The notes below the pieces were generated by a model. The model worked only from the letters and a program-made list of their open reading frames with translations. It was not told where the DNA came from and did not search any database. Positions 1 through 29,661 of a stretch of DNA of 29,661 nt are shown one piece after another. The stretch is from a virus. The position numbers and the translations under genes were made by a program. Each line of letters begins with the position of its first letter. Position 1 is the stretch's first letter. The stretch spans positions 1 through 29,661 of IMG/VR virus record IMGVR_UViG_3300028384_000564. One strand, given 5' to 3'.

Positions 1-54
1 ACGGTTCGTATCACTTCTAATGCAGCACAGAACTTGAAGATTAGGGTTGTATAA
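1..54 (+). CDS. 3' end of an upstream gene (partial)
   Basis: The reading frame is open from the first base and closes with TAA at 52-54, giving 17 residues that end in LKIRVV. It is the C-terminus of a protein that begins outside the window. The next gene starts two bases later, so it probably belongs to the same transcript. A tail or fibre protein would fit, because lysis genes often follow tail genes in podoviruses and a fibre gene opens at the far end of the window, but 17 residues identify nothing by themselves. Confidence 0.5.
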   Translation, partial: TVRITSNAAQNLKIRVV

Positions 55-55
55 A

Positions 56-247
56 ATGGACAAACGTACTGTTGCATCAGCGCATGAGCGCATTGACACT
101 ATAGAAAAGCAGATCGTTGCTATGAAAACGGAAATGGATATTCAGTTTCGTGATTTGTTTAATCGTGTAAAAAGACTAGAGGCAATTATGATCGGCTCAT
201 CGGCAGCTATAATTATTATGCTGTTAAGACTGAGCTTATCGGGATGA
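56..247 (+). CDS. XhlA-like coiled-coil/membrane protein of the lysis cassette
   Basis: This 63-residue protein has a charged heptad-like helix (about residues 8-42) followed by one hydrophobic segment (about 43-60, IMIGSSAAIIIMLL) and a very short tail. That layout matches the hemolysin XhlA family (PF10779), whose members sit beside holins and endolysins and help disrupt the membrane. The ATG at 56 is chosen because AGGG at 43-46 sits 9 bases upstream; an in-frame TTG at 47 is less likely. It is the first gene of a run of lysis genes. The family call rests on architecture and context; another C-tail-anchored lysis accessory protein is possible. Confidence 0.65.
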   Translation: MDKRTVASAHERIDTIEKQIVAMKTEMDIQFRDLFNRVKRLEAIMIGSSAAIIIMLLRLSLSG

Positions 248-251
248 TGAC

Positions 252-719
252 ATGCCTATTCTTGAGAGCATAGCCGCAGCAAACGCTGCGTTCTCTGTTA
301 TCAAGACAGCCTTATCAAATGGTAAGGAAACGGCAAACCTGATGGGGTCTATCGGCAAGTTTCTGAGTGCCGAAGAAGATATTAAATCTGCCGTTGAGCG
401 TAAAAAGAAAAACCCATTGACAGCTATTACTGGCGGTTCGCCTGGAGATTGGGAGGAGTTTCAGGCATTGGAGGACATCCGCCAGAAGCGCCTCGAACTC
501 GAGAGCTGGTGCAGATTAATGGCGCCGCCAGGCACATGGGACAGGTGGGTGTCCTATGAGGCCAAGGTGCGCAAGCAACGTGCCGATGCGAAGAAAGCAG
601 CTGAGAAAGCTAGGCAAGAGCGCATGGAAGCCATCGCCACATTCGCGGGAATTGCTATGGCAGTTCTTGTTTGTTTGCTCGGCGTGTATTACCTAGGCGT
701 TTATCTGGAGCGCTGGTGA
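252..719 (+). CDS. C-tail-anchored membrane protein of the lysis cassette, function unknown
   Basis: This protein of 155 residues has a soluble N-terminal domain (1-100, with a conserved-looking GDWEEFQALEDIRQKRLELE stretch and a WDRW motif), a highly charged Lys/Arg/Ala helix (103-127) and a single membrane segment near the C-terminus (128-150), leaving five residues outside. Similar proteins occur next to holins in marine podoviruses, but I know no assigned function. A role in lysis timing or as a spanin-like partner is possible. It is not a classical i-spanin, whose membrane segment is N-terminal. The stop TGA overlaps the ATG of the next gene, so the two are probably translationally coupled. 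Confidence 0.7.
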   Translation: MPILESIAAANAAFSVIKTALSNGKETANLMGSIGKFLSAEEDIKSAVERKKKNPLTAITGGSPGDWEEFQALEDIRQKRLELESWCRLMAPPGTWDRWVSYEAKVRKQRADAKKAAEKARQERMEAIATFAGIAMAVLVCLLGVYYLGVYLERW

Positions 720-883
720 TGTGGATACTTGTGTGGCTCAGTTTCATTGATAACAGGTTTGAGTATTATCAGCTTGGCGCATTCGGGACAGAGGCGCACT
801 GTAATAGAGCAAAGGCCAAGGCAGAGGTAATGGTTAAGAATGTCGGGCAAGCAGTCACCTGTTTTGCAATTGATAGAAATTAA
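719..883 (+). CDS. small protein with hydrophobic N-terminus, lysis region
   Basis: A 54-residue protein beginning MWILVWLSFI, a short hydrophobic N-terminus that could be a membrane anchor or weak signal. A polar body follows with two cysteines (C28 and C48), suggesting an extracytoplasmic disulphide. The start is fixed by the TGATG overlap with the preceding gene. Small proteins with this N-terminus and two cysteines are familiar in marine podovirus lysis cassettes, but none that I know has an assigned function. An outer spanin component is conceivable, but I see no lipobox. The next gene starts inside its 3' end. Confidence 0.55.
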   Translation: MWILVWLSFIDNRFEYYQLGAFGTEAHCNRAKAKAEVMVKNVGQAVTCFAIDRN

Positions 884-1169
884 GCCAGGTGTGTGGTGTG
901 TATACAAAAATGGAAAAGTTGCTATAATCACCACGCATAAACGAGTAGCGGAGCGTATCTATGCCAGCATTGACGAATATAAAATATTCCCGCGATTGAT
1001 GATGCTAGTTGTCACTATCTTAACCTATCAAAGCGTACACTGGTACATGTCATTGCCTGATCCTACGAATGGACAGGCTGGTTTGGTTAGCGTCTGCATG
1101 GGCGCACTGACAGGTTGCTTTGGTATCTGGATGAACAAGGAAGCTAAGACGGATCGGGGGTCGGTATGA
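840..1169 (+). CDS. putative holin with two membrane segments
   Basis: This protein of 109 residues has a polar N-terminal half (1-48) and two hydrophobic segments, about 51-70 (PRLMMLVVTILTYQSVHW) and 81-98 (GLVSVCMGALTGCFGIW), separated by a Pro-Asp-containing loop. It ends in a charged tail. The pattern resembles small holins of marine podoviruses, which form lesions in the inner membrane at lysis. The ATG at 840 overlaps the preceding gene by 44 bases and has AGAGG a little upstream. Its end overlaps the start of the next holin-like gene by four bases (ATGA type). The role is inferred from topology and neighbours. Confidence 0.65.
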   Translation: MSGKQSPVLQLIEIKPGVWCVYKNGKVAIITTHKRVAERIYASIDEYKIFPRLMMLVVTILTYQSVHWYMSLPDPTNGQAGLVSVCMGALTGCFGIWMNKEAKTDRGSV

Positions 1170-1510
1170 TTGGTCAGATAATCGGAAGCCTCGGCAGTCT
1201 GGCGACAGCTTGGGTAGATGGTAAAACAGCGGTACAAAAAGCCAATGCGGAGATCAAACTTAAACAGGCAACTGGTGAGATTGATTGGGAGCTTGAAGCT
1301 ATACGTTCTGCACAAAACTCATGGAAGGACGAACTTTGGACTATTGTGTTTGTTCTTATCCTTGCTGCTAACTTTGTGCCTAGCTTACAAGATACAATGG
1401 CACAGGGATTTGCTAACCTTGAGACAACCCCCCTCTGGGTACAGTGGGGGATGTATGCGTCCATTGCCGCCTCGTTTGGCATAAGAACTATGAGAGGGTT
1501 AAAGAAATGA
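1166..1510 (+). CDS. 3TM-type phage holin (PF11351-like)
   Basis: A 114-residue protein with an amphipathic N-terminus, a Lys/Glu-rich middle, a WKDE motif (53-56) directly before a membrane segment (57-74, WTIVFVLILAANFVP), and a second membrane segment (about 90-107). The WKDE-then-hydrophobic arrangement is typical of the holin-of-3TMs superfamily (PF11351) found beside endolysins in alphaproteobacterial phages and gene transfer agents. It should let the cytoplasmic endolysin reach peptidoglycan. Its stop codon TGA (1508-1510) overlaps an ATG at 1507. The endolysin frame lies in the same frame as this gene, two codons beyond the stop. Confidence 0.75.
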   Translation: MIGQIIGSLGSLATAWVDGKTAVQKANAEIKLKQATGEIDWELEAIRSAQNSWKDELWTIVFVLILAANFVPSLQDTMAQGFANLETTPLWVQWGMYASIAASFGIRTMRGLKK

Positions 1511-1516
1511 GCCTGG

Positions 1517-1864
1517 ATGGGTGGGCTGCGCACAATCGAGGATCAGCGTGAACTGGTCAAAAAGAAAGTATCGTTCACAATGAAATCTAAGCACATCGAG
1601 GGCAATGCTTTTGACGTTGTTGCGTATGTTGGTGCGCGTCCGAGCTGGGAGCTGGCATTGTATGACGATCTTGCCGACACAATAATTAAATCGGCAAAAG
1701 AGATCGGTGTTAAACAACTGAAGTGGGGCGGTGCCTGGCACATTGATAACATCCTGGAATGGGATGGCACGGCGCTAGAAGCTTACGACGATATGGTGAA
1801 AGTTCGCACTGACCAGGGCCGCAGAGTTTTCACTGACATGCCACACTTCCAAAAAGGAATTTGA
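1517..1864 (+). CDS. M15-family peptidase endolysin, N-terminally truncated
   Basis: This 115-residue zinc peptidase cuts peptidoglycan stem peptides. Visible motifs: GLRTIEDQ (3-10), the SKHIEGNAFD box with zinc ligands H26 and D33, WGGAWH (70-75), and DMPHF with catalytic D107 and zinc ligand H110. These match the M15 D-Ala-D-Ala carboxypeptidase/L-Ala-D-Glu peptidase endolysins. Those proteins normally carry roughly 35-45 more residues before the GLRT segment; here that part is absent. ATG 1517 has no good ribosome site, whereas the GAGGG near 1494-1498 fits an ATG at 1507 whose frame stops after 14 codons. The gene therefore looks N-terminally deleted, yet the active site is intact. Confidence 0.8.
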   Translation: MGGLRTIEDQRELVKKKVSFTMKSKHIEGNAFDVVAYVGARPSWELALYDDLADTIIKSAKEIGVKQLKWGGAWHIDNILEWDGTALEAYDDMVKVRTDQGRRVFTDMPHFQKGI

Positions 1865-1867
1865 TCG

Positions 1868-2041
1868 ATGGCTAAGAAACCTGGATTGTATGCAAACATT
1901 CATGCGAAACGAAAGCGGATCGCAGCTGGATCTGGCGAGAAAATGAGAAAGCCAGGTGAAGCTGGCGCGCCGAGCGCTAAGGATTTTGCCGACAGCGCAA
2001 AGACTGCGAAGAAACCTAAGCGTAAATCGATGATGGGTTAA
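1868..2041 (+). CDS. small basic protein with C-terminal KRKSMM motif
   Basis: A 57-residue, strongly basic protein beginning MAKKPGLYANIHAKRKRI and ending KPKRKSMMG, with an internal GSGEKMRKPGEAGAPSAKDF segment. The first half recalls a widespread small-protein family of marine phages (YANI..KR.RI..GS.EKMRKPG..GAP) of unknown function. It starts four bases after the endolysin stop, which implies one transcript. Its high Lys/Arg content would suit nucleic-acid or virion-internal binding, but that is a guess. The same terminal motif recurs in the next two genes. Confidence 0.7.
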   Translation: MAKKPGLYANIHAKRKRIAAGSGEKMRKPGEAGAPSAKDFADSAKTAKKPKRKSMMG

Positions 2042-2043
2042 TC

Positions 2044-2352
2044 ATGGCAAGGTCGGCAGCATGGCAGCGCAAAGAAGGTAAGAACCCAAGCGGCGGTCTA
2101 AATGAAAAGGGCCGTAAATCTTACGAGCGCGAGAACCCTGGATCTAATCTCAAAGCACCAGTGAAGAAGGGCAACAACCCACGCCGTGCATCTTTCCTGG
2201 CGCGCATGGGAAACATGAAGGGGCCAGAGCGTGATGGAAAAGGTAGACCGACCAGGCTACTTAAATCATTGCAAGCCTGGGGCGCTTCATCGAAAGCTGA
2301 TGCAAAGAAAAAAGCGAAGCGGATCTCAATGATGAACAAGAAGAAAGCATAA
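2044..2352 (+). CDS. DUF6321-like small basic protein
   Basis: A protein of 102 residues. The segment SAAWQRKEGKNPSGGLNEKG, followed by RKSYERENPGSNLKAPVKK and NPRRASFLARMGNMKGP, matches what I remember of the DUF6321 domain, which is common in marine phages and has no known function. The C-terminus is lysine-rich and carries RISMMNKKKA, echoing its neighbours. It begins two bases after the preceding stop and is clearly part of the same operon. Its basic charge and position suggest a virion or DNA-associated role, which I cannot demonstrate. Confidence 0.75.
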   Translation: MARSAAWQRKEGKNPSGGLNEKGRKSYERENPGSNLKAPVKKGNNPRRASFLARMGNMKGPERDGKGRPTRLLKSLQAWGASSKADAKKKAKRISMMNKKKA

Positions 2353-2353
2353 C

Positions 2354-2416
2354 ATGCCTGGTAAAAAAACAAAGCCTAAAAAGAAATCCATGATGGACAA
2401 AGGCTACGGAAAGTAA
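2354..2416 (+). CDS. 20-residue lysine-rich peptide
   Basis: A very short frame from ATG 2354 to TAA 2416 encodes MPGKKTKPKKKSMMDKGYGK. It follows the previous stop by one base and is the last frame before the hairpin at 2417. The KKKSMM motif is shared with the two genes upstream, which is the main argument that it is translated. It could be a separated C-terminal module of such a protein. No strong ribosome site of its own is visible, so translation would rely on coupling. Confidence 0.45.
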   Translation: MPGKKTKPKKKSMMDKGYGK

Positions 2417-2447
2417 AAGCCCTTGCAGTTTGAGGCTACAAGGGCTT
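2417..2447. terminator. bidirectional hairpin between convergent operons
   Basis: A perfect 9-bp stem, AAGCCCTTG (2417-2425) with CAAGGGCTT (2439-2447), encloses a 13-base loop directly after the plus-strand small-gene operon. Read on the minus strand the hairpin is followed by TTTTACTTT, a reasonable uridine-rich tail; on the plus strand the tail is not T-rich. It probably ends the leftward recombination operon as an intrinsic terminator and may also slow or stop rightward transcription. The 101 bases from 2448 to 2548 show no gene. Confidence 0.65.
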
Positions 2448-2548
2448 CCCATATCCAACGATCCGAGGAGACCAATCCCCAGGTGAGAGCAACGTATTAG
2501 AGTAAATACAAAAACATAATACGTTAAGTTGCAATCCTGGTCAATAAT

Positions 2549-2752
2549 TTACTCAGGCCGTAGCCTTGGCTTAATCGATGCAGACAATGTGCCTGTATCC
2601 TTGCACAAAATATCAGCTGGTAACACGTTAGATATTTCCTCAGCTGCGCGCACCAGCTCGTAGCATTTGTCTGCGCTGTTCACCAGGATATGGCTTTCCA
2701 TTTGATAGCCGTTCAGCATGTAGAAAATTGTAAAGATATAGTAAGTTGTCAT
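2549..2752 (-). CDS. small conserved-looking phage protein with hydrophobic N-terminus
   Basis: This 67-residue protein starts MTTYYIFTIFYMLNGYQMES, a short hydrophobic strand or helix. It has two cysteines (C32 in DKCYEL, C50 in ILCKDTG) and ends SASIKPRLRPE. The combination C-x-DTG with a terminal S-x-S-[IL]-R/K-P tail is familiar from small proteins in alphaproteobacterial phages, function unknown. It is the last gene of the leftward recombination operon and is separated from the next gene upstream by a 95-base structured spacer. Confidence 0.55.
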   Translation of the reverse strand: MTTYYIFTIFYMLNGYQMESHILVNSADKCYELVRAAEEISNVLPADILCKDTGTLSASIKPRLRPE

Positions 2753-2785
2753 TGCCTCTGCCTCTCAGTTTGTTAGATTGTTTTG

Positions 2786-2843
2786 GTGGGTGGTGGCATT
2801 CCCAAGCCCAAGTTATAGTCCGACCATATATAACGCCACCCAC
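2786..2843. other. imperfect long hairpin in the spacer between two minus-strand genes
   Basis: The arms GTGGGTGGTGGCATT (2786-2800) and AACGCCACCCAC (2832-2843) pair over about 12 bases with a small bulge. The inner arms TTATA (2813-2817) and TATAA (2829-2833) offer a competing or extended pairing. No T-rich tail follows in either direction, so it is a weak terminator candidate. It could stabilise or process the leftward mRNA. Short frames across it have no coding character. Confidence 0.4.
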
Positions 2844-2847
2844 ACGA

Positions 2848-3111
2848 TCACTCCCAAGGCGCTGGCTGTACGGATACCCCGCTCGATCTCACGCCTGGTC
2901 TCTTATCTTTTTTAACGCTTGTGTATTTTTCTCCGTACCGCTTGGGAAACCTAATACCAAGCTCATAGGCCCACTTTCTCAGCGAACGTGGATCCATGTC
3001 TAGCTCTCTCGCAGCGTCAGTCATGTATAAATTATTGACGCTTTTGATTAATTCATGCAGCTCTTGTCTGTGCCGAGCCGCTAACTCTTTGTAACTTTCT
3101 ATCTTTGCCAC
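2848..3111 (-). CDS. small helix-turn-helix protein
   Basis: An 87-residue protein read from a GTG at 3111, overlapping the 3' end of the upstream gene by 13 bases. Residues about 30-50 (MTDAARELDMDPRSLRKWAY) form a clear helix-turn-helix of the kind used by small phage DNA-binding proteins, preceded by a charged helix (7-25) and followed by a basic tail. The longer frame that begins at 3174 would start inside the Gln-rich coding repeat and is unlikely. It may regulate the recombination operon or act with its enzymes; the sequence does not decide this. Confidence 0.65.
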   Translation of the reverse strand: MAKIESYKELAARHRQELHELIKSVNNLYMTDAARELDMDPRSLRKWAYELGIRFPKRYGEKYTSVKKDKRPGVRSSGVSVQPAPWE

Positions 3112-3485
3112 GGCGCTGCTTGTTGCTGTGGTTGCTGCCACTGTTGCTGTTGAGGGGCCGGTTGTTGCTGCCATTGTTGCTGTGGTGGTTGCTGTTGTTG
3201 CTGCGGCTGCATGTCCCGATCATTTGGAAACAGGTTCCAGGATCCGATCTTAGGCCAGTTGCGCGCATCATCTCCGCGCCGGGCTTTAATCTGCACGTTT
3301 ACTTTCAGCTTGTGCTGCACCATCAGCTGGTGGATCTGATCTATAGCCGCAAGAGCTTCCGGGTTATCCTTCATCTCTATTGGTTCGTTAATCCAGGCGG
3401 ATGCTGCCATGTCTACATTCTGACCGTTATCCATATAGCCTTGTATCTGTAACCGGCTGTTTCCTAGTTGTGGTTTGTTGCTCAT
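3099..3485 (-). CDS. Gln-rich-tailed protein of the recombination operon (ssDNA-binding-like)
   Basis: A protein of 128 residues. Residues 1-90 look like a compact beta-rich domain (MSNKPQLGNSRLQIQGYMDN, then KVNVQIKARR and NWPKIGSWNLFPND). Residues 92-128 are almost entirely Gln, Pro, Trp and Ala, ending in APWQR. A small folded domain with a flexible low-complexity tail directly behind an annealing protein recalls single-strand DNA-binding proteins, but I see no unambiguous OB-fold signature, so the role is inferred from context. It starts within an ATGA overlap with the annealing-protein gene. The tail may vary in length through slippage of its CAG/CAA-type codons. Confidence 0.7.
   Translation of the reverse strand: MSNKPQLGNSRLQIQGYMDNGQNVDMAASAWINEPIEMKDNPEALAAIDQIHQLMVQHKLKVNVQIKARRGDDARNWPKIGSWNLFPNDRDMQPQQQQQPPQQQWQQQPAPQQQQWQQPQQQAAPWQR
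3101..3212 (-). repeat. CAG/CAA-type low-complexity coding repeat
   Basis: This stretch is made largely of TTG/CTG triplets on the plus strand (CAA/CAG on the coding strand) with scattered CCA and TGG. It encodes the Gln/Pro/Trp tail of the gene at 3099-3485. The near-periodicity of three makes it prone to replication slippage. It also produces long open frames on the opposite strand and in a second minus frame; these are artefacts of the repeat. Confidence 0.7.
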
Positions 3486-4096
3486 AGCATTGCCTTTCTC
3501 TTGTTAAATTCTTGTTCAAGTTTCGCATAAAGATCCGGGCGATCTTCATTCATGCGGTTTAGCCCACTGTCGTAGTAGTCCTCCCATTGTTTCAGGTGCT
3601 CCAGGACAGTGATAGTCTTTAGTTCTGCAAGCCTCTCGTCAAGATAACTTTGCATACCATCATCTACCGCCAGGTGTTGCGGCATAGGAGATTGACGCTG
3701 AGGTGGCGGGGGCGGGGTTTGCTGATCGTCGTTGTGCGGCACATCTTCCCCGGCATAAATGTATAATCCCAGGCCATGCAGCGCGATTGCTTTTACCCAG
3801 CAACGCATCCGAGCATCGTTGATCTGCCTGGCGTTTGGGTTCTGGATTGCTTTATTGCTGTGATCCATTACCGGAAGCCACATCATATGGGTCAGCTCTT
3901 CAATCGTTACACTGACACGCACCTCTCTTGTGCCGTCTGGAAACACAACGTCCTCGAGGATCTCAAACGTTGCGCCAGGGTATTTGTCTTTGACCTGTTG
4001 CCAGGCCCATGACCAGGACAAGTAACTAAACCGCCCCTTCTTTTCTATTTTGTTGCCCACGTCAATGCCGGACAAATCTTTCCATGCTGTGCTCAT
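3482..4096 (-). CDS. DUF1071 single-strand annealing protein
   Basis: A 204-residue recombinase that anneals complementary single strands after exonuclease resection. The conserved block SYLSWSWAWQQ (24-34), the strand WLPVMDHSNKAIQNPNAR (73-90) and the signature MRCWVKAIALHGLGLYIYAGEDVP (97-120) are characteristic of DUF1071 (PF06378), a branch of phage annealing proteins. A proline-rich linker (about 126-135) precedes a helical C-terminal part. The start at 4096 is chosen for its GGAG ribosome site and ATGA overlap with the exonuclease; a longer in-frame start at 4156 lies inside that gene. Together with its neighbours it forms a two-component recombination system. Confidence 0.9.
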   Translation of the reverse strand: MSTAWKDLSGIDVGNKIEKKGRFSYLSWSWAWQQVKDKYPGATFEILEDVVFPDGTREVRVSVTIEELTHMMWLPVMDHSNKAIQNPNARQINDARMRCWVKAIALHGLGLYIYAGEDVPHNDDQQTPPPPPQRQSPMPQHLAVDDGMQSYLDERLAELKTITVLEHLKQWEDYYDSGLNRMNEDRPDLYAKLEQEFNKRKAML

Positions 4097-5082
4097 CTTA
4101 ATACTCCTGCTAATTTTTTCGCTCGGCGCAGCACGTCCGGGTGTAGGTCGCGCCACACAAAGCTGTCTCCAAAATGAGGATCACAGAGTTTTAATAATTG
4201 TTCTGTGTTTTCTGTGACCATCATTAGTTTTTCCCGGCGCACACACGCCGCGATAACATCTTGCAATGCATATTCTAACTGCTCAATCGTTGCCTCAAAC
4301 ACACGATAGCCTAACCGATTTGCGTAAACAATGCGAGGGATCTTGCCGGTGATGTGCCAATACCCGGCTATCTGCATCAGGTGCATCTGCTTTATATCTT
4401 TCGGCAAGCTGTTGGATCTCGGGCTGTCAGTATCAACGCCGGTATCCCATTGCGTCTTAAGCTCGACGGCTCCCTCCTGGTAATCTCCAAAGCCCAGGTA
4501 ATCTAGCTCGCAGCCTGGCAGCTGACCGCGCAGCTCAGTCTGCCCGATGATTTGGTTGGCACCCTGCATTGCTTCTTTCAATCCCGCATGAGCATTCTCG
4601 CAGACCAGCTCAAACTCGCAGTGTGCAATCTCATCGCCTTTCTTCAAAGCTTTACCGTCAGCTCCAAACCTAACTTTCTGACGGCCCTCGATCTGCGCTG
4701 CGGTTTTATCCTGGTCAATCCAGGATCCGGTTTGCAATCCAGCTAACACGTTCACTGCTTCACTGTATGCCTCAGATGGCATGGCGCCCTCGATCAGCAT
4801 GAGGTCGCAAAAGTATTCAACGGCCCGACCTGATGCCATGTTTATGTTGTCCTGGAATTGCGTCTTGCCGAGATAATCCTGGTAGTATCCGCCTTGCTCA
4901 AGCACGGCCTCTGCATTTGATTTGACACCTTCTGCCTCATCTCTTAGCACTTTCAATGCCTGGCTGCGCTCCGGTCGAATGATGCCCTTCTGAAAAAAAG
5001 TGTAGAAATCTGGGGTACTTGGCTGCGAATGGTGGTAATATCCCTTGCTGTACGCCCACTTTTTAGAATTACTTATCGACAT
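4093..5082 (-). CDS. PD-(D/E)XK exonuclease of the recombination module
   Basis: A protein of 329 residues of the RecB/Cas4/lambda-exonuclease-like class. The core is visible: GRAVE (85-89), CELDYLGFGD with catalytic D194, and AVELKT with E207 and K209, followed by the helix QMHLMQIAGYWHITGK that usually supports the active site. It would resect double-stranded ends so that the annealing protein, translated from an overlapping frame, can load. It is the first gene of the leftward operon, divergent from the regulator at 5155. A role in concatemer formation or in recombination with other phages is expected from the pairing. Alternatives are other Cas4-like nucleases of the same fold. Confidence 0.88.
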   Translation of the reverse strand: MSISNSKKWAYSKGYYHHSQPSTPDFYTFFQKGIIRPERSQALKVLRDEAEGVKSNAEAVLEQGGYYQDYLGKTQFQDNINMASGRAVEYFCDLMLIEGAMPSEAYSEAVNVLAGLQTGSWIDQDKTAAQIEGRQKVRFGADGKALKKGDEIAHCEFELVCENAHAGLKEAMQGANQIIGQTELRGQLPGCELDYLGFGDYQEGAVELKTQWDTGVDTDSPRSNSLPKDIKQMHLMQIAGYWHITGKIPRIVYANRLGYRVFEATIEQLEYALQDVIAACVRREKLMMVTENTEQLLKLCDPHFGDSFVWRDLHPDVLRRAKKLAGVLR

Positions 5083-5097
5083 GCTTGCATCTTTCGT

Positions 5098-5128
5098 TTG
5101 ACAGATTATGTCATTAAGTAGTAAATGA
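5098..5128 (+). promoter_or_regulatory. rightward promoter with TTGACAG-N4-TGTCA operator
   Basis: TTGACA (5098-5103) is followed by a 17-base spacer and GTAAAT (5121-5126) as a possible -10 box, with the Cro-like gene 29 bases beyond. The -35 box is the left arm of an imperfect palindrome TGACA-GATTA-TGTCA (5099-5113). The same design occurs near 9088 and 9844. A second small inverted repeat, TCATT (5111-5115) with AATGA (5124-5128), spans the -10 region. On the minus strand TTGTTC, an 18-base gap and CATAAT could serve the exonuclease operon, so one regulator bound here could affect both directions. Confidence 0.6.
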
Positions 5129-5154
5129 GAACAAACATTGCAAGGAGTTTTTTT

Positions 5155-5358
5155 ATGACACTGGAAGATTGGCGAAACAAGAAGGGCTTGTCCTACTCGC
5201 AGCTGGCGAAAAAGCTAGGGGCTTCTCATGCCACTGTTGTGCGGAGGTGGTGTCTACCATCGAGCCACAAAGACCGGATGATACCGGCGCATAAATTTAT
5301 GACGATCATACAAGAGAGCACTCTCGGTGAAGTCACAGCTAATGATTTCTACAGGTGA
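5155..5358 (+). CDS. Cro/C1-type helix-turn-helix regulator
   Basis: A 67-residue protein (MTLEDWRNKKGLSYSQLAKK...) with the pattern S-Y-S-Q-L-A-K-K-L-G-A-S-H-A-T-V-x-R-W at residues 13-31, a canonical XRE-family helix-turn-helix. The start is set by AGGAG seven bases upstream of ATG 5155; a longer in-frame start at 5125 would run through the probable -10 region. It is the first gene of the rightward early operon, directly downstream of a palindromic promoter, and divergent from the recombination genes. That is the usual position of a phage switch regulator. Autoregulation is likely. It lacks a C-terminal oligomerisation or cleavage domain, so it resembles Cro more than CI. Confidence 0.85.
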   Translation: MTLEDWRNKKGLSYSQLAKKLGASHATVVRRWCLPSSHKDRMIPAHKFMTIIQESTLGEVTANDFYR

Positions 5359-5361
5359 TCT

Positions 5362-5694
5362 ATGGGCGGGAAAGCGGCAAGAGATAAAGGCGCAGCCTAC
5401 GAGCGGGAGATTGTAAACTGGCACCGGGAGCGTGGCGTTGAAGCTGAGCGGATCCCATTGTCCGGGGCGATGAAAGGAAACTATGCGAGTGACATAAAGC
5501 TGGGGCCAGCTCTGGCCCTTACAGCTGAGTGCAAGCGCAGAGCGAGAGCGTACCAGGATCTATATGATGCGCTCGACCAGGACGACAGCGATATGCTGTT
5601 TGTTCGCAAAGATCGGGAGCGCACCCTGGTAGTGCTTCCCCTGGAAACTTACGAGGCATTTCTACAATGGATTGGATGGATACAGAAAAAGTAA
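5362..5694 (+). CDS. Holliday-junction-resolvase-like PD-(D/E)XK nuclease
   Basis: A 110-residue protein with the small resolvase pattern: KGAAYEREIVNW (E14/E16), RIPLSG (30-35), D44 in SDI, and the E-x-K motif ECKRR (E56, K58), followed by VVLPL. This matches the archaeal Hjc-like/phage resolvase group, which nicks branched DNA during recombination and packaging. Its length is typical. It follows the Cro-like gene by three bases, placing a junction-cutting enzyme beside the divergent exonuclease/annealing operon. A VRR-type or other PD-(D/E)XK nuclease of unknown specificity is the main alternative. Confidence 0.8.
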   Translation: MGGKAARDKGAAYEREIVNWHRERGVEAERIPLSGAMKGNYASDIKLGPALALTAECKRRARAYQDLYDALDQDDSDMLFVRKDRERTLVVLPLETYEAFLQWIGWIQKK

Positions 5695-5855
5695 ATGAGT
5701 TTATGATGTACCAGGCAAAGTATGGCCTAGACAAAAACAACTTAAAGTTCATGCGGAACACAATGGTCAACCACAATAAGCGATTGCTGGCGACCGTGGA
5801 TCTGAACAAAGAAATGATAAAAATGATTGATGAGCAAATAGCAGAGAAGGAGTAA
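5667..5855 (+). CDS. small charged helical protein, unknown
   Basis: A 62-residue helical protein rich in Lys, Asn and Met (KYGLDKNNLKFMRNTMVNHN) ending in an acidic tail DEQIAEKE. ATG 5667 overlaps the nuclease gene by 28 bases, with GAGG about 12 bases upstream. Later in-frame ATGs at 5676 and 5703 are possible and would reduce or remove the overlap. I recognise no domain. The composition fits a small DNA- or protein-binding early protein. Confidence 0.55.
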   Translation: MDWMDTEKVNEFMMYQAKYGLDKNNLKFMRNTMVNHNKRLLATVDLNKEMIKMIDEQIAEKE

Positions 5856-5859
5856 GCTC

Positions 5860-6147
5860 ATGCCATACACAGAAGAAAAGATCGGTTATCAAAAGACTGA
5901 CACAAGCGAGGCGGCTGCGCGCAGCAACTACCCAGGCAAACTAACAGCGCGCGATCGAGTGCAACAACTTTTAGAAAAAACCGCGCAGAAATTTACCACT
6001 GAGGAAATATCGGAACTATTAAGGATCCCATACGGCACGGTGCAGCCACGTTTGACTGAGCTGCGGGATGCAGGGAAGGTCGTTGATTCTGGAGAACGCG
6101 GCGAAACGAAGTGGGGTAAGCCATGCATCAAGTGGAAAGCAAAATGA
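5860..6147 (+). CDS. winged-helix DNA-binding protein
   Basis: A 95-residue protein with a strong ribosome site (AAGGAG seven bases before ATG). After an N-terminal EEKIGYQKTDTSEAAARS segment, residues about 30-85 form a winged helix: a helix (RDRVQQLLEK), TTEEISELLRIPYGTVQPRLTELRDAGKVVDSGERG, and a final strand KPCIKWK. This type is common in the early regions of phages of proteobacteria, where it probably regulates transcription or takes part in replication initiation. The target is unknown. Its stop overlaps the next start (ATGA). Confidence 0.78.
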   Translation: MPYTEEKIGYQKTDTSEAAARSNYPGKLTARDRVQQLLEKTAQKFTTEEISELLRIPYGTVQPRLTELRDAGKVVDSGERGETKWGKPCIKWKAK

Positions 6148-6533
6148 AGCAAGCGTCAAATACAAAAGATCTAATTGATTGCATAGAGCTTGTATTGGAA
6201 TTGCAAAAGCAGACAACTGTTATGTTGCAAAATCTAGTGCAGCATATGCAAAATGATTACATCACACAGCCATCAAATAACTTTAAGATTACAAAAAATA
6301 TGAAAAGGTATCCGCGATGCGACCAAAGCTCTGGATCGGTGCGGCTGTTGCAATGGAGGCATGACAATAAAATCACTCAGGCAGAGCTTGCAAGGATGTT
6401 AGGCATCGCTGGAACGAGCAGCATTTCAATGTGGGAACATGGGAACCAAACTCCCTCAGCGCCGTACAGAAAAAAGATCCAAGAGGTGACGCATAATTTT
6501 GTCCTCGGCAGAAGCTGGAAGGAGATACATTAA
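6144..6533 (+). CDS. XRE-family regulator with N-terminal helical extension
   Basis: A protein of 129 residues from ATG 6144, which overlaps the previous stop; an in-frame ATG at 6123 gives a larger overlap. Residues 5-38 are helical and Leu-rich, probably for dimerisation. Residues 66-115 hold a second XRE-type helix-turn-helix (RLLQWRHDNKITQAELARML, then SISMWEHGNQTPS). The form W-E-H-G-x-x-x-P is typical of the recognition helix and following loop. Together with the Cro-like gene at 5155 this makes two helix-turn-helix regulators of one family in a single operon, which suggests a two-protein control circuit. Confidence 0.78.
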   Translation: MKQASNTKDLIDCIELVLELQKQTTVMLQNLVQHMQNDYITQPSNNFKITKNMKRYPRCDQSSGSVRLLQWRHDNKITQAELARMLGIAGTSSISMWEHGNQTPSAPYRKKIQEVTHNFVLGRSWKEIH

Positions 6534-6766
6534 TGAAGTTTAGCGGTTTAATCATAGACAATGGCAAAGCTAACTTTGTGTTCTACGGCCCAGAGGGGCG
6601 CAAGTTCGAGGAACCAGCCGAGGAATGCAAGGTTTGCCTGGGCAGCGGAAGCGTCGATGGCGAGGCGCCTGTCGTCGATTACGTGAACGGCGGCTACAAG
6701 ATGGCGGTGCTTACAACCTGTGAGGACTGCGAAGGCTACGGCTACGTGGTGAAAGATGATGCGTGA
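6533..6766 (+). CDS. small DnaJ-type zinc-finger protein
   Basis: A 77-residue protein with two CxxCxGxG-like motifs, CKVCLGSG (C32, C35) and CEDCEGYG (C63, C66), as in the zinc-binding central region of DnaJ. No J-domain or substrate-binding part is present. It should bind one zinc ion and may hold a protein partner; DnaJ-like fingers also occur in the DNA polymerase of the marine podovirus HMO-2011. It has an AAGGAG ribosome site and a TAATG overlap with the preceding gene. The function is unknown. Confidence 0.7.
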   Translation: MKFSGLIIDNGKANFVFYGPEGRKFEEPAEECKVCLGSGSVDGEAPVVDYVNGGYKMAVLTTCEDCEGYGYVVKDDA

Positions 6767-6941
6767 TTTTGATTTGCGCGAGCTAACACCGCAAGAAATT
6801 AAAGAGGTGGTTTATGCAGAGTATCTCTTTGGAAAACTTTTCGGCAGACCAGCCTCATTTGATGAGGCTCGAAAGCTTAAAGAGGGCGCATTAAAAAAAC
6901 TGCGCAAAAGTAAAGAGACCGATGAGCAAGAAGAAGGCTAA
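6756..6941 (+). CDS. small acidic/basic helical protein, unknown
   Basis: A 61-residue protein, predicted all helical: RELTPQEIKEVVYAEYLFGK, then FDEARKLKEGALKKLRKSKE and an acidic end. It overlaps the zinc-finger gene by 11 bases and the following gene by 20. An ATG at 6759 is an equivalent start. I recognise no family. Its place in a run of coupled small early genes is the main support for it. Confidence 0.55.
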   Translation: MMRDFDLRELTPQEIKEVVYAEYLFGKLFGRPASFDEARKLKEGALKKLRKSKETDEQEEG

Positions 6942-7173
6942 ACGCAGCGGGTTCCAAAGCAATGCAGATGTAAATGGCTGCGTCAGCTGTGGTCGGATCC
7001 ATGACGTAAAGCTGGGGGGCTGGGTTATCCTGGCCTCTGGCGAGCTGATCTGCGATCCTGTTGACAGGCACGAATGCTGGGAGAAGGTACATGACAAAAG
7101 ACGAAACGATAATAATGCTGGACGACCGGCTGACCAGGGCAAGGTTGGCACTGCGCGCCGTGGTTTATTCTGA
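6922..7173 (+). CDS. small putative zinc-binding protein
   Basis: An 83-residue protein with cysteines C20, C23 (GCVSCGRIH), C44 (ELICD) and C52 (HECWEKV), which could bind one zinc ion. The N-terminus is lysine-rich (MSKKKAKRSG). After about residue 57 the sequence becomes polar and less protein-like, and this part overlaps the next gene by 83 bases. The true protein might therefore once have ended earlier, or the two frames may coexist. The function is unknown. Confidence 0.5.
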   Translation: MSKKKAKRSGFQSNADVNGCVSCGRIHDVKLGGWVILASGELICDPVDRHECWEKVHDKRRNDNNAGRPADQGKVGTARRGLF

Positions 7174-7255
7174 CACCCTGGACAGGGCGCAAGAAGAGGC
7201 TTTTCAGGGCTTAAAAAATAGTGAGTTGACAGATGAGAAAAAGGCTGTACGCTAA
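7091..7255 (+). CDS. small helical protein, unknown
   Basis: A 54-residue protein from ATG 7091, which has GAGAAGG seven bases upstream; a longer in-frame GTG/ATG start is less supported. The sequence MTKDETIIMLDDRLTRARLA and DTLDRAQEEAFQGLKNSE is a plausible two-helix protein. It overlaps the preceding frame by 83 bases, which is unusual for this compact genome, and overlaps the next by 23. No family was recognised. Confidence 0.45.
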   Translation: MTKDETIIMLDDRLTRARLALRAVVYSDTLDRAQEEAFQGLKNSELTDEKKAVR

Positions 7256-7625
7256 CGCGAGCCCCCCGGGGCGAGATCTAGCTAATAAAGAGCACCTTAA
7301 GGAGCACCTTAAGGAGCCGTATAATAACTCTATAGATAACTCTTTAAGAGCTACAAAGAGCATTGCATCAAAGAGCATAGAGCAGCAGCAAGTTTTAAAA
7401 GCTATGTTACGGCGCATGGATCCAGCTTATAAACGTGGCAAAGCTGAAAGCATGGCGGATCCCCTGGCGCACCGGATCAAGAAGGTGATGGGCTTGCTGC
7501 GTCAGAAGCTGAGCACGGATAATTTCATCGAGGCAGCGAAGCACCTGGACAGCTTGTCGCCGCTCGATCAGATCCAGTTTTGCGAGAACATCGAGAAACT
7601 GTACCGCTCAGGCGGGGAAGGGTAG
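7233..7625 (+). CDS. unknown protein, last gene of the rightward early operon
   Basis: A protein of 130 residues. The N-terminal third (about 15-52) is low complexity, with a tandem EHLK repeat and a Ser/Lys/Ile-rich stretch. The C-terminal half (about 75-130, HRIKKVMGLLRQKLSTDNFI and SPLDQIQFCENIEKLYRSGG) is a well-formed helical domain. The start is uncertain: ATG 7233 has no clear ribosome site, while an in-frame downstream ATG at 7404 (MLRRMDPAYKRG) would yield only the C-terminal domain. The gene is followed by a hairpin terminator. No homologous family comes to mind. Confidence 0.6.
   Translation: MRKRLYANASPPGRDLANKEHLKEHLKEPYNNSIDNSLRATKSIASKSIEQQQVLKAMLRRMDPAYKRGKAESMADPLAHRIKKVMGLLRQKLSTDNFIEAAKHLDSLSPLDQIQFCENIEKLYRSGGEG
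7290..7313 (+). repeat. tandem 12-bp direct repeat GAGCACCTTAAG x2
   Basis: Two perfect head-to-tail copies (7290-7301 and 7302-7313) are followed by GAG, the start of a third. In the gene it encodes EHLKEHLKE. Each unit contains the palindrome CTTAAG, and the junctions create AAGGAG, a ribosome-site-like sequence. It probably arose by slippage, so copy number may vary between related phages. Confidence 0.85.
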
Positions 7626-7655
7626 CGCCCGGTATGCGGAGACCTAAAAAGTAAA

Positions 7656-7675
7656 AAGCCCCACTGAGGGGGCTT
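7656..7675. terminator. bidirectional terminator between convergent operons
   Basis: AAGCCCC (7656-7662) pairs with GGGGCTT (7669-7675) around a six-base loop. On the minus strand the hairpin is followed by TTTTTACTTTTT, a strong uridine tract, so it is a good terminator for the leftward small-gene operon. On the plus strand the tail is CTTCTCT, weaker but plausible for the rightward early operon, whose last stop is 31 bases upstream. Confidence 0.75.
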
Positions 7676-7696
7676 CTCTGAGGCTCTGAGAGCTAT

Positions 7697-7819
7697 TTAT
7701 TGGTAGATTAAAGCTAGGAACAATCCCATGTATAGCATGGCGACCAGGGAAAGCGCTCCGATGATGTCGCCCAGGGTGATTGATTTAAGCACCTGGATAA
7801 AGTCTTGCCAGCTGTCCAT
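7697..7819 (-). CDS. 40-residue single-pass membrane protein
   Basis: Read from ATG 7819 to TAA 7697, the frame encodes MDSWQDFIQVLKSITLGDII, then a hydrophobic helix GALSLVAMLYMGLFLALIYQ. It starts one base after the stop of the preceding minus-strand gene, which supports translation by coupling, and ends 22 bases before the terminator hairpin. A small amphipathic N-terminus followed by one C-terminal membrane helix is common among phage early membrane peptides. The function is unknown; it would be missed by annotation with a 60-residue cutoff. Confidence 0.55.
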   Translation of the reverse strand: MDSWQDFIQVLKSITLGDIIGALSLVAMLYMGLFLALIYQ

Positions 7820-7820
7820 G

Positions 7821-8147
7821 TTACTCTACCCGGTCGTGGATTGGCACAGCGCCGTACCAGGTGTGACCAGACATTTTCCGGCAAGCCTCGCTGAACCGGC
7901 TGTCGCTGGTTGCTGCGTAGTTACCGCCGAACATGTGCCATTTGTCGGCAACATCGTCAGGCACAATGCTAAGCACATTGCCGCCGATGTTACGCACTAC
8001 AAGCTTTGCAGCTGGGATCTCATCGGTAGGCTCCCAGGGGCCGTCTACGTTGGTCAAGCAAAGCTCTTTGGCGTAGCTGCTTGCTCCGCCGTTGGTGCAG
8101 TCGTAATCGCTACGAGCGCTCCGATAAACTGTTACGTGCATTCCCAT
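7821..8147 (-). CDS. unknown small protein, leftward accessory operon
   Basis: A 108-residue protein with a strong ribosome site (AGGAGG seven bases before ATG 8147). It mixes polar strands (MGMHVTVYRSARSDYDC, AAKLVVRNIGGNVLSIVPDD) with a central glycine-rich turn and an aromatic C-terminal part (KWHMFGGNYAATSDSRFSEA). It has three cysteines and no motif I recognise. The coding strand is supported by the ribosome site and continuity with its neighbours. The open plus-strand frame 7728-8174 opposite it is a shadow. Confidence 0.6.
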   Translation of the reverse strand: MGMHVTVYRSARSDYDCTNGGASSYAKELCLTNVDGPWEPTDEIPAAKLVVRNIGGNVLSIVPDDVADKWHMFGGNYAATSDSRFSEACRKMSGHTWYGAVPIHDRVE

Positions 8148-8158
8148 GTATTATCCTC

Positions 8159-8374
8159 CTATGAAAATTTGTAATGGTTGGCGCCAGCATCGTCCTGGTA
8201 GTGCTCATCCCAGGCCATTTTGTCTGACTGCTCTAGCCGCATAGCGCAGCCGAAAGATTCGCTTAGATTGCGGAAGTTGCCGCACACTGTGCCGTCACGC
8301 TGATCGATAACCTGGTAATCCATGTATCCTACGTGATGCACAGCGTAGTTTCCTGATCTCGCTTTGACTGTCAT
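8159..8374 (-). CDS. unknown small protein, leftward accessory operon
   Basis: A 71-residue protein from ATG 8374, preceded by AAAGGA at suitable distance; the frame could extend to 8452, but that would run back through the UUCG hairpin into the upstream gene. Strands NYAVHHVGYMDYQVIDQRDG and a C-terminal part with SESFGCAMRLEQSDKMAWDE suggest a small alpha/beta protein. I recognise no family. Confidence 0.6.
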   Translation of the reverse strand: MTVKARSGNYAVHHVGYMDYQVIDQRDGTVCGNFRNLSESFGCAMRLEQSDKMAWDEHYQDDAGANHYKFS

Positions 8375-8402
8375 ATTGGATCCTTTCTCTTGAACCAGCA
8401 AT

Positions 8403-8418
8403 GCGCCCCGAAGGGCGC
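8403..8418 (-). other. UUCG-capped hairpin between minus-strand genes
   Basis: Read on the minus strand, GCGCCC-TTCG-GGGCGC is a perfect six-base-pair GC stem with a UUCG tetraloop, an exceptionally stable RNA hairpin. It lies between the stop of the LPD29-like gene (8428) and the start of the next gene (8374). No T-tract follows, so it may act as an mRNA stabiliser, a partial terminator or a block to 3' exonucleases rather than as a full terminator. Confidence 0.6.
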
Positions 8419-8427
8419 TAAACAAGA

Positions 8428-8829
8428 TCAAGCCGCAGCCAATTCCTCGCAAGCTTTGAACTGAGCTAAACGCTGTTTCTCGGCAGGGCCGTTCCAGGCA
8501 ATACCGGGGAAAAAGTAAAAGTTAACGTCGAAATAATCGACCATGATCTCGCTGCCGTCAAAGTTGAAGCTATCGCCGTAAGCTTTGATCTCTTTCATCA
8601 TTGTCTCATGTTGCAAGGCGACAACGACATCGCCGCAAACGTCAACGGCGTAGAAGTAGTGATGCTCAGGGCATTCTACCATGTCGCAATAGATTGCGTT
8701 GCCACGGTTCATGCGAACACTGAACTTGTAGCCGGGATAGGTGGCTTTGATCCAGGCACGGATCTTTGCAGCGATCTGCTTGTTGGTTAAGCTCTCGTCG
8801 TAATTGTTGCCGTAGTGACGTTCGTACAT
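8428..8829 (-). CDS. LPD29-like domain protein
   Basis: A protein of 133 residues. The N-terminal part (about 12-45, ESLTNKQIAAKIRAWIKATY followed by PGYKFSVRMNRG) matches the start of the large polyvalent-protein-associated domain 29 (LPD29, PF18847), which is found alone or within phage and plasmid polyvalent proteins. The remainder contains acidic, aromatic strands (DYFDVNFYFFPGIAWNG). The biochemical role of LPD29 is not established. It overlaps the upstream stop by one base (TAATG). Confidence 0.62.
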   Translation of the reverse strand: MYERHYGNNYDESLTNKQIAAKIRAWIKATYPGYKFSVRMNRGNAIYCDMVECPEHHYFYAVDVCGDVVVALQHETMMKEIKAYGDSFNFDGSEIMVDYFDVNFYFFPGIAWNGPAEKQRLAQFKACEELAAA

Positions 8830-9038
8830 TAGGCATCCTCCTCGTCATGGTCTAAGTAAACATTCCAGGCACCGACAACATTGCCGTTGGCATCCCGCAA
8901 GTTGCCGTAGTCAGCGCCCAACCGTAACCGGTCAACTAACTGCTCCTGGAACATATGGGCTAAAGCATCCAAAGGATTGTCGACCATAGCGGCATTGCCG
9001 CCGGCGACCTCCATCCGAAACGCTACGTGGTCAATCAT
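8829..9038 (-). CDS. unknown small protein, first gene of leftward operon
   Basis: A 69-residue acidic protein with a strong ribosome site (AAGGAG before ATG 9038) and a promoter directly upstream at 9059-9088. The sequence DNPLDALAHMFQEQLVDRLR followed by DANGNVVGAWNVYLDHDEE suggests a helix and a beta hairpin. No family was recognised. As first gene after a promoter with an operator-like palindrome it should be controlled together with the genes down to 7697. Confidence 0.6.
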   Translation of the reverse strand: MIDHVAFRMEVAGGNAAMVDNPLDALAHMFQEQLVDRLRLGADYGNLRDANGNVVGAWNVYLDHDEEDA

Positions 9039-9058
9039 CTAACTTCTCCTTCCACTGC

Positions 9059-9088
9059 TAATATGGGGTATGTGACAGAAACTGTCAA
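9059..9088 (-). promoter_or_regulatory. leftward promoter with TGACAG-N3-CTGTCA palindrome
   Basis: On the minus strand TTGACA (9088-9083), a 17-base spacer and CATATT (9065-9060) form a sigma70-type promoter about 20 bases before the ribosome site of the gene at 9038. The -35 box is part of a perfect palindrome TGACAG-AAA-CTGTCA (9073-9087). The flanking bases (CTTGACAGTWTCTGTCACA on the minus strand) are nearly identical to the element at 9829-9844. Confidence 0.7.
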
Positions 9089-9126
9089 GGGCAGGGCGAA
9101 AAAAAGATCTCCGCCCAGCGCCCAGG

Positions 9127-9384
9127 TTAAAGCTCGCAAACCGCTAAGCAGCCAGGGTTTTGCCACTCAGCAAACAAGCCGTACTTGTTTAAGATCGCGC
9201 CGATCTTTTTGTTAACGCCGAAGTCGTCAAGGTAGCTGCTTCCCATGCCCATCATGTAGTAGTCAGCCCAGATCTCATCGACGTTGTTCTCGGCGCTGAT
9301 GTAGAACTCATCTCCGCCGTGGTCGATCAAAGGTGCGCCGATCTTCTCAAGCGCGTTGTAAGCATTCCGGTAATTGCGTTTCAT
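9127..9384 (-). CDS. unknown small acidic protein
   Basis: An 85-residue protein beginning MKRNYRNAYNALEKIGAPLI, with an acidic, aromatic core (DEFYISAENNVDEIWADYYM) and an ending AEWQNPGCLAVCEL that contains two cysteines. GAAGGAG precedes the ATG, and the start overlaps the previous stop by one base (TAATG). The composition suggests a folded, DNA-mimic-like acidic surface, but that is speculation. No named family was recognised. Confidence 0.62.
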   Translation of the reverse strand: MKRNYRNAYNALEKIGAPLIDHGGDEFYISAENNVDEIWADYYMMGMGSSYLDDFGVNKKIGAILNKYGLFAEWQNPGCLAVCEL

Positions 9385-9635
9385 TATTGTGCTCCTTCTA
9401 CTGCGTAACCTTCTTCATTGATGTAGCCCAACCGAACCTGGGCGTCCTCGACCTCGCGGTGAGCCATGCCTATGATGGCTTCCTGGCTGTCGTGCAAGTA
9501 ACGCCAAGTCCACAACAAGCCCATCAACTTGCCCCAGCGTTCGTAACCTCGAGGGGTCTGCTCGTCGCCGATCTTGACCATCTGAGCGTAACGCTCTGCC
9601 GCACGATTAATTTGATGACGTAACTCAGGTAACAT
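9384..9635 (-). CDS. unknown small protein, leftward operon
   Basis: An 83-residue protein from ATG 9635, which has AGGAG upstream; the frame is open to 9665, but that extension lies in the preceding gene. Helical segments (MLPELRHQINRAAERYAQMV and WGKLMGLLWTWRYLHDSQEA) and a short C-terminal acidic part suggest an all-helical small protein. It has no recognisable motif. Its neighbours on both sides are coupled, so it belongs to one leftward operon. Confidence 0.6.
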   Translation of the reverse strand: MLPELRHQINRAAERYAQMVKIGDEQTPRGYERWGKLMGLLWTWRYLHDSQEAIIGMAHREVEDAQVRLGYINEEGYAVEGAQ

Positions 9636-9637
9636 GA

Positions 9638-9787
9638 TTAAGCTCCTTCCATGTTGTTTGCCCACACAGCGTATGCCGCGTCCTGGCGTAACCGATTTTC
9701 ACTAACAGCGAACTGCATCCGCTGCCGAGGCGGGTAAGCGAACCAGGCGTATCCCGCCAATATCGCCGCTAAAAACACCACTGCCAT
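9638..9787 (-). CDS. 49-residue membrane-anchored peptide
   Basis: ATG 9787 is preceded by AAAGGA. The product begins MAVVFLAAILAGYAWFAYPP, a membrane anchor or uncleaved signal, and continues with a 25-residue polar helix (RQRMQFAVSENRLRQDAAYA). It is the first gene of the second leftward operon, downstream of the promoter at 9816-9844. The TAA is two bases from the next ATG. No homologue is known to me. An early membrane protein acting on the host envelope or on superinfection is possible. Confidence 0.55.
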   Translation of the reverse strand: MAVVFLAAILAGYAWFAYPPRQRMQFAVSENRLRQDAAYAVWANNMEGA

Positions 9788-9815
9788 CTCGATTCCTTTC
9801 TCCGCATCCATGCCT

Positions 9816-9844
9816 TACTTAGTACGTGTGACAGATACTGTCAA
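9816..9844 (-). promoter_or_regulatory. second leftward promoter with TGACAG-N3-CTGTCA palindrome
   Basis: On the minus strand TTGACA (9844-9839) and TAAGTA (9821-9816), 17 bases apart, precede the gene starting at 9787. The perfect palindrome TGACAG-ATA-CTGTCA (9829-9843) overlaps the -35 box exactly as in the element at 9059-9088. The -10 box is weak, so an activator or a relaxed -10 is possible. The agreement with the other copy is the stronger evidence. Confidence 0.62.
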
Positions 9845-9863
9845 GCCCTATCAGAGATATTTA

Positions 9864-9892
9864 TTGCAGCCTGTGCGCAAAACCGCTACATT
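9864..9892 (+). promoter_or_regulatory. candidate rightward promoter for the packaging/structural operon
   Basis: TTGCAG (9864-9869), a 17-base spacer and TACATT (9887-9892) resemble a sigma70 promoter about 110 bases before the small-terminase start. It lies back to back with the leftward promoter at 9816-9844, so the 214-base gap 9788-10001 would be a divergent control region. Each box matches consensus at four of six positions, so this is only a candidate. Confidence 0.35.
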
Positions 9893-10001
9893 TAGTGCAA
9901 GCCGCCAGATGTGCTCTATACACTGCTTTCACGTCCCCTGGTGGCTTTGCCTCAAACTGCTCGGCCTCAGGGCCGGGCTTCTTTGCAAAAGGATGCAACG
10001 C

Positions 10002-10436
10002 ATGAATAGCCGGACAGTCTCAGTCGAAATCATGGAACAGATCTGCGACCGATTAGCCGGAGGCGAAACGCTCGTAGACATCACCAACGAAAAGAAAATG
10101 CCCAGCTATCGCAGCGTCACGCGCGCAGTCCAGGCAGATGAGATCATCTGGGAGATGTACCGCAAAGCCAGGATCCTTCAGGCAGAATATTACGCAGACC
10201 ATCTCAACGCCCTGGCAATGGCAGAGCTGCCAAAGGTCGAAGATCCGAGAATGCTCAACGCAGAAGTGCAACGGCGCCGGCTCGAGATCGAGACACTCAA
10301 GTGGACAGCTGCGCGCAATCAGCCATTCGGGATCCGCGACAAGAAAGAGGATCAACCACAAGCGCAGACCTTCACAATCAGCTGGTCAGGTGGCGATACC
10401 GCCGTCAGTGGCGATGAAGAGGAGCTGGTGCATTGA
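10002..10436 (+). CDS. terminase small subunit (Sf6-like)
   Basis: A protein of 144 residues. Residues 6-40 form a helix-turn-helix (SVEIMEQICDRLAGGETLVD then PSYRSVTRAVQADEI), followed by long helices and the segment RLEIETLKWTAARNQP, as in the small terminase of phage Sf6 and relatives, which recognises packaging DNA and assembles as a ring. The length agrees (Sf6 gp1 is about 140 residues). The start at 10002 has AAAGGA upstream; the frame extends to 9810 but without coding character, and an ATG at 9993 is an alternative. A 289-base non-coding stretch follows before the small gene in front of the large subunit. Confidence 0.85.
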   Translation: MNSRTVSVEIMEQICDRLAGGETLVDITNEKKMPSYRSVTRAVQADEIIWEMYRKARILQAEYYADHLNALAMAELPKVEDPRMLNAEVQRRRLEIETLKWTAARNQPFGIRDKKEDQPQAQTFTISWSGGDTAVSGDEEELVH

Positions 10437-10507
10437 GGGGAAAGTGCGTGTCACGATACATTCTGTGTGACCGAGCTACGCGCGCGAGCCTCGATTTGCC
10501 CAGTGAT

Positions 10508-10561
10508 ATGCGATCAGCGCATGGCAGATCCGGCGCTCGATCCATGCAGTCAGCGCATGGC
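10508..10561. repeat. repeated hairpins sharing TCAGCGCATGGC
   Basis: The 12-base sequence occurs at 10514-10525 and 10550-10561, 36 bases apart. Each copy completes a different short inverted repeat: a 5-bp stem with 5-base loop at 10508-10522, and a 6-bp stem with 7-base loop at 10542-10560. Repeated, evenly spaced elements next to a terminase gene are typical of sites bound by small-terminase rings. Confidence 0.6.
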
Positions 10562-10584
10562 TGGCTAAGTTATTGTTTTTGCAC

Positions 10585-10602
10585 GATAAGATTATCCGAT
10601 AA
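10585..10602. promoter_or_regulatory. alternating GATAA/TTATC inverted repeats
   Basis: GATAA (10585-10589), TTATC (10592-10596) and GATAA (10598-10602) form two overlapping palindromes with two-base and one-base centres. AT-rich sequence with TCTATTATG follows at 10605-10613 and could hold a -10 box. This could be an operator or a promoter element for the terminase/head genes. The sequence gives no name for the binding protein. Confidence 0.35.
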
Positions 10603-10725
10603 GGTCTATTATGTTAAATTTCCGACACCGCCGACCCCCACCCTCCGAGATTTCGCCCGCGGTCTTGTAGCACGTAATATACCTGGTCAGCAGTATCTGC
10701 CTCTCGCACAGCCTGAGATCGCCCT

Positions 10726-10902
10726 ATGAACACCAGAAGCCTCGCCCTTATCGCCCACATCAACGAGCTGCGTAGGCTCGTCACAGAGGCTCCCAGCGCT
10801 TCTGAGCAATATGAGAGCGCTGTATTGTTGATTGACGTTTACGAGCGTATGCTTGCGGACGTAGGTTTATTGAACTTTGCGGATGAGGATACCCGGCATT
10901 GA
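10726..10902 (+). CDS. small helical protein between terminase genes
   Basis: A 58-residue protein, MNTRSLALIAHINELRRLVT..., largely helical, ending DVGLLNFADEDTRH. Its stop TGA overlaps the TTG start of the large terminase, which implies coupled translation and is the best evidence that it is real. No clear ribosome site stands before ATG 10726. I recognise no family; an accessory packaging protein is a contextual guess. Confidence 0.5.
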   Translation: MNTRSLALIAHINELRRLVTEAPSASEQYESAVLLIDVYERMLADVGLLNFADEDTRH

Positions 10903-12176
10903 CGCATATAGAGATCCCATATGAGCCGAGAGAGTTGCAGCGCAAGTTGCATGATGAGATGGCGGAGAAGCGCTGGGGCGTGGTTGTGTGCCACCGGCGC
11001 TTTGGCAAGACGGTGTGGGCTATTAATCATATCTTGCGTGATGCGTTAATGTGCCAAAAGCCTAACCCCCGGTTTGCCTATATGGCACCCACCTATCGCC
11101 AGGCGAAGAATGTAGCGTGGGATTATATAAAACAGTTTGCGGGTGCGATCCCGAACGTAAGGTTCCACGAGACTGAATTGCGGTGTGATCTGCCTACTGG
11201 TGCGCGGATCTCGCTGTTAGGTGCTGAGAACCCGGATAGCTTGCGTGGGATTTACCTGGATGGCTGCGTGATGGATGAGGTCGCGGACATGCCGGAGAAT
11301 GTGTTTCCGGAGGTATTGAGACCGGCGCTTTCTGATCGGAAGGGCTGGTGCGTGTTCGTCGGTACGCCAAAGGGGCATGATGCTTTCTTTGAGAAGTATG
11401 AGGAAGCTACGTCAAATGATGATTGGTTAGCGGCTGTATACAAGGCGAGTGAGACCGGGATCCTCGATGATGAGGAATTGGAAGCGGCTAAGGTTATGAT
11501 GTCTGCGGATCAGTATGCCCAGGAATTTGAGTGCAGCTGGAATGCGAATGTGCCTGGTGCGGTTTATGGTAAGGAGATGGAAGCGGCACAGGCGGAGGGC
11601 CGGGTTTGCAACGTACCCTACGACCCCTCAGTTCGGGTTGATACCTGGTGGGATCTCGGAGTTGGAGACAGTACCGCGATATTCTTTACCCAATCGGTAG
11701 GACGTGCTATACATGTTATAGATTTTTACGAAGCTAGGGGCGAGGGCTTGCCACACTATTGCAAGGTTCTTTCTTCTAAGAATTATTTGTACGGCGAGCA
11801 TAATGCTCCGCATGACATTGAAGTTCGAGAGCTTGGTAGTGGTAAGAGTAGAAGAGAGGTAGCGTGGGATCTAGGTTTGAATTTCCGGGTTGTTCCCAAG
11901 TTACCTGTCGAGGATGGGATCCATGCGGCGCAGATGTTGTTGTCGCGGGTTTGGTTCGACAGAGAGAAGTGTAAGCATGGTTTGGAGTGTTTGCGACAGT
12001 ATCACCGGGCGTATAACGAGCGCACTCGCAGCTTTAGGGCATCGCCTGTGCATGATTGGTCGAGCCATGCGGCGGATGCTTTTAGATATTTGGCGGTTGG
12101 CATCCGAGAAACGCGGGGCGGTGGTCGCGTTCCTCAGAAGCAAGCTATTATGGATTACGATCCTTTTGCGGCGTAG
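10899..12176 (+). CDS. terminase large subunit
   Basis: This 425-residue motor and nuclease of DNA packaging starts at a TTG (THIEIPYEPRELQ...) that overlaps the previous stop. The ATPase part carries a deviant Walker A, CHRRFGKT (31-38), the adenine-side motif YMAPTYRQAK (61-70), Walker B LDGCVMDE (120-127) and the coupling motif FVGTPKG (153-159). The nuclease part shows WWDLGVGDSTA with D252 and ends in HDWSSHAADAFRY with D393. Order and length are complete for a podovirus large terminase. It pumps DNA through the portal encoded at 12878-14491 and cuts concatemers. Confidence 0.95.
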   Translation: MTHIEIPYEPRELQRKLHDEMAEKRWGVVVCHRRFGKTVWAINHILRDALMCQKPNPRFAYMAPTYRQAKNVAWDYIKQFAGAIPNVRFHETELRCDLPTGARISLLGAENPDSLRGIYLDGCVMDEVADMPENVFPEVLRPALSDRKGWCVFVGTPKGHDAFFEKYEEATSNDDWLAAVYKASETGILDDEELEAAKVMMSADQYAQEFECSWNANVPGAVYGKEMEAAQAEGRVCNVPYDPSVRVDTWWDLGVGDSTAIFFTQSVGRAIHVIDFYEARGEGLPHYCKVLSSKNYLYGEHNAPHDIEVRELGSGKSRREVAWDLGLNFRVVPKLPVEDGIHAAQMLLSRVWFDREKCKHGLECLRQYHRAYNERTRSFRASPVHDWSSHAADAFRYLAVGIRETRGGGRVPQKQAIMDYDPFAA

Positions 12177-12186
12177 GAGATAAGAT

Positions 12187-12693
12187 ATGGCGGCAGCACC
12201 TATTATACTTGGAGCGGTAGGCGGTGGAGCGTTGGGCTACACAGCTGCGACTGCGTTAACGATGGGGGTTGCGGCTACGGCGGCAACCACGGCGGCGGGT
12301 GCGGTTGTCGGCGCGGCTATCGGGGCATCGATGATGTCCGGGCCTAGTTCTCAAGCAATGGAAGTTGACGACACCGACATCAATGTTGATACGGTCGATA
12401 CCGACACAACGACAGTTGATACTACGTCTGACACTGGCGGGTCTGACACAACGATTAATGAGATAACATCATTGCAAGATGATCTTTTGAACACGGCGGA
12501 CACAACGGTTCAAGGCGATACGAGTGTAGGCCAGGCGGAAACAGAGGCGATGGATTTCTATGAAAAAGGTCGTAAGTCAACAATCTTAACGTCTGCCCAG
12601 GGCATTGCGGATACTGCGACAGGTTTGCTGTCTGAGACCGGCAGCTCGATCTTGCGACCACGTAGAGGTCTAGGCGGAGGATTGATAGCATGA
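12187..12693 (+). CDS. Gly/Ala-zipper protein with Asp/Thr-rich repeat, virion-associated
   Basis: A protein of 168 residues. Residues 5-50 are a hydrophobic glycine/alanine zipper (ILGAVGGGALGYTAATAL, AAGAVVGAAIGASM) that could insert in a membrane. Residues 58-95 are an Asp/Thr repeat with D-T-D/V-D-T spacing. The C-terminus reads RKSTILTSAQG...LRPRRGLGGGLIA; a similar KSTILTS...RRGLGG ending occurs in proteins next to the portal in other podoviruses, where they may be minor virion or ejected proteins. The strong AGGAGA site is the same as that before 19946. The function is unknown, and a role in membrane passage of DNA is speculative. Confidence 0.68.
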   Translation: MAAAPIILGAVGGGALGYTAATALTMGVAATAATTAAGAVVGAAIGASMMSGPSSQAMEVDDTDINVDTVDTDTTTVDTTSDTGGSDTTINEITSLQDDLLNTADTTVQGDTSVGQAETEAMDFYEKGRKSTILTSAQGIADTATGLLSETGSSILRPRRGLGGGLIA

Positions 12694-12878
12694 AGAAACG
12701 CAGGCCAGTTAATGTTGCCGGCATGATGGGCAAGATGGCGTCACAGCCTAGCCAGGGCAAGCGCGAGGGAACCGTAGATCCATTGGAACGTCTGGAGCAA
12801 AAGCGCGCTGGGCGTATGGAGGGCGGCAAGAAATCCAAGAAGCGCAAAAGTTTAATGTTTAGTTATGGGATGTCATAA
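12690..12878 (+). CDS. small basic protein, head gene cluster
   Basis: A 62-residue, very basic protein (MKKRRPVNVAGMMGKMASQP ... GGKKSKKRKSLMFSYGMS), coupled by ATGA to the gene before it and by TAATG to the portal. Its KSKKRKSLM ending resembles the K-rich KxSMM endings of the small proteins at 1868-2416. It might bind DNA within the head or act in assembly; I cannot show either. Confidence 0.6.
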   Translation: MKKRRPVNVAGMMGKMASQPSQGKREGTVDPLERLEQKRAGRMEGGKKSKKRKSLMFSYGMS

Positions 12879-14491
12879 TGCCAGAAGTATTGCCAATGAT
12901 TGCACAGCTAGATCGCAGATATAAAACTCTGCAATCTCAGCGTTCACAATGGGAAAGTCACTGGCAAGAGCTTGCGGACTATATGTTGCCACGTAAGGCG
13001 GACATCACAAAGAAGCGCACCCAGGGTGATAAACGTACCGAATTGTTATACGATGGCACGGCGGTACATGCGGTTGAGCTGTTGGCGTCTAGCTTGCATG
13101 GAATGCTTACATCCCCCAGCACCCCCTGGTTCTCTATGCGTTACCGGGATCCTGATTTGCAAGGTAACGATGCGGCGAATGAGTGGTTAGAGATCTGTCT
13201 CGATCAAATGTACCAGGCGTTTCATAGATCGAATTTTCAGCAAGAGATCCATGAGTTGTATTATGACCTGGTTGTTTTTGGTACAGCTGCGTTTTACATC
13301 GAGGGATCTGATGATGGATTGCGGTTTAGTTCCCGGCACATTGCCGAGATCTGCATATCGGAAAACCAAGACGGCGCTGTTGATACTGTGTATCGTAAGT
13401 TTAAGCTTTCGGCTCGAGCTATTGCTATGCAGTTCGGTGAGAACGAAATCCCTCTCGAGGTTGCAAAAGATTTAGAAAAAGAGCCTTACAAAGAGCACGA
13501 TATTGTTCATGCTGTTTTCCCCAGGCAAAATGCTAAGGGTGGGGCAAAGAAAAACAAACCTATTGCGTCTGTTTATTATACTGCGGGTAGTCGGCAGCTG
13601 CTAAGCGAAAGCGGCTTTGACGAGTTTCCCTTTATGGTTACACGTTTTGTTAAGGATAGTGTTTCGACGTATGGGCGTAGTCCAGCAATGAATGCGCTAC
13701 CGGATACAAAGATGCTGAACAAGATGTCAGAAACAACAATAAGAGCGGCACAAAAACAAATAGATCCGCCGCTTATGGTTCCGGATGATGGGTTTATGTT
13801 GCCTGTGCGTACTACGCCAGGGGCTTTGAACTTTTATCGTACCGGGACGCGAGACAGGTTAGAACCGTTGCAGATTGGGGCAAACAATCCCCTTGGGTTA
13901 AACATGGAAGAGCAGCGCCGGAACGCGATACGCCAGGCGTTTTTCGTTGACCAGCTGCTAATGTCCAATGGCCCAGCTATGACTGCCACGGAGGTGTTGC
14001 AAAGGAATGAGGAGAAAATGCGGCTCCTCGGGCCTGTGTTGGGCCGCTTACAGGCGGAGTTGCTCCAACCCCTGATCTCCCGATCCTTTGCATTGCTCCT
14101 CCGGGCCGGCCTCCTCCCTGCGGCTCCGGAGGAGCTACAGGGCCGAGAGATAGATATTGAGTATGTTTCACCACTAGCCAAGGCGCAGAAGATGACTGAC
14201 CTACAGTCTATGTTGCGCGGGTTCGAGGTGTTGATGCAGATGCAGCAAGTGGCGCCTGTTATGGATTACCTGGACGATGATAAGCTGGTGCAGTACCTGG
14301 TCGAAACGGCTGGGATCCCGGCGCGTGTTATTCGCAGTACATCTGAGGTAGCGCAGTTGCGGCAGCAAAAAGCTGAGGCGCAAGCAGCGCAAGCCCAGGC
14401 ACAACAGGAAATGATGCTGGCGGAGCAAGCAAACAAAGCGGCGCCGTTGCTGAAAGTCGCGTCTGATGCAAGGGAGCGCGGACAGATATGA
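12878..14491 (+). CDS. portal (head-tail connecting protein)
   Basis: A 537-residue protein of the bacteriophage head-to-tail connecting family (PF12236, T7 gp8-like). Conserved blocks include YMLPRKADITKKR, LLYDGTAVHAVELLASSLHG (about 55-75), TPWFSMRYRD, and the stem-region sequence SNGPAMTATEVLQRNEEKMR with LGPVLGRLQAELLQPLISR (about 365-400). The C-terminal 60 residues are Gln/Ala-rich and helical, the usual barrel. It forms the dodecameric DNA gate at one capsid vertex, contacts the terminase during packaging, and later holds the tail-tube protein A ring. The length is normal for the family. Confidence 0.93.
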   Translation: MPEVLPMIAQLDRRYKTLQSQRSQWESHWQELADYMLPRKADITKKRTQGDKRTELLYDGTAVHAVELLASSLHGMLTSPSTPWFSMRYRDPDLQGNDAANEWLEICLDQMYQAFHRSNFQQEIHELYYDLVVFGTAAFYIEGSDDGLRFSSRHIAEICISENQDGAVDTVYRKFKLSARAIAMQFGENEIPLEVAKDLEKEPYKEHDIVHAVFPRQNAKGGAKKNKPIASVYYTAGSRQLLSESGFDEFPFMVTRFVKDSVSTYGRSPAMNALPDTKMLNKMSETTIRAAQKQIDPPLMVPDDGFMLPVRTTPGALNFYRTGTRDRLEPLQIGANNPLGLNMEEQRRNAIRQAFFVDQLLMSNGPAMTATEVLQRNEEKMRLLGPVLGRLQAELLQPLISRSFALLLRAGLLPAAPEELQGREIDIEYVSPLAKAQKMTDLQSMLRGFEVLMQMQQVAPVMDYLDDDKLVQYLVETAGIPARVIRSTSEVAQLRQQKAEAQAAQAQAQQEMMLAEQANKAAPLLKVASDARERGQI

Positions 14492-14697
14492 AGAAGATAG
14501 AAGATCTTAAGCTGAGCTATCGAAGAACGTTCACCACTGAGGACGGCGAGATAGTATTGCGTGATCTTAAAAAGCGTTTCGGCTATGAGGCCACCACATT
14601 TTCCGGCGATCCTTATGAAACTGCATTTAATGAAGGACAACGCGCAGCTGTGCTGTTGATCGACCGGATGTTGTCCGAAGGGAAGGAACCCAAATGA
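14488..14697 (+). CDS. Bbp19-like protein
   Basis: A 69-residue protein. The pattern Y-R-R-T-F-T-T-E-D-G-x-x-V-L-R-D-L-K-K-R-F-G followed by F-S-G-D-P-Y-E-T-A-F-N-E-G-Q-R-A matches the small family named after Bordetella phage BPP-1 gp19, which lies between portal and scaffold genes. The function is not known. It is coupled at both ends (ATGA overlaps) to portal and scaffold, so it is probably made during head assembly. Confidence 0.8.
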   Translation: MKKIEDLKLSYRRTFTTEDGEIVLRDLKKRFGYEATTFSGDPYETAFNEGQRAAVLLIDRMLSEGKEPK

Positions 14698-15539
14698 GCG
14701 AAGAGGCAACCCTAGATACAGGATCTCAAGAAGTCGCTGAACCAGTTGCAGCCCCAGCTGCGGTGGAGCAACCAGTAACAGATCCGGCACCCCAAACGAG
14801 CTGGCTTGATATGCTCGATCAACAATATCGAGAAAACCCGCTTATCAATAAGTTTGAGAACCCGAATGAGTTTGCAAAAAGTCACATTCACGCGCAGCGT
14901 TTCATTGGAGCTGATAAGGTTCCATTGCCAGGCCCGAATGCTACGGATGATGAGTGGCGGTTAGTTTATCAGCGTTTAGGCGCTCCCGAGGATCCAACTA
15001 ACTATGAGATAGACAAGACTGAGCTTTTTGATGATGCATCCTTTGATACATTCAGAAACAAAGCTTATGAGATGGGACTGACTAACAAGCAAGCCCAGGC
15101 GGTTGCAAGCTTGTATGAAGAGCAAGTTAACACCGGCTTACAAGCTCTCGAGCAACGTTCAGAAGAGGCTCGATTTCAAGGCGAGCAAGAATTGCGCCAG
15201 GAATTTGGGCAGCATTTTGACGCTCGGTTAAAAATGGCGAGATCTGCGGCGGAAACTGTTATGCCAAACCCGCAAGTTTTTAATGAGGTTCGGCTCGAGG
15301 ACGGCAGACTTATGGGGGATCACCCCGAGATAGTTAAGGCATTTGCCAAGGTTGCCGAGATGCTAGGCGAGGATAGCCTGGTCGGAGAGCCTACAGAGTT
15401 TGTGATGAGTGCTGAGGAAGCTCGGCGGCGCATTGCAGAGCACATGCGGCCTAACACGCCGTATACGACTGCTGGACACCCAGAGCATGACGCGGCGGTT
15501 GCCGAAGTCTTGCGCTTGCGTGGCTACGCTAGTGGATAA
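14694..15539 (+). CDS. capsid scaffolding protein
   Basis: An acidic protein of 281 residues. An N-terminal disordered Ala/Pro/Glu/Val-rich segment (1-33) is followed by SWLDMLDQQYRENPLINKFE, the motif AKSHIHAQRFIGADKVPLPG (about 62-81), DEWRLVYQRLGAPEDPTNYE, and a long helical region rich in Glu, Gln and Ala. The C-terminal helix (HDAAVAEVLRLRGYASG) probably contacts the capsid protein. Such T7 gp9-like scaffolds guide procapsid assembly and leave or are degraded before packaging. Its place between Bbp19 and the capsid gene supports the call. Confidence 0.87.
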   Translation: MSEEATLDTGSQEVAEPVAAPAAVEQPVTDPAPQTSWLDMLDQQYRENPLINKFENPNEFAKSHIHAQRFIGADKVPLPGPNATDDEWRLVYQRLGAPEDPTNYEIDKTELFDDASFDTFRNKAYEMGLTNKQAQAVASLYEEQVNTGLQALEQRSEEARFQGEQELRQEFGQHFDARLKMARSAAETVMPNPQVFNEVRLEDGRLMGDHPEIVKAFAKVAEMLGEDSLVGEPTEFVMSAEEARRRIAEHMRPNTPYTTAGHPEHDAAVAEVLRLRGYASG

Positions 15540-15663
15540 CCGAGAGGCCCACGACATCAAGCTTGTGCGTCAAGCGGAGTAGCTGCCCTAAGCAGTAGCA
15601 CGGCCCCGCAAGGGATAACCAAGCGCAGCAAAAAAACTGAAACTTAGCTAGGAGAATGACGAG
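15540..15663 (+). other. structured leader before the capsid gene
   Basis: This 124-base spacer is long for this genome. It can form three short hairpins in a row: GCTTG/CAAGC (15561-15575), CTGC/GCAG (15583-15595) and CCC-GCAA-GGG with a GNRA loop (15605-15614). An A-rich stretch and TAGGAG before ATG 15664 follow. It may protect or expose the capsid mRNA, or mark an RNA-processing point. No promoter boxes or coding frame are convincing. Confidence 0.4.
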
Positions 15664-16965
15664 ATGTCTACTCAAGTAACTACAGCTTTTGTCAATCAGT
15701 TTTCAGCAAACATCCAGATGCTATCACAGCAAATGGGTTCTCTGCTGCGTAATGCGGTAGATGTTGAAAGCGTAAATGGCGAGAAAGCTTTCTTTGATCA
15801 AGTTGGTTCAGCGGCAGCGCAGTTGCGTACAACCCGCCACGCCGACACACCATTGATCGACACACCACACTCACGCCGCATGGTCACAATGGCTGACTAT
15901 GAGTACGCGGATTTGATCGACGATCAAGACAAGATCCGCATGCTTGCAGATCCTACATCAACATACTCACGCGCAGCGGCAGCTGCTATGGGTCGCGCTA
16001 TGGATGATGTTATCATCACAGCTGCTTTAGGTGATGCGTCTACAGGCAAAGAGGGTTCAACAACAACATCTTTTGACACAACTAATAACCAGATCGCAGC
16101 TGCGACATCTGGCTTGACGTTGGCAAAGCTTATCCAGGCAAAAGAAATCCTGGATTCTGGTGATGTTGACCCTTCAATCCAGCGTTATATTGCTGTGTCT
16201 CCAAAACAGGTCACTGATCTGTTGAACAACACAACAGTAACATCAAGCGACTACAACACAGTCAAGGCGCTTGCGATGGGTGAAATCAACACATTCGTTG
16301 GCTTTAACTTTATCGTAACAAACCGTCTTGGTGTTGATGCTTCATCTGACCGCCGTTGCTTTGCATGGGCGCAGGACGGCATTAAAGTTGCGATGGGTAA
16401 AGAGCCTACAGCTCGCATTGATGAACGTGCTGACAAATCATACGCAACACAAGTTTACTACTGCCAGACCCTTGGTGCGACACGCATGGAAGAGGCGAAG
16501 GTTGTAGAGGTCTTGTGCGAAGAGAGAGCTGAATTGGCGCGCGAAACTGACGGCCCTTCTTATGGGTATTCTTATCAGTATACATTGCCAACTAATCCTT
16601 ATTGCTTAAGGGTGCTAGAATATAGCAATGGAACATTAACGTTTCCGTTTGACAATATTCCGACAGGTACAGGCGCTCCGTCTTTTATTATTGAAGGGCG
16701 TAAGCTTCTTACGAATGAAGGTGTAGCTCAGATTAAATATGTTGCGCGCATTACAGACCCGCAGCAATACGATGCTGGATTAATTGAGACATTGGCGGCA
16801 AGATTGGCATATGAGATCTCGTATGCAATCACGGGATCTACAACAATGCGGCAGTTAACAGCTGCCGACTACGATAGAAAGCTAAAAGAAGCTACGTTCC
16901 AGGATGCAACTGAGGGTGCGCCAGAAAGGATCGAGGCTAACGATTTTATTGAAGCGAGGTTCTAA
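15664..16965 (+). CDS. major capsid protein fused to C-terminal part of tail-tube protein A
   Basis: The 433-residue frame joins two proteins. Residues 1 to about 287 are a major capsid protein of the marine podovirus type (TTRHADTPLIDTPHSRRM, YADLIDDQDKIRM, TSSDYNTVKALAMGEINTF, GATRMEEAKVVEVL), essentially complete. Residues about 288-433 (RAELARETDGPSYGYSYQYT, YCLRVLEYSNG, YDAGLIETLAARLAYEIS, DFIEARF) are the C-terminal three quarters of a T7 gp11-like adaptor, normally a separate gene of about 190-200 residues. The adaptor's first 45-60 residues are missing. Codon choice shifts at the junction near 16520. It may be a deletion fusion or an assembly join; both functions are essential for a normal virion. 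Confidence 0.85.
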   Translation: MSTQVTTAFVNQFSANIQMLSQQMGSLLRNAVDVESVNGEKAFFDQVGSAAAQLRTTRHADTPLIDTPHSRRMVTMADYEYADLIDDQDKIRMLADPTSTYSRAAAAAMGRAMDDVIITAALGDASTGKEGSTTTSFDTTNNQIAAATSGLTLAKLIQAKEILDSGDVDPSIQRYIAVSPKQVTDLLNNTTVTSSDYNTVKALAMGEINTFVGFNFIVTNRLGVDASSDRRCFAWAQDGIKVAMGKEPTARIDERADKSYATQVYYCQTLGATRMEEAKVVEVLCEERAELARETDGPSYGYSYQYTLPTNPYCLRVLEYSNGTLTFPFDNIPTGTGAPSFIIEGRKLLTNEGVAQIKYVARITDPQQYDAGLIETLAARLAYEISYAITGSTTMRQLTAADYDRKLKEATFQDATEGAPERIEANDFIEARF

Positions 16966-18968
16966 TGGCTCGATCAGCTCCATCGCTTAGCACGTTTACA
17001 GCTGGCGAAATCTCCCCGCGCCTCGAGGGGCGTATTAATCTTGAGAAGTATAGAGCCGGGTTATCTGATCTGACTAATATGGTTGTGCAGCCACACGGAG
17101 GCGTAACGCGGCGTCCTGGCACAGAATACCTGGGCGCGGTTAAAGACAGCGCAGATAAAACCAGGCTAATTCCGTTTCAGTTTAAAACGACAGACACGTA
17201 TATCCTGGAGTTCGGCAACCAGTATATGCGGGTTTTTCGCAATGGGCTGCAAGTTCTCGAGGGATCTGCGCAAACAATTACTGGTGCAACACAAGCGGAT
17301 CCTGGTGTTATTACAATATCAGGACACGGTTACAGTAACGGTGATGAGATTTACCTGGATAGCGTAGGCGGTATGACCGAGCTGAATGGGCGCAATTATC
17401 TGATTGCAAACGTCACAGCGAACACATTTACACTGCAAGATCTCTTTGGCAATGACATCGATACAACAGGGTTTACTGCGTACACCTCTGGTGGATCTGT
17501 TGATAAGATCTATGAGGAAACTACGCCTTATGCGATTGCGGATGTATTTGATCTGCGCTTTGCACAATCAGCGGATGTTATGTATTTTGCTCATCCGAGC
17601 TACGCAATTCGCACTTTGTCCAGGACAAATCACAATGCCTGGACATTTGCGACAGCTTCAATCAATGAGAATGACACGCCTGTATTGACAAGCTCTGACA
17701 ACTACCCGAGCGTAGTTACGTTTTTCGAGCAGCGGCTAGTTTTCGCTGCGACAAACAACAATCCGCAAACTCTGTGGTTTTCTAAAAGCGCTGATTATTT
17801 AAACTTTCACACAGGCACAGCGGCTGATGATGCGTTAATCTACACGATTGCATCTAACCAGGTTAACAGCATCCGTTACTTATCTGCTACTCGCGTTCTT
17901 ACGATAGGCACCTCGGGCGGTGAATACGTGCTTACAACAACGAATGACGGCCCGATTACGCCATCAACGACACAGATCCGCAAATATTCCAATTATGGAT
18001 CTGCGAATACTGAGCCTGTCCAGGTTGCAGATGTTACGCTGTTTTTGCAGCGCGGTAATCGAAAGGTGCGTGAGTTTAAATACGTGGGTGAAGTTAACAC
18101 GGCGGGATACCAGGCGCCGGATCTGACTGTCTTGGCGGAACACATTACTGAGGGCGGTTTAGAGCAGTTTGCCTACCAGCAAGAACCTGAGAATATTGTG
18201 TGGTCGATCCGTTCTGATGGAACGCTGTTGGGTCTTACATATCGCCGGGAGGAAGAGGTTGTCGCCTGGCATAAGCACGTAATCGGTGGCGAGTTTAATA
18301 GCGGTCAGGCGGTTGTCGAAAGCATTGCCACCTTGCCAACAGATACCGGGAATGACGAGCTTTACATGATCGTAAAGCGTACAATAAACGGTACAACTAT
18401 GCGCTATGTAGAAGTCTTGAAAGACTTTGATTTTGGCAGTGTAACGACATCATCATTCTTTGTTGATAGCGGGTTGTCTTATTCTGGCAGCGCAGTGTCC
18501 GGGTTTAGTACGCTATATCATTTGGAAGGTGATACAGTTTCTGTACTTGCCAACGGTGCATCGCACCCGAATGAAACCGTTTCAAACGGTGCAATCACAC
18601 TAGATTTCTCGGCTACCAGCGCAGCTGTAGGCTATGGATACACAAGCTCAATGCAGACATTGCGAATTGAAAGCGGATCTAGTGACGGCACAAGCCAGGG
18701 TAAACCGAAGCGGATCCACGGTATTACGGTTCGATTGTTCGAGACAGTCGGTGTCGAGGTGGGCAATGAAAGCTCCGAAGCCGACAGGATCTTTTTCCGT
18801 GACAGCTCTATGAATATGGATGAAGCCGTGCCTCTATTCACCGGCGATAAAGACATCGAGTTTCCTGGTGGTTTTGACGACGATGATAGGATATACTTGC
18901 AACAGACACAGCCCTTGCCTTTGACAGTCCTGGCGCTGTACCCACGAATGAACACGTTTGATAAATGA
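16965..18968 (+). CDS. tail tubular protein B (nozzle)
   Basis: A protein of 667 residues, normal for T7 gp12-like nozzle proteins that extend the short tail below the adaptor ring. The N-terminus (SLSTFTAGEISPRLEGRINL, GLSDLTNMVVQPHGGVTRRP) is the typical opening of the family. A beta-rich insert at about 100-180 (ITISGHGYSNGDEIYLDSVG) resembles the FCCH-like insert common in these proteins. The later parts (PSVVTFFEQRLVFAATNNNP, LWFSKSADYLNF, GNRKVREFKY) form the propeller-like body. It starts on a TAATG overlap with the fused capsid/adaptor gene, its natural partner, and ends on an ATGA overlap with the core protein gene. Confidence 0.9.
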   Translation: MARSAPSLSTFTAGEISPRLEGRINLEKYRAGLSDLTNMVVQPHGGVTRRPGTEYLGAVKDSADKTRLIPFQFKTTDTYILEFGNQYMRVFRNGLQVLEGSAQTITGATQADPGVITISGHGYSNGDEIYLDSVGGMTELNGRNYLIANVTANTFTLQDLFGNDIDTTGFTAYTSGGSVDKIYEETTPYAIADVFDLRFAQSADVMYFAHPSYAIRTLSRTNHNAWTFATASINENDTPVLTSSDNYPSVVTFFEQRLVFAATNNNPQTLWFSKSADYLNFHTGTAADDALIYTIASNQVNSIRYLSATRVLTIGTSGGEYVLTTTNDGPITPSTTQIRKYSNYGSANTEPVQVADVTLFLQRGNRKVREFKYVGEVNTAGYQAPDLTVLAEHITEGGLEQFAYQQEPENIVWSIRSDGTLLGLTYRREEEVVAWHKHVIGGEFNSGQAVVESIATLPTDTGNDELYMIVKRTINGTTMRYVEVLKDFDFGSVTTSSFFVDSGLSYSGSAVSGFSTLYHLEGDTVSVLANGASHPNETVSNGAITLDFSATSAAVGYGYTSSMQTLRIESGSSDGTSQGKPKRIHGITVRLFETVGVEVGNESSEADRIFFRDSSMNMDEAVPLFTGDKDIEFPGGFDDDDRIYLQQTQPLPLTVLALYPRMNTFDK

Positions 18969-19408
18969 TAGCTAGACCGTTGACCAGATCACACATACTG
19001 CACGTAGCGGATCGAGTGCCGTTACAGAATCAGTCACAGTTGGGATTGGTGCTGGCGGCTATGCCTGGTTATCTCGTTCCTGGTCGTGGCCTGGCGCTTA
19101 TAGATGGCGGCGATATTGTTGCTGTGACAGGATTGGCGCCACTGTGGGACGGTGTAGCGGAAGCCTGGTTTTTGCCAACACGAGAAGTAAAGAACAAGAA
19201 GCTGCGCACAATACGCCTGGTGCGCAAAGAGTTTGACGCGGCGATTGAGCGTTTGAAGCTGCGCCGGGTGCAAGCGATTGTGAGATCTGATTTCACAGAC
19301 GCGCACAAGCTTGCTAAGTTTCTAGGTTTTGAGAGCGAGGGTCTCATGCACAAGTATGGGCCTGATGGTTCGGATTATGAAAGGTACGCGATATGGCAGA
19401 CCCATTAA
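18965..19408 (+). CDS. gp13-like core protein with GNAT-like fold (DUF2833 type)
   Basis: A protein of 147 residues. The strand ALIDGGDIVAVTGLAPLWDG, the helix around KLRTIRLVRKEFDAAIERLK, the strand RRVQAIVRSDFTDAHKLAKF and the ending LGFESEGLMHKYGPDGSDYE follow the order of a GNAT acetyltransferase fold. Small GNAT-like proteins at this position are annotated as T7 gp13-like internal virion protein A. The acetyl-CoA loop (R/Q-x-x-G-x-A) is not evident, so catalysis is doubtful. It is coupled to the nozzle gene (ATGA) and overlaps the gp14-like gene by 16 bases. Confidence 0.72.
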   Translation: MIARPLTRSHILHVADRVPLQNQSQLGLVLAAMPGYLVPGRGLALIDGGDIVAVTGLAPLWDGVAEAWFLPTREVKNKKLRTIRLVRKEFDAAIERLKLRRVQAIVRSDFTDAHKLAKFLGFESEGLMHKYGPDGSDYERYAIWQTH

Positions 19409-19935
19409 CAATGTTAGCCATAGTCGGCATGGGAACCTCGGTCGCCGGGGGCATTGCCGGGCAGCAAGCATCTAATGAAGCTGCGGCTAAAGCACAACAA
19501 GCTGCAAACTTTAACGCCAAGATTATTGAGCGTGACGTTAACTTGCTGGAAAACCAGCGCACGATCCTCAATAAGAACCAGCTTATCTCAAACAAGCGTA
19601 AGCGCATGTTGTTTGGGAAGGTTCAAGGTGAGGTTGTTGCTAACTATGCATATGCCGGTGTTGATGTCTCCGAGGGTACGCCTATGAGGAAATTGCGAGA
19701 AAACGCGCGTGAACTCGAGTATGAGCTGACGGTCGATAAGATGAACAACTACATCGCGAATATGCAGATCAACGATGCGCAAACAGACGCAAGATTGACA
19801 GCTGAGCTGACGCGCATGGAAGGTGGAGCAACGGCTGGTGCGCTACGTGCGCGTGGAACGCAGAGCCTTATCTCAGGAGTTGGTAGTGCAGCTCGATTTG
19901 GTTATTCGGCGCTTGGTGGCAGTTATACGGTCTAG
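19393..19935 (+). CDS. gp14-like internal virion protein B
   Basis: A 180-residue protein with a hydrophobic glycine-containing N-terminal helix (LAIVGMGTSVAGGIAGQQAS), then an Ala/Gln-rich coiled coil (24-60) and further helices including YAYAGVDVSEGTPMRKLREN. This is the usual architecture of T7 gp14-type core proteins, which leave the head first and form a channel in the outer membrane during DNA entry. Its position before two large ejection proteins fits. The next gene begins ten bases after its stop, with the stop codon TAG forming part of the ribosome site. Confidence 0.82.
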   Translation: MADPLTMLAIVGMGTSVAGGIAGQQASNEAAAKAQQAANFNAKIIERDVNLLENQRTILNKNQLISNKRKRMLFGKVQGEVVANYAYAGVDVSEGTPMRKLRENARELEYELTVDKMNNYIANMQINDAQTDARLTAELTRMEGGATAGALRARGTQSLISGVGSAARFGYSALGGSYTV

Positions 19936-19945
19936 GAGATAAGAC

Positions 19946-22648
19946 ATGAGAATACCTACTTATCAAGCTGGATCCACACCTAGCAGCGATATGCCTGGAC
20001 GTTCATTCCGGGCAAGAATGAATGCGCAGCCATTTATCCAGGAAGCGCTCGAGAAAGGCGCGGTTGCGCAAGAGGCGTTTAAGCAAGTAGGAGCGTTTGC
20101 CCAGGATCGATATAAGCAAGCGCTACAGGCCCAGGTTGATGAGAAGGTTATCCAGGTTGAAGAACAGCTGGCGACGACCGCAAACAAAATGGCGGACGGC
20201 CCGAGCTATCACAATGTCTTTGACGGCGATAAGCTTTGGGAAAACGAGAGCGCAAAGATCCGAGAGAATGCCCTGGCTAATGTGCGGGATGTCGCGGCTA
20301 AAAACCATCTTAAGCATCGTTTTGACCAGATGGAATTGTCTACCAGGTTCAAGCTACAGAATACTATCGATGCAAAAATAGAAGCGGCTAACGTTGCATC
20401 TCGCAATCGGATCCTGGCAAACGGTGCGAATATTATTGCAAACGGCACACAGGTAGGTGCCGTTAACCTGGATCTGCAAAACATTGGCGCTGACAGTGTG
20501 TTCCGGGGTGGTCTTGGCACTGGTGCTCCGGACAAGCTGGCGAAACAAGAGTACGCTATGCTGGTCGATGGCACGTTTGGTGCTCTTAATAACCTGGCGA
20601 AAAACTCTGATAACGCCGCGCGTGACCTGGAGATTATTCGCAGCTCGTTCTCGAGCGATGATCTTACTGACCTGGCAACGGTAAACAACGGCCTGTACGT
20701 TATGGGTTTGTTGCGCAAGCTAGACTACAATGATGCGGCTAAGCTGATACGCTCTGTTGGTGGCGATGCGGCGTATCTAAATAAGCTTACAGCTGCGCAG
20801 CAACGCGAGATCGATGCGGCAAAAGGCAATGCCTCAACGCTGCAATCGGCTCTCGATAAAGCGCAAGATGGCGTTACGTCCGGGGTAAACCAGATCCCGG
20901 CAACTATGTTTCCTGAGATCGAGGCAACCATCGCTGGATTAGATGGCATTGTTGACGCGAGCGAGCTAGGGCAGTTGCGTCAATCTTTTGATGACTTGCA
21001 GTTTTCTCAGAATTTTCTGGCAGATCACCGGGAGCTTAGTCCACCTCAGTTAGCCCAGGCGCTTGCGGCAGCTGAGCAAGGCGGGGCAAACGGTGTGGTT
21101 GAAGCCGGTCGAGAAACATTAACTGTAAACCTGTTGCGTGATCTGCAAAGCAAGATGGATCAGGGTTTGTCGAGAGATCGCCTGGCATACGCGCAAGAGG
21201 CCGGCAACGTGCAGCTAGGCACGATTAACTTTAACGATCCCCAGACAATTGGCATGGACATACAGGAGCGAATCGAGGATGCGCGCCGGGTTCAAAGCAT
21301 TTATTTCCCAGAGTTGATGCGCGGGGATCCTAACAAACACCTGGTACTGCTAACGAACACAGAAGCTACACAGCTCTCGAACATGTTTGACGCAGCTCCT
21401 CTAACGCAAAAGCTGCAAATGCTGGAAGCTATCCAGGGCGGTATGGCTGCGGCGGGATCTCCGGATCTAGCGACTAACGTTTATTCTCAGATTGGCGATC
21501 AGAATGGCATGATGTCACATGCTGGTGGCCTGGTTGCGCTCGGGCGCCCAGATGCAGCGCGAGAGATCTTGCAAGGTTTAGAGCAAATCAAAGCCGGTGT
21601 TGCGTATCCAAAAGCGGTTGCAAACACTGAGGCGGGGGTAAAGCAAAGCATCGAGCAAGTTATTGCTGGTGAGCTGCAAGAGGCATTGCGGTTCCAACCG
21701 GAAGCTACCGGGGCGATTATCCAGGCAACTAAAGCAATTATTGCCAATCGTTTCATTGGCGTAAGCGAAGAGGATCTGACGGTCGATAACGTAAAAGAGG
21801 CTATGCAGATTGCATCCGGCGCGCAAAAGCGTAACGGACAGGTATATGGCGGGATCCATGTTATCAATGAAGCGGCGACATTTATTCCTAGTGATAAAAC
21901 TGTGGATGAGTTTGAATATGTCCTGGACAGCTTAACGCCGGAAATGTTTTCCGAGATGGGATTTGATATTAGCCCGGCAATGTGGGATCAGGTGCTCGCT
22001 GGTGAGTGGGCGTTTCAGGTTGCGGGTGATGGTCAGTACCGGATCATGCAAGACAATGGCCCGACAGGTGTACCGACATATCTGAATGGCTATGCAAACA
22101 ACATCGAGGGCAACCCACAGGTTCCTATCCTCATTGATTTCAATACAGCTGCAAGTGTCTTGGAAGGGTTTAAGCTGCGCGCTAATCGTGCGGGAATAAC
22201 TGAGTTTAGCCAGGCAGTAGGAAGTACAGAATTAAGAAGTAATTTTAACGAAGATTACAGAATTTCTGCGGTGGATGGAGAGCTGATTCGAGATGATTTG
22301 CCGCCTGAGGTAGAGTTCCAGGCGGTAGAGGATACTGAGGTTGCCCAGGCATCTCCGCGACAAATTAAAGCAGGGCAAATGTTTGAACGGCAGCGCAGAT
22401 TAGAACAGCGCCAGGTTCTCGAATTAGGCCAGGATCTAGCTCAAGATAATCGCGTCCAGCAAAATGTAGAGCTGAAACAGCAACGTCAAAGCAAAGTGGA
22501 TAGATTGCCGGATATGTTTAACAATGCAGATTATCGAGGGGCTACGCCTGAGCAACGCGAAACATACCAGGGCTACCTGATGCAGTGGTTGCGTGACGAT
22601 AACGCAATCGACGTTCTAAGCTTTAACGATTGGATGGAAACGCAATGA
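19946..22648 (+). CDS. gp15-like internal core/ejection protein
   Basis: A 900-residue protein, mostly helical, with alanine- and glutamine-rich repeats (ALEKGAVAQEAFKQVGAFAQ, long helices at 80-160) and a Gln/Arg-rich coiled coil near the C-terminus (QMFERQRRLEQRQVLELGQD). The middle carries RYRIMQDNGPTGVP-like strand sequence (QYRIMQDNGPTG) as in other podovirus core proteins. Size, position after the gp14-like gene and helical content suit a T7 gp15-type protein that spans the periplasm during DNA ejection. I see no enzymatic motif. The start has AGGAGATAAGAC seven bases upstream. Homology at the sequence level is weak, so the call rests on order and composition. Confidence 0.75.
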   Translation: MRIPTYQAGSTPSSDMPGRSFRARMNAQPFIQEALEKGAVAQEAFKQVGAFAQDRYKQALQAQVDEKVIQVEEQLATTANKMADGPSYHNVFDGDKLWENESAKIRENALANVRDVAAKNHLKHRFDQMELSTRFKLQNTIDAKIEAANVASRNRILANGANIIANGTQVGAVNLDLQNIGADSVFRGGLGTGAPDKLAKQEYAMLVDGTFGALNNLAKNSDNAARDLEIIRSSFSSDDLTDLATVNNGLYVMGLLRKLDYNDAAKLIRSVGGDAAYLNKLTAAQQREIDAAKGNASTLQSALDKAQDGVTSGVNQIPATMFPEIEATIAGLDGIVDASELGQLRQSFDDLQFSQNFLADHRELSPPQLAQALAAAEQGGANGVVEAGRETLTVNLLRDLQSKMDQGLSRDRLAYAQEAGNVQLGTINFNDPQTIGMDIQERIEDARRVQSIYFPELMRGDPNKHLVLLTNTEATQLSNMFDAAPLTQKLQMLEAIQGGMAAAGSPDLATNVYSQIGDQNGMMSHAGGLVALGRPDAAREILQGLEQIKAGVAYPKAVANTEAGVKQSIEQVIAGELQEALRFQPEATGAIIQATKAIIANRFIGVSEEDLTVDNVKEAMQIASGAQKRNGQVYGGIHVINEAATFIPSDKTVDEFEYVLDSLTPEMFSEMGFDISPAMWDQVLAGEWAFQVAGDGQYRIMQDNGPTGVPTYLNGYANNIEGNPQVPILIDFNTAASVLEGFKLRANRAGITEFSQAVGSTELRSNFNEDYRISAVDGELIRDDLPPEVEFQAVEDTEVAQASPRQIKAGQMFERQRRLEQRQVLELGQDLAQDNRVQQNVELKQQRQSKVDRLPDMFNNADYRGATPEQRETYQGYLMQWLRDDNAIDVLSFNDWMETQ

Positions 22649-25600
22649 GTTTTCTAAGACGCCAAGCTGATCCGCTCGATGTAACGCCTTACCAGGGTCG
22701 AGCCGAAGCATATTCAACGCCGCAAGAAATATACAATTCTGCGGCAAAGTTTATGCAGTTTAATCAGCAAGCGTATTCAGAGCGTTCTCAGTATCGTGCC
22801 GTCTTTGACCCTATCCTGGAAGAGATTCGGGAAAAAACAGGCAAGAAATTCTACAACCCGGCGGGACATCTGGGCGCCACAGACACCGAAGGTTCCGGGT
22901 ATGATATGTTTGAGTACCGGGCTAACGAGATCTTTCAGCATGTGCGCGACAATCAAGAGCTATTCCCCGAGCTTGAAAGCTTTAACATGGACTATGTTAA
23001 GCAACAGGGCGCAACATTAGCGCAGCAAGCCGAGGACGAGTATAATGCGGTAAAGAGCCGGGCAAGAGACTATGGCTTCTTTTCTAAGGAAAGCGCAGCT
23101 GAGCTTGGCGCAGGGTTTATGAATTTTGCAGCGGATCCGGCGGGGCAGACTGCCCTGGCAATCCCTGGTGCAAGTCTACCAAAGCTAGGCGTTAATTTTA
23201 CGCAAGGATTAGCCAAGTTCCTGGCGGTCGAGTTTGCTGTCGGCGCGGGGACTGAGGCTGTTATACAAACCGGCGTAAAGGATTGGTACAATAGCCAGGG
23301 CAAAGAATATAGCTACGATCAGTTTTGGCGAAATGTTTTAGCTGGCGGCGTGTTCAACGTTGCTGGGTCTGCGGGTCTACAAGGTACGCTGCGCGGGACA
23401 TCGATAGCTGCGCGCCCGGTAGCGCGGGGTGTTAACCAGGCGTTTGGTCTAACGTATGACCAGGCGCGGCAGATGATTAACATTATGAAGCGCGGCGGGG
23501 CTAACCAGACAAAGGATGTTGAGACTAATCTTAAGATCCTGGAGGATATGGAGGAGACCATTGAGGCCAATCCGCTTGCGGATCCTGTCAACTTAGATGA
23601 CATCAAGGCTAGAATGTCAGAAAATATGAAAGAGTTTGATGAGTTAGCTCTCGTTGAACGCAAAGCTGTAGAGGCAGATCTTGATGCATTGCAAGATGAG
23701 ATGGAACAGCTTCTTGATGACGGATTGAGCAAAGAGGAAGTTGTTGCGCAGATTGGGCCGCGTCAAAAAGAATTAACAGACAAACTTAAAAATATACAAG
23801 AACAGCTTGATGCTCTTGGTATAGAATATGGGCGCCTGGAAAAACTGCGTCAAAGTAAAGTTGCAGAACCAAGCAGCATTGGCCCAGCGCAACATGAGCA
23901 TATTCAGCGCGTAGAAGCGGCACAGCAAGCGCTAGAGTTCGATGAGCCGGTTGTTACGTCTGATGTCCCGGTCAACCCGCCTAAGCCCCCTGTGTCTATA
24001 TTTGAAGCTGAGGAGCGCGCTGGGATCCCAAGGCTAGACATCGACAACATCCAGGTTGATGCAGATACATTCCAATTCAAAAGCGGTGGTGACAAATTTG
24101 GCGTGACATCTAAGCTTCAAGGCGAGACAGTGTGGAACCCATATTATGCTGGGACTGTCACAGTGTGGGAGCGCGCGGACGGTGTGCAATTTATTGCGGA
24201 TGGACACCAGCGCTTAGGTTTGGCAAAGCGTATCAAGGCAAACGATCCTAGCCAAGATGTCGCACTTTATGGGCATGTGTTCCGCGAGGTTGATGGCGAG
24301 ACAGCTGCTAAGGTGCGCGTCCGGGCCGCAATGAACAACGTTGCAAACAATACGGCGGACGCCTTGGACATTGCAAAGATTCTCAAAGAAGCGCCAGAAA
24401 TGGCAGAGCAGCTGCCAAAGTATTCAGCTGCCGGGCGCCAGGGGCGTGACCTGGTTAACCTGGCGATAGAGAATTGGGGTTATGTTTATAATAAAATTAT
24501 CCCGGCAAACTACGCGGCAATCGTAGCGCGCCTTATTCCAGAGGCAGACAAAGAGTTGCAAGAGGCGGCTCTTAAGATCCTGGCAAAAGGAGATCCGGCA
24601 AACGAGGTGCAAGCTGAGGCAATCGTGAGGCAGATCCGCGACATCGAGGCCGATACAGTTGTCCAGGATAGCTTGTTCGGCGAGGAGATGTTTAAGGAAA
24701 GCCTGGTCGTAGAGCGCGCGCAAGTCCTGGACAAAGCAATAAAGCAGCTGCGCCTGGATAAGCGTTCATTTAAAAACCTGGTAGATCAAGAGGCACGACT
24801 AGAAGCTGAGGGCAACAAGCTCGTTAGCGATGCAAACAAGAAGAGGGCCGAAACCGATGGCAAAGCAATCGACTACATCCAAACGCTCGCGAACAGGAAA
24901 GGCGAAGTCTCGGACGCGCTCTCGGACGCAGCAAGAACAGCAAAAGACACCGGGCGCGTTGCAGAAGCTGCGCGAGGATTTGCAGAGTATGTCCGAGGAC
25001 GAATTGAGGACGGTGCTCTCAGAGGGATCGAAGATGGCGGCATTGGAAGGTATGTTGATGATACGCCGCAAAAACAGCGCGTACAGAATGCACCTGAGCA
25101 AGAACTCGCAAGCTTCTCAGACATAAAAGACGGCGCCGGGTTCCAGCAACAACTTGACGCAATCGAGAGCGAAGAGCTGCCGATGAGTTCTCGCCAGGAA
25201 CGCGAGATGATACAGCGCGGCGAGATCGCGCCGAACTACACTTATTATCTCGAGCTAACAGATGATGCTATCGAGATCCCTACGCAAAACATTATTCCCA
25301 TCCGGGCGCGCAAAGACGGCATTGCCCGGGGTCGGGAGCTGATGGCGGACGCAGCCAAGGGAGGCATGTCAAAGCGTGGGCCTTTGTCTGTGCGCGACAA
25401 CGGCGATGGTACATATACATTGCTAGATGGCAACAGTACCTACGCGATTGCATCGGAAGCGGGTATGCCTAAGCTGCCGGCGCGCGTTCTTACCGACGAA
25501 GAGTTTGCCAAAGAAGAAGCGCAGAAAGCTGCAAGCAAAATCTTGAAAGCTGACGGTAAACCGAAACGGCGCCGGGTAAATGCAAACGATATGGGCAAAG

Positions 25601-26757
25601 ATGAGTTCGAACTTTTCTTTGAAGATCTGCGATTGCAGCAAGGGTTTGACGACCTGGACGAAATGCTGCGAGTTGGCTCAGAAAAAAATGAGATCTTGAA
25701 TGACCGCATGGAAGAGATCGCAGAGGATATGGGGCTTACTTATCATCGCGCCCCACCTAAAGGCAAAGAGCGCTCGACTGAGAAAGTAAAAGGTAAATAC
25801 GGCGGTCGCGTAAATATGCTGTCTGATGTTGCGCGTACCGGTGTAACTGTCAACGATCCGAAGCAAATCGATGAGATCCTGAAACGGCTATCTAAACCGG
25901 ACATGTATCATGTAATTTATGAAGATTTCCGCATGACGGAGCTGGGATACTTTGATGCAAAGGCGTCATTGATTGATACAGATGGATTTATAAAGGAGAT
26001 CCAGTTCTACCCTACCGGCATGTATCGCGCTAAAATGAAAAAAGCAAAAGGCGGCGCCGGCGGACATGAAGCTTATAAGATTACGCGCGAAACCTGGCGT
26101 CCTCTTGCGCAGCGTTACGAAGCCGTACAAGAACAGTTGCGTATATATGGGGAGGCTCAGTCTGCCTTGCCGGAATCGTTTGCAGATTTAATTGGCAAGC
26201 TGCCTAGATCTGCGCCCTTAACCTTTGCTGAAATGGCGGCTTCTGAGGAATTGATCTCCGGGCTACGAATGTCTCCCAGGATCTCAGATGGAGATATTTT
26301 GTCCCAAGACTTGGTATCTCGGAACCAGCCATATGCTTCTGAGCCATCGTCTGACATTGCTGCCAGTACAAAACCCTCGACTTTAAACCAACGCATTGGT
26401 GACACCTCCGGTCAAAGTATAGACGTTTCTAGTTCTGAACTCAAGTCTACTATGGCTTTAGACGGCGACCAAGTAGTTATTCCAGGCGCGGAGCAAATAT
26501 CACAGCGTGAGCTTGCCGAGCGCATCATGGAAAGCGCTAAGCGTGGTGGGTATGAGCCTATGCCCGAGGGCGGCTTGTTCGATGAGGTGCGAACAAAAGA
26601 TCTGTTCGACGAGTTTGATGATGACACAACGTTCTCCTTTGAAGATGAGCTGCCGGATGGCGAGCTTGTGTACCAGGAACGCACAGTCAAACAGCTGCGC
26701 GAAGAGTTTAACCAGGATCAATCGATGCTTGATCGACTAAGAGGATGCGTCAAATGA
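22645..26757 (+). CDS. polyvalent protein with DdrB-like ParB, second ParB-like and RelA/SpoT-like domains
   Basis: A protein of 1370 residues, started at ATG 22645 (ATGA overlap with the previous gene; an ATG at 22630 adds five residues). Order: N-terminal helical part with a hydrophobic stretch (about 155-250); coiled coil (315-405); a DdrB-like ParB domain (about 470-680) with DGHQRLGLAKR and IIPANYAAIVARLIPEAD; helices; a second ParB-like unit (about 880-950) with LLDGNSTYAIASEAG; a RelA/SpoT-like nucleotidyltransferase domain (about 1030-1150) with VKGKYGGRVNMLSDVARTGV, IKEIQFYP and GGHEAYK; and the tail motif VVIPGAEQISQRELAERIM. Such polyvalent proteins are thought to be packaged and injected with the DNA to act in the new host. 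The conserved ParB residues look present; activity is untested. Confidence 0.85.
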   Translation: MSFLRRQADPLDVTPYQGRAEAYSTPQEIYNSAAKFMQFNQQAYSERSQYRAVFDPILEEIREKTGKKFYNPAGHLGATDTEGSGYDMFEYRANEIFQHVRDNQELFPELESFNMDYVKQQGATLAQQAEDEYNAVKSRARDYGFFSKESAAELGAGFMNFAADPAGQTALAIPGASLPKLGVNFTQGLAKFLAVEFAVGAGTEAVIQTGVKDWYNSQGKEYSYDQFWRNVLAGGVFNVAGSAGLQGTLRGTSIAARPVARGVNQAFGLTYDQARQMINIMKRGGANQTKDVETNLKILEDMEETIEANPLADPVNLDDIKARMSENMKEFDELALVERKAVEADLDALQDEMEQLLDDGLSKEEVVAQIGPRQKELTDKLKNIQEQLDALGIEYGRLEKLRQSKVAEPSSIGPAQHEHIQRVEAAQQALEFDEPVVTSDVPVNPPKPPVSIFEAEERAGIPRLDIDNIQVDADTFQFKSGGDKFGVTSKLQGETVWNPYYAGTVTVWERADGVQFIADGHQRLGLAKRIKANDPSQDVALYGHVFREVDGETAAKVRVRAAMNNVANNTADALDIAKILKEAPEMAEQLPKYSAAGRQGRDLVNLAIENWGYVYNKIIPANYAAIVARLIPEADKELQEAALKILAKGDPANEVQAEAIVRQIRDIEADTVVQDSLFGEEMFKESLVVERAQVLDKAIKQLRLDKRSFKNLVDQEARLEAEGNKLVSDANKKRAETDGKAIDYIQTLANRKGEVSDALSDAARTAKDTGRVAEAARGFAEYVRGRIEDGALRGIEDGGIGRYVDDTPQKQRVQNAPEQELASFSDIKDGAGFQQQLDAIESEELPMSSRQEREMIQRGEIAPNYTYYLELTDDAIEIPTQNIIPIRARKDGIARGRELMADAAKGGMSKRGPLSVRDNGDGTYTLLDGNSTYAIASEAGMPKLPARVLTDEEFAKEEAQKAASKILKADGKPKRRRVNANDMGKDEFELFFEDLRLQQGFDDLDEMLRVGSEKNEILNDRMEEIAEDMGLTYHRAPPKGKERSTEKVKGKYGGRVNMLSDVARTGVTVNDPKQIDEILKRLSKPDMYHVIYEDFRMTELGYFDAKASLIDTDGFIKEIQFYPTGMYRAKMKKAKGGAGGHEAYKITRETWRPLAQRYEAVQEQLRIYGEAQSALPESFADLIGKLPRSAPLTFAEMAASEELISGLRMSPRISDGDILSQDLVSRNQPYASEPSSDIAASTKPSTLNQRIGDTSGQSIDVSSSELKSTMALDGDQVVIPGAEQISQRELAERIMESAKRGGYEPMPEGGLFDEVRTKDLFDEFDDDTTFSFEDELPDGELVYQERTVKQLREEFNQDQSMLDRLRGCVK

Positions 26758-29321
26758 GCTTACGCGAGTGCATAATCAACGGCGGCGATGAGACAAACCC
26801 AGATGGTACACCTAAGCTTTCTCGAGAGCAGCGTGACGAAGCACTGCGCACGTTTGACGAATATAAGTCGCAACTTTCTCTGAAATTACCAGAGCCAGAG
26901 GCAGACATTGAAGCTGGTCGCATGACGTTCACGGCACTTGAAAAAAAGGTGCGTGACAGAAACCGTCGCAAGATTATGCAATTACGCGCGCAAAAGCAAG
27001 CCCTGTTAGATATTCAAAGTTTCCGCAACATTGGCGGCAATGAGGATCTGCCGCTTGCTGCCCAGGCATTATTTGCAAAAGATGAGCGCGCTAAGTTTGC
27101 AGACGCAGAAACATTGCAGACAGTTTACTTGCGCAAAGCAACGCGCAAGCTGGACAAGATGCTAGGATCCATGCGCCGGAATATTATAGGTGGCATTCGC
27201 AAAAAGGCACAAATGGAAAATGTTGTGCGTGAGATGATGGGTACGGACACCGGGGATGTAGCTGCCCGGGAGATGGGTGAAGCGCTTTCGTCTGTATTCG
27301 AGGATCAACGCCTGGCATTTAACCGCATGGGCGGATCTATAGGCAAGCTCGAGGGTGGCTACTTTCCTGTGACGCACGACATGATGGCGGTGCGCAGCGT
27401 GAGCAAGGATGAGTGGATCCAGTTTATGATGGGTACTGAGCGCGCCGGTGGGCGTGATGTCAGCGCTCCTACGAAAGAAGCGCGCCCTGGTCTAGTCGAT
27501 GTTGAGAACATGATTGACAATGAAACCGGGTTGCCGTTCACACCGCAAAAGCTCGAGATCGCACTATCCAATATGTATGACGCGATAACGTCCAACAATG
27601 CTACCAGGTCGAAGCCTGGCGGGTTTGGTGGCAATGGATCCCTGGCAGCGTCACGCGCGGATCACCGGTTTATCAAATGGAAAAACGCAGATGCGTTCCT
27701 GGAATATAATAACCAGTTCGGCGGCAAAGAATTGTTTGATGTAGCGATAGGCCACATTCATAGCATGTCGCGTGACCTGGCATTGCTAGAGCGGTTTGGC
27801 CCTAACCCGGCAACAACGAAGCGTTACTTGCAACAATACCTGGATAGAGAAGCTGGATTACGCAAGGATGAAAAGTTTGCGGATGAGGTATCCAAAGCAA
27901 ATGCAAAGATAGATACGTTCTATGAATACAACACCGGGGCAAACCTGGCGCCGATCAGCTCCCGGTGGGGCAACGTCTTTGCCGGGATCCGGGATTTGCT
28001 CCAATCCGGACAGTTAGGTTCTGCGTTTCTTTCTGCGTTTGGCGACTTGGCTACGCAAAATGTTGCCAGGGCGTCAGCTGGGATCCCGCAGATCGGTACG
28101 CTTACAAAGATCTTGCGCAACGTTTCTCCAATACAAGCAACAAAAAAAGGCGAGCTGGCAGTTCGTCTTGGCCTGGTTGCCGATGGTTGGTCGCAGATGG
28201 CATCAGCGCAAGCCCGGTTTACTGGCGAGATGGTAAGCCCGGAGGTAACGCGCCGGATCTCTGATTTCGTTATGCGCGCCTCATTGCTATCCAGTTGGAC
28301 ACAAGCCGGGCGCTGGGCGTTTGGTCAAGAGTTCCTGGGCTTTCTGGCAGATAACGTAGGGAGAAGCTTTGACGAGCTGCCCGACAACTTGCGCCGGACA
28401 ATGCAGCATTACCAGATCGGCTCAGACAAATGGGACATCATGCGCGCAACAGAGCTGTATGACTACAATGGCGCTAAGTTCTTGCGCGCCGAGGACATAG
28501 CTAACCGCACGGATCTACCGCCTACAGTTGCGAGATCCATTGAGACAGATCTGATACGCATGATCGAAACAGAAACAAACTTTGCCGTACCGTCTAGCAG
28601 TATGCGGGGTGCGGCAATGTTGCGCGGCAGCTCGCGTCCAGGATCTATTGGTGGCGAGCTGTTAAACAGCTTTGCAATGTATAAACAATTCCCGGTTACG
28701 CTAATGAACACGCACCTCATGCGTGGCGTTGCCAGGGAAGGGCGCCTGAGCAAAATGGTTTATCTAAGCCATTTGATGCTGGCAATGACAGCTATGGGAG
28801 CGCTGAGCTATCAGATGAAAGAGATGGCTAAAGGGCGGCAACCTATGGAAATGTTCAGCGAGGATGGTGAGCCTAACATGAAATTCTGGGGCCGAGCTGC
28901 GCTGCAAGGTGGCGGTTTAGGTTTATACGGTGATTTCTTGTTCTCGGATCTAAATGTGTATGGTCGCGGTTTAGCAGATCAAACGGCTGGCCCTGTTGTT
29001 GGTTTGCTGTCTGATGTTAAAAACTTGACAGTTGGGAATGTTGCTGAGTTTGCGGCGGGTGATGATACTAACTTTGGGAAAGAAGTTGTGGGCATGGCGT
29101 CCAGGTATTTCCCTGGCAACAACATCTGGTACACGCGCCTAGCGTTTGAGCGCCTGGTAAGAGACAACGCAATCCGCTATGTGGATCCGAAAGCGAATGC
29201 CCGGTTTAGAAGATTGCGCCGTAAATATCTTAAAGAATACGGACAAGAATATTGGTGGGGGCCGGGAGAGGAAGCGCCGAGAGATCGCCCACGTTTGCAA
29301 AACATTATTGGAGAACGGTAA
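26754..29321 (+). CDS. gp16-like large ejection protein (C-terminal type)
   Basis: A protein of 855 residues, coupled by ATGA to the polyvalent gene. Recognisable blocks: YFPVTHDMMAVRSVSKDEWI (about 205-225), SRADHRFIKWKNADAFLEYN, HIHSMSRDLALLERFGPNPA, a hydrophobic region around 405-440 and 640-690 (LNSFAMYKQFPVTLMNTHLM, LMLAMTAMGALSYQM), and an aromatic C-terminus (RRKYLKEYGQEYWWGPGEEA). These blocks are found in the C-terminal parts of very large podovirus ejection and polyvalent proteins, where they probably act at the inner membrane during DNA entry. No lytic transglycosylase domain is visible. It may have been split from the preceding gene. Confidence 0.78.
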   Translation: MSLRECIINGGDETNPDGTPKLSREQRDEALRTFDEYKSQLSLKLPEPEADIEAGRMTFTALEKKVRDRNRRKIMQLRAQKQALLDIQSFRNIGGNEDLPLAAQALFAKDERAKFADAETLQTVYLRKATRKLDKMLGSMRRNIIGGIRKKAQMENVVREMMGTDTGDVAAREMGEALSSVFEDQRLAFNRMGGSIGKLEGGYFPVTHDMMAVRSVSKDEWIQFMMGTERAGGRDVSAPTKEARPGLVDVENMIDNETGLPFTPQKLEIALSNMYDAITSNNATRSKPGGFGGNGSLAASRADHRFIKWKNADAFLEYNNQFGGKELFDVAIGHIHSMSRDLALLERFGPNPATTKRYLQQYLDREAGLRKDEKFADEVSKANAKIDTFYEYNTGANLAPISSRWGNVFAGIRDLLQSGQLGSAFLSAFGDLATQNVARASAGIPQIGTLTKILRNVSPIQATKKGELAVRLGLVADGWSQMASAQARFTGEMVSPEVTRRISDFVMRASLLSSWTQAGRWAFGQEFLGFLADNVGRSFDELPDNLRRTMQHYQIGSDKWDIMRATELYDYNGAKFLRAEDIANRTDLPPTVARSIETDLIRMIETETNFAVPSSSMRGAAMLRGSSRPGSIGGELLNSFAMYKQFPVTLMNTHLMRGVAREGRLSKMVYLSHLMLAMTAMGALSYQMKEMAKGRQPMEMFSEDGEPNMKFWGRAALQGGGLGLYGDFLFSDLNVYGRGLADQTAGPVVGLLSDVKNLTVGNVAEFAAGDDTNFGKEVVGMASRYFPGNNIWYTRLAFERLVRDNAIRYVDPKANARFRRLRRKYLKEYGQEYWWGPGEEAPRDRPRLQNIIGER

Positions 29322-29380
29322 TGACTACACAAATAGGGCATCTTATGGTATTTTTTCTGCAAAGTAAGGAATTGCTATGA
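29321..29380 (+). CDS. 19-residue possible coupling peptide
   Basis: ATG 29321 overlaps the previous stop (TAATG), and the frame ends at TGA 29378-29380, overlapping the next start (ATGA). The product, MTTQIGHLMVFFLQSKELL, is short and hydrophobic. The double overlap would let ribosomes travel from the ejection gene to the tail-fibre gene, so it may be a coupling relay rather than a functional protein. It could also be chance. Confidence 0.3.
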   Translation: MTTQIGHLMVFFLQSKELL

Positions 29381-29661
29381 CAGTATCGAGCAGCACAAAC
29401 AGAGTTAGCTACAGCGGCAACGGTTCGCTTACTACTTTTGCGTATACCTTTAAGGTTTTTGACCAGGACGATTTGACTGTCATCCTACGCGCGGCAGACG
29501 GCACAGAAACAGCGCAAACAATCACAACGCATTACACTGTCACTAATGTTGGCAATGCAGGCGGCGGCAATGTTGAGTTCATCACAGCACCAAGCGCAAC
29601 AGAGACAGTTGTTATTGTGCGTGAGCAGCCGTTCACTCAGGGGCTTGACCTTGTCCCTAAC
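29377..29661 (+). CDS. tail fibre/tailspike N-terminal part (partial, runs off window)
   Basis: The 95 residues present begin MTVSSSTNRVSYSGNGSLTT and continue FAYTFKVFDQDDLTVILRAA, with a YTVTNVGNAGGG turn and TVVIVREQPFTQGLDLVPN. This is the beta-rich N-terminal head-binding domain of podovirus tail fibres (T7 gp17-like, PF03906 type), which fixes the fibre to the adaptor/nozzle junction. The receptor-binding part lies beyond the window. AAGGA stands about eight bases before the ATG. It follows the ejection proteins, the usual place for this gene. Confidence 0.85.
   Translation, partial: MTVSSSTNRVSYSGNGSLTTFAYTFKVFDQDDLTVILRAADGTETAQTITTHYTVTNVGNAGGGNVEFITAPSATETVVIVREQPFTQGLDLVPN

Follow-up and report, generated by a model that had tools for sequence, protein, structure and literature searches.

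Closest described systems

Among named phages, the best matches to the terminase large subunit (TerL) of the virus analysed here, a 29,661-base virus record from IMG/VR that we call the window, come from HTVC010P-type pelagiphages. Phages of this type (HTVC010P, Skadi, Lederberg, Greip and further ones) carry the same kind of TerL, with 55-57% identity in the close ones, and a small gene before it that is preceded by a dyad, a C-tract and a TATA box like those described below. Four Skadi isolates were assembled as circular contigs with a 125-bp repeat, and headful packaging was deduced for them, according to an excerpt of the report (PMC10504331); the same excerpt describes Skadi-1 as having no encoded RNA polymerase. 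A circular assembly is also given for the more distant phage P26218 (excerpt of PMC4657236). Our search of the open-licence literature found no earlier description of an element such as the one analysed here in this phage group.

Phage SPP1, which likewise has TerL and a small subunit (TerS), packages by the headful mechanism and has a single region at its terminase genes. In the excerpted account (PMC6316719), its pac overlaps the late promoters (PL1/PL2) and a ribosome-binding site, and its main late promoter combines a canonical -10 with an atypical -35 element, no copies having been found elsewhere. SPP1 pac overlaps the TerS start (PMC6316719, same excerpt), whereas the region of interest in the window lies after TerS and before TerL. 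SPP1 further differs in its host, Bacillus, and the pac function is that of SPP1, the gap in the window being a candidate only.

A constrained non-coding gap between the terminase genes

The window encodes a T7-type portal (PF12236, family profile search) and a TerS that passes the PF20901 (Sf6-type) family cut-off. The initial annotation had singled out a 289-base, repeat-bearing stretch between the terminase genes as unusual in a genome of overlapping genes and as a candidate packaging site. The length is exact, from the TerS stop at 10436 to the ATG of the next conserved gene at 10726, and terminase genes do lie on both sides, with TerS (PF20901, phrog_1482) before the gap and TerL (phrog_2) beyond a 58-aa gene, whose end overlaps the TerL start (10899). 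It is not the only long gap, as about 336 bases also separate a leftward ORF (to 9665) from TerS. The features are:

10002-10436, plus strand: TerS, terminase small subunit, 144 aa; phrog_1482 (E 2.8e-20), PF20901 Sf6_terminase (78.3 bits, cut-off 27)
10458-10488, plus strand: box A, ACATYCTG-N10-CTACGCGCGCGAG, about 22 bases past the TerS stop; aligned in 44 representatives
10508-10525, plus strand: first copy of the repeat of the initial annotation, containing the dyad ATGC-N7-GCAT (10508-10522)
10544-10561, plus strand: second copy, containing the dyad ATGC-N7-GCAT (10544-10558)
10592-10619, no strand assigned: box B, imperfect dyad ATAA-N6-TTAT; one arm is extended by GTTAA (in the window, the right one)
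10634-10662, plus strand: box C, C-tract ACCCCCACCCTCC and then a CGCCCGC-like block
10664-10684, plus strand: box D, AT-rich GTAATATACC (10674-10683), -10-like, of the RTAWTATACC kind
10726-10902, plus strand: small conserved gene, 58 aa, first of the TerL block, ATG start at 10726
10899-12176, plus strand: TerL, terminase large subunit, 425 aa; phrog_2 (E 5.5e-38), Terminase_6N above its cut-off

To sample relatives, viral contigs were searched with TerL and with TerS, and the best 80 loci of each search were used, several contigs occurring in duplicate. At least 139 loci, including the window and its own copy (L001), carried TerS, the small gene and TerL. Among the matches listed, the gap was present in all 139 of these loci and occurred as 93 distinct sequences; counted up to where the small-gene match begins, it spanned 221-353 bases, or 871 in one insertion type. 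In this type, represented by L057 and also found in L058, L139 and L140, a 173-aa ORF (711-1310 in L057) is inserted between TerS and box A, with boxes A-D intact downstream. The 58-aa gene gave matches at E ≤ 1e-3 in at least 148 loci of the BLAST set, window included; it had no PHROG and no family match, though it is conserved across the whole group.

Conservation of the gap was assessed in an alignment of 44 representatives sharing <93% identity, with L057 set aside for its insertion. Columns conserved at ≥90% numbered 49 in the gap, whereas the 330 bases ahead of TerS had 20 (82 rows). Synonymous sites of conserved codons vary widely, with a mean normalised entropy of 0.82 in 87 TerS genes and 0.68 in 87 TerL starts, indicating that the conserved gap columns are held by selection. 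The gap is hence under strong constraint at the DNA level, in line with the functional non-coding element that had been proposed. Four blocks are conserved, termed boxes A-D, which now stand defined as short, testable DNA elements; profile scans of the whole window gave a single high-scoring site apiece for boxes B, C and D.

That the gap might instead encode a short, overlooked gene or a structured RNA with a regulatory role appears extremely improbable. An ORF (10433-10729) does run open through the gap of the window, and another frame, whose product has the look of a small membrane protein, is open in many gaps of the TerS type 2 introduced below. However, gap length is not kept modulo 3, and variable sites fall evenly on the three codon positions in 22 equal-length gaps (46/47/47), compared to 29/14/132 in TerL; the gap thus carries no codon-position signal, which rules out the type 2 frame as a coding sequence. 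A structured RNA was discarded in turn, as an Rfam search of the gap returned no match above the gathering score and the whole gap folds in an ordinary manner when compared to shuffles (z = 0.08). The occurrence of box B in both orientations, described below, speaks against either version, and the regulatory RNA named as one alternative at the outset is left unsupported.

The repeats belong to an exchanged mid-gap segment

The packaging proposal had been built on TCAGCGCATGGC, which indeed occurs twice, 36 bases apart, within an 18-mer whose two copies agree at 16 of 18 positions. Among 400 dinucleotide-preserving shuffles of the gap, an equal 18-mer repeat arose in one and an exact 12-mer in none; the repetition is beyond chance. 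Both copies contain the dyad ATGC-N7-GCAT, and these are the only two such dyads in the 29,661 bases of the window (1.21 expected). The nested GATAA/TTATC palindromes noted alongside are also present, as GATAAGATTATC at 10585-10596 and the overlapping dyad of box B. The hairpins said to enclose each copy proved moderate only, with a fold z of -1.86 for the 66-base stretch and 10 of 200 shuffles folding as well.

Relatives, in turn, mostly do without these repeats. Among the matches listed, two exact 12-mers were found in 3 of the 93 distinct gaps (L001, the window's own, L002 and L083), and a single exact 12-mer in one further gap (L084). Two ATGC-N7-GCAT dyads with changed inner bases were nevertheless seen in 7 of the 44 representatives; retention of the dyads with altered inner bases suggests protein binding rather than chance.

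Comparison of near relatives separated the repeats from the terminase. L108 carries the repeats, while L110 has unrelated sequence in their place, at 97% TerS and 99% TerL identity between the two. In the same line, L134 and L135 are 99% identical in TerS and differ in mid-gap, and, conversely, L030 and L041 have mid-gaps of 93% identity with TerS only 68% identical. The repeats are freely exchanged while TerS and TerL stay unchanged, indicating that the terminase does not need them, and these three pairs rule them out as its site. Being absent from most relatives as well, TCAGCGCATGGC cannot be upheld as the packaging site; the repeats are a replaceable side part and not the heart of the region.

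The sequence between boxes A and B, the repeats included, is an exchangeable cassette that would supply two extra dyad operators in some members. We also weighed an inversion of the mid-gap along with box B, but the motif order, judged by eye, is unfit for a simple inversion; exchange of cassettes offers the simpler account. Near relatives that differ in their cassette or in the orientation of box B amount to natural mutants by which parts of the gap can be assigned to proteins.

Box B occurs in both orientations

Box B was found in all 93 distinct gaps among the matches listed, and in each of them the GTTAA extension, called when 4 or more of its 5 letters agreed, was carried by one arm and one only. 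The extended arm was the right one in 40 and the left one in 53 of these gaps, and the right in 21 and the left in 23 of the 44 representatives; the other arm was mostly of the GCGAA or ACGA kind. A scan of viral contigs with the box B pattern yielded mostly unrelated AT-rich matches and was not used for counts. Mapped on a TerL tree of 40 genes (four representatives with too short a TerL were left out), orientation underwent no fewer than 6 changes (5-7 across bootstraps), with 4 required by branches of good support. As cassettes are exchanged, these changes need not be separate inversions.

Most plainly, this means that the site functions either way round, as befits a protein operator, and it argues against box B as a directional signal. 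We suggest that box B would be an operator whose protein is indifferent to which way the dyad lies. Operators of the lambda type combine a consensus with a non-consensus half-site, and box B is likewise an imperfect dyad with one better half; it differs in being a single site with no repressor identified, and its operator role is predicted from sequence. The operator that the initial annotation had offered as an alternative to packaging is, with box B as the putative site, the best-fitting reading of the gap.

A replication origin with box B as the initiator site would share several of these properties, as box B is an AT-rich dyad in GC-richer surroundings, single-copy and orientation-free. 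The GC skew, however, follows gene strand without a further turn at the gap, no initiator gene is tied to the gap, and the gap heads late genes and does not lie among replication genes. We regard an origin as very unlikely.

Boxes C and D as a proposed activator-dependent late promoter

In all 44 representatives, the distance from the start of box C to the end of box D is 51 or 52 bases (34 and 10 cases, respectively). We propose that boxes C and D would constitute a promoter core, in which the -10-like box D is located just before the gene start and the C-rich box C takes a fixed position upstream of it, with no ordinary -35 element. With such a block in place of a -35, the promoter probably needs a phage-made activator. 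The main late promoter of SPP1 offers a parallel, with its canonical -10, its atypical -35 and its lack of copies found elsewhere (PMC6316719). The gap would accordingly be the control region of the late block led by the 58-aa gene and TerL. On balance, and with slightly better than even confidence, we take the gap to be a late-operon control region composed of operator B and an activator-dependent promoter core C-D. We infer the transcription start, the activator, operator binding and any overlap with packaging initiation.

Several observations temper the promoter reading. A sigma-70 scan of window positions 9600-11000 returned no promoter site, leaving the -10-like element only, and no activator gene was identified for the predicted late promoter. 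The conserved stretch in box C is longer than one activator site usually requires, which counts against a promoter, and a conserved single-copy element would equally mark a site where packaging or replication begins. A promoter for a single-subunit RNA polymerase was rejected, as PF00940 had no match in 12 records, a weak argument given that the controls were also without a match.

A B-C-D-like arrangement recurs in cultured pelagiphages

Directly before the late block and on its strand, B-C-D is found in the window and in 10 of 12 cultured relatives. In these 10 HTVC010P-type or related phages, the small gene and TerL are preceded by a C-tract and a TATA-rich box D, spaced 41-45 bases from each other, and a B-like dyad (GATAA-N-TTATC) is situated upstream. 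In 8 of 13 records, a stricter pattern, TACCCC-N20-32-TATATA, had this place as its sole match. The small gene of the cultured phages, about 62 aa, occupies the same place but is not similar, by eye, to the 58-aa gene. HTVC028P and HTVC106P had no box D match, and in both TerS adjoins the small gene. HTVC028P carries TAATACGATTAATTATAGG before its small gene (L166, 186-204), which we take to resemble a T7 promoter.

The phrog_1482 profile detected TerS in all 12 cultured records; it also matched in 4 of 14 control genomes. With the records taken as circles, 2.4-4.2 kb separate TerS from the small gene downstream of it in 10 of the 12, indicating that B-C-D belongs with the TerL block and not with TerS. 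The HTVC010P type further differs from the window in the leftward genes that intervene between TerS and TerL, in its AT-rich genomes and in that box A and the ATGC dyads were not recognised. In HTVC010P, a strong terminator-like hairpin (297-328) is positioned upstream of the B-C-D-like element, which argues that the TerL block needs a promoter inside the gap. On the promoter reading, a late transcript of this phage would start just after its TATATATATACATGGG block.

Box A follows the TerS type

Box A, of the general form ACATCCTG-N10-CTACGCGCGYGAG, follows the TerS stop at a distance of about 20-46 bases. A 9-mer scan located its CTACGCGCG exactly at 10476 and 29485 of the window. After sorting TerS into types 1 and 2 by identity to the window TerS (L006, with a partial TerS, was set aside), the core of box A was CC in 67 of 67 type 1 gaps and TTGACAG-like in 25 of 25 type 2 gaps, hence tracking TerS type in 92 of 92 typed gaps among the matches listed. 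Nine type 1 gaps carried a mid-gap of the type 2 kind and still had a type 1 box A. On the TerL tree, box A core and TerS type each changed four times, and jointly in three of three independent pairs. These patterns fit binding of box A by TerS, and box A is the best pac candidate within the gap; given how near box A is to the TerS gene, linkage alone would also explain the association.

A pac in the gap, where TerS would bind box A and perhaps box B, TerL would cut nearby and headful packaging would proceed rightward, is a possibility that we hold to be rather doubtful. The covariation of box A with TerS type, the nine gaps with the other mid-gap included, argues for it, as do the three joint changes and the Sf6 kind of the window TerS. 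Synonymous variation along TerS is even, with window means of 0.76-0.88 and no reduced patch, so no pac hidden inside TerS is apparent. Complementarily, assemblies circularise with junctions elsewhere, as for permuted genomes, and boxes B, C and D are single in the window and beside the terminase genes, as a single site would be. On the other hand, linkage suffices over such a short distance, and three pairs cannot be significant. B-C-D stays by the TerL block in the cultured relatives though TerS is kilobases off, and the 173-aa ORF of the L057 group separates TerS from box A. The directional signal expected of a pac is also at odds with the two orientations of box B, which a directional start should not tolerate; in the alignment, the orientation of boxes A, C and D is constant.

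As the SPP1 region serves as both late promoter and pac (excerpt of PMC6316719), which also speaks for a pac here, the two readings need not exclude each other. By its sequence, this non-coding gap of an abundant sea-phage kind looks like a late-gene switch and may aid the start of packaging. That one element would unite late promoter and packaging start, with an A core coevolving with TerS, an orientation-free operator in box B that retains a single strong arm and a cassette exchanged in the manner of a specificity or immunity module, we judge to be unlikely.

Contig ends and genome termini

A cos site or fixed terminal repeat inside the gap is a further candidate, and the initial annotation had allowed for a cos-proximal element. 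Among 34 complete box A contigs, 7 end within 361 bases after box A and none in the next 890, and a few contigs end at the C-tract. The ends in the gap are scattered over its whole length and not stacked, however, and assemblies may have been interrupted by variable DNA or C-runs. The 54 left and 33 right contig ends in 4 kb around the terminase genes, which are those of metagenome assemblies and not of virions, formed no spike, and full-size contigs run through the gap and end elsewhere. In the same line, the distance between box B and the contig ends varies widely among 11 contigs of 32-45 kb, and the ends of four contigs in this size range had one exact 99-base overlap, far from the gap, and no exact overlap in the other three. 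TerL is located at four different distances from the record end in the four Skadi isolates with the 125-bp repeat (excerpt of PMC10504331), making this repeat more likely an assembly overlap. We read the contig ends after box A as assembly breaks in variable DNA; they are still the sole result leaning towards an end in the gap. With unstacked ends and full-size contigs passing through, a cos-type end in the gap finds no support and seems very unlikely.

Further observations

Rhodoferax phage P26218 (L161, about 2360-2400) and ctfPj964 (L342, about 1205-1275) have in common a different non-coding block around GGTTCTCTGCGAGCA. Located before the small gene and TerL, this block is, by eye, perhaps a counterpart element. 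In phages Venkman and ctXG6705, whose TerS is of a different family, C-tract motifs were also noticed by eye after that gene.

Upstream of TerS, the window contains a perfect dyad, TGACAGATACTGTCA, at 9829-9843 and a terminator-like hairpin at 9959-9978, immediately before the TerS start. Each is partly conserved in relatives, and the two could form an attenuated or antiterminated TerS leader. On the opposite strand, window 3482-5082 (minus) encodes a single-strand annealing protein of the Sak type (PF06378) along with a neighbouring product that is weakly similar to phrog_1706.

Follow-up and report, generated by a model that had tools for sequence, protein, structure and literature searches.

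HTVC010P-like marine podoviruses (the Pelagibacter phages HTVC010P, HTVC203P, Lederberg, Greip and others) carry their structural genes in the order portal, capsid, adaptor and nozzle. In these phages, as well as in the IMG/VR relatives compared in this study (L001–L156), the capsid and the adaptor are encoded by two genes with a stop codon between them. The adaptors are of the T7 gp11 type, whose solved members include T7 gp11 (PDB 7BOX and 6R21), KP32 TTPA (5MU4) and the Carin1 connector (8CK1). In T7 gp11, the channel bundle consists of helices 1–4, and contact with the nozzle is made by the loop that links helix 1 to helix 2 (PMC6702177).

Two layouts of the region between the capsid and adaptor genes are found in close relatives. 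In the first, the capsid stop is followed by the hairpin GGGGCGG-TTCG-CCGCCCC, a GGAG motif and an adaptor gene of 201 codons; in the second, a gene of about 153 codons follows the capsid stop and precedes the same hairpin and adaptor. The GC hairpin with its TTCG loop and subsequent T-rich stretch lies directly before the adaptor (4547–4565 in L002, and the equivalent site in nearly all relatives), where it probably acts as a terminator or an RNA processing site and keeps the adaptor expressed at a lower level than the capsid. The 153-aa gene (5327–5785 in L091, MATVYSAQRTNSRATPAVMNK...) is carried by many relatives and is missing from the sequence studied here and from L001–L013, L016 and L017; its product is possibly a capsid decoration protein.

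The window, by which we mean the whole linear IMG/VR virus record of 29,661 bases, shares the HTVC010P-like gene order, with portal, terminase, nozzle-like and internal virion protein genes around the locus, and is 49–58% identical in protein sequence to the named phages over the capsid and adaptor. Unlike in all of these phages, a single frame covers both proteins (Table 1). The initial annotation had described this frame as a capsid fused to an N-terminally deleted adaptor, and both families are indeed matched within it.

Table 1. Features of the capsid–adaptor locus and its surroundings in the window.
Feature	Coordinates	Strand	Remarks
Portal (head-tail connecting protein) gene	12878..14491	+	intact; 91% nucleotide identity to L091
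Left cassette edge	15530..15664	+	L090/L091-like before, L001-like after; conserved intergenic motif GTGGATAACC...GGCCCAC
Capsid–adaptor ORF	15664-16965	+	one open frame, 433 aa, no internal stops
Complete major capsid protein	15664..16524	+	287 codons, without stop codon; L001-like lineage
Joint	16524..16525	+	GAAGAG joined to AGAGCTG; GAAGAG followed by AGAGCTGAATTG
Head-tail adaptor (gp11-like, tail tubular protein A), residues 56–201 and stop codon	16525..16965	+	
Adaptor body, first part	16525..16710	+	186 bases; at most ~74% nucleotide identity to any sampled relative
Nozzle (tail tubular protein B-like) gene	16965..18968	+	intact; 95.7% nucleotide identity to L089

Based on profile matches, the first part of the frame is a capsid over its full length, rather than the near-complete one initially described: phrog_3437 (major head protein) matches residues 1–287 across the whole family length (E 9.8e-91), and PF19821 (Phage_capsid_2) is covered at positions 1–293 of 293 with 297.3 bits, above the curated cut-off of 25 bits. 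The gene is about 92% identical in nucleotides to the L001–L010 type, with dN of ~0.015 and dS of 0.34–0.38 against L001 and L002, and the capsids of IMG/VR relatives reach 97% protein identity to it. It differs from the other members of these families in having no stop after the last capsid codon. The last capsid sense codon, codon 287 ending at base 16524, runs directly into adaptor codon 56, at the site where the join had been placed before.

The remaining 146 residues are the body of a gp11-like adaptor, as had been proposed. They are matched by phrog_394 (tail; residues 285–432 of the frame, profile positions 53–188 of 190, E 2.7e-27), align with residues 56–201 of the intact 201-aa adaptors of relatives and are 86% identical to that of L091. 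Everything from the capsid stop through adaptor residue 55 is absent at the joint, including the strong GC hairpin and the ribosome-binding region; a loss of the stop, the intergenic region and 45–60 N-terminal residues had been anticipated. Aligning the two halves gives a gap of about 215 nt relative to L001-type capsid relatives or about 690 nt relative to L089–L091, the latter figure including the small separate gene that these relatives carry there.

To assess what the adaptor has lost, we compared it with intact homologs. Among 40 adaptors, 45 columns are invariant, and 20 of these fall in residues 1–55. A model of the intact L091 adaptor (mean pLDDT 76.7, pTM 0.68) places helices at residues 4–15 and 28–47 and the start of a strand within the first 55 residues, and it matches the solved gp11-type folds, best 8CK1 (E 1.2e-12, TM 0.76) and also T7 gp11 (E 6e-6). 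The window copy is without both of these helices and the intervening loop, which are expected of gp11-like adaptors; by homology to T7, it would be deprived of half of the bundle and of the nozzle contact. Modelled alone, the shortened body reached lower confidence than the intact protein, with a mean pLDDT of 69.9 and a pTM of 0.46, a difference that counts as weak evidence because the chain lengths are unequal.

The shift in codon use at the joint, which had been noted initially, is real, with rare codons rising from 0.7% before the joint to 8.2% after it, but it is not specific to the joint. Unfused relatives show the same contrast between capsid (1.7%) and adaptor (6.9%), and the shift therefore reflects only two different genes. 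At the joint itself, the flanks of intact relatives share no bases, and usable microhomology is absent. A CGAAGAG microhomology, common to both flanks in L006-like relatives, was considered and set aside, as it predicts a product four bases shorter than the one observed.

To establish whether the join is shared, we collected loci with the whole fused protein and with the adaptor part as queries, which gave 135 loci other than the window that contain both genes. In every one of the 135, a capsid stop lies at position +1 or +4, that is, within two codons, and 218–1405 nt separate the capsid end from the adaptor body; the window has no such stop. Among 224 adaptor loci with readable upstream sequence, a set that includes additional loci from a later search, only the copy in the window runs on into a capsid. 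At this position, close relatives do have both a stop codon and a complete adaptor gene, an arrangement that the initial annotation had named, together with mis-joined reads, as telling against its fusion, and the search that it had suggested for the same join in related contigs came back empty (0/135 two-gene loci and 0/223 other adaptor loci). An exact 21-mer of the joint had no other match in the IMG/VR records searched, a set from which records nearly identical to the window may be missing. We also used a degenerate pattern consisting of capsid MEExKVVE, a gap of 8–38 nt and adaptor AEL(A/P), which the window contains once, against a chance expectation of none; it had no further match in IMG/VR, at a sensitivity of about two thirds in this group (both pattern ends are present in 103/155 relatives). 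An independent second record, as a natural fusion should have, was accordingly found neither by the IMG/VR patterns nor among the 223 other adaptor loci. Three relatives were found among GTDB contigs; two match the capsid part only, and in the third the match to the two halves stretches across 1.9 kb, which means that it does not have the same short joint. No natural capsid–adaptor fusion was found in the literature searched, the coverage of which was limited. Collectively, the joint and the loss of these parts are seen in this contig, and the joint is absent from all relatives examined.

Two further candidates were rejected. Yersinia phages YeP4-6 appeared as a fused match to both halves, and their record has two separate genes. 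A loose DNA pattern for short capsid–adaptor gaps returned, among the matches listed, unrelated contigs, none of which encodes either protein.

The contig is a mosaic of an L089/L090/L091-like backbone and an L001-like capsid cassette. Before the capsid and from about 16850 onward, the backbone mostly shares 82–99% identity with one of L089, L090 and L091, apart from 14700–15100, where it diverges. In contrast, the capsid gene is mostly 71–80% identical to L089–L091, although its first bases and a part close to the end reach 90%. The change to L001-like similarity falls within a short conserved intergenic motif near 15530, at the left edge listed in Table 1, and this similarity stops exactly at the joint, which forms the right cassette edge. 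The region 15530–16524 is thus either a capsid cassette swapped in from another lineage or a piece joined from another phage in the sample, which would make the contig chimeric. The left edge looks like the product of ordinary recombination in nature at this conserved motif, so the exchange of the capsid gene may have truly occurred. For the first part of the adaptor body, a dedicated search found no closer relative, and its synonymous sites are saturated; low identity together with this saturation indicates an origin from an unsampled lineage rather than recent decay. Both halves of the frame are under purifying selection and show no decay. Between terminase and position 22648, each structural gene for which relatives permit a comparison has its full length, so the genome is not generally decayed. 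Elsewhere in the window, a gene for a Sak-like single-strand annealing protein and a 329-aa gene without a match (3482–4156 and 4093–5082, minus strand) overlap by 64 bases.

Weighing these observations, we consider it probable that the frame reflects a non-homologous joint within one contig rather than a working gene, most likely a chimera of assembly or library preparation. The points that we count for an artefact are the uniqueness of the joint, its position exactly at the end of the L001-like similarity, flanks without homology, removal of the hairpin, an adaptor deprived of 20 invariant residues and two helices with no second copy in the window, and late genes of full length. In such a scenario, the sample would hold several related phages, and a bridging read would connect two of them. 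The capsid gene of one lineage would be linked, at its last sense codon, to codon 56 of an adaptor gene, and a chimeric or wrongly merged read would close the gap beside the strong GC hairpin; the joint would have originated either in the tube, during library preparation, or in the assembler. In the actual phage, this site would then be occupied by an ordinary capsid gene, the hairpin and a full adaptor. Counting against an artefact, the joint contains no run of N, the frame stays open, and the left cassette edge has the look of natural recombination. The chance that two random coding stretches join in an open frame would be about 1 in 3. A plain repeat collapse by the assembler, the form of artefact initially suggested, fits poorly, as no sequence is common to the two flanks there and the cassette and flanks come from different lineages. 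Of the readings offered at the outset, a defective phage or an assembly collapse agrees with the data far better than a working fusion.

The strongest competitor, which we regard as unlikely yet worth serious weight, is that the DNA is real and has suffered a lethal deletion by illegitimate recombination, perhaps in the same event as the capsid cassette swap, leaving a defective genome packaged only with an adaptor supplied by a helper. The clear mosaicism of the contig, with a cassette edge at the joint, is consistent with such a deletion, as are the purifying selection and lack of decay in either half. Junctions of illegitimate recombination are usually without homology, and the one seen here has none; such an event would equally explain the uniqueness of the joint, the removal of the hairpin and the full-length late genes. 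However, a dead genome should be rare in a population, whereas an assembled contig requires it to be fairly abundant; for this reason, we favor an artefact over a real deletion. Moreover, neither the exact nor the degenerate pattern recovered another copy in IMG/VR.

It is improbable that the phage is viable through a full adaptor encoded in an unassembled part of the genome, with the adaptor piece on the capsid as a tolerated passenger. At 29.7 kb, this linear fragment is shorter than related complete phages, which have ~34–39 kb, so some sequence is missing; in phage display, the T7 capsid protein tolerates C-terminal additions. However, the adaptor of all relatives lies only between the capsid and nozzle genes, a place that is present in the window, and querying the window with a full-length adaptor recovered only residues 56–201, at 16525–16962, with no second or relocated copy.

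A working fusion, in which the adaptor body sits on every capsid subunit or is freed by processing or internal initiation and still joins portal and nozzle, appears highly improbable, and we give equally little credence to a viable podovirus with the adaptor body as a C-terminal capsid domain, where one polypeptide would serve both head shell and neck. The open frame, the conservation of both halves and the retention of the C-terminal, portal-facing part of the adaptor agree with a functional product. Against it, the two bundle helices and the nozzle-contact loop known from T7 gp11 (PMC6702177) lie within the lost residues, no confident model of the shortened form was obtained (a weak point, given the unequal chain lengths), and hundreds of capsid copies are needed versus twelve of the adaptor. 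No relative has the join, and such a virion would have to manage without the conserved first quarter of the adaptor while bearing an adaptor piece on each capsid subunit; overall, the data do not support a working fusion. A fusion that existed and functioned would violate the rule of separate production, in very unequal amounts, of shell and neck proteins.

With the chimeric joint that we favor, the locus serves mainly as a warning: two conserved virion genes that are separate in all relatives can appear in one contig as a clean fusion with the reading frame kept open. It also indicates that capsid genes are swapped as cassettes between lineages in this marine podovirus group, and because of this exchange such joints are likelier to arise or to be mis-assembled.

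One of the collected loci, L345 (IMGVR_UViG_3300009134_000007), carries a very long open reading frame ahead of its adaptor body and was examined as a possible capsid fusion. Its capsid gene is separate, and the frame proved to be an adaptor gene (1885–3369) with a large tandem-repeat insert between the helical start and the body. The repeat unit of about 40 aa, SDWSKVTDPGTLPTGxGxGAAFSPDGSLLAIAHxTSPxVTIYNT, is reminiscent of a beta-propeller. The next, nozzle-like gene (3551–6133) has the same repeat inserted at several places, and it looks like this repeat domain has spread among neighboring tail genes.
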